38,292 nt of DNA from a virus, in IMG/VR virus record IMGVR_UViG_3300025426_000065, positions 1 to 38,292 of that record; one strand, given 5' to 3'. The notes under the pieces are model-generated. The model did not search any database. It was not told the DNA's origin and saw only the letters and a program-made list of their open reading frames with translations. The stretch's first letter is position 1, and the number at the start of each line of letters is the position of its first letter. Shown piece after piece: positions 1-38,292 of this stretch. A program made the position numbers and the translations under genes.

Positions 1-3000
1 ATACTAATCCTGTGTAATCTAATCCGCCCTCAGGCGGATTTACCAATGTACCTATATATTGTGCCTGTGTGGTTTTAATACCACTATTACTATTATTTGA
101 ACTTGGACTTTTAGGTGCTGATTTCTGTAGTTGTTCCAAAAATGATTTTGTAAATCCACTCACTGATTGACCACCAATACTTGTATTTGTATCGGTTGAT
201 CTTTCATCATACATTTCTGTGTTTGCAAAGAAATTTGATGACAATGCATTTTGTAATCTGTTCACCGGTGTTTCTAATCCTTGTCCGCCAATAAATTTAA
301 TTTGTAATTGGACATTGGCTATCATTGGTTGAACACCAATACCATCAGGATTTAAATCCCAATTATTATCTTCGTATGTTATGTTTAAATTTTCAATCAC
401 CACTTTCGAATGATAAAAATCACCGATTCTTAAAACGCAAATTGGTGGTGGGCCAAATGATGTATTTCTTGCTCCGATATCATTTGCTTCGGGATTTGTA
501 GATATTGGTACAGTATCACCAGGTCTCAAACATTGTTGTAAGAAAGTTAAACGACTGTTTAATCCTTCAGGTGTTGTTGAGTGAAACGCAGGATGAAAAT
601 ATTTTAATTTTTCCTTCAAAGATGTAAAAACAATCGGATCTGTTTCTTCAATCTTTTTGAAGTAATAAGATTCTTGTAATGTTTTTCCAATAATTTTTTT
701 GATTGTATCAATAGAAGGCTTATTAGCTTTTGGTGTTGAAGTGATTTTACGACCCTCAACTATACTTGTTTTTGGTAATGTACCAGGTTGAGTAGTTTGA
801 GAATTATTAGTAGTTTGTTTGATTTGGTCTGTTTCACTATAACTCCAATTAACTGACGCTTTTCTACAGCCATATGCTATAGGAGCGTATATTTTCAAGT
901 TAGTATTGTTAAAAATTCCATTTTTACAATCATAACCATTCAATGTACCATTTTGTCCGTCATTAATTGTTTTGAAAACAATTTTTCCTCCGTCCAAATT
1001 AGGGTAACCCAATTCTTCGAAACTTACAACTAAGTCATCAGCAGTATAAGTAACATCAGTTGATAATGGTGGTTTAGCAGTAATTAAACTATTCCATCTA
1101 TCATCAATACTGAAAGACGTTGCGGCAATTTCATTAATAATTTCACCAATTATTGAATGTGACCTTCTTATAGATAAAGCAAGATTGTAATCGTGTTCGG
1201 CTACTCTTGAAGTTGAGGTTTCAATTGTCATTGTTATTGTTTGACCTTTAACTGCTGCAGTTTGTAAATCAGTTTTTAATTGAGTCAACCCATCCTTGAA
1301 AGTATCAAAAGAACTTTCTGTATCTGTGAAAGCATTTTCTAAATCTGTTTGTTTCAATGAAATATTAGAAGTTAATCCACTAACATAACTTTTAAAATCA
1401 CCATTACCAACTAAAACATTAATATCATTAATGTTCTTATTAGTAGGAGTTGTTGAAATGGATGTCATAGCATCGCTCAAACTATTTTTTGCATTTTGTT
1501 GGAAACTATTGGCTTTTAATGTTGGATAAATGTCCCCATAATATTGGTTCGCAAGATAACCATTGTTATTCTTTTTTGATGGTATATCATTAGGGAAAGT
1601 TAAGAAATCAACTTTAATACTTTGTGTTTTTGTTGAAGGTGTTGGACTTACATTTGGTTGAGGTTGTGTTGTAGGTTGAATAGTTTGTGCTTTGTATTCA
1701 ATGATTGTTTTAGGATCACTTCCATTATTCAAATAATCTAATATTAATTTAATATCAGTATCATTCAAATTCGTGTATGTTCTAACTAAGGTATAGAAAT
1801 CCAAATCTTGACAACCAGCAAAATATGCGTTTATATAGTTGTCAGCTTCTTCGTCTGAACTAAAGTTTTTAAAATATTCTCTTACTAATAAGTTTAATAT
1901 ACTCGGATGATCCACAACTATTTTAAAAGATAAGGTTCCTGTTCTTTCTGTATATTGATAAGTATAAATCGGTTCAGGTCTTCCTACAAATGTATTTTTT
2001 TCCCATTGTGCGCTATTCTGATCGGTAACTTTCAAATCATATGGAGGAAACCACATAACTCTACCACCATTAGGACCTACTTCATCATAAGGTAAATCTT
2101 GTACAGTAAAACCAGGTATGTTAGATGTCTTCCAAGCTAAGTTTTCAATTGAAAACATATATTTTTTTGCATAAAAATCCCCTTTTCCTGGTGTTTTCTC
2201 AAAAATATTAGATGAACTTTGAAAACCTTTATTACCATCTGACATTGGAGCCATATTTAAGTTCCAAGTATTTGACATTACACTTGAATCGTATCTCCTA
2301 ACATTCGTTCTCCTATATGGAGTGGAAGTTGGTATGTATTTTTTTTGTGCAATATCAAATTTATTTGCTGCCAATGGCATTAAATTATCGAATGTATAAT
2401 AAGGTCTATCTTTTGTCCAAGTTCTACAATATTCAACACCCTTTAATTGACCATATTGGTCTGTATATTGAACCGCAGAACCTCTTGCCATAAACTTATC
2501 ACCATCTTGAAATATTCGACTGGTTTGGTCTATAGCATTCGCTACGTGTGCTCTTGCTGAACCACCTGTATTAGGTAATGTATTCAATAAATCTTGTGTT
2601 TGACCAAAAATAGAATTTTCAGGAAATTGATAGTTTGTTGATTCTGTTTGAGTGAAATTAGAAGCTTGTGCATTCCATTCATTATTATTAGCACCTAACT
2701 TATTTAATTTAGTTGAATTAATACTTAACCAAGTTAAATTACCTGCAACTCTACCTCCTTCAGACAAATTAGTATCAATTTGCATCAATCTAGTTTGAAT
2801 AGGGTCAAAAAATAAACTTAAATAATATGGACTTCTAACAGGTCTGTCGTTGAAATCACTCATAGCATAGTTAAGATTATTTCCTCTATCATCACCAATG
2901 TAAGCTGTTGATGGTGGATTTCCTAAACCTATTGCGGTTAATAATGATTTACCTAAATTTCCTGCGATATTCAAACCTCCTGTATTTGTTAGACCCATTG

Positions 3001-3856
3001 CTGTTGATGAATAATCAGGAGCATAAAAATTATATGAAAGATTATCTAATAGATATTGTTTTTGAGTGTCACCCAAATATTGGAAAAATAAATCCGATGG
3101 TTTTTGAGCAATTGCATTTGGGTTTCTCATTCCAAGTAAAGAACTTAAAACACTTGTAGCATCTTGAACGATATTTCCAATTGTTGTTGAAGGTCCGGCA
3201 CCATAAGGATTGTTAGGATCAGTTAAATAAACACCAGGTATTTTTGTTTCAAATGATTTATTACCTTCTAATACTTCTAAAAAATTAACAATATCGGTCT
3301 TAGCATTAGGGTCAACTGTGATTGATTTTTTTAACTTTACTAAAGGTTGTTTTCCACTTATTAAACTTGATGTTATTGACGAATTACTGTTTAACGCATC
3401 ACTTAAAGCACCATAACCATTTGCTGATGCTGCTATATTTTGTGAAACTCTTTGTTGAAAAGGACCTTGTGGATTATTTAAAATATTTGATACTGCAAAT
3501 TTATATAATGCTGATTCGTTTTTATATGAATCAGTTTGTTCAACAATTCCGATTAATGTATGTTCACTAGCTTGGAAGTATGGATATAATTGTAAATTAG
3601 CTGCTCTTGGTAATACTTCTAAATCCTTTTCATAATACTCAGAAGGTTTATACGTATTTATAGATTGACTTTGTTTTAATTCAGCTGCTTGACTGTAAGT
3701 AATAGTACCACCCGAAACATCAGCAGAATCAGATAATGAAGCAAACGCATAGTTGTTACTTGAAAAAGTCTGTGGACCGTTAGGTTGTTGTAATGTTCTA
3801 CCTATCAGAGCTTTTCTAAAATTGTTTGTTGAATCAAAATCTAAGTAACTTGGCAT
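1..3856 (-). CDS. Large baseplate/tail structural protein, C-terminus cut by window edge
   Basis: An open frame starts at ATG 3856 and runs without a stop to the window edge (1285 codons seen). The N-terminus reads MPSYLDFDSTNNFRKALIGR. Residues about 520-620 hold a GGRVMWFPPYDL segment and then a RTGTLSFKIVVDHPS segment, which I associate with large baseplate proteins of T4-like phages. Residues 747-900 look like a split OmpA-type peptidoglycan-binding domain (IKVDFLTFPND near 747, then AEHDYNLALSIRRS near 886). The last gene of the leftward tail cluster, it lies 35 nt after the tape-measure-like gene, and a TATTTATA element sits 13 nt upstream of its start. Probable role: baseplate or hub component contacting the cell wall. 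The family name is uncertain; the structural role is fairly sure from context. Confidence 0.7.
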   Translation of the reverse strand, partial: MPSYLDFDSTNNFRKALIGRTLQQPNGPQTFSSNNYAFASLSDSADVSGGTITYSQAAELKQSQSINTYKPSEYYEKDLEVLPRAANLQLYPYFQASEHTLIGIVEQTDSYKNESALYKFAVSNILNNPQGPFQQRVSQNIAASANGYGALSDALNSNSSITSSLISGKQPLVKLKKSITVDPNAKTDIVNFLEVLEGNKSFETKIPGVYLTDPNNPYGAGPSTTIGNIVQDATSVLSSLLGMRNPNAIAQKPSDLFFQYLGDTQKQYLLDNLSYNFYAPDYSSTAMGLTNTGGLNIAGNLGKSLLTAIGLGNPPSTAYIGDDRGNNLNYAMSDFNDRPVRSPYYLSLFFDPIQTRLMQIDTNLSEGGRVAGNLTWLSINSTKLNKLGANNNEWNAQASNFTQTESTNYQFPENSIFGQTQDLLNTLPNTGGSARAHVANAIDQTSRIFQDGDKFMARGSAVQYTDQYGQLKGVEYCRTWTKDRPYYTFDNLMPLAANKFDIAQKKYIPTSTPYRRTNVRRYDSSVMSNTWNLNMAPMSDGNKGFQSSSNIFEKTPGKGDFYAKKYMFSIENLAWKTSNIPGFTVQDLPYDEVGPNGGRVMWFPPYDLKVTDQNSAQWEKNTFVGRPEPIYTYQYTERTGTLSFKIVVDHPSILNLLVREYFKNFSSDEEADNYINAYFAGCQDLDFYTLVRTYTNLNDTDIKLILDYLNNGSDPKTIIEYKAQTIQPTTQPQPNVSPTPSTKTQSIKVDFLTFPNDIPSKKNNNGYLANQYYGDIYPTLKANSFQQNAKNSLSDAMTSISTTPTNKNINDINVLVGNGDFKSYVSGLTSNISLKQTDLENAFTDTESSFDTFKDGLTQLKTDLQTAAVKGQTITMTIETSTSRVAEHDYNLALSIRRSHSIIGEIINEIAATSFSIDDRWNSLITAKPPLSTDVTYTADDLVVSFEELGYPNLDGGKIVFKTINDGQNGTLNGYDCKNGIFNNTNLKIYAPIAYGCRKASVNWSYSETDQIKQTTNNSQTTQPGTLPKTSIVEGRKITSTPKANKPSIDTIKKIIGKTLQESYYFKKIEETDPIVFTSLKEKLKYFHPAFHSTTPEGLNSRLTFLQQCLRPGDTVPISTNPEANDIGARNTSFGPPPICVLRIGDFYHSKVVIENLNITYEDNNWDLNPDGIGVQPMIANVQLQIKFIGGQGLETPVNRLQNALSSNFFANTEMYDERSTDTNTSIGGQSVSGFTKSFLEQLQKSAPKSPSSNNSNSGIKTTQAQYIGTLVNPPEGGLDYTGLV

Positions 3857-3869
3857 TATTTCTCTTTTC

Positions 3870-3877
3870 TATAAATA
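3870..3877 (-). promoter_or_regulatory. Candidate late promoter element TATTTATA
   Basis: Reads ATCTATTTATAGA on the minus strand, 13 nt before the baseplate gene start at 3856. Confidence 0.45.
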
Positions 3878-3891
3878 GATTATATTGTATT

Positions 3892-5826
3892 TTATTTTTG
3901 TATAGTATAATCTCTACCACTTTGTTTAGCTTGTAGTGCTTGTTGTATTTTTGTATCAAAGTGAGCATTAACATTCGGGTCATTAATAACTAAATTACCC
4001 ACCGAACCTGGAGGAAAAGAAAGACCTGTAAAATTATGGGTAACAGTTAAATTACCTGTAACATTTTGTACAAAATTTCCTACCTTTTCAGATACTTTAC
4101 TTCCTATGTTCGAGATACCTGTTTCAGCTTTGGATATTATAGGAGATAATATTGATTTTGTTTTATCATATACAGCACCAACACCCTTTTTGAAACTATC
4201 CATAGCTTGATTATTAATACCCATTTGTTTACCAACTTCATCTAACATAGCATCGCTAGCTCCCTTAAATGCTTCCATCGATGCATTAATATCTTTTTTG
4301 AATGCTTCGCTCTGCATAACTTGACCTAATGATTTACCTTTGTTTTCAGGATTTGTATTAGCATTGTATAATGCAGTAGACAACGCACTCATTGCTTCTT
4401 GTAGTTTATTAGAACTTTCACTATTATATGCTCTTGCACCTATCCTTAATGCTATACTATTAACAGTATTCATTATATTTGTTGTGGCAGTATATTGAGA
4501 TCTGGCTATATCAATCGGATTTTGTGCAGCCATTTTTTCTTGTAGTTTTTGGAATTCACCTATACTACCTCCCATTTCTTCTATTGAATGGAATCCTTCC
4601 TCCATACCCATTTTTTTAGCGATATCCTCAGGTATGTCAAAACCAACTTTACCACCTTTTAATGTTGCTAAATTTGCAACAAACTCCTTTTGGTCAGGTT
4701 TTATACTTGGAAACATATCTATTTTGGACATTATTTCAAATTTGTTTGCTGCCCTAACAGCCATATTTGTCAATTCCCCTGTTGACATACCTAAAGCTTT
4801 GGCCATTTCATTTGCTCTTCTTAAATTAGCACCAGACACTTCAAATCTACCTTGTTCTGTATTAAATGTGGCTAAACTTTTAGCAGCTCCTATTAAACTA
4901 TCTTGTAAACCGTCAACATTATTTGTTGCATCATACATTAATTTTATTGGGTCACCAAAATCACCAAATGCACCACCTAAAGCTTGTAAATTAGCAGTCA
5001 TATCAATTGCTTTAGCAGGGTCAAATAAATCATTAGCAATATTCAAAGTTTTATCAATAGAAATACCTAATGATTGAGCTTGTTGAACCATTCTGCCTAA
5101 ACCTTCAATGCCGTTTTTAAACCCGTATGAATTTAGTTTATCTAAGTTTGTTACTAATGTATCTGTTACCTTTTTGGCATTAAGGCCCATTCCAATAGAT
5201 GACTTTCCAATATCATCAACCGATTTGGCTGCATCTGCTAAACCCAAGCCAACACTTCTAAATTTCTCTACATTTTCTAATAAAAATGTGTTTGATTTAG
5301 TATATGCAGCTGATGCTTCTAATCCTTCAGCTATGGTTTGTTTTCCAACTAAAGCAAGTTTTCCACTTGCTTCTGTAAGACTTCTAACACCATCAATGGT
5401 GTTTTTCATTGTTACTCCGTAATTGGCAACTTCAGAACCGATGAAACCAATTTGTTTTCGCATACCGTCAGCTAACTCACCATACGCTGAGCCTTGACCT
5501 TCTAAATTAGTACGCATCTCTGCGTCCATTTGTGCAATTGTTTGAATTACCTTTGTAGCTCCACCAGTTAAATCACCAATTAAACCAGGTATGTTGAAAC
5601 TTGACAATCTATCAACAATTTTGTCCACAGTGTTTTCAACATCATTCAAACCAATTCTATATTTTTCGGTATCTAATTGATCTACAAGAGGAGCAGTTAC
5701 TAAACTAACTGTTTTCTCAAGAGCTGAAGAATTGGTATTAAATTTTGTTTGAAGTTCACGAAATTTACCATCGATATAATCTTTCGTACCAGGTGATACA
5801 TCATCGGGTTTATTTTGGAGTAACAT
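3892..5826 (-). CDS. Probable tail tape measure protein (T4 gp29-like position)
   Basis: 644 residues, largely alpha-helical by composition, rich in Ala, Gly, Lys and Asn, with long stretches lacking Pro. Segments such as GLIGDLTGGATKVIQTIAQM (about residues 61-80) and the repeated small-residue helices are typical of tape measure proteins. The C-terminal 60 residues change character (LTVTHNFTGLSFPPGSVGNL), suggesting a small beta domain that could bind the baseplate hub. Length is close to T4 gp29 (590), so a tail of roughly T4 size is expected. It follows the gp26-like/chaperone gene and precedes the baseplate gene, the usual place for a tape measure. No enzyme motif was seen. An alternative is another elongated baseplate hub protein. 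Confidence 0.6.
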   Translation of the reverse strand: MLLQNKPDDVSPGTKDYIDGKFRELQTKFNTNSSALEKTVSLVTAPLVDQLDTEKYRIGLNDVENTVDKIVDRLSSFNIPGLIGDLTGGATKVIQTIAQMDAEMRTNLEGQGSAYGELADGMRKQIGFIGSEVANYGVTMKNTIDGVRSLTEASGKLALVGKQTIAEGLEASAAYTKSNTFLLENVEKFRSVGLGLADAAKSVDDIGKSSIGMGLNAKKVTDTLVTNLDKLNSYGFKNGIEGLGRMVQQAQSLGISIDKTLNIANDLFDPAKAIDMTANLQALGGAFGDFGDPIKLMYDATNNVDGLQDSLIGAAKSLATFNTEQGRFEVSGANLRRANEMAKALGMSTGELTNMAVRAANKFEIMSKIDMFPSIKPDQKEFVANLATLKGGKVGFDIPEDIAKKMGMEEGFHSIEEMGGSIGEFQKLQEKMAAQNPIDIARSQYTATTNIMNTVNSIALRIGARAYNSESSNKLQEAMSALSTALYNANTNPENKGKSLGQVMQSEAFKKDINASMEAFKGASDAMLDEVGKQMGINNQAMDSFKKGVGAVYDKTKSILSPIISKAETGISNIGSKVSEKVGNFVQNVTGNLTVTHNFTGLSFPPGSVGNLVINDPNVNAHFDTKIQQALQAKQSGRDYTIQK

Positions 5827-5845
5827 ATATTAATCTATTATTTAT

Positions 5846-5853
5846 AATAAATA
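5846..5853 (-). promoter_or_regulatory. Candidate late promoter element TATTTATT
   Basis: Reads GCTATTTATTATAAATAATAG on the minus strand, 19 nt before the tape-measure start at 5826. It partly overlaps an AT-rich inverted repeat and lies just past the stop of the frameshift extension (5856-5858). Confidence 0.4.
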
Positions 5854-5855
5854 GC

Positions 5856-6005
5856 TTATTCATTATTTTCTAATAAAAGGCCAACAATGTTATTTTTCTC
5901 GTGTATAGGTAAATTAAGAATTTCATTATATGAAAAACCATTCCTTAATAAAAATAACGTAGTTTGTATTTGATTTTTTTTATATTCCGTAGAAGGGACG
6001 AAAAA
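5856..6005 (-). CDS. Candidate frameshift extension of the gp26-like/tail chaperone gene
   Basis: After the last 20 nt of the 251-residue gene, the +1/-2 frame stays open for about 47 codons to TAA at 5858-5856. It reads STEYKKNQIQTTLFLLRNG and then FSYNEILNLPIHEKNNIVGLL. This frame has no ATG; it opens after TAG at about 6026-6024, and only TTG codons are available. The upstream frame crosses a TTTTTTC run (minus strand, 6006-6000) where a TTT codon in the P site can re-pair after a -2 or +1 slip. The fusion would be about 292 residues. Position between tail tube and tape measure matches lambda G/GT-type tail assembly chaperones, which use programmed frameshifts. What is seen: the overlapping open frame and slippery run. 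What is inferred: actual frameshifting. Independent translation from TTG is possible but less attractive. Confidence 0.5.
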   Translation of the reverse strand, partial: FFVPSTEYKKNQIQTTLFLLRNGFSYNEILNLPIHEKNNIVGLLLENNE

Positions 6006-6735
6006 AGTCAACCCCAAAATCCACTAAAACTGGGATTTTTTCTCCTGATGGGGCTGTTACTTCAACAATTAAATCTAAACCTGGTTTATTTTCATTCACG
6101 AATCTTCGAATGGCTTGTGAATCTTTAATTGGCATATTCTGAATAAAAGTATAAATCGCCATTGGGTCTCTATTTCCTTCAATTGATTTAATTAACATTT
6201 CCAATCTTTTGGTGTTAATTGGTGGTACAGCCACAGAGGAGTCATTTTTGATTTTATCTAAATCACTCAATTGTTTTTTGTTCAAAAATTTAAAAGTTAT
6301 ATTTTTTTCACTAACAGGAAGGAAGAATTCATACTCACCATTAGCATCTGCAATTAAATTGAAATCTTTGGTTTTCATTACCGATAAATCTATAGTAGCT
6401 AAAAATTCTTTGTTTGTTATAGGATCATTTAATTTAATTGTATATTCACTACCAAAAGCAGTATTTCTTAAGAATACTAATATTGCTTGTATGTCTTCAT
6501 CTACTATTTCATCAATTGAAATGTCTTTATCAAGTATTTTTCTTTTCAATAATTCATCAACAATTGAATTATTATCTGATTGAGATAAATTTGGTGATTG
6601 TAAAATATTTTCATCTGCTGCAGTTAAATAAGCAACTCTTAAACTTTTTTTATTATTTTTATAATAAATTCCTTGTGAGGGTAATGGGACTACGTCATAT
6701 TGAATCGTAGGATCCACTCTAAATGTTTCTTCCAT
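5980..6735 (-). CDS. gp26-like (T4_baseplate family) protein, probable tail assembly chaperone
   Basis: 251 residues. The pattern PLPSQGIYYKNN followed by VAYLTAADENILQSPNL (about residues 17-50), then DIQAILVFLRNTAFGSEY (about 82-99), is the signature I know from the T4 gp26-like PF12322 family, whose members help assemble the baseplate hub. Here the gene sits between the tail tube and tape measure and has an overlapping out-of-frame extension, so the chaperone role (binding the tape measure before tube polymerisation) is the better guess. The gene follows a strong terminator (6782-6817); no clear TATTTATA element precedes it, only TTATATAAATTGA 8-20 nt upstream. The protein ends RPFYGI just after the candidate slip site. 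Confidence 0.65.
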   Translation of the reverse strand: MEETFRVDPTIQYDVVPLPSQGIYYKNNKKSLRVAYLTAADENILQSPNLSQSDNNSIVDELLKRKILDKDISIDEIVDEDIQAILVFLRNTAFGSEYTIKLNDPITNKEFLATIDLSVMKTKDFNLIADANGEYEFFLPVSEKNITFKFLNKKQLSDLDKIKNDSSVAVPPINTKRLEMLIKSIEGNRDPMAIYTFIQNMPIKDSQAIRRFVNENKPGLDLIVEVTAPSGEKIPVLVDFGVDFFRPFYGI

Positions 6736-6781
6736 AGTATCAATTTATATAATAACTATGGTAAAGTAAAGTTTTTTAAAT

Positions 6782-6817
6782 AAAAAAACCGATACCCACA
6801 AAATAGGATACCGGTTT
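6782..6817 (-). terminator. Rho-independent terminator after tail tube gene
   Basis: In the minus-strand RNA a 12-bp stem (AAACCGGUAUCC with GGGUAUCGGUUU, two G-U pairs) closes an 8-nt loop and is followed by a U-rich tract. On the plus strand the same stem has two A-C mismatches, so it works leftward. It lies 22 nt after the tail tube stop and probably caps a very abundant tube mRNA. Confidence 0.8.
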
Positions 6818-6838
6818 AATTTTAAATTTAAATTTGTA

Positions 6839-7327
6839 TTAATATACTAAAATACATCTATCAGGACGTAAAGTAACGTCGATATCTGCAATTTCATCTC
6901 TAGAGTAATCTAATTGACCAAAGTTGATGTCTTGCAAAAATGTACCTTGTAATGTCCATTTTTCAATAACAACACCTGTTGGATCAAGCATCTCCAAATC
7001 AATATCTTTTTTATAACCAGCAGCATAACCCATTCTACCAGTTACTGATTCTGCGTGTAAACGGAACCATTCCATTAATGCTTGAGCAGCTGAAGGTCCA
7101 ATTGGATCTCTAAACTTCACTTTCATAGTATCCCAAACGAATCTACCAGCAACATAAGTTGAAGTATTAAGGAATTGTATTTCAGTTGAGTTTATTTTAG
7201 CACTAGGTCTTTGTGAACTAGATACATACCACTCATTTATACCCATTGATGAAGGAAATCTTAGGATAAATCTATTCTGTCTTTTCGGTTCATATGGAAC
7301 CGGCATCTTCATTAGTAAATCTGCCAT
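6839..7327 (-). CDS. Tail tube protein (T4 gp19-like)
   Basis: 162 residues, almost the same length as T4 gp19 (163). The beginning MADLLMKMPVPYEPKRQNRF and the later WDTMKVKFRDPIGPSAAQAL, then GYKKDIDLEMLDPTGVVIEKW and a closing DIDVTLRPDRCILVY, follow the tail-tube family plan of a small beta-barrel that stacks in hexameric rings around the tape measure. The sheath gene lies upstream, separated by an antisense HNH gene and a gene-poor stretch. A TATTTATA element 42 nt upstream and a strong terminator downstream suggest a monocistronic late transcript of high abundance. Confidence 0.85.
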   Translation of the reverse strand: MADLLMKMPVPYEPKRQNRFILRFPSSMGINEWYVSSSQRPSAKINSTEIQFLNTSTYVAGRFVWDTMKVKFRDPIGPSAAQALMEWFRLHAESVTGRMGYAAGYKKDIDLEMLDPTGVVIEKWTLQGTFLQDINFGQLDYSRDEIADIDVTLRPDRCILVY

Positions 7328-7369
7328 ATTGTTTTATATTAATTGTTTTTGTTTAATTATCTTGTTTAT

Positions 7370-7377
7370 TATAAATA
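7370..7377 (-). promoter_or_regulatory. Candidate late promoter element TATTTATA
   Basis: Reads GAAGATATTTATAATAAAC on the minus strand, 42 nt before the tail tube start at 7327; the longest leader in the set along with the sheath gene. Confidence 0.5.
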
Positions 7378-7552
7378 TCTTCGTTTTAAAAAAATATTTT
7401 TTCCATTTTACTTGACTTTATCAATTATTTTCCGTAGTTTTTTACTAGAACCAGTTTTAAATACTTTTTAATCAATAATATTAATTATCTCTATTATAAT
7501 TAAATACTTTAAATTTCTAATTAATTAATTAATACCTCAAATAAATCTATAA

Positions 7553-7569
7553 TATACTAGTCTAGTATA
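7553..7569. repeat. 17-bp perfect palindrome TATACTAG-T-CTAGTATA
   Basis: Two 8-bp arms around a single T, about 80 bp before the HNH start. Could be an operator or a cleavage/recognition site; no T-tract of a terminator follows directly. Confidence 0.5.
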
Positions 7570-7596
7570 CTGGGTATCATTTTTTTTTCTTATATT

Positions 7597-7625
7597 TGTT
7601 CCACAAATCACAATAATGTTCCACA
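7597..7625. repeat. Two direct repeats TGTTCCACA
   Basis: Copies at 7597-7605 and 7617-7625, 20 bp start to start, about two helical turns, just before the HNH gene. Possible binding sites for a regulator. Confidence 0.35.
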
Positions 7626-7631
7626 TTAACA

Positions 7632-7639
7632 TATTTATT
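7632..7639 (+). promoter_or_regulatory. Candidate late promoter element TATTTATT
   Basis: Reads ACATATTTATTTAAAAATAG, 12 nt before the HNH start at 7652. Confidence 0.4.
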
Positions 7640-7651
7640 TAAAAATAGATT

Positions 7652-7990
7652 ATGAGAATAAGAAACCCTAAAGGCATTTATAAATTAACATGTAGCAAAT
7701 GTGATAAACCAATTGAAAATGAGTTAGTTGGGAGACAAAGATATTGTAGAAAATGTAAAGCAGAGAATACAAAACTACATAGAAAAAATTATAGTGAACT
7801 GTCAGAAGAAGAGAAAATGAAATCGAATGCCAGAGCTTACTTACATGTCTATGTAAAAAGGGGAAAATTAACCAAACTTCCTTGTAGTATTTGTGGTGAT
7901 GAAAAAAGTGAAGCCCATCATACCGATTATAATAAACCAATTGATGTTATATGGTATTGTAGAAAATGTCATATGGAACAACACAAATAA
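7652..7990 (+). CDS. Small HNH endonuclease (probable homing endonuclease)
   Basis: 112 residues. An N-terminal zinc knuckle (C14, C17, C32, C35) is followed by the HNH core: C78-x2-C81, then EAHHTDYNKPIDVIWYCRKC (H89/H90, N94, C103, C106) and H107. This is the compact HNH plan seen in many phage free-standing homing endonucleases, which nick or cut a DNA target and spread by recombination. It is antisense to the tail genes around it and separates sheath from tube, two genes normally adjacent in T4-like phages, so it is probably an insertion. It shares a bidirectional terminator with the sheath gene. Confidence 0.85.
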   Translation: MRIRNPKGIYKLTCSKCDKPIENELVGRQRYCRKCKAENTKLHRKNYSELSEEEKMKSNARAYLHVYVKRGKLTKLPCSICGDEKSEAHHTDYNKPIDVIWYCRKCHMEQHK

Positions 7991-7991
7991 A

Positions 7992-8019
7992 AAAAGGGGA
8001 TGTTTTAACACCCCCTTTT
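7992..8019. terminator. Bidirectional terminator between HNH and sheath genes
   Basis: Arms AAAAGGGGATGTT and AACACCCCCTTTT pair over 13 positions around a tiny TT loop. The one A-C mismatch on the plus strand becomes a G-U pair in the minus-strand RNA. A-rich and T-rich flanks serve both directions. It ends the convergent HNH (+) and sheath (-) transcripts. Confidence 0.85.
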
Positions 8020-8042
8020 ATTCTTTTTAATATTCTTCCAAA

Positions 8043-10988
8043 TTATGCATTTTCGAATGATGCACCCGTTGGTGTAATAACAAATTCCAAATCTATAAAT
8101 TCTAAAGAACGAGTAGGTTGGATGTATATTTTACCACTTAACAGGTTGTTATCCAAATCAGAAGGATCACTAGATACCGTTACACGGAAGTCTGTTAAAC
8201 CCCTTTCTTTTTGTATTTGGGTTAAAATTGGATTTACCAATCTTAAGAATTCTTGTCTAACTGTATCGTCATTTTGTTCAAATAACAATCTTACAGCTAC
8301 CGCAGATATTAATAATCTAGCTTGTAATAACAATCTTCTTACATTTAATCTATCCAAAGCTGATTGTGCAACTTGTAATGTTTTATTACCCCAAATGATA
8401 GTACCAGTGTCTGAGAATGTAGCAATTGGGTTGATATTGTTGTTATATAGATTATCTCTATCGCTTAAAGTTAATTTAGTAACCGCTTTAATTGAATTTA
8501 CTAAACCTCTAGTATAACCTGCTGATGCAAACCAAGGATAAGCAACATTATCAGTTAAGGCAATGTTTCTTACAACCTCACCTGTTGGTGGGATGTATAC
8601 TTGAGTTGAATTATAAGGATCAGTTACTTGAATCCAAGGCCAATATGTAGCTGAATAGTTACTATCATAACCTTGATTTTGTATTGCTGAAACTACTTCT
8701 GCAGCTGTACTATAGTTTGGTGAATTTATCACGTATACTGAATCCGCTCTATCGGTTTCTATCATATCAATTGTTAAATTAGTTAACGATGAATGATCGT
8801 TAAAATTTAAACCTGGTGTTGCAAACACATTGATAGCAACAGCTTCAGGGTTAGCATATGTTTGAATGCCTTGTAAATAAGCATAGTAATCAGAATTTCC
8901 AAAAGATGAACTAAATACACCTCCGTTATTTGTATTACTTGCATTATACAATGCTTTACCGAAAATATAACCATCGGTATTTGTTCTTGTTTGTCTGTAG
9001 ATGTCCCAACCATCAAAACCACCAGCTACAGCAAATGTAAATTTACAAGCATTTTTGTTAGTTAATGGGTTGTTATTACCTGTTTGACCTTCTAAATCGT
9101 ATTGAGTTGTTTGATAAACAGTATTACCTGATACATCTGTTATTCCCGCAGCATTTACTGACAAGTGGAAACCGAATGTTGTTTCATTTGCGCTTTTCCC
9201 TTTATATTGGAATAAGCTATTATCATAATATGTTTCAAATGAATTAGAAGAAAATAAACCTAAGGTTGTTTTTCTTAATGAATCACCACTTGAGATATGT
9301 GGAGTACCGTCAGCTTCATAGTACATAACATCACCTGCATTATAATATTGAGTCTTGTAAATTACGCTACCCAAATTACCAGGTGTTGCATTAGAACCAT
9401 TATTAAGTTTTCCTGTGTATCCGTTATAACTTGTAAAACCTTTGAAACCTGCAGGGAATGCATCAGAAGGCGCATTATCTGCTAAGTTAATCATAATGTA
9501 TTTTGATTTTAATGGGAAATTACCATCAGATGTACCAATCTTCAATCCAATATAACCTGTTAAAGAAGGATCCATATTACATCTTGTCCAACTTTCTAAT
9601 ATTACTTGATTATCATCTGTATCATTAAAATCACGAACAACTATATCAAAATCACCTGTATTGATATTAATATTTTGAATAGTAATTTTAATTTGATAGT
9701 TTGCCGAATCACCGTCTGCAATTGGTATTACTTGGAATAAATCGTGAACAACACCACCTCTAACTTCAGAAACTACTGTAGGGGACATTGGTGTATCCCA
9801 TTCATTTAAAAAGTCGTGAGTATCCCCGTTATCATCCAAATGTTGGTAAATCTTCATATCCAAACCTCTAATCCATCCTTGTTGGAAAGCTACGTTAACT
9901 AAATTATCATAGATTTCATAAACATATAATGGAAAATTTTGATATGTTTTATCAAATGGTTGGTTACCTAAAACTTTAGGAGCATATTGTGTAATTGAAT
10001 TATTCAATGAAATAACGAATGATGTTGCACCGTTAGTTCCACCTGTCACATTCAAAGTGAATTCTGCAAATGGATTAGATTCAATACCGTTACTCGAACT
10101 TGCACTTACTAATTCGTAAGCTGTAGAGCCAGCAACTTCTAAATCTAATGTATGAGTTGCGTCATAGTGACCTCTCGATCTTAATGCCAAAGCAACTACT
10201 CCATCGTAATTTTTATTAAGAGAAGCCGGATATTTGTATCTAACAACATCAAATGTGTTACCAGTGTGGTTGTAAACAAACAAATATGCATAAACACCAT
10301 CAATTGTGCTATCTGTAGCACCTGTTTTATGGTAGAATATGTTATACCACTCTTTATTATTGTTATTATTAGCTGTGTAATTACCTGTTAATGGGCTAAC
10401 TACCTCATCACCTGATTGTGAATTTACATCTGCACTTGGTATTAAACCAATTGTAAACCAATTACCATCATCACCTGATGTGTAACCACTAGTTGTGTTT
10501 AAAATATAATCGGTAATAGACATACCATTATAAGCTGTTTTACCCGAAAGTTCAACATATATAGCACTTGCTTGCTCGCGTGAAAGGGTTGTTGCTGAAA
10601 ACGTAAAGTCTGCTTCACTAGGAGTTGCTTCTTTATTTACGTTTATGCCTCCTAATGTTTTTATTGCGAATGTGTTATACGGTTTGTAACCTGTTAAACC
10701 TAAAACTCTGGTTACAAATAACTGATTTGATTCTTTCAAATATGAATTTGCTACATAAGGTAATTCATATGCAGGATTTCCATTTCCGTCTTTTGCAGGG
10801 TTAGTTGATCCGAATGTTGAGCTGAAACTATCCCAAGATTGTATTAAAATAGGTTCGAAAGCTGGACCCATCATAGTCTCACCCGCTAAACCTAATGTCG
10901 TTACTCCGACACTTTGAGCCACATACGTTAAATCTACCTCGGAAGTGTAAACACCGGGAGATACGAATACTTTTGATGCTGTTGCCAT
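8043..10988 (-). CDS. Contractile tail sheath protein (T4 gp18-like)
   Basis: 981 residues, against 659 for T4 gp18. The N-terminus VSPGVYTSEVDLTYVAQSVG and the start of the first domain (GLAGETMMGPAFEPILIQSW) are classic sheath features; the C-terminal 100 residues (NVRRLLLQARLLISAVAVRL, then FRVTVSSDPSDLDNNLLSGK, IYIQPTRSLEFIDLEFVITP) form the conserved domain that threads neighbouring subunits and contacts the tube. The middle 300-700 region is Asn/Thr/Gly-rich and variable, likely a surface-exposed insertion. The start is supported by the family N-terminus. A TATTTATG element lies 36 nt upstream. Product: the contractile sheath around the tail tube. Confidence 0.93.
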   Translation of the reverse strand: MATASKVFVSPGVYTSEVDLTYVAQSVGVTTLGLAGETMMGPAFEPILIQSWDSFSSTFGSTNPAKDGNGNPAYELPYVANSYLKESNQLFVTRVLGLTGYKPYNTFAIKTLGGINVNKEATPSEADFTFSATTLSREQASAIYVELSGKTAYNGMSITDYILNTTSGYTSGDDGNWFTIGLIPSADVNSQSGDEVVSPLTGNYTANNNNNKEWYNIFYHKTGATDSTIDGVYAYLFVYNHTGNTFDVVRYKYPASLNKNYDGVVALALRSRGHYDATHTLDLEVAGSTAYELVSASSSNGIESNPFAEFTLNVTGGTNGATSFVISLNNSITQYAPKVLGNQPFDKTYQNFPLYVYEIYDNLVNVAFQQGWIRGLDMKIYQHLDDNGDTHDFLNEWDTPMSPTVVSEVRGGVVHDLFQVIPIADGDSANYQIKITIQNININTGDFDIVVRDFNDTDDNQVILESWTRCNMDPSLTGYIGLKIGTSDGNFPLKSKYIMINLADNAPSDAFPAGFKGFTSYNGYTGKLNNGSNATPGNLGSVIYKTQYYNAGDVMYYEADGTPHISSGDSLRKTTLGLFSSNSFETYYDNSLFQYKGKSANETTFGFHLSVNAAGITDVSGNTVYQTTQYDLEGQTGNNNPLTNKNACKFTFAVAGGFDGWDIYRQTRTNTDGYIFGKALYNASNTNNGGVFSSSFGNSDYYAYLQGIQTYANPEAVAINVFATPGLNFNDHSSLTNLTIDMIETDRADSVYVINSPNYSTAAEVVSAIQNQGYDSNYSATYWPWIQVTDPYNSTQVYIPPTGEVVRNIALTDNVAYPWFASAGYTRGLVNSIKAVTKLTLSDRDNLYNNNINPIATFSDTGTIIWGNKTLQVAQSALDRLNVRRLLLQARLLISAVAVRLLFEQNDDTVRQEFLRLVNPILTQIQKERGLTDFRVTVSSDPSDLDNNLLSGKIYIQPTRSLEFIDLEFVITPTGASFENA

Positions 10989-11024
10989 TGATTGTTATTA
11001 ATTAAAAGTTTTTTTATTATTATT

Positions 11025-11032
11025 CATAAATA
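11025..11032 (-). promoter_or_regulatory. Candidate late promoter element TATTTATG
   Basis: Reads AAAGATATTTATGAATAATA on the minus strand, 36 nt before the sheath start at 10988. The AAGA prefix is shared with the tube, 21709 and 25939 copies. Confidence 0.5.
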
Positions 11033-11103
11033 TCTTTATTTTTATCAAAGATTTACGTATTTTCAATATAAAAGATATTTAACTATCTTTTTCTATCTAC
11101 AGA

Positions 11104-11259
11104 ATGGAAACAGAAATGAAAAATGTTAAAATAAGTAAAAAACATCACGAATTGATTAAGAACTATTGTGATGACAAAGGATTGAAAATATATAAGGTTA
11201 TACAAAAATGGATTGAAGATAATTGTAAACCCAAAAAAAAGGATATATACGGAGAATAA
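11104..11259 (+). CDS. Small basic protein, possible DNA-binding helix protein
   Basis: 51 codons from ATG 11104 to TAA 11257-11259, on the strand opposite its neighbours. It reads METEMKNVKISKKHHELIKN and then YCDDKGLKIYKVIQKWIEDN. The pattern of a short strand (VKIS) followed by two helices, with a KxHHELIKNYCxxKGLK core, resembles small ribbon-helix-helix-type phage proteins, but I cannot assign a family. An inner ATG at codon 5 could also serve. It is convergent with the 88-residue gene, their stop codons separated by 1 nt. The coding call rests on amino-acid composition and clean fit between neighbours. Confidence 0.55.
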   Translation: METEMKNVKISKKHHELIKNYCDDKGLKIYKVIQKWIEDNCKPKKKDIYGE

Positions 11260-11279
11260 ACTAGTAAGAATAGTTTATT
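11255..11279. terminator. AT-rich hairpin between convergent genes
   Basis: Arms AATAAACTA (11255-11263) and TAGTTTATT (11271-11279) around a 7-nt loop, overlapping both stop codons. There is no strong T tract, so termination is only possible. Confidence 0.3.
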
Positions 11280-11527
11280 GTAACGTTCGAGGGTATAACA
11301 GGTTCGTAATTAAAAGACACAATATTTTTATCAATTACTCTATACCCCACATTTTGTATTTCTTCTAAACCATTAATTTTGATACTAATAACGTTTTTAA
11401 TTTCGTTTACAACGGTGAAACTTGGTGTCCCTCCTGTATATACAAAATTATTTGTGGTCGATTGAAAAACCCTACTCGTTGGTATTAAAAGATTTGATAC
11501 TGTTGTACTTAATATTATATTTGACAT
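11261..11527 (-). CDS. Stand-alone beta-domain structural protein (paralogue of the neighbour's C-terminal module)
   Basis: 88 residues. The segment FVYTGGTPSFTVVNEIKNVI, then INGLEEIQNVGY and EPVIPSNVTINYSY, is clearly related to the last 66 residues of the next upstream gene product (FTYTGGTPTFEISNPIKAML, then VNGLEETENLGY). The repeated NGLxE..N.GY and EP.I elements suggest an all-beta, fibre- or decoration-type module. The gene starts 1 nt after the upstream stop, so it is in the same transcript. Likely a virion surface or tail-completion partner; function is not known. Confidence 0.65.
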   Translation of the reverse strand: MSNIILSTTVSNLLIPTSRVFQSTTNNFVYTGGTPSFTVVNEIKNVISIKINGLEEIQNVGYRVIDKNIVSFNYEPVIPSNVTINYSY

Positions 11528-11528
11528 T

Positions 11529-12764
11529 TTAAGAAATATAAATTACACCTATTTTGGAGTTTATGATTGGTTCATCGAATAGATTGATATGTGTCGCGTC
11601 TAATAATTGATAACCAAGATTTTCTGTTTCCTCAAGACCGTTTACATCAAAACTTAACATTGCTTTAATTGGATTACTAATTTCGAAAGTTGGAGTTCCA
11701 CCTGTATATGTAAAATATTCTTTATTAACTAAAAGTACATTACCAAATGGATCCATCAATGTTGTATTTGCATTCTTAATGTATGTTACGGTAACCACAC
11801 TTCCATTTAATGGTGCATCCGAGAAGGTTATTCTTGAAGATCCGCCTATAAAAAAATAATCGGTATTTTGTTCTTGTGTTAAACCATTTATTTTGACTGT
11901 TATCAATATTCCAATATTTTCATTAACATTATACACAGTATCCACACCATCAGAGCTAAATGTAACAGTTGTAATATCTAAGTTTGCTACTTGATTGATT
12001 TCTTTTTTCGAACCTTCATTGGGTGTTTCAAAAAACAACAATGCTCTATTGACTGCAGGAGATACTTCGAATTTTTCACTATCCAAAATGTAGCCATTCA
12101 TAGTAAATTTATATGTCTGCACGTAGAAACGACGATTTTCAACTGTATTAATTGGTGAGGTATCAGTAACCCCTTCTAAAAATACAGGTATATAATGGCC
12201 ATTAACAATTTGATAATCCTGCATACTTGATAGGTTTTCTAACACAACTTTATTCATTGCATTCAAATCCCTAAATTTCGTACAAACAATTGTTACTTCA
12301 TATTTTATATCAACTGGAACAGGTTGTGGGATTCTGTAAACATCAGCACCTGCTGTGGTCCCATTCCAAGTTTGTACAGTTGCATAATACCAAAGAGCTT
12401 GCTGTGGCACATTAAAAGCGTTAGATGGATGAGTTCCATAAGTAACTTCAGGGTTCCTAATAATAGCGATAAATGGAACTTCAATATTACCATCATCATC
12501 ACTAAAAGACCAGTTTTGTGTAAATTCACCCCATCTTTGGATTGTCATTATTCTTTCAATAATTGGAATCTGCAAACCATCGGACACAATTGTGTATCTT
12601 GATTTTACATAATCTAAAAAACCTCTATCTAAGTCATCGTGTAATATTGATTGGGGAAGTTTTGTTTGATTTTGAGTAAGTTGTTTCAATAACTCTTCTC
12701 TACGAGACATACCTTTGTTCGTATTATAAATCGACAAACTTTTTTTTCTTTTTGCTATTCCCAT
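11529..12764 (-). CDS. Probable tail completion/neck protein with two C-terminal beta modules
   Basis: I place the start at ATG 12764 (MGIAKRKKSL), 1 nt after the stop of the upstream gene, giving 411 residues; a longer frame from 12797 would overlap that gene. Residues about 50-245 (YEVTIVCTKFRDLNAMNKVV, then HYIPVFLEGVTDTSP and RRFYVQTYKFTMNGYILDSE) look like T4-like tail completion proteins (gp15/gp3 type) that cap the tail below the neck. Residues 264-330 (KINGLTQEQNTDYFFIGGSS) and 346-411 (FTYTGGTPTFEISNPIKAML) are two tandem modules, the second closely similar to the 88-residue protein downstream. The sequence AGAGGAG precedes the start, a rare Shine-Dalgarno-like site here that is also coding sequence. 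Role from context: neck/tail joint. Confidence 0.6.
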   Translation of the reverse strand: MGIAKRKKSLSIYNTNKGMSRREELLKQLTQNQTKLPQSILHDDLDRGFLDYVKSRYTIVSDGLQIPIIERIMTIQRWGEFTQNWSFSDDDGNIEVPFIAIIRNPEVTYGTHPSNAFNVPQQALWYYATVQTWNGTTAGADVYRIPQPVPVDIKYEVTIVCTKFRDLNAMNKVVLENLSSMQDYQIVNGHYIPVFLEGVTDTSPINTVENRRFYVQTYKFTMNGYILDSEKFEVSPAVNRALLFFETPNEGSKKEINQVANLDITTVTFSSDGVDTVYNVNENIGILITVKINGLTQEQNTDYFFIGGSSRITFSDAPLNGSVVTVTYIKNANTTLMDPFGNVLLVNKEYFTYTGGTPTFEISNPIKAMLSFDVNGLEETENLGYQLLDATHINLFDEPIINSKIGVIYIS

Positions 12765-12765
12765 A

Positions 12766-13278
12766 TTAAACTCCTCTAAATGATACGTCTTGTACATAAG
12801 AACATTCTATTGTTCTATAGTACGGTTTATAACCAAACATATTGTGCTTATTATCGGAAACAATTTTCCCATCATTAACCACAGTATAAAATCTTGTTTT
12901 TGTCTCAGATTCAGGATAACCTATATAATCACCATATCTTATATCTAACTTCAATTCATCCAATTGTTTTATATAAACCGAAACAACCAAATTACCTGGT
13001 TCGAGATATCTTATTAAACCTTCCTTGTAAGTTTCATTTTTAGGGGCCTCAATTTTAACTATTCCACTAAATTCAACAGGTGGGAAATACTTAATCTGAT
13101 CGGTACCAACTTCCAAATATACATCATCGATATCCGTTTTTTGTCTATCTACTCTATATAAAACAAGCTTCATATTCAAATCCCCTTGCAAATATTCCTG
13201 CCCGATTCTGACTTGTAAATCAAAGTCGTCCTGACTGAAAAACTTACCCAAACGGGTAATTGGTAATTTATTATCCAT
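12766..13278 (-). CDS. Probable neck/virion structural protein
   Basis: 170 residues from ATG 13278 (MDNKLPITRLGKFFSQDDFD). The frame stays open to 13389, but the TATTTATT element 3 nt before 13278 and the change in composition argue for the shorter start; the longer form would also overlap the helicase gene. Mostly beta-rich with charged turns (ETKTRFYTVVNDGKIVSDNK). It heads the transcript that continues through the tail-completion-like gene, the beta-module gene and perhaps the sheath. Position suggests a neck component, possibly the T4 gp14 counterpart, but I do not recognise the family by sequence alone. Confidence 0.55.
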   Translation of the reverse strand: MDNKLPITRLGKFFSQDDFDLQVRIGQEYLQGDLNMKLVLYRVDRQKTDIDDVYLEVGTDQIKYFPPVEFSGIVKIEAPKNETYKEGLIRYLEPGNLVVSVYIKQLDELKLDIRYGDYIGYPESETKTRFYTVVNDGKIVSDNKHNMFGYKPYYRTIECSYVQDVSFRGV

Positions 13279-13281
13279 TCT

Positions 13282-13289
13282 AATAAATA
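13282..13289 (-). promoter_or_regulatory. Candidate late promoter element TATTTATT
   Basis: Reads AAAGTATTTATTAGAATGG; only 3 nt separate it from ATG 13278, and it decides that start. Confidence 0.5.
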
Positions 13290-13328
13290 CTTTAGAAATA
13301 TAATCTTTTTGGTTATATTTTATATATA

Positions 13329-15080
13329 ATGGATACGTTAATACCTGAAATTGAAGCGAGAAATATATTATTGAACTATGAAGGTTCAAACAATCAATTA
13401 TTGGAATGGAAACAAAAATTTGAGATTCAACAAAATTTCAAATTAACGAGACCACAATCTGATTATGTTTTAAAGTTCCATAAAGTAACCCCTAAGGTTG
13501 CAAAAAAATATATTGAAATAGTATCGACATTTGGCGAAAAGTTGATGGAAGATATGTTATTACCTAAAGCACCAGAAAAAATTTGGTGTGAAAAATTGTT
13601 ATGTGATTCTGATAAAGCATTTCATATATGGGGTAAAATATTAGACACACAAAAAAATCACGCAATATGGTTACCCAAAGCAGCGGTAATGCAACCTGAA
13701 AAAAAATTGAATAGAGTTATCGATTATTCAAAATATGGAAGTAGACCTCCAATGGAACATCAAAAGATTGCAATTGAAAAATTATTAGCAAACGATAAGT
13801 TTATATTGGCCGACGATATGGGGCTTGGTAAAACAACCGCATCTGTAATCGCATCTTTAGAAAGTGGCGCAAAGAAAGTATTAATTGTTTGTCCCGCATC
13901 TTTAAAAATAAACTGGGAAAGAGAAATAAAAAATTATACCGATAGAAGAATATTAATTGTTGAAGGCAGAAAATGGGGCTCTACTTTTGATTTTTATATC
14001 ATCAACTATGATATAATTAAAAATTATCACTCTACTGATAAAAGTGAAGATAGCGATGATTATAAATTATTAGTGAACGTAGGATTCGATCTTGCAATCG
14101 TAGACGAAGCTCATTATATTTCCAATACCACTGCCAACAGAACACGTTTACTTAATGATGTTTTAGAAAAAATTCCTAAGGTATGGTTATTAACAGGAAC
14201 TCCAATGACATCAAGGCCTATCAACTATTTCAATCTTTTGAAAATTGTAGAATCTCCTCTTACTTTGAATTGGCAAAGCTATGTTAGGAGATATTGTAAG
14301 GGATATCAATTTACAGTTGGAAATAGAAAAGTATGGAATACAAGTGGCGCTTCTAATTTGGATGAATTAAGAGAAAGAACTAAAAATATAGTTCTTAGAA
14401 GAATGAAAACAGACATACTTGATTTACCTGAAAAAATAATAACCCCTGTATTTTTAGAATTGGAGAGTAAAATGTATGATGAAGAAATACAAGAATTTAT
14501 GAGGATTACAAATGACAATAAAGATAAAGAAACTTTAAGTGTCACTATTAATCGTCTAATGAAAGTAAGACAATTAATTTCTTATGAAAAAATTCCTGTT
14601 ACTTGTGAATTGATTGATAAATGTTTGGACCAAGGAAAAAAGGTTATCATTTTTACGAATTTCACAATGACTTTGGATATGTTAAATGAAAAGTACAAAA
14701 AAAATTCAGTAGTCTTAGATGGCCGTATGAGTAAAGAAAGACGTCAGGAAGCTGTGGATAGATTTCAGAACGAAGACAAAATAAAAGTTTTTATTTCTAA
14801 TATTATAGCTGGTGGTGTAGGTATCACTTTAACGGCCGCAGAAGTTGTGATTATGAATGACCTATCATTTGTTCCTGCGCACCATAGTCAAGCGGAAGAT
14901 AGAGCTTACAGATATGGCCAAAAGAATAGTGTGTTAGTTTATTATCCCATTTTCGAAAATACAGTAGAAAAAATAATTTATAATATTCTACAAAAAAAGA
15001 AAAACATAATCGACCAAGTTATGGGTGACGGAGAATTTTCCGAATCCTTCAGTAAGGATTTAATCAAAAGTTTGCTTTAA
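13329..15080 (+). CDS. SNF2-family DNA helicase/translocase (UvsW- or SMARCAL1-like)
   Basis: 583 residues. Helicase motif I DDMGLGKTT (162-170), motif Ia LIVCPASLKINWEREI (185-200), motif II DEAH (259-262), motif III LLTGTP (287-292), then the C-terminal lobe with VIIFTNFTMTLDML, motif V GGVGITLTAAEVVI and motif VI QAEDRAYRYGQ. All key ATPase residues are present. The first 130 residues are a separate N-terminal domain. In T4, UvsW remodels recombination and stalled-fork intermediates; this protein probably does the same during phage replication and recombination. It is divergent from the neck gene (50 bp apart) and overlaps the end of a small convergent gene by 17 bp. Confidence 0.9.
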   Translation: MDTLIPEIEARNILLNYEGSNNQLLEWKQKFEIQQNFKLTRPQSDYVLKFHKVTPKVAKKYIEIVSTFGEKLMEDMLLPKAPEKIWCEKLLCDSDKAFHIWGKILDTQKNHAIWLPKAAVMQPEKKLNRVIDYSKYGSRPPMEHQKIAIEKLLANDKFILADDMGLGKTTASVIASLESGAKKVLIVCPASLKINWEREIKNYTDRRILIVEGRKWGSTFDFYIINYDIIKNYHSTDKSEDSDDYKLLVNVGFDLAIVDEAHYISNTTANRTRLLNDVLEKIPKVWLLTGTPMTSRPINYFNLLKIVESPLTLNWQSYVRRYCKGYQFTVGNRKVWNTSGASNLDELRERTKNIVLRRMKTDILDLPEKIITPVFLELESKMYDEEIQEFMRITNDNKDKETLSVTINRLMKVRQLISYEKIPVTCELIDKCLDQGKKVIIFTNFTMTLDMLNEKYKKNSVVLDGRMSKERRQEAVDRFQNEDKIKVFISNIIAGGVGITLTAAEVVIMNDLSFVPAHHSQAEDRAYRYGQKNSVLVYYPIFENTVEKIIYNILQKKKNIIDQVMGDGEFSESFSKDLIKSLL

Positions 15081-15264
15081 TTGTATTGATTGTATCTTGG
15101 ATCATAATATCCAACTCCTCATCTTCAGGGTTAACGATGTTAATTAAAATTTTTTTTGCATCTATATCTAATCCAATAAAATTATCATCTCCTTCAGTTT
15201 TATAAGTGAATTCGAAGTCGTTTTTACCTGTAATGTGGAATAATTCGTTTAATTTATTGCTCAT
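15064..15264 (-). CDS. Small acidic hypothetical protein
   Basis: 66 residues, MSNKLNELFHITGKNDFEFT, then a beta-like KTEGDDNFIGLDIDAKKILI and a final acidic helix. Net negative. The 3' end overlaps the helicase gene by 17 bp tail to tail, and the start is 41 bp from the divergent gp13-like gene. No family recognised. The even composition and well-placed start make it a probable real gene. Confidence 0.5.
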   Translation of the reverse strand: MSNKLNELFHITGKNDFEFTYKTEGDDNFIGLDIDAKKILINIVNPEDEELDIMIQDTINTIKANF

Positions 15265-15280
15265 ATTGTAAAATATAAAC

Positions 15281-15288
15281 TATTTATT
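15281..15288 (+). promoter_or_regulatory. Candidate late promoter element TATTTATT
   Basis: Lies 17 nt before ATG 15306, within a small inverted repeat ACTATTT-ATTTA-AAATAGT (15279-15297). Confidence 0.45.
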
Positions 15289-15305
15289 TAAAATAGTAAA
15301 TTATT

Positions 15306-16424
15306 ATGTCGTCAACAATTATATCACCCGCAGAACGTGACAAACTATATACACAGGTTTTGAATGTATTGGGAGCACCTGTAAGAGGAATCGAATTAGC
15401 GGAAGAACAATTAGATACCTTTTTGGAGTTATCACTTTCAGAATACGAGCAATATGTGGAAGATTGGTTAATTGAATCCCAATGGTCATCATTGAACGGA
15501 TTAGACCTTGATACTCAATCTTTAAGTAGAGCATTTACAACTAAAAGTTTAGATTATGAAACAAGATGGACGTATGCTTACTCTAAAATTGTTGGTTTAC
15601 AAGCAGGTGGTGATTGGGTTTTAAAAAAAGATTTTATTACATTAACTGCAAATACTCAAACCTATGTGATACCTGCTGGCCGTGAAATTAATGAAATGAT
15701 GTGGTTCGAACGCGCGTCTTTAAGTGATTCAATTGTGGATCCATTTTTAGGGGGTTTTGGTGGTCTTGGTGGGGTTGGTTTCGGTGGAGTTGGTGGATTT
15801 GCTCAAGTGGGAGCTTCAGGTTCTTATTTTATGTTACCTGCTTATGACCTTTTACTTAGAATGGGAGACAGAAATTTGAAAAACAGATTGATTGGTGGTG
15901 ATATGACATATAGAATTACAGCAGGTCCTGAGGGAACTAAAATTGTACATTTATTAAATGTACCAGGTGGTAAATATGATTTTGGTTCAATACAAATGAA
16001 CAATGCTCAAGTTTGGTATTGGTACTATGAAACAACTGATAGAGACACTTGTCTTGCTGAAAATAAAGATGTTGTTAAATTACCTTCAGATGTACAAACG
16101 GAACAATTAATTTGGTCTGATTTGAATAGACCATCTCAAAACTGGGTTAGAAAATATTTGATTGCTTATGCAAAAGAAGGATTAGCGAGAATATGGGGCA
16201 AGTTTTCAGGGGATTTACAAGTTCCTGATAGCTCGGTTAAATTAGATTACAATACCCTACTTACAGAAGCTAAAGATGAGAAACAAAAATTAATTGAAGA
16301 ATTAATGCAAAGACTTGAAAGATTACGCCCTGATAAAATGTTAGAAAGAAAAGCGGGCGAAGCTGAGAATCTTAATAAATCTCTCAAGTTCAGAGCAATG
16401 CCCGCTCCTATACAAGTGGTTTAA
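15306..16424 (+). CDS. Neck protein (T4 gp13-like)
   Basis: 372 residues (T4 gp13 is 309). The C-terminal half, with YLIAYAKEGLARIWGKFSGD, then VKLDYNTLLTEAKDEKQKLI and EELMQRLERLRPDKMLE, matches the gp13-like neck/head-completion family, which joins head and tail. A glycine-rich stretch at residues 149-164 (GGFGGLGGVGFGGVGG) is an unusual insertion. The gene ends with a 4-bp tail-to-tail overlap with the DNA polymerase gene. It stands apart on the plus strand from the other neck genes on the minus strand, so the head-tail genes here have been rearranged. Confidence 0.7.
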   Translation: MSSTIISPAERDKLYTQVLNVLGAPVRGIELAEEQLDTFLELSLSEYEQYVEDWLIESQWSSLNGLDLDTQSLSRAFTTKSLDYETRWTYAYSKIVGLQAGGDWVLKKDFITLTANTQTYVIPAGREINEMMWFERASLSDSIVDPFLGGFGGLGGVGFGGVGGFAQVGASGSYFMLPAYDLLLRMGDRNLKNRLIGGDMTYRITAGPEGTKIVHLLNVPGGKYDFGSIQMNNAQVWYWYYETTDRDTCLAENKDVVKLPSDVQTEQLIWSDLNRPSQNWVRKYLIAYAKEGLARIWGKFSGDLQVPDSSVKLDYNTLLTEAKDEKQKLIEELMQRLERLRPDKMLERKAGEAENLNKSLKFRAMPAPIQVV

Positions 16425-19318
16425 CTTTCTATTGCGTGAAAAGCATAATCGTGACCGTTGGTTTCAATTATCTCTTCTTCATTACTTATTGTACTTTTCT
16501 CTTGAAGAGAAACAACTTTTCTATTATGTTCAACCCAATATTGGTCAGCAAGTTCTAAACTGTTTTCAACATACATAAAGAACGGATCACGGCCCACACG
16601 ATTCCAAAATAAAACTTCACTATCAGCAAGAGTCATTACTTCGTCAAATTTATCTTGACCACTCTCTTTTAATGGAAAACCATTCACTAATTGACATTGA
16701 TTTTTAGTAAAATATTGTCTTTCTTGAGGATTTTCTACTAATATGCCATCTCTTATTTCAGGTTTGAATGCACATAATAAAGGTTCAATACGCTTATTAA
16801 AATTATTCAAATAACGAGCAACATTGTAATCACCTTTTAAATCAGGATTATCATTTATGTCTTTTTCAGAAATCATATAACAATTCACCTCGATGTAATT
16901 CATTGGCATCGGTTTACCATAAGCTATGTAATAATCTTCTTGTTGTTTTTTAGTCGCTTTGGTAATTTTTTGAACATCCCCTGAAGATTTTTTAACTCCA
17001 TTATTAACATAATAGATAGTGTCACCTAAACCTGCAGGATAATCATTTTGAATTATTAGTTCCATATGCGCTTGACGAGACATTAATGAACCTGACTTTG
17101 TGGTTTTTTTTATGTGCTTTTTATAATCTTCAACTGATTGTTTTACACGTGCCTTGTTTGCTATTTTTGCTAATGGAATTTCTTTATTGTAAATTTTTTC
17201 TACATATGAATAATAAAGTTCAACAAAAGAATGTCCATCACCATTTAACAAATATTTTAAACCCTCATCCAAAAATTCAACAATGTATGTTTGTAATTTT
17301 TTTGATTTAATTGTATTACCTGTAAGCTTTATTTTTTCCTTTCCTTTCTTAATCATTTTAATGATGTAATTCTTTCTGGAAACATTTATACAAGCAGGTG
17401 CAATATAATCGATATCCAAGCCCATCTCATTTCTCATAAAGATATCATTGAACTCAGCTGTATCAGCTTCAATGCCTTTATATTCTTTACCACTTTCTGT
17501 TAATTCATTCGATCCCTTACCAATGTAAATATGAGTATCAATATCTTCGGGAGTTTCAAAATTCACACCATCCGTATCCATAACCAAAGGTTTATAACCT
17601 TTCTTCATAAAAAACATAATCATCATACGGAGACATTGCCTACCCACACAAGTAATAGTTTCACCCATATTCATATCACCCCAAGGAAATACGTGAGGAG
17701 CTGACAAACTTCCGAAATAAGCGTTGATGAAAATCTTGATTGGTAATTGTTTACGATCATACATTTCAGCCTCCACAGGGTTACTGTTTTTTAGTTCTCC
17801 TGCAAGTCTTTTATATTTAATACGAATATTACGGAAATATTTTAACATTGATTTTTGTACACCCATCACATCACACTCAGGAAATACATCGTAAACTAAC
17901 TGTATAGATGGATAAAGAGACGCATAGTCAAACTTAACAATGTTCTTCGAGTAACCAACGTTTAATAATCTTGATAAACCACCAGTGATTGCACGTTTTT
18001 CATCTTTAGCGGGAATTGCTAAATTATTTTCATAAGACCAAGCTAACATTATAATTTTCCATAATGTAGCCGTACCCATTGTTGCAACTCTTTCGTATGT
18101 TGTTGGTACCAATTTAGAAAGTAAGAAAGTAGATTGCGAGAAACTATCATCAACGACCATAGTTTCTGTTAAGTCATCATCAAGATATTGCTCAACAATT
18201 TTTCTACCAGGCCATATTTCAAATTTACCAGGAAATTTATCTAAAAGACCTTCTGTTCCCACATCACCTATTTTTTTGTACTTTCCTGTCTTTGGATTGA
18301 CATAATAGCTCTCATTATCGAGATAAATCTTAGATATTTTCCCACCATCGACATAAACACGATTAGGTTTTTCTTTTTCTAAGTACTGTGTTATATACTT
18401 TAATCCCCAAGATTTAATCTCTGAGTTTATTGCTTGAGCTCTTCTAACAGAATGTGCAATATCAATTAAATTAAAACCCCAAATAACGTGTTGTGTGTAT
18501 GGTTCAACCTCATTTGCCAATTTCAACATTGCCTCTTTTTCTTTCATACCTTGTAGATTGAATATTTGAGTTAATGCTGTAACATCTACACCTAATATCT
18601 TCGCACGTTTAAGAATAAATGGCCAGTCAAAAAAGGCCGAGTTATAGCCACCTATAATTGTAGGTTTTAATTCTCTAATATATTTAAAAAACTCTTCAAT
18701 ACATTTTTTTTCACCATCCTCACCAAATGCAGGAATTGTTTTTTGCAGACCTTTGTTATCCTTAATTCCTATTAAAATTATAGAACAAGTTTCAGGATCC
18801 AAACCTGTCGTTTCAATATCGAATACAAATCTATGAACACCACCATAATCTTCAATACCTTTGAATAATCTTTTCTTTTTTTGAATCAAATATTGTTCAA
18901 CAGGATTCAATACAGTGAAATATTGTTTGAAATTTTCATTCCAAGGGTCTATACCTCCATATCTGAAAAAATTAATTAAATCAGTATATGTTTTAAGACT
19001 TCTAACCAAGTATTTCATACCTGCTTCTAATCTTTCGTTTCCTTGTGTTTCTAATTTATCAATAATGATTCCGTGCTCTACCATTTTCTTTTTTTGTAGA
19101 GACTTTGATTCTTTATAAAACCCTAAACCTGTTAAATCACCAACCCAAAGAAATGGGGTGAATGTATCTTGTTTAATGATTTTACCCTTATCAGGGTCTT
19201 GAATAATTTTGGAAATTATATTTGTGGGATAATCGTACTCGACTCCGACGATGTATTTTTCATCGTCTCCACCATTGAGGAATTGTTCAATAACCTCTTG
19301 AGAGATAACCTCTTGCAT
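16421..19318 (-). CDS. Family B DNA polymerase with 3'-5' exonuclease (T4 gp43-like)
   Basis: 965 residues (T4 gp43 is 898). Exonuclease motifs: Exo I FDIETTG (D167, E169), Exo II YNSAFFD (225-231), Exo III YLDDD (378-382). Polymerase motifs: A FDYASLYPS (463-471), B with K528, N532, Y534 and G536 (KIFINAYFG), C MDTDG (580-584). All catalytic Asp residues are present, so both activities should work. It replicates the phage genome. The start MQEVISQEVIEQF is the first ATG; the downstream neighbour on the same strand is a nuclease-fold gene located upstream in transcription. It converges with the neck gene without room for a terminator. Confidence 0.95.
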   Translation of the reverse strand: MQEVISQEVIEQFLNGGDDEKYIVGVEYDYPTNIISKIIQDPDKGKIIKQDTFTPFLWVGDLTGLGFYKESKSLQKKKMVEHGIIIDKLETQGNERLEAGMKYLVRSLKTYTDLINFFRYGGIDPWNENFKQYFTVLNPVEQYLIQKKKRLFKGIEDYGGVHRFVFDIETTGLDPETCSIILIGIKDNKGLQKTIPAFGEDGEKKCIEEFFKYIRELKPTIIGGYNSAFFDWPFILKRAKILGVDVTALTQIFNLQGMKEKEAMLKLANEVEPYTQHVIWGFNLIDIAHSVRRAQAINSEIKSWGLKYITQYLEKEKPNRVYVDGGKISKIYLDNESYYVNPKTGKYKKIGDVGTEGLLDKFPGKFEIWPGRKIVEQYLDDDLTETMVVDDSFSQSTFLLSKLVPTTYERVATMGTATLWKIIMLAWSYENNLAIPAKDEKRAITGGLSRLLNVGYSKNIVKFDYASLYPSIQLVYDVFPECDVMGVQKSMLKYFRNIRIKYKRLAGELKNSNPVEAEMYDRKQLPIKIFINAYFGSLSAPHVFPWGDMNMGETITCVGRQCLRMMIMFFMKKGYKPLVMDTDGVNFETPEDIDTHIYIGKGSNELTESGKEYKGIEADTAEFNDIFMRNEMGLDIDYIAPACINVSRKNYIIKMIKKGKEKIKLTGNTIKSKKLQTYIVEFLDEGLKYLLNGDGHSFVELYYSYVEKIYNKEIPLAKIANKARVKQSVEDYKKHIKKTTKSGSLMSRQAHMELIIQNDYPAGLGDTIYYVNNGVKKSSGDVQKITKATKKQQEDYYIAYGKPMPMNYIEVNCYMISEKDINDNPDLKGDYNVARYLNNFNKRIEPLLCAFKPEIRDGILVENPQERQYFTKNQCQLVNGFPLKESGQDKFDEVMTLADSEVLFWNRVGRDPFFMYVENSLELADQYWVEHNRKVVSLQEKSTISNEEEIIETNGHDYAFHAIES

Positions 19319-19416
19319 ATTTTATTTTATTTAATGTGACGTATTAGCTTGCGATTAAATCACAATTTGCCTTGTTTACAATATTAAATATACAAAAACA
19401 AAAGGGTAAAAAAAAA

Positions 19417-19803
19417 TTATAAAGAAATATTATTTGCCACCTCAACAATTTTTACAAAATCATCATATGCTAAAATAAAAACTTCTACATTAAACTGTTC
19501 TTCTAAAAATTTTATATGTTCTAAAACAGGTTTTGGAAAATCTTTATATAATCCTCTTATTATATAAAACTTATCCATTTTGTGTTTTCTATAATATTTG
19601 AAAATTTTTTGAGGAAGTTTATCGATAACACTACCACTACTATTTTGATTAGTACAATCGGCGTAAATCTTTTTACTTACAGTTTCAATTATAAAATCAA
19701 TATCACTGTTACCGCCTGATTTGAATGTGTAGTTATATTCTTTAAGAAAGTTAGAAAGTTTTTTTTCTAATTTGGCTCCGCTTACATTAATAGGATTTGT
19801 CAT
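19417..19803 (-). CDS. PD-(D/E)XK-fold nuclease-like protein
   Basis: 128 residues. The sequence SGGNSDIDFIIE (D34, D36), then IYADCTNQ (D49-C50-T51) and GSVIDKLPQKIFKYY (57-71), follows the layout of PD-(D/E)XK restriction- and homing-type nucleases, in which an acidic residue is followed by (D/E)xK and a conserved Q/GS..DKLP segment. Here the expected Lys of (D/E)xK is Thr51, so it may be inactive or use another Lys. It sits just upstream of the DNA polymerase gene. Function is not certain: a selfish endonuclease, a recombination nuclease, or a non-catalytic relative. Confidence 0.5.
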   Translation of the reverse strand: MTNPINVSGAKLEKKLSNFLKEYNYTFKSGGNSDIDFIIETVSKKIYADCTNQNSSGSVIDKLPQKIFKYYRKHKMDKFYIIRGLYKDFPKPVLEHIKFLEEQFNVEVFILAYDDFVKIVEVANNISL

Positions 19804-19825
19804 TTAAAATTCAATAATATTAAAT

Positions 19826-19833
19826 TATAAATA
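19826..19833 (-). promoter_or_regulatory. Candidate late promoter element TATTTATA
   Basis: Reads TTTTATTTATAATTT on the minus strand, 22 nt before ATG 19803. Confidence 0.35.
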
Positions 19834-19844
19834 AAATTTTTGAA

Positions 19845-20213
19845 TTAGAAAATATTAATGTATAATTTTTCTCTAACCGGCAATATTAAAGTACCTGTTG
19901 AATTTAAATTTGTGTCTCTAAAATATATTGTTATTTTACCTTCATATTTACCCACGCGACGTGTTTGCTCACAATTGAAATTATAAACAATATAATAACT
20001 TGTTGTTGTTTGATTATATAATTCTGTCTTAGTAGTTATATAACAAGAAGCATCTAATATGAATGGTTCATTTGTAGTTGAATCTGACATTTCGAATCTG
20101 ATAACAGCATTCTCTAATTGATCGTTAAATGATGACATATCATTTTTACCATCATCTATAAGTTGTAATTTTAAAATTGGTGTGGTTGAACCTTGTCTGA
20201 TAAAAAATTCCAT
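19845..20213 (-). CDS. BppU_N-like baseplate/fibre attachment protein
   Basis: 122 residues. The pattern FFIRQGSTTPILKLQLIDDG at the start, NAVIRFEMSD in the middle, and a closing VGKYEGKITIYFRD followed by REKLYINIF fits the N-terminal domain of baseplate upper proteins (BppU_N/DUF2479), a beta-sandwich that anchors receptor-binding proteins. Here it stands alone instead of being fused to a fibre. Last gene of the adhesion cluster, with its own terminator and promoter element upstream. A truncated copy of its first 16 codons occurs at 21729-21788. Confidence 0.6.
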   Translation of the reverse strand: MEFFIRQGSTTPILKLQLIDDGKNDMSSFNDQLENAVIRFEMSDSTTNEPFILDASCYITTKTELYNQTTTSYYIVYNFNCEQTRRVGKYEGKITIYFRDTNLNSTGTLILPVREKLYINIF

Positions 20214-20217
20214 ATGT

Positions 20218-20225
20218 TATAAATA
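20218..20225 (-). promoter_or_regulatory. Candidate late promoter element TATTTATA
   Basis: 4 nt before ATG 20213. It overlaps the T tract of the preceding terminator, so termination and restart happen on the same few bases. Confidence 0.5.
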
Positions 20226-20254
20226 TAAAAAAAAGGAGATTTTTACATCTCCTT
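20223..20254 (-). terminator. Rho-independent terminator after fibre gene
   Basis: In the minus-strand RNA, stem AAGGAGAU/AUCUCCUU (8 bp) with a 6-nt loop, followed by eight U. It lies 8 nt after the fibre stop. Confidence 0.85.
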
Positions 20255-20261
20255 CTGTATT

Positions 20262-21284
20262 TTAATATAATTGAACAATTCCTCGATATGTGAACGTTCC
20301 TGTGTCTGTAACTTTTAATTGCGCATAACTACCACTGAATGCAACGGTAAATGTCGGATTTGGTGCACCTGCACCTGAAGTTACTTTAGAATCACCACCA
20401 ATAGTTGAATTAATGGAACCACCCCCTTGAGCAACAATATAATTACTATACGCCGTCACCTTATTTGTACTATCTTCAACAGCTGCAAACGCGTAGGTCG
20501 CCGCTTGATAAGATGATGTCAAAAATTGATGAATCACATAATTATTTGGATTTGTAATTGATGTTGCTAAAATATTTGTTTGTGCGGTTGAATCCATAAT
20601 CAAGGAACCGCTATTGATTGTTAATGAACCTGTGATTAATGCTGAACCAGTAACATTTAAAGAACCTGTTATTGTTTGTCCTGAAATAAACACGTTTGAA
20701 CCGGTTATCGCAAATGAACCTGTATCTAAATCTGTTAGTATTTTATGTGTATTAATAAAACCGCTACCTGTAATGTTCAAACTACCTGTCAATTGTGTGT
20801 TACCAACTTGATTTAATGTACCATCGTGTTTATAAGCTCCGCTAATATAAGAAAACGAACCTGTCTGAGCCAAAAATGATGCTGAACCAACTAATTGCAT
20901 ATTACCTGCAGAAACCAATAACGCACCACTCACATTTGATAATGTAGTGTTCGGTTGACCAGGGATACCCGCGATATTGATAGACCCCGACGATACAAAT
21001 ATATCTGCAAATGGTCTATCTAACGTACCAAGAGTGGCACCTCTTGCTGTATTAGGTACAATATTACCACCAAGGGTAGTTGTACCTGAAATAACAAGAT
21101 TACCATCTATTTCTATATTGTTATTTGTAGTCCAACCCGTGCTTGTTTGATGAAAAATTGAACCTGTAAGGAGATTACCCACACTAATTTGACTTGTAAC
21201 ACCTGAACTTACTATAGGTAATACGTCAGTAGATAAAGGGGTTGTTATTGAGGGTAAGGCCGATATTCGTTGATCAGTTGCCAT
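20262..21284 (-). CDS. Repeat-rich tail fibre protein
   Basis: 340 residues. The central part is built from short repeats of the type (I/L)TGSLNITGS and SGSINIAG, turning at GS every few residues, which suggests a triple-stranded beta-helix or fibrous shaft. The N-terminus ATDQRISALPSITTPLSTDV is the usual start of such fibres. The C-terminal 80 residues (GGGSINSTIGGDSKVTSGAG, then GTFTYRGIVQLY) are probably the tip or trimerisation domain. The start overlaps the upstream stop by 1 nt (TAATG), so the two are translationally coupled. Role: host binding or fibre shaft. Confidence 0.7.
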   Translation of the reverse strand: MATDQRISALPSITTPLSTDVLPIVSSGVTSQISVGNLLTGSIFHQTSTGWTTNNNIEIDGNLVISGTTTLGGNIVPNTARGATLGTLDRPFADIFVSSGSINIAGIPGQPNTTLSNVSGALLVSAGNMQLVGSASFLAQTGSFSYISGAYKHDGTLNQVGNTQLTGSLNITGSGFINTHKILTDLDTGSFAITGSNVFISGQTITGSLNVTGSALITGSLTINSGSLIMDSTAQTNILATSITNPNNYVIHQFLTSSYQAATYAFAAVEDSTNKVTAYSNYIVAQGGGSINSTIGGDSKVTSGAGAPNPTFTVAFSGSYAQLKVTDTGTFTYRGIVQLY

Positions 21285-21709
21285 TATATTTTAATTTTAT
21301 TATTTGATTCTTGTAATAAATAACTACCATCTTCATTGAGAAGAAAAATAGTAGACCAATTATTCCAAAATCCATTATTTGTTAAGTATGTTGATGCGTC
21401 ATTTCCCGATGTAAAGATTTGTCCTGCAGCTTTATTAGCAAAATATAAAAAAGAACTCTCATCAAAATTTTTAGATCTGTAGAAATCCACTGATGCTGTC
21501 AAACCAGAAACTTGTGTAGTTGTAGAGTTATCAGGAACGCTTTTTGCAATTACATAACCCGTTGATTCATCAGGTCCCATCCACCATTTAACTCCACCAT
21601 AATCCAAATCATATCTTTCATTTGAATTGGAAATTGCTAAGTGTCCAACTTCCTCTGTATCAGGTATTGTTGAACCAGTGTTATAAGCGAAAAGCCTTGT
21701 TGTAGCCAT
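21284..21709 (-). CDS. Small fibre/adhesion-module protein
   Basis: 141 residues. Reads MATTRLFAYNTGSTIPDTEE and then YGGVKWWMGPDESTGYVIAK, a segment I associate with tail-fibre-linked proteins in related phages. Then two short repeats of S/T-rich sequence and FTSGNDASTYLTNNGFWNNW. No enzymatic motif. Coupled by a TAATG overlap to the repeat-rich fibre gene downstream; two TATTTATA elements lie 4 and 20 nt before the start. Likely a fibre tip or connector. Confidence 0.6.
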   Translation of the reverse strand: MATTRLFAYNTGSTIPDTEEVGHLAISNSNERYDLDYGGVKWWMGPDESTGYVIAKSVPDNSTTTQVSGLTASVDFYRSKNFDESSFLYFANKAAGQIFTSGNDASTYLTNNGFWNNWSTIFLLNEDGSYLLQESNNKIKI

Positions 21710-21713
21710 ATAT

Positions 21714-21721
21714 CATAAATA
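21714..21721 (-). promoter_or_regulatory. Candidate late promoter element TATTTATG
   Basis: 4 nt before ATG 21709, in the context AAGATATTTATGATATATGG. Confidence 0.5.
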
Positions 21722-21728
21722 TCTTCAT

Positions 21729-21788
21729 TTATAAATATCTTAATTTTAAAATTGGTGTGGTTGAACCTTGTCTAATGAAAAATTCCAT
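21729..21788 (-). pseudogene. Truncated copy of the BppU_N-like gene 5' end
   Basis: From ATG 21788 the frame reads MEFFIRQGSTTPILKLRYL and then TAA at 21729. The first 16 codons match the gene starting at 20213 exactly in protein and with only two silent differences in DNA; after codon 16 the match stops abruptly. A promoter element 4 nt upstream resembles the one at the parent gene. Probably a remnant of duplication or recombination in the adhesion module. Confidence 0.75.
21730..21737 (-). promoter_or_regulatory. Second TATTTATA element before 21709
   Basis: 20 nt before ATG 21709, overlapping the end of the truncated copy; with 21714-21721 it forms a tandem pair of AAGATATTTAT units. Confidence 0.4.
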
Positions 21789-21792
21789 AATT

Positions 21793-21800
21793 TATAAATA
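21793..21800 (-). promoter_or_regulatory. TATTTATA element before the truncated copy
   Basis: Reads AACTATTTATAAATTATGG, 4 nt before ATG 21788. Confidence 0.4.
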
Positions 21801-21808
21801 GTTTTATT

Positions 21809-24800
21809 TTAACAAGGTGTATTATTAATTGTTATTGTTATTGGTCCGCTACAAGTTCCGTATATATCTATTCTACTTGTTTGACTTCCACCGCCACCTG
21901 TGGTACAATATGTGTTACCAAGTGAATCCGTAACATGTACATAAACACCTGTATTAAATGGATATGTAAAATAAATGTAGAAAGGTTCTGTCGAATTATT
22001 ACTAAAATAATAACTATATCTTCCCGAACCTCCATTTACAATACCTGAATATGTATTTCCACTCACATGTGTTGTGATATTTTGTCCAAGATAACTCATT
22101 CCTTGTATAACTTGTGAAGTGTTATTTATTATATCAAAATTAATTGTATAACAAACGAATGTAGGAGTTGGTGTTGGTGTCGGCATTGTTTGTGTTGGCG
22201 TTGGTGTCACACTATGTGTTGGTGTGTTTGTCACACTTACAGTTGGTGTAGCAGTCATTGTTGAGCTAGGTGTATGTGTTGGTGTATTTGATAATGTAAT
22301 ACTTGGTGTTGGTGTATTAGTATGAGTAGGTGTAACAGTTACTGTAGGTGTTGTAGTTGGTGTAATAACTACCGCACTTGAACTTGGCGTTGGAGTACTT
22401 GTAACACTTACTGTAGGTGTAAAACTATGAGTAGGGGTTATGCTTATAGTTGGTGTAGGAGTTGATGTCACCGCTATAGTTGTTGGGGTCGGAGTTGGTT
22501 CACCACCCTTATCATATACGGAAATAACAATAACATCATTTGCATTAAGAGATAAACCAGTTAGAGATAATGTATCTTGATTCAAAGATATTTCAGAAAT
22601 TGTTACGATATTATTTTTTGTTACAATAACGTCAAATAAATTACCGCTACTATTATCGAATAAAATATTTATCACATCACTACCAGTACCTGTTACGGAA
22701 GGGTGTGAATATAAACCACCATAGTTATTAGCATTAAGAGGGAATGCATTGAAATCTAATACTTGAGTAGCGCCACTAATCGTTAATCCGGTTACTACTA
22801 TACCACTTGCATTTGTATCATTATGAATAAGTATTGTAGGATTTGGTGGATAAACAAAATATCCATTATATGTTAAAGTATTAAATTCAAATTTACCCAT
22901 TTCTTGGAATGGAACACAATTTTGAGTAAATAAATTCATTGTAGTTCCTGTTGATTCCACAAAAAATGTGTCTGTGGCACTTGTATTAATAAAAGTATAA
23001 CCATCAGCTTCAGGTGTACCTCCTTTCCACAACGTTGCCTTCAAAAAAACAGGATTAACACCTACTTGACTATAAAAAGTTGAAGTAAAAGTTATTTCTA
23101 TATTATGAGAACTAGGATTTTGAATTTTGAACTGATTCAAATCAAATAAAACCGCTTCTGCGCCTGTACCGTGATTATCACCACCATAAATCAAATAAGG
23201 CGTTCCTGTATATGGGTAAGTATCCATACTTGGACCTGCGCAAGTACCCACGTAATCATAATAATTACCGCCTGTTACTTGAACAGCATTGGAGTCCCCA
23301 CTATTACTTAACATTATAGATGGGTTGGAAATATATGTTATTGTATCAGTGTCTAAACCGTCAGTAAAAAAATATTCAACGACCATATAATCAAAATCGA
23401 ACGTAAAACCTGACGAAGGAATTGAACCAAAACCTGTTGGTGTTGGTGTAGTTGTAGGTGTTGGTGTCATCCCTAAAGTTGCAGTTGGCGTTGGTGTCGC
23501 TGATACACCTAATGTTGAAGTAGGTGTAGGTGTATGACTAATTGTTGGGGTTGGAGTATTTGTGTGTGTTGACGTAACTGTTATAGTAGGCGTCGGTGTA
23601 ACGGTACTTGAAACACTTACTGTAGGTGTTATAGTGTTTGTAGGCGTTGCAGTCGGCGTTAAACCTTGAGTTACCGACGGCGTAGGTGTAATTGTAGATG
23701 TAGGTGTATTAGTAGGTGTACTCGTTGGAGTCGCTGTTGGTGTTTCAGTTGGTAAAGGAGTATAAGTAAAACTTACAAAAACAGGTAATCCTGTTCTGAA
23801 ATTACTTACACTACCACTTGTTAAATTTAAATCAGGAGCATAAAATGTAACATAGGTAACTCCCGATTCAGAAACTATGTCTACTCCTGATGGATCACCA
23901 CTATATGTAACACTTATACTATCTTGACAAAATGTAACAAAATATATAGTATTTTCTAAGTTATTGAAATATGTTTCTTGATTAGTTCCATAAGCATCAA
24001 TCATTCCAAATAAACAAGTATCAAATGAATTTGGATCATAAGTGACATCACCTGAAATATCAAGAAAAACTATTGAATTATTTGTATCTGATGGTTGAGT
24101 AATAGGTGTTGATAATAAATTATATCTTATTCCTGTACAAGAACCAACTACATTTGTTGTAGTAGGTGTTGGAGTTGCTGTAGGCGTTAAACCTGGTGTA
24201 ACCGTATGAGTAGGAGTTATACTTGGAGTAATCGTCACAGTTGGTGTTGGAGTTGGAGTTAATGTCGATGTTGCCGTAGGTGTTAATCCCGGAGTTACTG
24301 TCACAGTTGGTGTAACAGTAGGTGTAGGTGTATTAGTCGGAGTTGCTGATATGTCGATAGAACGTAAAAGATTAAAATCCTCAACGCAAGGTCCACCACA
24401 TCCATATATATTAAAATTTGGCATTATCTCTGTAATATATTTATGATAAATATGAACATAATCTAAAGGTTGTTCATAATATTGTATTTGTTTTATGTTG
24501 AAACAACAAGTTCCTTCGTGAACTCCTCCCATTAAACTTGGACCACCTCCCCAAGATTGAACAAATGGTTGATATCCTCTTGTAGAAGGCACAATTTCAA
24601 TCCAATTTTGTTTTTTGTAGATTGGGTTTCCATTTAAATAAATTTTTAATTCACCCATTCTATCTTGTAAACCATTCCACCACTTTAAATCTAAATTTTC
24701 TATTAATTCATATTTTTCAGTTTGTCCTGAAATAATTGCGTTAGGATCGTTGATTAAAGTTTTACCTGAAATCATATCGTTCCAACCCCCTCTGTTATTT

Positions 24801-25939
24801 ACATCACAATAATCATAATGATTATATCTATTGAAAACAATCGAAATGTTGAAATCAGTAGTTAAACCTGAAGAACAAATTGTTGGTGTTTCATCTGTAT
24901 CCACATAATAATCATAAGAATAACCATTTGTTGTATCACAATCACCAGAATATCTTACTGATACCCATCTTATTTTTCCTTCGGGTGTAAATTGAAATGA
25001 AAGATTATTGTCTGCATATTTTGATATGTCATCTTCACCTCTTACACCAAAATAATAAAATGTTCGTCCTTGAGACCAATCTAAACCCATTCTATTAAAA
25101 ACAAAATCTAATGTCCACCCACTTTGTGTTCTTCTTTCTAAAATAGGGTCACAAAAATCATCACCTGAACCTGTATTAAACTCATAAGCCCAAGGTTTAA
25201 CATTTAAAGCGTCAGGTTGAGGACAACAAGCTCCTGAATAATATGTGGTCGCTGTGAATGGTTCGATTGGGAAATCGGGAGTAGAACCTGTTAATGTCCA
25301 TCCAGATACAACAGCAAATGAACTTTCACCATAAAACCATTTAGACTGAGGATAATTAACATTACCTGTGAAATATTGTGAATCTGTCCAAGGAGTTTTA
25401 TTTGATTCTGCAAAAAATGGTGGGTTTATAAATTGACTTATCCCTAAAGGACAAGCAAATATCGAAGGAGTAAAACCTGAAATAATTTCAGATTCAGTAA
25501 AACCTGATAACAATGGATCAATAAAAAGGGAATCATTGTAATTTGAAATAATAAAATAATGAACTTCTCCTGTTATACCTATAAAAGTAAAAGTATCATT
25601 ATTTAAAATAGTGTTTTCATATGATAAACCCCCAAAAGTATCGAAATAATTAATCCAATTAGCATAGTCAATTGTAAAAGATAAACCCGAATAGATATAA
25701 CTTGAATCGTACGTGCGGTAATCAAATTCATTTATTGAAATAGTATTTATATTACAACTATATCCTAACATACTTTCATTAATTTTTAATGATGAATATG
25801 TAATAGGAGTATTAAAATTGATAACCTCAGTATCATAATCACCTTGAACTGGTGATAATTGATAATCGAATAATTCTGAATAATCTACCCTAATATCTAG
25901 TTTAGACCCATAATAATTTAAAATATTTTGACTCGCCAT
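21809..25939 (-). CDS. Giant lectin-like tail fibre with three Thr/Pro-rich linkers
   Basis: 1376 residues. Residues 1-530 contain an aromatic/Cys-rich beta domain with a concanavalin/LamG-like feel (LSFQFTPEGKIRWVSVRYSG, then NLDLKWWNGLQDRMGELKIY and LNGNPIYKKQNW). Three Thr/Pro/Ser-rich linkers follow at about 532-597, 727-837 and 1147-1260, made of TPTPT, TPTVT and GLTPTAT units; they separate globular domains at about 598-726, 838-1146 and 1261-1376. The DNA under the linkers is a degenerate hexamer repeat, minus-strand side, at 24151-24347, 23430-23762 and 22160-22503. Such proteins act as modular adhesins; the linkers may be flexible or glycosylated. TATTTATA lies 5 nt upstream. The fibre role is fairly sure; receptor unknown. 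Confidence 0.7.
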   Translation of the reverse strand: MASQNILNYYGSKLDIRVDYSELFDYQLSPVQGDYDTEVINFNTPITYSSLKINESMLGYSCNINTISINEFDYRTYDSSYIYSGLSFTIDYANWINYFDTFGGLSYENTILNNDTFTFIGITGEVHYFIISNYNDSLFIDPLLSGFTESEIISGFTPSIFACPLGISQFINPPFFAESNKTPWTDSQYFTGNVNYPQSKWFYGESSFAVVSGWTLTGSTPDFPIEPFTATTYYSGACCPQPDALNVKPWAYEFNTGSGDDFCDPILERRTQSGWTLDFVFNRMGLDWSQGRTFYYFGVRGEDDISKYADNNLSFQFTPEGKIRWVSVRYSGDCDTTNGYSYDYYVDTDETPTICSSGLTTDFNISIVFNRYNHYDYCDVNNRGGWNDMISGKTLINDPNAIISGQTEKYELIENLDLKWWNGLQDRMGELKIYLNGNPIYKKQNWIEIVPSTRGYQPFVQSWGGGPSLMGGVHEGTCCFNIKQIQYYEQPLDYVHIYHKYITEIMPNFNIYGCGGPCVEDFNLLRSIDISATPTNTPTPTVTPTVTVTPGLTPTATSTLTPTPTPTVTITPSITPTHTVTPGLTPTATPTPTTTNVVGSCTGIRYNLLSTPITQPSDTNNSIVFLDISGDVTYDPNSFDTCLFGMIDAYGTNQETYFNNLENTIYFVTFCQDSISVTYSGDPSGVDIVSESGVTYVTFYAPDLNLTSGSVSNFRTGLPVFVSFTYTPLPTETPTATPTSTPTNTPTSTITPTPSVTQGLTPTATPTNTITPTVSVSSTVTPTPTITVTSTHTNTPTPTISHTPTPTSTLGVSATPTPTATLGMTPTPTTTPTPTGFGSIPSSGFTFDFDYMVVEYFFTDGLDTDTITYISNPSIMLSNSGDSNAVQVTGGNYYDYVGTCAGPSMDTYPYTGTPYLIYGGDNHGTGAEAVLFDLNQFKIQNPSSHNIEITFTSTFYSQVGVNPVFLKATLWKGGTPEADGYTFINTSATDTFFVESTGTTMNLFTQNCVPFQEMGKFEFNTLTYNGYFVYPPNPTILIHNDTNASGIVVTGLTISGATQVLDFNAFPLNANNYGGLYSHPSVTGTGSDVINILFDNSSGNLFDVIVTKNNIVTISEISLNQDTLSLTGLSLNANDVIVISVYDKGGEPTPTPTTIAVTSTPTPTISITPTHSFTPTVSVTSTPTPSSSAVVITPTTTPTVTVTPTHTNTPTPSITLSNTPTHTPSSTMTATPTVSVTNTPTHSVTPTPTQTMPTPTPTPTFVCYTINFDIINNTSQVIQGMSYLGQNITTHVSGNTYSGIVNGGSGRYSYYFSNNSTEPFYIYFTYPFNTGVYVHVTDSLGNTYCTTGGGGSQTSRIDIYGTCSGPITITINNTPC
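22160..24347. repeat. Degenerate hexamer repeats encoding Thr/Pro linkers
   Basis: Three blocks (22160-22503, 23430-23762, 24151-24347) of GGTGTN/GTTGGN-type hexamers on the plus strand. They code for Thr-Pro dipeptides on the minus strand and vary in third positions, so they are protein-selected repeats, not simple satellites. Confidence 0.7.
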
Positions 25940-25944
25940 GTTAT

Positions 25945-25952
25945 TATAAATA
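25945..25952 (-). promoter_or_regulatory. Candidate late promoter element TATTTATA
   Basis: Reads AAAGATATTTATAATAACATGG, 5 nt before ATG 25939 of the giant fibre gene. Confidence 0.5.
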
Positions 25953-25969
25953 TCTTTAGTATTTTTTGA

Positions 25970-25977
25970 TATTTATA
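25970..25977 (+). promoter_or_regulatory. Candidate late promoter element TATTTATA
   Basis: Reads TTTGATATTTATAAAAAAGC, 15 nt before ATG 25993. Together with 25945-25952 it forms a divergent promoter pair in a 53-bp gap, switching from the minus-strand fibre cluster to the plus-strand right arm. Confidence 0.5.
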
Positions 25978-25992
25978 AAAAAGCATATTTAG

Positions 25993-26766
25993 ATGAATAA
26001 TTTTATAAAACAGGTAATCGAAGAGAAATTTGCTTCAAAAGCACAACAAAGATATTTCTACGCACAAGCAGGAAAAGGTGGTAAAAAGGGGAAAAAATGG
26101 TCTAAGTGGGCGAAAGAATTCTCAGATAAAACAGACTATGAAAAAATTCCTGAAAAAGTTGAAAACGAGGAAGAAGAAGTTGATGAAATTGTGGATAGCA
26201 AGGGTAATATAGCAAGAAGTAAAAAACCAACTGATTTAGCAACAAAAGGTATTTCAGATACAAAAACAAGTGATGAAGTTGCTCAAACAGCATATGGTCA
26301 AATGGGTATTCACGGTATTGGTGGTACACACACATCATTGAGATATTGGGCGGAAGGTAAACAACCTAAAGGAGATATGGTCGAAGTTGAGTTAGATAAT
26401 AATTTGGGAGCTGAAGAGACTATTTTGAAAAACAAGACATATGAGGAAGCTAAAAGATATTTTATAAAAGAATTAGGTTTGGATGAAATAGAGACTGAAA
26501 AAAGATTAAAAGAAATGGGTTATGATCCTAAATTACCTGATGATATGGTTAATTTAGTTGAAAATCCAATGAAATTTATGGAAGAATATATTGAGAACAA
26601 ACTTAAGAAAAAACAAGAAGATGAAAATGATGTTCTTTCCAAACAAAAAGGTAAAGAATTAGACAAAATAATAGTTAGACAAATTGAAGCTTTAAAACAT
26701 AGTATGGATAGTCATAATATTTCTATAAATGATTTATTAGATTATCTAAAAAAAGAAGATGAATAA
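25993..26766 (+). CDS. Conserved phage protein with SKAQQR N-terminal motif
   Basis: 257 residues. It begins with an amphipathic helix MNNFIKQVIEEKFASKAQQR; the SKAQQRYFYA...EF...KIPEKV pattern is that of the DUF3008-type small phage proteins of unknown function. The basic stretch KGGKKGKKWSKWAKEF follows. The rest is very acidic and lysine-rich (about 50-100) and the last 60 residues look helical, possibly coiled coil. The following gene overlaps by 8 nt. The N-terminal helix ends in IEE, similar to tags in two other right-arm proteins. Role unknown; possibly a capsid-internal or scaffold-related protein. Confidence 0.5.
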   Translation: MNNFIKQVIEEKFASKAQQRYFYAQAGKGGKKGKKWSKWAKEFSDKTDYEKIPEKVENEEEEVDEIVDSKGNIARSKKPTDLATKGISDTKTSDEVAQTAYGQMGIHGIGGTHTSLRYWAEGKQPKGDMVEVELDNNLGAEETILKNKTYEEAKRYFIKELGLDEIETEKRLKEMGYDPKLPDDMVNLVENPMKFMEEYIENKLKKKQEDENDVLSKQKGKELDKIIVRQIEALKHSMDSHNISINDLLDYLKKEDE

Positions 26767-27256
26767 AGATTTAAAAGATAGGATATTTGAAATTCCGCAC
26801 GATATTTTAAGTAAAATCAACCATACTATACTTGGATTGAATGGTGAAACTGTTCACGGTATAGAAAGAGCTAAAAAGTTATTAGTTGATAAGAAAGTGA
26901 AATATGGCCAATTGAAAAGAATTATTCACGATCTACAAAACATAGACAAAGTAAAGGAAAGAAATAAGTATGATTTGATGGGTGGTGAACTTATGGATAA
27001 TTGGGCAAAACAATTTTTAGATGGACAAAGAGATTTTGTTAAAGATAAAAAAGAAGGTAGAAAAAATGCTGATGAAAGGGGTGCGATGACAGGAGAAAGA
27101 AAAAATTCATTTTTAAAAAAACATACCAAAAAACCTGATTTTTTACCTCCATTGAATTTGATAAAAAGTAATTCACACAAAACATCTGTTTCGTCTTTAA
27201 AAATGGGTAAACTATTTGAAGAAATAAATAAAATAAAAAAATTAATAACATATTAA
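26759..27256 (+). CDS. Conserved hypothetical protein with C-terminal helical motif
   Basis: 165 residues, basic. The segment IPHDILSKINHTILGLNGET, then GIERAKKLLVDKKVKYGQLK and RIIHDLQNIDK, is a helical domain. The last 14 residues, LFEEINKIKKLITY, resemble the C-terminal tail of the protein encoded at 27752-28603 (LKENIMRIKRLMLL) and the N-terminal helix of the ParB-like protein (LQENISRIKKVMGL). Translationally coupled to its neighbours (8-nt overlap upstream, 1-nt gap downstream). I do not recognise a family with a known function. Confidence 0.5.
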   Translation: MNKDLKDRIFEIPHDILSKINHTILGLNGETVHGIERAKKLLVDKKVKYGQLKRIIHDLQNIDKVKERNKYDLMGGELMDNWAKQFLDGQRDFVKDKKEGRKNADERGAMTGERKNSFLKKHTKKPDFLPPLNLIKSNSHKTSVSSLKMGKLFEEINKIKKLITY

Positions 27257-27257
27257 T

Positions 27258-27755
27258 ATGCCAAATACTGAATCAAATCCAAGTTATGATTACGGTAAAA
27301 CCAACATTTCACCGTTAGAAGAATTAGCTAATCAATATAGAAAACAAGAAGTCGCTATAAACGATTTCACACCAGATAAACCATACGCAGGTGCTAATAA
27401 ATCATATGAGTCAGAAGCAAAAGCAGCAGTTACACCTGTTGATATTAATGTAAGAAATTCTGAAATAGCAAGTAATCAATTTAGTGCGACCAAACCCTAT
27501 GGTGTTGGAAACAGTACATTGTCTACATCAGATGCAGAAACTGCTGTGACCCCAATAGATATATCGATAAGAAATTCTGAAATAGCAAGTAACAAATTCA
27601 GTTCCACAAAACCATACGGTGTTGGGAATAATAGTTTATTTGTACCTGACGCTTCTACAGCGGTAACACCTATCGATATTCAGACAAGAAATGCTGAGTT
27701 GGCTTCTAATTCATACAATCCTAAAAAAACATACCCAGATTTCGCAACATCATGA
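27258..27755 (+). CDS. Tandem-repeat protein, period 39 residues
   Basis: 165 residues. Three clear repeats begin with AVTP at residues 57, 96 and 135 (for example AVTPIDISIRNSEIASNKFS followed by STKPYGVGN), spaced exactly 39 residues (117 nt) apart. A degenerate fourth unit covers residues 18-56 (ending TPDKPYAG). The C-terminus stops within the last repeat at FATS. No membrane segment or enzyme motif. Regular repeats in a phage structural region suggest an elongated virion or internal protein, but function is unknown. It ends with a 4-nt ATGA overlap with the next gene. Confidence 0.6.
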   Translation: MPNTESNPSYDYGKTNISPLEELANQYRKQEVAINDFTPDKPYAGANKSYESEAKAAVTPVDINVRNSEIASNQFSATKPYGVGNSTLSTSDAETAVTPIDISIRNSEIASNKFSSTKPYGVGNNSLFVPDASTAVTPIDIQTRNAELASNSYNPKKTYPDFATS

Positions 27756-28603
27756 TATTAAAAAAACTTTTTTTAGAACTTATTAATGAAGCACCTAAAG
27801 ATAAAAAAACTTTAGATGTTTCAAAACAAAAAAAATTGGAATATGCTGTAATAAACAGACATCCTATTACATTTGACTATAATGGACCTAGAAAAGGTAA
27901 AGATAGAGTTAAAGCGGGAGGTAGATTCGATGCAGAAGGTGTTACTTTAGGATATAATAAAAAAGGTAATTTAGTTTTACGTGCATATATTGATACGCCG
28001 TCTCGTTCCAAAAGAGGCACACCTAGTGATGTTGGTAATGAAAAAGCCAATTATGGATGGAGAACTTTTTTGGTTTCAAGAATGGGTAGTATTGTGGTTT
28101 TAGATATGAAAACATTCGATGTCAAAAGACCAAAATATAAAGGTGCAAGTGACAAATCTATGTCAAGTATTATTGCAACAGCTTTGTGGACTAAAAAACC
28201 TGAAACAAAAAAGGTTGTAAAACCAACAAAAGCAAAAACGGAAAAACCTGCTCCTCCAATAGAAAAACCTACACAACCTGAAAAACCCACACCGCCAGTA
28301 GAAAAACCAATACAACCAGAAAAACCAACAGCAGAGCCATTACCGGAACCAAGTCAAATAGAGAAACCAACAGAAAAACCTGAAGTTCCTCAACAAAAGG
28401 AACCAGTTGAACCTGCGCCTCAAGTGAAACAACCTTCAGTTGAAAAACCTGAACCTATAGTTTCCAAAACAAAAAAACCGTTACCACAACCTAAACCAAT
28501 AGAGAAACCTTCCAAACCAGAAGAAGAACCTAATGCAGGTGAAGAAGAAGATAACACATTGAAAGAGAACATAATGAGAATTAAACGTTTAATGTTATTA
28601 TAA
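27752..28603 (+). CDS. WYL-like domain protein with Pro/Glu/Lys-rich tail
   Basis: 283 residues. The N-terminal helix is MILKKLFLELINEAPKD. Residues about 33-125 (PITFDYNGPRKGKDR, then GVTLGYNKKGNLVLRAYID and WRTFLVSRMGSIVVLDMKTF) have the strand order of a WYL/SH3-like domain, which usually binds nucleic acid or nucleotide ligands. Residues about 150-265 are a long linker of EKPxxPEKP repeats. The end LKENIMRIKRLMLL is an amphipathic helix shared with other right-arm proteins. Coupled to the repeat protein by an ATGA overlap. The domain call is by eye. Confidence 0.5.
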   Translation: MILKKLFLELINEAPKDKKTLDVSKQKKLEYAVINRHPITFDYNGPRKGKDRVKAGGRFDAEGVTLGYNKKGNLVLRAYIDTPSRSKRGTPSDVGNEKANYGWRTFLVSRMGSIVVLDMKTFDVKRPKYKGASDKSMSSIIATALWTKKPETKKVVKPTKAKTEKPAPPIEKPTQPEKPTPPVEKPIQPEKPTAEPLPEPSQIEKPTEKPEVPQQKEPVEPAPQVKQPSVEKPEPIVSKTKKPLPQPKPIEKPSKPEEEPNAGEEEDNTLKENIMRIKRLMLL

Positions 28604-28628
28604 TTTTCGTTATTATTATAAAATAAAA

Positions 28629-28636
28629 TATTTATT
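28629..28636 (+). promoter_or_regulatory. Candidate late promoter element TATTTATT
   Basis: Reads AAAATATTTATTAATATGC, 3 nt before ATG 28640. Confidence 0.5.
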
Positions 28637-28639
28637 AAT

Positions 28640-29242
28640 ATGCAAGAAGGAACAGGAACAATATCCGCGAATGACTTAATGTCAAAATTAGTTAAAGCCA
28701 AAAAAGTTATGAATATGGTCGATGGCGGAAGTTACCAAAAAGGAAATGTAGACGAAAGTATTTTAAGATCAGCACCAGAAGAATTAGCGGGTAGATTACA
28801 AGAATCTTCAGTGCCTCAACAAAGAAATTTAAATAGACCTGTAAGTGGTCCATTAAATATGGATAAAATCCAAGGTTCAAAATTACCAGATGCAATTAAG
28901 CAAGCAATGATTGACCATCCTATTCAACCAATTCCACAAATTTCATTAAATGAAACATTGGATATGGATTTTATAAAGGGAGCAAAAAGACTAATGGAAC
29001 AAGAAGGTCTACCAACAAAGAATTCACAATCTCAAAGAAATAGTAATACACAGGTATCTTCAAATGTTGATATGAAAGCAATCGAAGTTTTGATTGAAAA
29101 CACAATTCGTAAAGTATTGGATGAAAAATTAAATCAACTTTTAACAGCTCAACAAACATCATCAATCAATGAAAATCTTGTATTGAAAGTTGGTGATTCT
29201 ATATTCAAAGGAAAAATTACTGGTGTAAATAAAGCTAAGTAA
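28640..29242 (+). CDS. Hypothetical phage protein
   Basis: 200 residues, Gln- and Asn-rich in the middle (about 60-150), with helical ends: NDLMSKLVKAKKVMNMVDGG near the start and DMKAIEVLIENTIRKVLDEK near 145-165. It closes with NLVLKVGDSIFKGKITGVNK, which looks like a small beta element. Its own promoter-like element lies 3 nt upstream. No family recognised with a function; organisation suggests a virion-associated or chaperone-like protein. Confidence 0.5.
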   Translation: MQEGTGTISANDLMSKLVKAKKVMNMVDGGSYQKGNVDESILRSAPEELAGRLQESSVPQQRNLNRPVSGPLNMDKIQGSKLPDAIKQAMIDHPIQPIPQISLNETLDMDFIKGAKRLMEQEGLPTKNSQSQRNSNTQVSSNVDMKAIEVLIENTIRKVLDEKLNQLLTAQQTSSINENLVLKVGDSIFKGKITGVNKAK

Positions 29243-29292
29243 TTTGTTTTTTAATTTTTTTTATGTATATTATTGACATATAATATTACTTA

Positions 29293-30516
29293 ATGTCAAA
29301 AATCAAAATCTTAGCAATACCTTCTGATAAATTCGGTGTGGGTAAATTCAGAATGTTAGATCCATTTAAATTTATTGGTGATAACTTTTCAAATGATATA
29401 CACGTAGATATATCATTCAACGCTCCTTTAGAGGATAATTTTTTCAAAGACTACCAAATTGTAGTTTTTCATAGCTTCATACATCAAACAAATCACGAAG
29501 ATAACTTAGCGAGAATCAAATCATTGAAAGAAAAGGGCATTATAACCATTATGGATATAGATGACCTTTGGTTTGTTGATCAAAGACATCCAATGTATCA
29601 AGCTATAAAACAAAATAAAATAGGTGAGAAGAAAATTGAAATGATGAAATTAGTTGATTATGTTACAACAACAACTGAAGTATTCAAAAAAACAATTAGA
29701 GAAAAATTAGGATTAAAAAATGTAGAAGTTTTTCCTAATGCTGTTGATGAAACGGAACCACAATTTCAACCAAATAACATTCCTTCAAATAAAATAAGAT
29801 TTGGATGGTTAGGGGGCTCATCACATTTAAGTGATATAGAATTACTTGCAAACGGTATCTCAACTACTCACAATACATTCAAAGACAAGGTACAATTTGT
29901 ATTGTGTGGATTCGATATTAGAGGTTCTGTAACTGAAATTAATCCACAAACAGGAGAACAAAGAAAAAGACCAATCCAACCTATGGAAACTGTTTGGTAT
30001 AAATATGAACAATATTTTACCGATAATTATAGTGTTTTAGATTTGGATTATAAGAATTATTTAATGAACTTTGCTGAAACTCCATACGAGGATAGTGATA
30101 AACCATATAGAAGAAGATGGACGAAAGAAGTTAGTATTTATGCAACCAATTATAATTTTTTTGATGTATCTTTGGCACCACTTGTGAATAGTGTATTCAA
30201 TAATAATAAATCTCAATTGAAAGTTATTGAAGCAGGATTCCATAAGAAAGCATTGATTGCCAGTCAAGTTGAACCCTATACTATCGATTTAATTTCGGCG
30301 ATGGATAATGGACAATTTAACGATAAAGGGAATGCTTTATTAGTGCCTGAAAATAGAAACCATAAAGATTGGGCAAAATGTATGAAAAAATTAATAGACA
30401 ATCCAAATATGATCGAAGATTTAGGTAATCGTTTATATGAAACTGTTAAACACAAATATTCATTAAGTGTAGTGTCAAAAAATAGAGTAGAGTTTTTTAA
30501 ATCAATCATAAAATAG
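29293..30516 (+). CDS. Glycosyltransferase, GT-B fold (GT4-like)
   Basis: 407 residues. It opens KIKILAIPSDKFGVGKFRML, a Rossmann-like GxG start. The second half has IRFGWLGGSSHLSDIELL (about 170-188) and, near residues 303-320, SQLKVIEAGFHKKALIAS, which corresponds to the nucleotide-sugar-binding E-x7-E region of GT4 enzymes. The last 60 residues hold the usual closing helix KDWAKCMKKLIDNPNMIEDL. It likely transfers a sugar from a nucleotide sugar to DNA bases, a virion protein or a host glycan; the acceptor cannot be seen. It heads a plus-strand series that later includes two more glycosyltransferases. Confidence 0.8.
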   Translation: MSKIKILAIPSDKFGVGKFRMLDPFKFIGDNFSNDIHVDISFNAPLEDNFFKDYQIVVFHSFIHQTNHEDNLARIKSLKEKGIITIMDIDDLWFVDQRHPMYQAIKQNKIGEKKIEMMKLVDYVTTTTEVFKKTIREKLGLKNVEVFPNAVDETEPQFQPNNIPSNKIRFGWLGGSSHLSDIELLANGISTTHNTFKDKVQFVLCGFDIRGSVTEINPQTGEQRKRPIQPMETVWYKYEQYFTDNYSVLDLDYKNYLMNFAETPYEDSDKPYRRRWTKEVSIYATNYNFFDVSLAPLVNSVFNNNKSQLKVIEAGFHKKALIASQVEPYTIDLISAMDNGQFNDKGNALLVPENRNHKDWAKCMKKLIDNPNMIEDLGNRLYETVKHKYSLSVVSKNRVEFFKSIIK

Positions 30517-30523
30517 AATCAAC

Positions 30524-30754
30524 ATGTATTATCAAGTTACAATCGGTTATGAAACCGAACAAATGGACAGAGAAGGAAACCCACGTATTAAAAAAGTAAA
30601 ATACGTAATCCAAGCCGAATCAGTAGAAGAAGCAACTATTGTTGCTGCTAAATACCGTGAAGGTGACGTAAGAGGTAGCGAAAGTTTAAGTGTCGCTAAG
30701 TTTCCAATTGAGTGTGTAATTGATGCAAAAAACACACCTGAGTATTACAAATAA
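30524..30754 (+). CDS. Small conserved hypothetical protein, probably well expressed
   Basis: 76 residues, MYYQVTIGYETEQMDREGNP, then VKYVIQAESVEEATIVAAKY; an alternating strand-helix pattern. Codon choice is more GC-rich than neighbours (CGT, GGT, GAC, GCT codons), and a clean terminator follows immediately, both pointing to high expression. It lies 7 nt after the glycosyltransferase stop. The beginning resembles small Bacteroidota-associated families, but I cannot name one with confidence. Confidence 0.55.
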   Translation: MYYQVTIGYETEQMDREGNPRIKKVKYVIQAESVEEATIVAAKYREGDVRGSESLSVAKFPIECVIDAKNTPEYYK

Positions 30755-30763
30755 TAAGCATTA

Positions 30764-30795
30764 AAACACCGGTAGAAATATCGGTGTTTATTTTT
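30764..30795 (+). terminator. Rho-independent terminator with GAAA loop
   Basis: Stem AAACACCGGTA/TATCGGTGTTT (11 bp, one G-U) closed by a GAAA tetraloop, then ATTTTT. It ends the transcript of the small 76-residue gene. Confidence 0.9.
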
Positions 30796-30809
30796 AAAAA
30801 ATCATTTTA

Positions 30810-31406
30810 ATGGAAAAAGAAAATATTGAAGATTACATTAAGAAATTAACTGAATTTGAATCTCAATTAAGTGGTGATAATCCATCTAATGCAGATGAAG
30901 AATTTATTAATGAATTAAATTCATTATTGAATCAATTAGGTAACGATATGCAATCTGCTTATCAACAACAAAGTATGATAACAAAAGTTAAAATTAAAAA
31001 ATTAGACCCTAATGCGGTCATTCCCAAGTATTCAAAAGATGGGGATGCTGGTATGGATTTAACAATCACAGATATTAAAGAAAATACCAGTTTTAGTATT
31101 ACATATGGTTTTGGTATTGCAATCGAAATCCCTAAAGGTTATGTTGGATTAATTTTCCCACGTTCATCAGTTCGTAATCAAGATTTAATATTATCTAATT
31201 GTGTGGGTGTTATTGATAGTGGTTATAGAGGAGAACTTCAAGCCACATTCAAGAAGACACAAGGTTTAGATAGTTTTTCATACAATGTTGGTGATCGAGG
31301 TGCACAAATTATGATAATTCCATATCCTCAAATTGAATTTGTTGAAACTGACAATTTATCTGATACTGAAAGAGGTGCCGGCGGGTTTGGTAGTACTGGT
31401 TCTTGA
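30810..31406 (+). CDS. dut: dUTPase (trimeric type) with N-terminal helical extension
   Basis: 198 residues. All five trimeric dUTPase motifs are present: 1 DGDAGMDL (77-84), 2 PRSSV (117-121), 3 NCVGVIDSGYRGEL (130-143), 4 GDRGAQIMI (161-169), 5 RGAGGFGSTG (188-197). It hydrolyses dUTP to dUMP and pyrophosphate, keeping uracil out of phage DNA and supplying dUMP for dTMP. The core begins near residue 57 (ITKVKIKKLDPNAVIP); the first 56 residues form a charged helical extension absent from most dUTPases, possibly for oligomer or partner binding. MITKVKIKKL at residue 56 is an alternative start. Confidence 0.95.
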   Translation: MEKENIEDYIKKLTEFESQLSGDNPSNADEEFINELNSLLNQLGNDMQSAYQQQSMITKVKIKKLDPNAVIPKYSKDGDAGMDLTITDIKENTSFSITYGFGIAIEIPKGYVGLIFPRSSVRNQDLILSNCVGVIDSGYRGELQATFKKTQGLDSFSYNVGDRGAQIMIIPYPQIEFVETDNLSDTERGAGGFGSTGS

Positions 31407-31409
31407 TTT

Positions 31410-31451
31410 TTACTATTTACCGATATATTTATATTAAATGGTAAATAGTAA
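31410..31451 (+). promoter_or_regulatory. 12-bp hairpin hiding the HNH start codon, with promoter element in its loop
   Basis: Arms TTACTATTTACC (31410-31421) and GGTAAATAGTAA (31440-31451) are perfectly complementary. The 18-nt loop contains TATTTATA (31426-31433), and the last base of the 3' arm is the A of the HNH start codon. Read-through transcripts from dut would fold and block the start; a transcript starting inside the loop would lack the 5' arm and be free. Confidence 0.7.
31426..31433 (+). promoter_or_regulatory. Candidate late promoter element TATTTATA inside hairpin loop
   Basis: 17 nt before ATG 31451, centred in the loop of the hairpin at 31410-31451. Confidence 0.5.
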
Positions 31452-32011
31452 TGAAAATAAAAATAGGTTCTATTATAGGTAATTGGGAAGTAATTTCCGA
31501 AAAATATATTAAAGAAAATATACAATGGAACGATTGTGTTTGTATATGTGGTAATATAAGACCAGTTCGTAGTTGGCATTTAAATAATAATAAAACATTT
31601 AGTTGCGGTTGTACAAATATAAAAGGTCGTTTTAAGGCCGTTTGCGTTGGTGATTTATCATTATCTTATTATAATTCTTTTAAAAAGAATAGATCTAAAA
31701 ATAAAAATATATTTTTTTCTGAAGATGTTACTATGGAATATCTATGGAATCTTTTTATTAAACAAAATAAAAAATGTATATTATCTGGTATTGATATTAC
31801 GTTAAATCCAAGATGGTCACAACAAAATCATTGTAGAAAAACTGATATAAAACAAACAGCATCCATTGATAGAATTAATAATAATTTAGGTTATATTGTT
31901 GGAAATATACAATGGGTACATAAAGATATTAATAATATGAAAGGTAGTTTTAGTGAAGAATTATTACTATACTATTGTGAACAAATTATTAATGTTAAAT
32001 TAAAAAAGTAA
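31451..32011 (+). CDS. HNH homing endonuclease with N-terminal zinc finger
   Basis: 186 residues. A Cys cluster (C29, C31, C33 and C52, C54, in the pattern CxCxCG...FSCGC) is followed by the nuclease core: ILSGIDITLNP near 110-120 and ASIDRINNNLGYIVGNIQWV (137-156) with H157 and N161. This arrangement is typical of phage homing endonucleases that bind DNA through a small zinc finger and cleave with an HNH domain. It is inserted between dut and the ParB-like gene. The start ATG 31451 is at the end of a stable hairpin stem, suggesting translational silencing except from a late transcript. An ATG at 31438 is out of frame. Confidence 0.85.
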   Translation: MKIKIGSIIGNWEVISEKYIKENIQWNDCVCICGNIRPVRSWHLNNNKTFSCGCTNIKGRFKAVCVGDLSLSYYNSFKKNRSKNKNIFFSEDVTMEYLWNLFIKQNKKCILSGIDITLNPRWSQQNHCRKTDIKQTASIDRINNNLGYIVGNIQWVHKDINNMKGSFSEELLLYYCEQIINVKLKK

Positions 32012-32015
32012 GGGA

Positions 32016-32023
32016 TATTTATG
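32016..32023 (+). promoter_or_regulatory. Candidate late promoter element TATTTATG
   Basis: Reads GGGATATTTATGTAATATG, 4 nt before ATG 32028. Confidence 0.5.
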
Positions 32024-32027
32024 TAAT

Positions 32028-32432
32028 ATGAATTTACAAGAAAACATATCACGTATAAAGAAAGTAATGGGTCTTAATGAGGGACTTCATGATACATCTT
32101 GGCAAAACGAAGAAGGAGATAAAATAACTCTTTTAGATTTATTGAATGTAACCAATAATATACCTGTTACAAATATTCCCGTTGATAAGTTAAAACATAT
32201 GTTATTAACTTGGGACGGTGATAATAGTGAAATAGAAAAAATAGAAATGGCTAATTTAGATTACCCAATTTTAATATTTGTAAATAATGAAGGTCATATT
32301 CTATCAATAGTCGATGGACACCATAGAGCACAAAAAGCGGTAAAACAAGGATTAGAAACAATAAAATGTAAATTAATTCCTATCAATTCTTTACCTAATA
32401 ATGTTAGGAGAATTTTTAAACATATTAAATAG
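32028..32432 (+). CDS. ParB/Srx-like protein with N-terminal tag
   Basis: 134 residues. The first 18, MNLQENISRIKKVMGLNE, form an amphipathic helix ending in LNE. The rest has a ParB/sulfiredoxin-like core: VDKLKHMLLTWDGDNSEIE, YPILIFVNNEGHILS, IVDGHHRAQKAVKQGLE (DGHHR 96-100), TIKCKLIPI. In such proteins the DGHHR loop binds nucleotide and can hydrolyse or transfer phosphate. The protein's target is unknown. LNE followed by G19 fits the T4 prohead protease cleavage rule (L/I-x-E before A/G), so the tag could be a capsid-targeting peptide removed on maturation. Confidence 0.65.
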   Translation: MNLQENISRIKKVMGLNEGLHDTSWQNEEGDKITLLDLLNVTNNIPVTNIPVDKLKHMLLTWDGDNSEIEKIEMANLDYPILIFVNNEGHILSIVDGHHRAQKAVKQGLETIKCKLIPINSLPNNVRRIFKHIK

Positions 32433-32436
32433 ATGA

Positions 32437-32444
32437 TATTTATA
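32437..32444 (+). promoter_or_regulatory. Candidate late promoter element TATTTATA
   Basis: Reads GATGATATTTATAAACAATA, 32 nt before the phoH TTG start. Confidence 0.4.
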
Positions 32445-32476
32445 AACAATAAACGGAACAATTAAAACTATCAATT

Positions 32477-33205
32477 TTGGCTTATAAAACAAAAACCAAA
32501 ACACCCCAACCACCCGTAGTAGCAGAAGAGAAAAAAATATCACATAAAGATAGGATTAGACAAATCATAAAACGTCCTAAAGAAAAGTTCCTCACTAAAA
32601 ATCAAGAAGAATATTGGCGCATACTTGGTGAAAGCCAAATTACATTATGTTTCGGACCAGCAGGTGTTGGTAAGTCATATATTGCGATGAAACGTGCTGT
32701 AGACTTATTATACGACGATTCTAACAAGTTTGAAAAGATTATTATAGTTAGACCTGCGGTGGAAGCTGAAGAGAAATTAGGGTCACTTCCGGGCGGTTTA
32801 GAAGAAAAATTGGACCCATACATTTATCCATCATATTATTTGTTAAATAAAATAATAGGTAAAGAAGCACGAGAAGAATTGAAAGACCAAGGATTTATTG
32901 AAGTGGCAGCTTTGGCTTATATGAGGGGATGGAATGTAGATAATACAATTCTTGTTTTTGAAGAGGCTCAAAATGCTACACCATCTCAAATTAAATTATT
33001 GTTAACTCGTATTGGTTTTAATTCTAAATTTTTTATATCAGGAGATCTTGAACAATCTGACAAATATAGAGACAAAACTAAATCAGGTCTTTATGATGCC
33101 AAAGTTAGATTACAAGACGTTAAAGGTATAGGTATATTTGAATTTAGTAATCAAGATATCGTACGTAATCCAATCATTGGAGAAATATTAAATAGATACG
33201 ATTAG
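32477..33205 (+). CDS. phoH: PhoH-like ATPase
   Basis: 242 residues counted from TTG 32477 (MAYKTKTKTP); no nearby ATG gives a better N-terminus. Walker A GPAGVGKS (60-67), the family segment RPAVEAEEKLGSLPGGLEEK (92-111) and a Walker B-type FEEAQNATPS (161-170, with EEAQN 162-166) are all present. PhoH proteins are P-loop ATPases common in phages and linked to RNA metabolism; the phage role remains unclear. The TTG start and a 32-nt leader distinguish it from genes with a promoter close to ATG. A hairpin overlapping its stop may end transcription. Confidence 0.9.
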   Translation: MAYKTKTKTPQPPVVAEEKKISHKDRIRQIIKRPKEKFLTKNQEEYWRILGESQITLCFGPAGVGKSYIAMKRAVDLLYDDSNKFEKIIIVRPAVEAEEKLGSLPGGLEEKLDPYIYPSYYLLNKIIGKEAREELKDQGFIEVAALAYMRGWNVDNTILVFEEAQNATPSQIKLLLTRIGFNSKFFISGDLEQSDKYRDKTKSGLYDAKVRLQDVKGIGIFEFSNQDIVRNPIIGEILNRYD

Positions 33206-33226
33206 GGGTTTACTTATAACCCCTTT
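33204..33226 (+). terminator. Hairpin after phoH
   Basis: Stem AGGGGTT/AACCCCT (7 bp) around TACTTAT, overlapping the stop codon and followed by TTCGTATTATATTT; the T tract is interrupted, so termination may be partial. Confidence 0.6.
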
Positions 33227-33242
33227 CGTATTATATTTAGAT

Positions 33243-33887
33243 ATGGAAATTTTTATAAGTATAGATGGGGTTTTAAGAAATACCATCCAAAAATTTGACT
33301 ATCATTATAACGAAGCTTACTTAGCTGATGATGTAACATTTGAAGAAGAAAACACTTTTGAATATGGTGTAACTGAGCCAATTCAAAATGATAATCTACT
33401 AAATTCTTACAAATTTCAATCTACAGAAGAATTTGAACATTTTCTTTTCATCGAATATCCAATCGAGATATTTGGTCACGCAGGATTAAGTTATTCCACA
33501 ACATTTACAGAATTACATAAATTAATGTATGAAAATCAACAACATTCATACACGTTAATTGGTTTGGATGAATTGGGTAAAGCTAAACCTGGTACATTAT
33601 TCTTTTTATCTAAAAATGGTTATTTAGGTAATCATATTAAATTTATAAGAAGCGAAGATATTGTAAATCAATGGGACAAATGTGATGTATGGATTACGGA
33701 TAATAAATCCATATTAGATGCTTGTCCAGAAAATAAAATTGGCATAAAATTTAACACTTCATATAACCAATACTTTACTTATAAAACAGAAATAAGTAAA
33801 TTATCTGAAATACAAGAAACATGGTTGAGTTATTCGGGAAACACTACTACATTGATTTCGACGGAATCACAGACAAATGTAGAATAA
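33243..33887 (+). CDS. HAD-like protein, possibly inactive
   Basis: 214 residues. The N-terminus MEIFISIDGVLRN has the hhhhxxDG(V/T)L form of HAD phosphatase motif I, but the usual nucleophile Asp is Ser6 (SIDG instead of DxDG). Residues about 120-170 (FFLSKNGYLGNHIKFI, then CDVWITDNKSILDACPENKI) look like the later HAD strands and motif IV region. Catalysis is doubtful. It overlaps the next gene by 67 nt in another frame; its last 22 residues (TTTLISTESQTNVE) are Thr/Ser-rich and may be dispensable. Other folds are possible. Confidence 0.45.
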   Translation: MEIFISIDGVLRNTIQKFDYHYNEAYLADDVTFEEENTFEYGVTEPIQNDNLLNSYKFQSTEEFEHFLFIEYPIEIFGHAGLSYSTTFTELHKLMYENQQHSYTLIGLDELGKAKPGTLFFLSKNGYLGNHIKFIRSEDIVNQWDKCDVWITDNKSILDACPENKIGIKFNTSYNQYFTYKTEISKLSEIQETWLSYSGNTTTLISTESQTNVE

Positions 33888-34114
33888 ATAAAAAGAAAAC
33901 TAGAAAAACATCAGTTGAATCTGAAGACGCTGATTCTATTGAAGTAAACATTTTTAAATATGAAATTATAAAAATGTGTTTAGATAGAGTTTTAAATGAA
34001 TTCGAGGAAGTTGATGAAGAAATGGGTGTATTTGCACAAAAGGACACAGCAATGTCATTCAAATTGGCATTTAATAGTTTAATAAAAAGCGATATAATAA
34101 AAGAAGATGAGTAA
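33821..34114 (+). CDS. Hypothetical small acidic protein overlapping the HAD-like gene
   Basis: 97 residues from ATG 33821 (MVELFGKHYYIDFDGITDKC). It overlaps the previous gene by 67 nt and the next by 8 nt. The middle is basic then acidic (RINKKKTRKTSVESEDADSI), and the C-terminal half is helical (YEIIKMCLDRVLNEFEEVDE, then MSFKLAFNSLIKSDIIKEDE). No known family. The clean composition and coupled ends favour a real gene, perhaps with a start later than shown; MCLDRVLNEF at 33975 is an alternative. Confidence 0.5.
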   Translation: MVELFGKHYYIDFDGITDKCRINKKKTRKTSVESEDADSIEVNIFKYEIIKMCLDRVLNEFEEVDEEMGVFAQKDTAMSFKLAFNSLIKSDIIKEDE

Positions 34115-35171
34115 TAATCAAGAAAACATAGAAAAATTAGAAACGGCTTTAGGTAATTTAAAAACCAAAGAAAGTGTTATATACTTTTTAGTTTATGATA
34201 CAAAAAATAATGCAAGAGCATCCGTTAAACATATCTACGATATGGCTCTGACATTAAAAAATAATGGATATATCAGTAAAATATTAGTTGAGGAAAAAGA
34301 CTATTCTGGTGTCAGTTGGTTAGGTGACACATACAAAGACATCCCAGTAGTTTCAATTAAAGAAGATAAAATTTTATTATCAATTGAAGATACTATTGTT
34401 GTCCCTGAATATTATGGTAATGTGTTACCGCAATTATCATCAATGAAATGTATTAAAGTTTTATTGATTCAACAACTTGATTACATTTATGAAACATTAC
34501 CAATTGGTAGTAGATTTAGCGACTATGGTTTCGATAAAATAATCACAACAACTGAAGGTGCAAAAAAATATTTAGCTGAATATTTTCCTGAATCATTAAT
34601 TTTTATTGTTCCACCAATTATTGGTGATAATTTTAAACCAATTGAATTGCCATTAAAACCATTTGTAGCAATAAATTGTAGAGACAGAGTTGTACATAAA
34701 AAATTAATTTCAGAATTCTATTTGAAATATCCACAATTAAGATGGATCACATTCAGAGATATGGTTCAAATGTCCTATGATGACTTTGCACATAATTTAA
34801 AAGAATGTATGGTTGCTTTGTGGGTTGATGAAGATTCAACATTTGGAACATTCCCATTGGAATGTATGAAATCAAATGTACCTGTAGTTGGTAAAATACC
34901 AAACAGGGAACCTGATTGGTTAAGCAAAAACGGTATGTGGACATATGATATGACCAAAATCGTAGACATTTTAGGAACTTATATTTTAGCATTTATCGAT
35001 GGAGTTGAATTAACAGATGAAGTTATTCAAAAAATGAAAGATACTTTATTACCATATCAAACAGATATTACACAAAAGAACATAGTATCAATTTTCAGTT
35101 CATTACTTAATAAACGAGTAGACGCATTAGAAAGTGCATTAGAAAAATTAAAAAAATCAGAAACTGTATGA
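34107..35171 (+). CDS. Glycosyltransferase, GT-B fold (GT4-like)
   Basis: 354 residues. The N-terminal ENIEKLETALGNLKT and the C-terminal RVDALESALEKLKKSE are matching coiled-coil helices that may pair with each other or with another chain. The core includes VIYFLVYDTKNNARASVKHI, a Rossmann-type start, and near residues 244-262 STFGTFPLECMKSNVPVVGK, the donor-sugar E-x7-E-like element. Coupled to the next gene by a 4-nt ATGA overlap. With the GT-A gene downstream it forms a two-enzyme unit, probably adding sugars in succession. Acceptor unknown. Confidence 0.75.
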   Translation: MSNNQENIEKLETALGNLKTKESVIYFLVYDTKNNARASVKHIYDMALTLKNNGYISKILVEEKDYSGVSWLGDTYKDIPVVSIKEDKILLSIEDTIVVPEYYGNVLPQLSSMKCIKVLLIQQLDYIYETLPIGSRFSDYGFDKIITTTEGAKKYLAEYFPESLIFIVPPIIGDNFKPIELPLKPFVAINCRDRVVHKKLISEFYLKYPQLRWITFRDMVQMSYDDFAHNLKECMVALWVDEDSTFGTFPLECMKSNVPVVGKIPNREPDWLSKNGMWTYDMTKIVDILGTYILAFIDGVELTDEVIQKMKDTLLPYQTDITQKNIVSIFSSLLNKRVDALESALEKLKKSETV

Positions 35172-35953
35172 GTGAAACAAATATCACAGTAATAATTCCC
35201 GTACACACAATTGAAGGGGATTATGAAACAATGTTAAAAAATGCAATTGCATCTATTGAAGATTTTCATAACGATGTAAATGTTATAATTGTGTGCCCGC
35301 CATCATTGGCAAAAAAATTCGGTAATTTATCTCAAAAATTAACAATAGATGTTATTGTTAACAATTTAAAAACAGATTTTTGTTCACAAATTAATTTGGG
35401 GATCGATAGTTGTAAAACAGATTGGTTTACAATTTTGGAAATTGATGACGAATTCAAACCGGTTTGGTTAAAAAGTATGCATCAATATATGGATACTTTT
35501 ACTGATGTGGATGTATTTTTACCTATAGTAAAAGATGTAAAACCTGATGGTAAATTTTTAACATTTATGAATGAATCTGCTTGGGCATATGGTTTTACTG
35601 ATATGCAGGGATTCATCGACAATGAAGTATTGTTAGAGTTTCAAAATTATCAAACAAGTGGAGGTTTATTTAAAACCAAAGTTATTATTGATAATGGTAA
35701 ATTCAAAGAAAATATCAAATTAACATTCAATTATGAATTATTATTAAGATTGACTCATAATGGTGTTAGAATTATGACCGTTCCCAAAGTTGGTTATCAA
35801 CACGTTAATTTCAGAGAGGATTCTTTATTTTGGTTATACAAGAATGATGATACCGTTAAATTAAGTGAGGACGAAGTTAAATTTTGGTTAGATACAGCAA
35901 AAAAAGAGTTTTTTTTCAAAAATAAACGAGATATAAATTATGTAGCGTCTTAA
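35168..35953 (+). CDS. Glycosyltransferase, GT-A fold (GT2-like)
   Basis: 261 residues. It begins TNITVIIPVHTIEGDYETML, the usual GT2 beta1-loop, and has LGIDSCKTDWFTILEIDDE with the metal/nucleotide-sugar-binding acidic motif E91-I92-D93-D94. Near 200-215 NYELLLRLTHNGVRIMTVPK follows the family's acceptor side. It needs a divalent cation and an activated sugar. Start overlaps the GT-B stop by 4 nt; its stop TAATG overlaps the sigma factor start by 1 nt, so GTs and sigma factor are co-translated. Confidence 0.8.
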   Translation: MSETNITVIIPVHTIEGDYETMLKNAIASIEDFHNDVNVIIVCPPSLAKKFGNLSQKLTIDVIVNNLKTDFCSQINLGIDSCKTDWFTILEIDDEFKPVWLKSMHQYMDTFTDVDVFLPIVKDVKPDGKFLTFMNESAWAYGFTDMQGFIDNEVLLEFQNYQTSGGLFKTKVIIDNGKFKENIKLTFNYELLLRLTHNGVRIMTVPKVGYQHVNFREDSLFWLYKNDDTVKLSEDEVKFWLDTAKKEFFFKNKRDINYVAS

Positions 35954-36651
35954 TGCCAAGAAAAAGAACCCAAAAAATATATTTTGGGGAGGATCAAGAA
36001 CAAGCGGTAGTAAGGTATTTAAAATCCGAATCCGAGGAAGAAAGAAACAAGATATTCAACGAATATTTACGAGAACCCCTGATAATAATGGTCGAAAGTA
36101 TTATCCGCCGTTATAAATTATATAGAAAAGATATGGAATTTGAAGAGATTCATAACGACACTATGTCTTTTTTAATCACTAAAGTAGCTAAGTTTGACCC
36201 TGACAAAAACCACAAAGCATATTCTTATTTTGGTACAATCTGTAAGAATTACCTTATGGGGGCAATTCAAAAAGACACCAAAGAACAAAATAGAAGTGTT
36301 TCGTATGATGACATTTCCTCTGATATTGAAGAAAGGCCTGAATTAACATATACTATCGATGAACACATAATTGATTATAGAGATGTTATAATAAAATTAA
36401 CCATTTCACTTGAAGAGTTTATTGAAAAAGAAAATTTAGATGAAAACGAGAAAAAGTTAGGTTACGCTTTACTTGAAATCTTTAGTAATTTTGAAAAAAT
36501 ATTTGAAATTGGTACAGGAAATAAATTCAACAAAAATCTCATTTTGCTCTCATTAAGAGAGATGACATCGCTGTCAACCAAAGAAATACGTATTTCTTTG
36601 AAGAAGTTCAAAAAAATATATAGCGGAATTTTAAATGGGTTTTTAGAATAA
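35953..36651 (+). CDS. Late transcription sigma factor (T4 gp55-like)
   Basis: 232 residues (T4 gp55: 185). Basic N-terminus PRKRTQKIYFGEDQEQAVVR, then helical IIMVESIIRRYKLYRKDMEF and a sigma region 2-like segment FDPDKNHKAYSYFGTICKNY (about 81-100) running into LMGAIQKDTKEQNRSVSYDD. No region 4 is evident, as in gp55. It should direct host RNA polymerase to late promoters, probably the TATTTATA elements. The second half (about 130-232) is extra relative to gp55. Directly coupled to the GT-A gene; a promoter element lies just after its stop for the next gene. Confidence 0.75.
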   Translation: MPRKRTQKIYFGEDQEQAVVRYLKSESEEERNKIFNEYLREPLIIMVESIIRRYKLYRKDMEFEEIHNDTMSFLITKVAKFDPDKNHKAYSYFGTICKNYLMGAIQKDTKEQNRSVSYDDISSDIEERPELTYTIDEHIIDYRDVIIKLTISLEEFIEKENLDENEKKLGYALLEIFSNFEKIFEIGTGNKFNKNLILLSLREMTSLSTKEIRISLKKFKKIYSGILNGFLE

Positions 36652-36653
36652 AG

Positions 36654-36661
36654 TATTTATA
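36654..36661 (+). promoter_or_regulatory. Candidate late promoter element TATTTATA
   Basis: Reads AAAGTATTTATATATATGAG, 3 nt before ATG 36665. Confidence 0.5.
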
Positions 36662-36664
36662 TAT

Positions 36665-37042
36665 ATGAGATCAACTAAAAACAACATAACATTAGATGTT
36701 GAATCTGCATTAGCATTAATGCAAGAAATCTATAATGACGTGGTTGAAAATAGAAATACAGCCTCAACTATCTTAAGAAAAATGATGAGTTTTATGAAAG
36801 ATGCTGAGGATATGAGTACAATTGGACCAGTTATAAAAGAACAACAGAAAATACTGAACGATTGTACTGAAAAGAAAATTTCCCTTGTAAAATTACAGGG
36901 TGTACTATTGAAACAAACTCAAGGTTCGGGTTCAGGTGGAGGGCCTATGGGTAAATTAACATTATCCGATGAAGATAGAGCTATCTTAGATAAATTGGTA
37001 AATGATGGTAGTAATAATAAAAGTGATAATTACGAATTATAA
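36665..37042 (+). CDS. Small helical hypothetical protein
   Basis: 125 residues. Helical throughout residues 10-85 (LDVESALALMQEIYNDVVEN, then STILRKMMSFMKDAEDMSTI), then a flexible GSGSGGG linker (about 93-99) and a short helix with LSDEDRAILDKLVNDG. The size and two-helix plan resemble small terminase-like or adaptor proteins, but no decisive motif is seen. Its stop overlaps the next ATG by 1 nt (TAATG). Confidence 0.5.
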   Translation: MRSTKNNITLDVESALALMQEIYNDVVENRNTASTILRKMMSFMKDAEDMSTIGPVIKEQQKILNDCTEKKISLVKLQGVLLKQTQGSGSGGGPMGKLTLSDEDRAILDKLVNDGSNNKSDNYEL

Positions 37043-38292
37043 TGCCAACTCAGAACGAACAACAAAATCAAATATTATCACAAATAGAAGTCGTTAAACA
37101 ATTTAACGACTTTTCAACTATTTCTACTTCCTCTACTACAAATTCTTTATTAAATGATTTAAAATCTAAAATCCCCTTTTCAGGTAAAAGATTGGGTGAT
37201 TATGAAAAGGATATAAACAAAACAGTTAAAGATACCACAGACGATTTATTCAAACAAATTATCACAATAGCGAATAGTTTTATTGCTACATCAAATTTTA
37301 TTAATAACGATACTAATGTATCACCAGTAAAAGATTCTTCTTATAATAGTAAAACTATTTCAGGAACAACTAAAACAAAATTATTTTCAACTAATAAATT
37401 ACAACAGTACGCTCATCAAGCATTAGATGCTACAATGATAGCAGCACCAAATATTGTAATGAACGATATCAAATCAGCCCTTTTTGCGGGTGATGGTATT
37501 TGTGGTACAAATTCATCAATAATGATAGATGAACTTACCATTGCTCCATCTGAAATTGATTTTTTCAATATGTTGCAAATTGACCCGTCATCAGCGACAG
37601 GACAAATAATGTACGAACCACAAATTCCTGCAACAGGTAGAATAAAATTTGATAGAAAATTATACTCTACATTCACAAACCCAACTTACGATTTTTATGG
37701 TTTAAGTAAAAAGAAATTGTTTACTTTGAATTGGAATTCTAATAATCAATTATGGAACGTAACAGGGTTAACGCAAGGATTATCAGGATGGACATTCGAT
37801 GGTTTTGTTACAGGACAAACGGTTTATTTTAGTGATTTATTCAATGATTATTATTCAAGTATTGAATATCCTAAATTAGATGATGTGATGAAAAAGGCAT
37901 TGCTATTAACATTACAATCAGATAGTTCAGCTACACCTATTTTTAATGGGGCATTAAATGATATGAATAGATTGTTGTCTAAATTATTTGCTGTTTGTGG
38001 TGCAGGTGATGGCTCAGGAGGGGATAGTTCAAATTTAGTGAATCAAACCCCATCAAGATTATTTAATGAAAATGATCAAGATGTTGATTCGTATTTCGAT
38101 TTTAACAATGTTGAAGGAATAGATTTAGACGAAGAGGATGCAAGAATAAGAAGAGTTTTGAGATTTACAGATTGTAACAATTTTGAAATTCCAGTTAACA
38201 CTTCTATCAATCAAGATTTCTCTTATTTAGTAAATAGAAAAACAACGGTTGATGCTGTTAATCAAACAATAGAAAAAGCTGCAGCAACTTCA
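37042..38292 (+). CDS. Structural or replication-linked protein, 3' end cut by window edge
   Basis: Open from ATG 37042 to the window edge, 417 codons seen, start coupled to the upstream stop (TAATG). Reads MPTQNEQQNQILSQIEVVKQ, then SGKRLGDYEKDINKTVKDTT, a helical Asn/Thr/Ser-rich N-terminus; later FTNPTYDFYGLSKKKLFTLN and NWNSNNQLWNVTGLTQGLSG (about 213-255), which look beta-rich. Acidic patch EGIDLDEEDARIRRVLRFTD near 355-375. The composition resembles virion proteins. No family recognised; because the end is missing, function is left open. Confidence 0.5.
   Translation, partial: MPTQNEQQNQILSQIEVVKQFNDFSTISTSSTTNSLLNDLKSKIPFSGKRLGDYEKDINKTVKDTTDDLFKQIITIANSFIATSNFINNDTNVSPVKDSSYNSKTISGTTKTKLFSTNKLQQYAHQALDATMIAAPNIVMNDIKSALFAGDGICGTNSSIMIDELTIAPSEIDFFNMLQIDPSSATGQIMYEPQIPATGRIKFDRKLYSTFTNPTYDFYGLSKKKLFTLNWNSNNQLWNVTGLTQGLSGWTFDGFVTGQTVYFSDLFNDYYSSIEYPKLDDVMKKALLLTLQSDSSATPIFNGALNDMNRLLSKLFAVCGAGDGSGGDSSNLVNQTPSRLFNENDQDVDSYFDFNNVEGIDLDEEDARIRRVLRFTDCNNFEIPVNTSINQDFSYLVNRKTTVDAVNQTIEKAAATS

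Follow-up and report, generated by a model that had tools for sequence, protein, structure and literature searches.

An OmpA-like domain in a phage baseplate protein

Residues 741‒1010 of P0001, a phage baseplate protein, almost certainly form a true OmpA-like domain, which derives from the cellular OmpA_C family and has grown through insertions. P0001 itself is most probably a tail-tube initiator of the baseplate in a contractile tail, of the T4 gp48/gp54 type. Its gene lies on the minus strand at positions 2‒3856 of the window, the 38,292-base viral record analysed here, and encodes 1285 residues as far as the window edge; the complete protein of 1604 residues was read in a near-identical contig (L001). 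The source phage is uncultivated, comes from water and has a contractile tail. In PHROGs, no family was found for P0001. The present assignment identifies a domain in proteins for which neither PHROG nor Pfam gave a match here.

A preliminary description of the DNA had pointed out two OmpA-like motifs, and both are located where it placed them: IKVDFLTFPND begins at residue 747 and AEHDYNLALSIRRS at residue 886. Family profiles, the predicted fold and less altered relatives agree that these motifs are strand 1 and helix 2 of an OmpA-like domain. The range given at that time, 1150‒1620, holds for strand 1 to helix 2 but not for the whole domain, since strands 3 and 4 lie beyond it and the true span is 827‒1636 (Table 1).

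Sequence relationship to the OmpA family

P0001 or its region alone did not match PF00691 at E-values up to 10, and the search of the window record also gave no match. Searches of Pfam and the PDB with the window sequence alone returned nothing useful, and OmpA was reached via alignments only. Because P0001 alone has no Pfam OmpA or PHROG match, a plain HMM search would have rejected the domain. The alignment A2 holds 61 representatives (<85% identity) of 107 unique proteins spanning the region, and its window row stands for L009. The 107 proteins come from 165 loci in three viral-contig scans, which include the best 80 of 239 and the best 80 of 433 matches, and this best-ranked sample leans toward close relatives.

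PF00691 was matched in 28 of the 61 A2 members (up to E 1; best 1.1e-4), compared with 3 of 61 for the next family, and the NCBI peptidoglycan-binding anchor family NF053612 was matched in 32 (best 1.4e-6). Against PHROGs, the A2 members gave scattered weak matches only. The top PDB match of the A2 profile was the OmpA domain 2mqe (E 0.0023); the top rows also include further OmpA-like chains, interspersed with coiled-coil chains, which align to the helical stretches. In addition, hhalign aligned A2 with E. coli OmpA at E 2.4e-5. The NxxLSxxR motif, which we take to be the OmpA-type helix motif, is almost invariant in A2 (Asn 61/61, Leu 61/61, Arg 60/61).

A search with A3, the conserved flank, found one relative in genome contigs (L168), in whose protein the corresponding position is occupied by a short OmpA-like stretch without the split; neither A3 nor the L168 protein had a significant match or family in PHROGs. 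L168 (QCKH01000012.1, 1‒12549) is a phage tail module on a 51-kb contig that is filed under the single-cell genome Prochlorococcus sp. AG-409-L21 and is also present in IMG/VR. It may represent a phage that infected the cell or was attached to it and that belongs to a type remote from the named phages searched. The L168 domain alone matched PF00691 at E 0.063, and the A2 profile gave no useful alignment with this single domain. With L168 as the query, at least 78 loci were obtained (the best 80 of at least 597 relatives).

Among the best-ranked relatives, 231 reading frames carry both profile anchors that flank the domain, and the regions between the anchors comprise 160 unique stretches. Of these, 130 show a loose OmpA signature, compared with 8.6% of shuffled copies. 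Two sets, A5 (27 rows) and A6 (17 rows), were chosen by eye from the 160, with near-copies and some others left out. The A5 rows show YFPND, GYASxxG, NxxLxxxR and KxxR; 21 of the 27 matched PF00691 (up to E 0.1; best 7.5e-10), and the A5 profile matched 26 PDB sequences at E ≤ 0.01 (best 8.4e-7), all of which we take, from their names, to be of the OmpA/Pal class. The rows of A6, the group of L168, are shorter and partly degenerate, with PF00691 in 5 of 17 (best 2.8e-5). Thus, the HMM check proposed in the preliminary description was negative for the window sequence alone and positive for the homologous family. By hhalign, A5 is linked to E. coli OmpA (E 4.5e-6), to A2 (E 1.5e-5) and to A6 (E 7.8e-17), and the sequences of relatives such as L237, L238, L243 and L245 bridge A5 and the window type.

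Three of the 160 unique relatives in this best-ranked sample (L214, L215 and L217) have only a linker rich in small and acidic residues in the domain slot. Together with the partly degenerate 17-row set, they indicate that the domain is dispensable in some phages. Two others, L233 and L239, with 985 and 524 residues between the anchors, contain OmpA-like motifs plus further unknown parts. In a core tree of 74 representatives of the 160, well-supported branches set apart the window type, the A6 type and the three empty rows, each as a group; six rows assigned the label 'other' contain OmpA-like stretches on visual inspection, with large additional insertions in two. With the root placed between the two large sides, a choice made for drawing, an old origin of the domain and a single loss would follow.

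Predicted fold and insertions

The AlphaFold2 model of the domain, built on A2, has a mean pLDDT of 94.3 and a pTM of 0.92 and shows the OmpA_C fold, as the preliminary description had anticipated. VIA-align, which copes with insertions in the domain, superposed the model on the Acinetobacter OmpA domain 3td3_A with Z 9.4 (117 of 120 residues, 2.5 Å), and its 50 rows are mostly OmpA, Pal, TagL, TssL, YfiB or MotB domains. Foldseek against the PDB also ranked OmpA-like domains first, at E 0.03‒0.2 with none at or below 0.001, and a search of a viral-protein fold library gave no match at E ≤ 0.001.

In model numbering, strand 1 (3‒13) is followed by inserted helices (33‒86), helix 1 (88‒125), strand 2 (133‒140), helix 2 (148‒170), strand 3 (218‒225) and strand 4 (259‒268). 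The suspected splitting of the domain is therefore real in the predicted model, where the helical insertion separates strand 1 from helix 1. Of two smaller insertions, one separates helix 2 from strand 3 and the other strand 3 from strand 4.

That the OmpA resemblance arose by chance or convergence in a coiled-coil spacer is very improbable: although P0001 alone has no Pfam OmpA match, its top match is a weak helical model and Foldseek found nothing in the PDB at E ≤ 0.001, the family profiles, fold, element order and intermediate relatives all agree, and we rejected this reading on the PF00691 matches in A2 and A5, the VIA-align fold match and the PDB matches of the A5 profile.

Table 1 Positions of P0001, its parts and neighbouring tail genes in the window
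Feature	Position	Strand	Basis
P0001, baseplate protein, probable tail-tube initiator; OmpA-like domain inside	2..3856	minus	
Core half 2, residues ~1049‒1207, most conserved part	236..712	minus	mean identity 0.74‒0.96
Linker after domain, residues 1013‒1043	728..820	minus	pLDDT <50
OmpA-like domain, residues 741‒1010	827..1636	minus	AlphaFold2; VIA-align; PF00691 in 28/61 relatives
Strand 4, residues 999‒1008, counterpart of OmpA RRVEI	833..862	minus	model; hhalign
Cys997, second of pair, then invariant Arg	866..868	minus	61/61
Cys977, first of conserved pair before strand 4	926..928	minus	invariant in A2
Strand 3, residues 958‒965	962..985	minus	model
Helix 2 with YNLALSIRR, residues 888‒910	1127..1195	minus	Asn891, Arg898 = PorE Asn584, Arg591 by spacing
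Ser883 at OmpA GHTD Asp position (PorE Asp576)	1208..1210	minus	A2: Ser 58, Thr 2, Ala 1 of 61; A5: Ser 26, Thr 1 of 27
Strand 2, residues 873‒880	1217..1240	minus	model
Helix 1, lengthened, residues 828‒865	1262..1375	minus	model
Helical insertion separating strand 1 from helix 1, residues 758‒827	1376..1585	minus	model helices 33‒41, 43‒59, 66‒76, 81‒86
Strand 1 with LTFPND, residues 743‒757	1586..1630	minus	model; A2: Asn16 59/61, Asp17 51/61
Linker before domain, residues 712‒738, Gln/Thr/Pro-rich	1643..1723	minus	pLDDT <50; mean identity 0.38 in bin 721‒740
Core half 1, residues ~562‒679, long beta hairpin, tube-like fold	1820..2173	minus	model of 550‒1230; VIA-align range 13..642 vs Afp7/Pvc7-type and T4 chains
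Probable tape measure protein, 644 aa	3892..5826	minus	place and length only
Baseplate hub-like protein, 251 aa	5980..6735	minus	phrog_150, E 1.3e-8
Tail tube protein, 162 aa	6839..7327	minus	phrog_4542, E 2.4e-29
Tail sheath protein, 981 aa	8043..10988	minus	phrog_23, E 7.4e-61

The surrounding core and its gene neighbourhood

The model of residues 550‒1230 has a mean pLDDT of 70.5 and a pTM of 0.46; within it, confidence is high for the domain, and the pLDDT is below 50 in both linkers. In VIA-align, this weakly modelled core matched 6rao_G and 6j0n_b (both Z 11.0), P1 (10.1) and T4 5iv5_BE (9.2), and the match spans the domain, with alignment on both its sides. The tool names entries only, and from length and residue numbers we take the matched chains to be Afp7, Pvc7 and gp48. 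The core thus shows a tube-like beta fold (Z 9.2‒11.0, for a model of middling confidence), and for the protein previously called simply a baseplate protein, a tail-tube initiator is the most likely identity. The second core half, searched as a profile, had no significant match among PDB sequences. The mean identity is 0.84‒0.89 at residues 561‒680, 0.31‒0.62 in the domain and 0.74‒0.96 at residues 1041‒1220.

The gene is located within a module of sheath, tube and hub-like genes, as in other tube initiators, and the next gene to its homologue in L001 encodes a 109-residue protein resembling a baseplate wedge subunit (phrog_7145, E 0.00077). The tape measure candidate had no confident PHROG match. 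The Pfam scan of the long downstream genes revealed no wall hydrolase, and the PHROG search of the neighbours in L010 and L016 gave no endolysin-like match; in L168, the part close to the C terminus of a neighbouring protein of 1681 residues (7505‒12547) gave an endolysin-like match (phrog_181, E 6.4e-10). Since tblastn with P0001 and the L016 protein gave no match among named phages, no host can be named.

Several other features were observed in the window. The DNA polymerase (16421‒19318) has its closest named matches, about 24% identical, in Salinibacter phages. A fibre-like protein of 1376 residues (21809‒25939) contains several Thr-Pro-rich stretches between domains, and a 165-residue protein (27258‒27755) consists of tandem repeats of about 39 residues (117-bp period, 2.4 copies). 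Three proteins carry a short ENIxRIKxxM-like motif at one end, which is the C terminus in two of them and the N terminus in the other (27200‒27256, 28550‒28603 and 32028‒32090); the motif could be a shared targeting or processing signal.

The putative peptidoglycan pocket

PorE binds the DAP residue through the sidechains of Asp576, Asn584 and Arg591 (excerpt of PMC7192894), and in Acinetobacter OmpA the GHTD Asp is reported among two residues that anchor OmpA to the wall (excerpt of PMC6572160). By spacing, the three PorE residues fall at Ser883, Asn891 and Arg898 of P0001. The pocket Asn is kept in 61/61 A2 and 26/27 A5 rows, and the Arg in 60/61 A2, 27/27 A5 and 10/17 A6 rows. The GHTD Asp occurs in none of the 105 rows of A2, A5 and A6; in the looser count over all 160 unique stretches, where 130 carry the signature, the residue is Ser in 122 and never Asp. 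Among the 270 columns, the Asn ranks second in conservation, the Arg ninth and the Ser fifteenth, and the Asn, the Leu and both Arg of helix 2 are within the ten most conserved. Judged from these sequence features, peptidoglycan binding by the domain is possible.

A Cys pair before strand 4 in the window domain, also observed in L219 and L237, is probably the counterpart of the Cys pair of E. coli OmpA, and in hhalign the A5 stretch matching this pair falls beside the Cys-containing loop of E. coli OmpA. Some A5 rows have further Cys pairs before strand 2.

Proposed role of the domain

In contractile phages, the step from outer-membrane puncture to DNA entry is poorly known, and a domain of the wall-binding type on the initiator would be a direct candidate for what keeps the tube in place in the periplasm. 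The computed features to be explained are the fold, the homology, the place in the protein, the kept Asn and Arg, and the absent Asp. We propose that the OmpA-like domain is strung on two flexible linkers inside the tube initiator. By analogy, six copies would be arranged in a ring around the lower end of the tube. The domains would lie outside the tube, because the channel must stay open for DNA. Contraction would carry the tube and, with it, the ring of initiators into the periplasm, where the domains would touch peptidoglycan and hold or centre the tube during DNA entry. T4 gp48 and gp54 are located between the hub and the tube (excerpt of PMC3004832) and are said to move with the tube, which enters the periplasm capped (excerpt of PMC7600766). 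If P0001 is a T4-type initiator, its OmpA-like domains would thus arrive where peptidoglycan is. Since the T4 initiators travel with the tube tip, docking before contraction, one of the roles first envisaged, is less likely than periplasmic contact after it.

Taken as a whole, this explanation, with wall contact as the domain's job, is the best we can offer, and we hold it tentatively, with a substantial chance of being correct. The high ranks of the Asn and Arg in an otherwise fast-changing domain count in its favor, and the fast change, the kept pocket and the two linkers suit a contact outside the virion. Against wall contact count the missing Asp in 105 of 105 rows, the linker-only relatives with the partly degenerate A6 set, and the structural LysM module of Mu gp43; it could also be that the retained Asn and Arg only maintain the fold. 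The weak core model also counts against the explanation as a whole.

The main rival to peptidoglycan binding is a domain that has turned structural, filling space among hub, tube and wedge or holding the wedge to the hub, with no ligand outside the virion; we regard this as a serious but doubtful possibility. It fits the absence of the Asp throughout, and the LysM module in the tube initiator gp43 of phage Mu is described as structural, with like modules in Milano, A-1(L) and R2 pyocin (excerpt of PMC11915804). However, the domain changes faster (identity of about 0.3‒0.6 per 20-residue bin) than the tube-like core (mostly 0.75‒0.96), and two low-confidence linkers and absence from 3 of 160 unique relatives would be odd for a packed, load-bearing part. 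The rank of the pocket residues among the most conserved columns of the domain also argues against a purely structural role.

It is unlikely that the domain instead binds another ligand, such as a modified stem peptide, a different polymer of the cell envelope or a host protein in the periplasm. The pocket does look changed and still constrained, with Ser replacing Asp (58/61 in A2, 26/27 in A5) while Asn and Arg stay, and a bacterial OmpA-like domain with GYAS exists in FopA (6u83, in the PDB alignment of the A5 profile). However, no such ligand is known, and the peptidoglycan contact of FopA is itself assumed from its family (excerpt of PMC9342783). The Asp-to-Ser change, the domain-less relatives and the shorter-form relatives offer natural comparisons.

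Comparison with known systems

P0001 shares with the PF00691 proteins OmpA, Pal, PorE, TagL and MotB the order of strands and helices, the NxxLSxxR helix and the Arg before strand 4, and its family shares with E. coli OmpA a Cys pair before strand 4, which hhalign (A5) puts close to that of E. coli OmpA. Unlike these proteins, P0001 has Ser in place of the GHTD Asp and three insertions that extend the domain from about 120 to 270 residues, and its domain is inside a phage tail protein, whereas theirs are in envelope proteins.

The core fold is shared with initiators of the T4 gp48/gp54 and Afp7/Pvc7 type on both sides of the domain (Z 9‒11), and the genes of such initiators, including Mu gp43, are similarly near sheath, tube and hub-like genes. 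In contrast to them, P0001 is much longer (1604 residues) and carries an OmpA-like domain in mid-protein; in phage Mu and some others, the extra initiator module is described, in the excerpt cited above, as LysM.

An OmpA-like domain is also tied to a contractile machine in TagL and other T6SS anchors (excerpt of PMC8253398), and the TagL entries 5m38 and 7bba are among the Foldseek and VIA-align matches of the domain. However, TagL belongs to the envelope of the producing cell and holds the machine from within, whereas the P0001 domain is part of the virion. Some phages, for example Cellulophaga phi14:2 and phi17:2, likewise encode an OmpA-type domain, but in a separate gene whose annotation is OmpA domain or membrane protein, outside the tube initiator. 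Titles and the beginnings of abstracts listed by one open-access library contained no report of an OmpA-like domain inside a phage tube initiator. OmpA-like domains and tube initiators are each known, and what appears new in P0001 is the presence of one inside the other.
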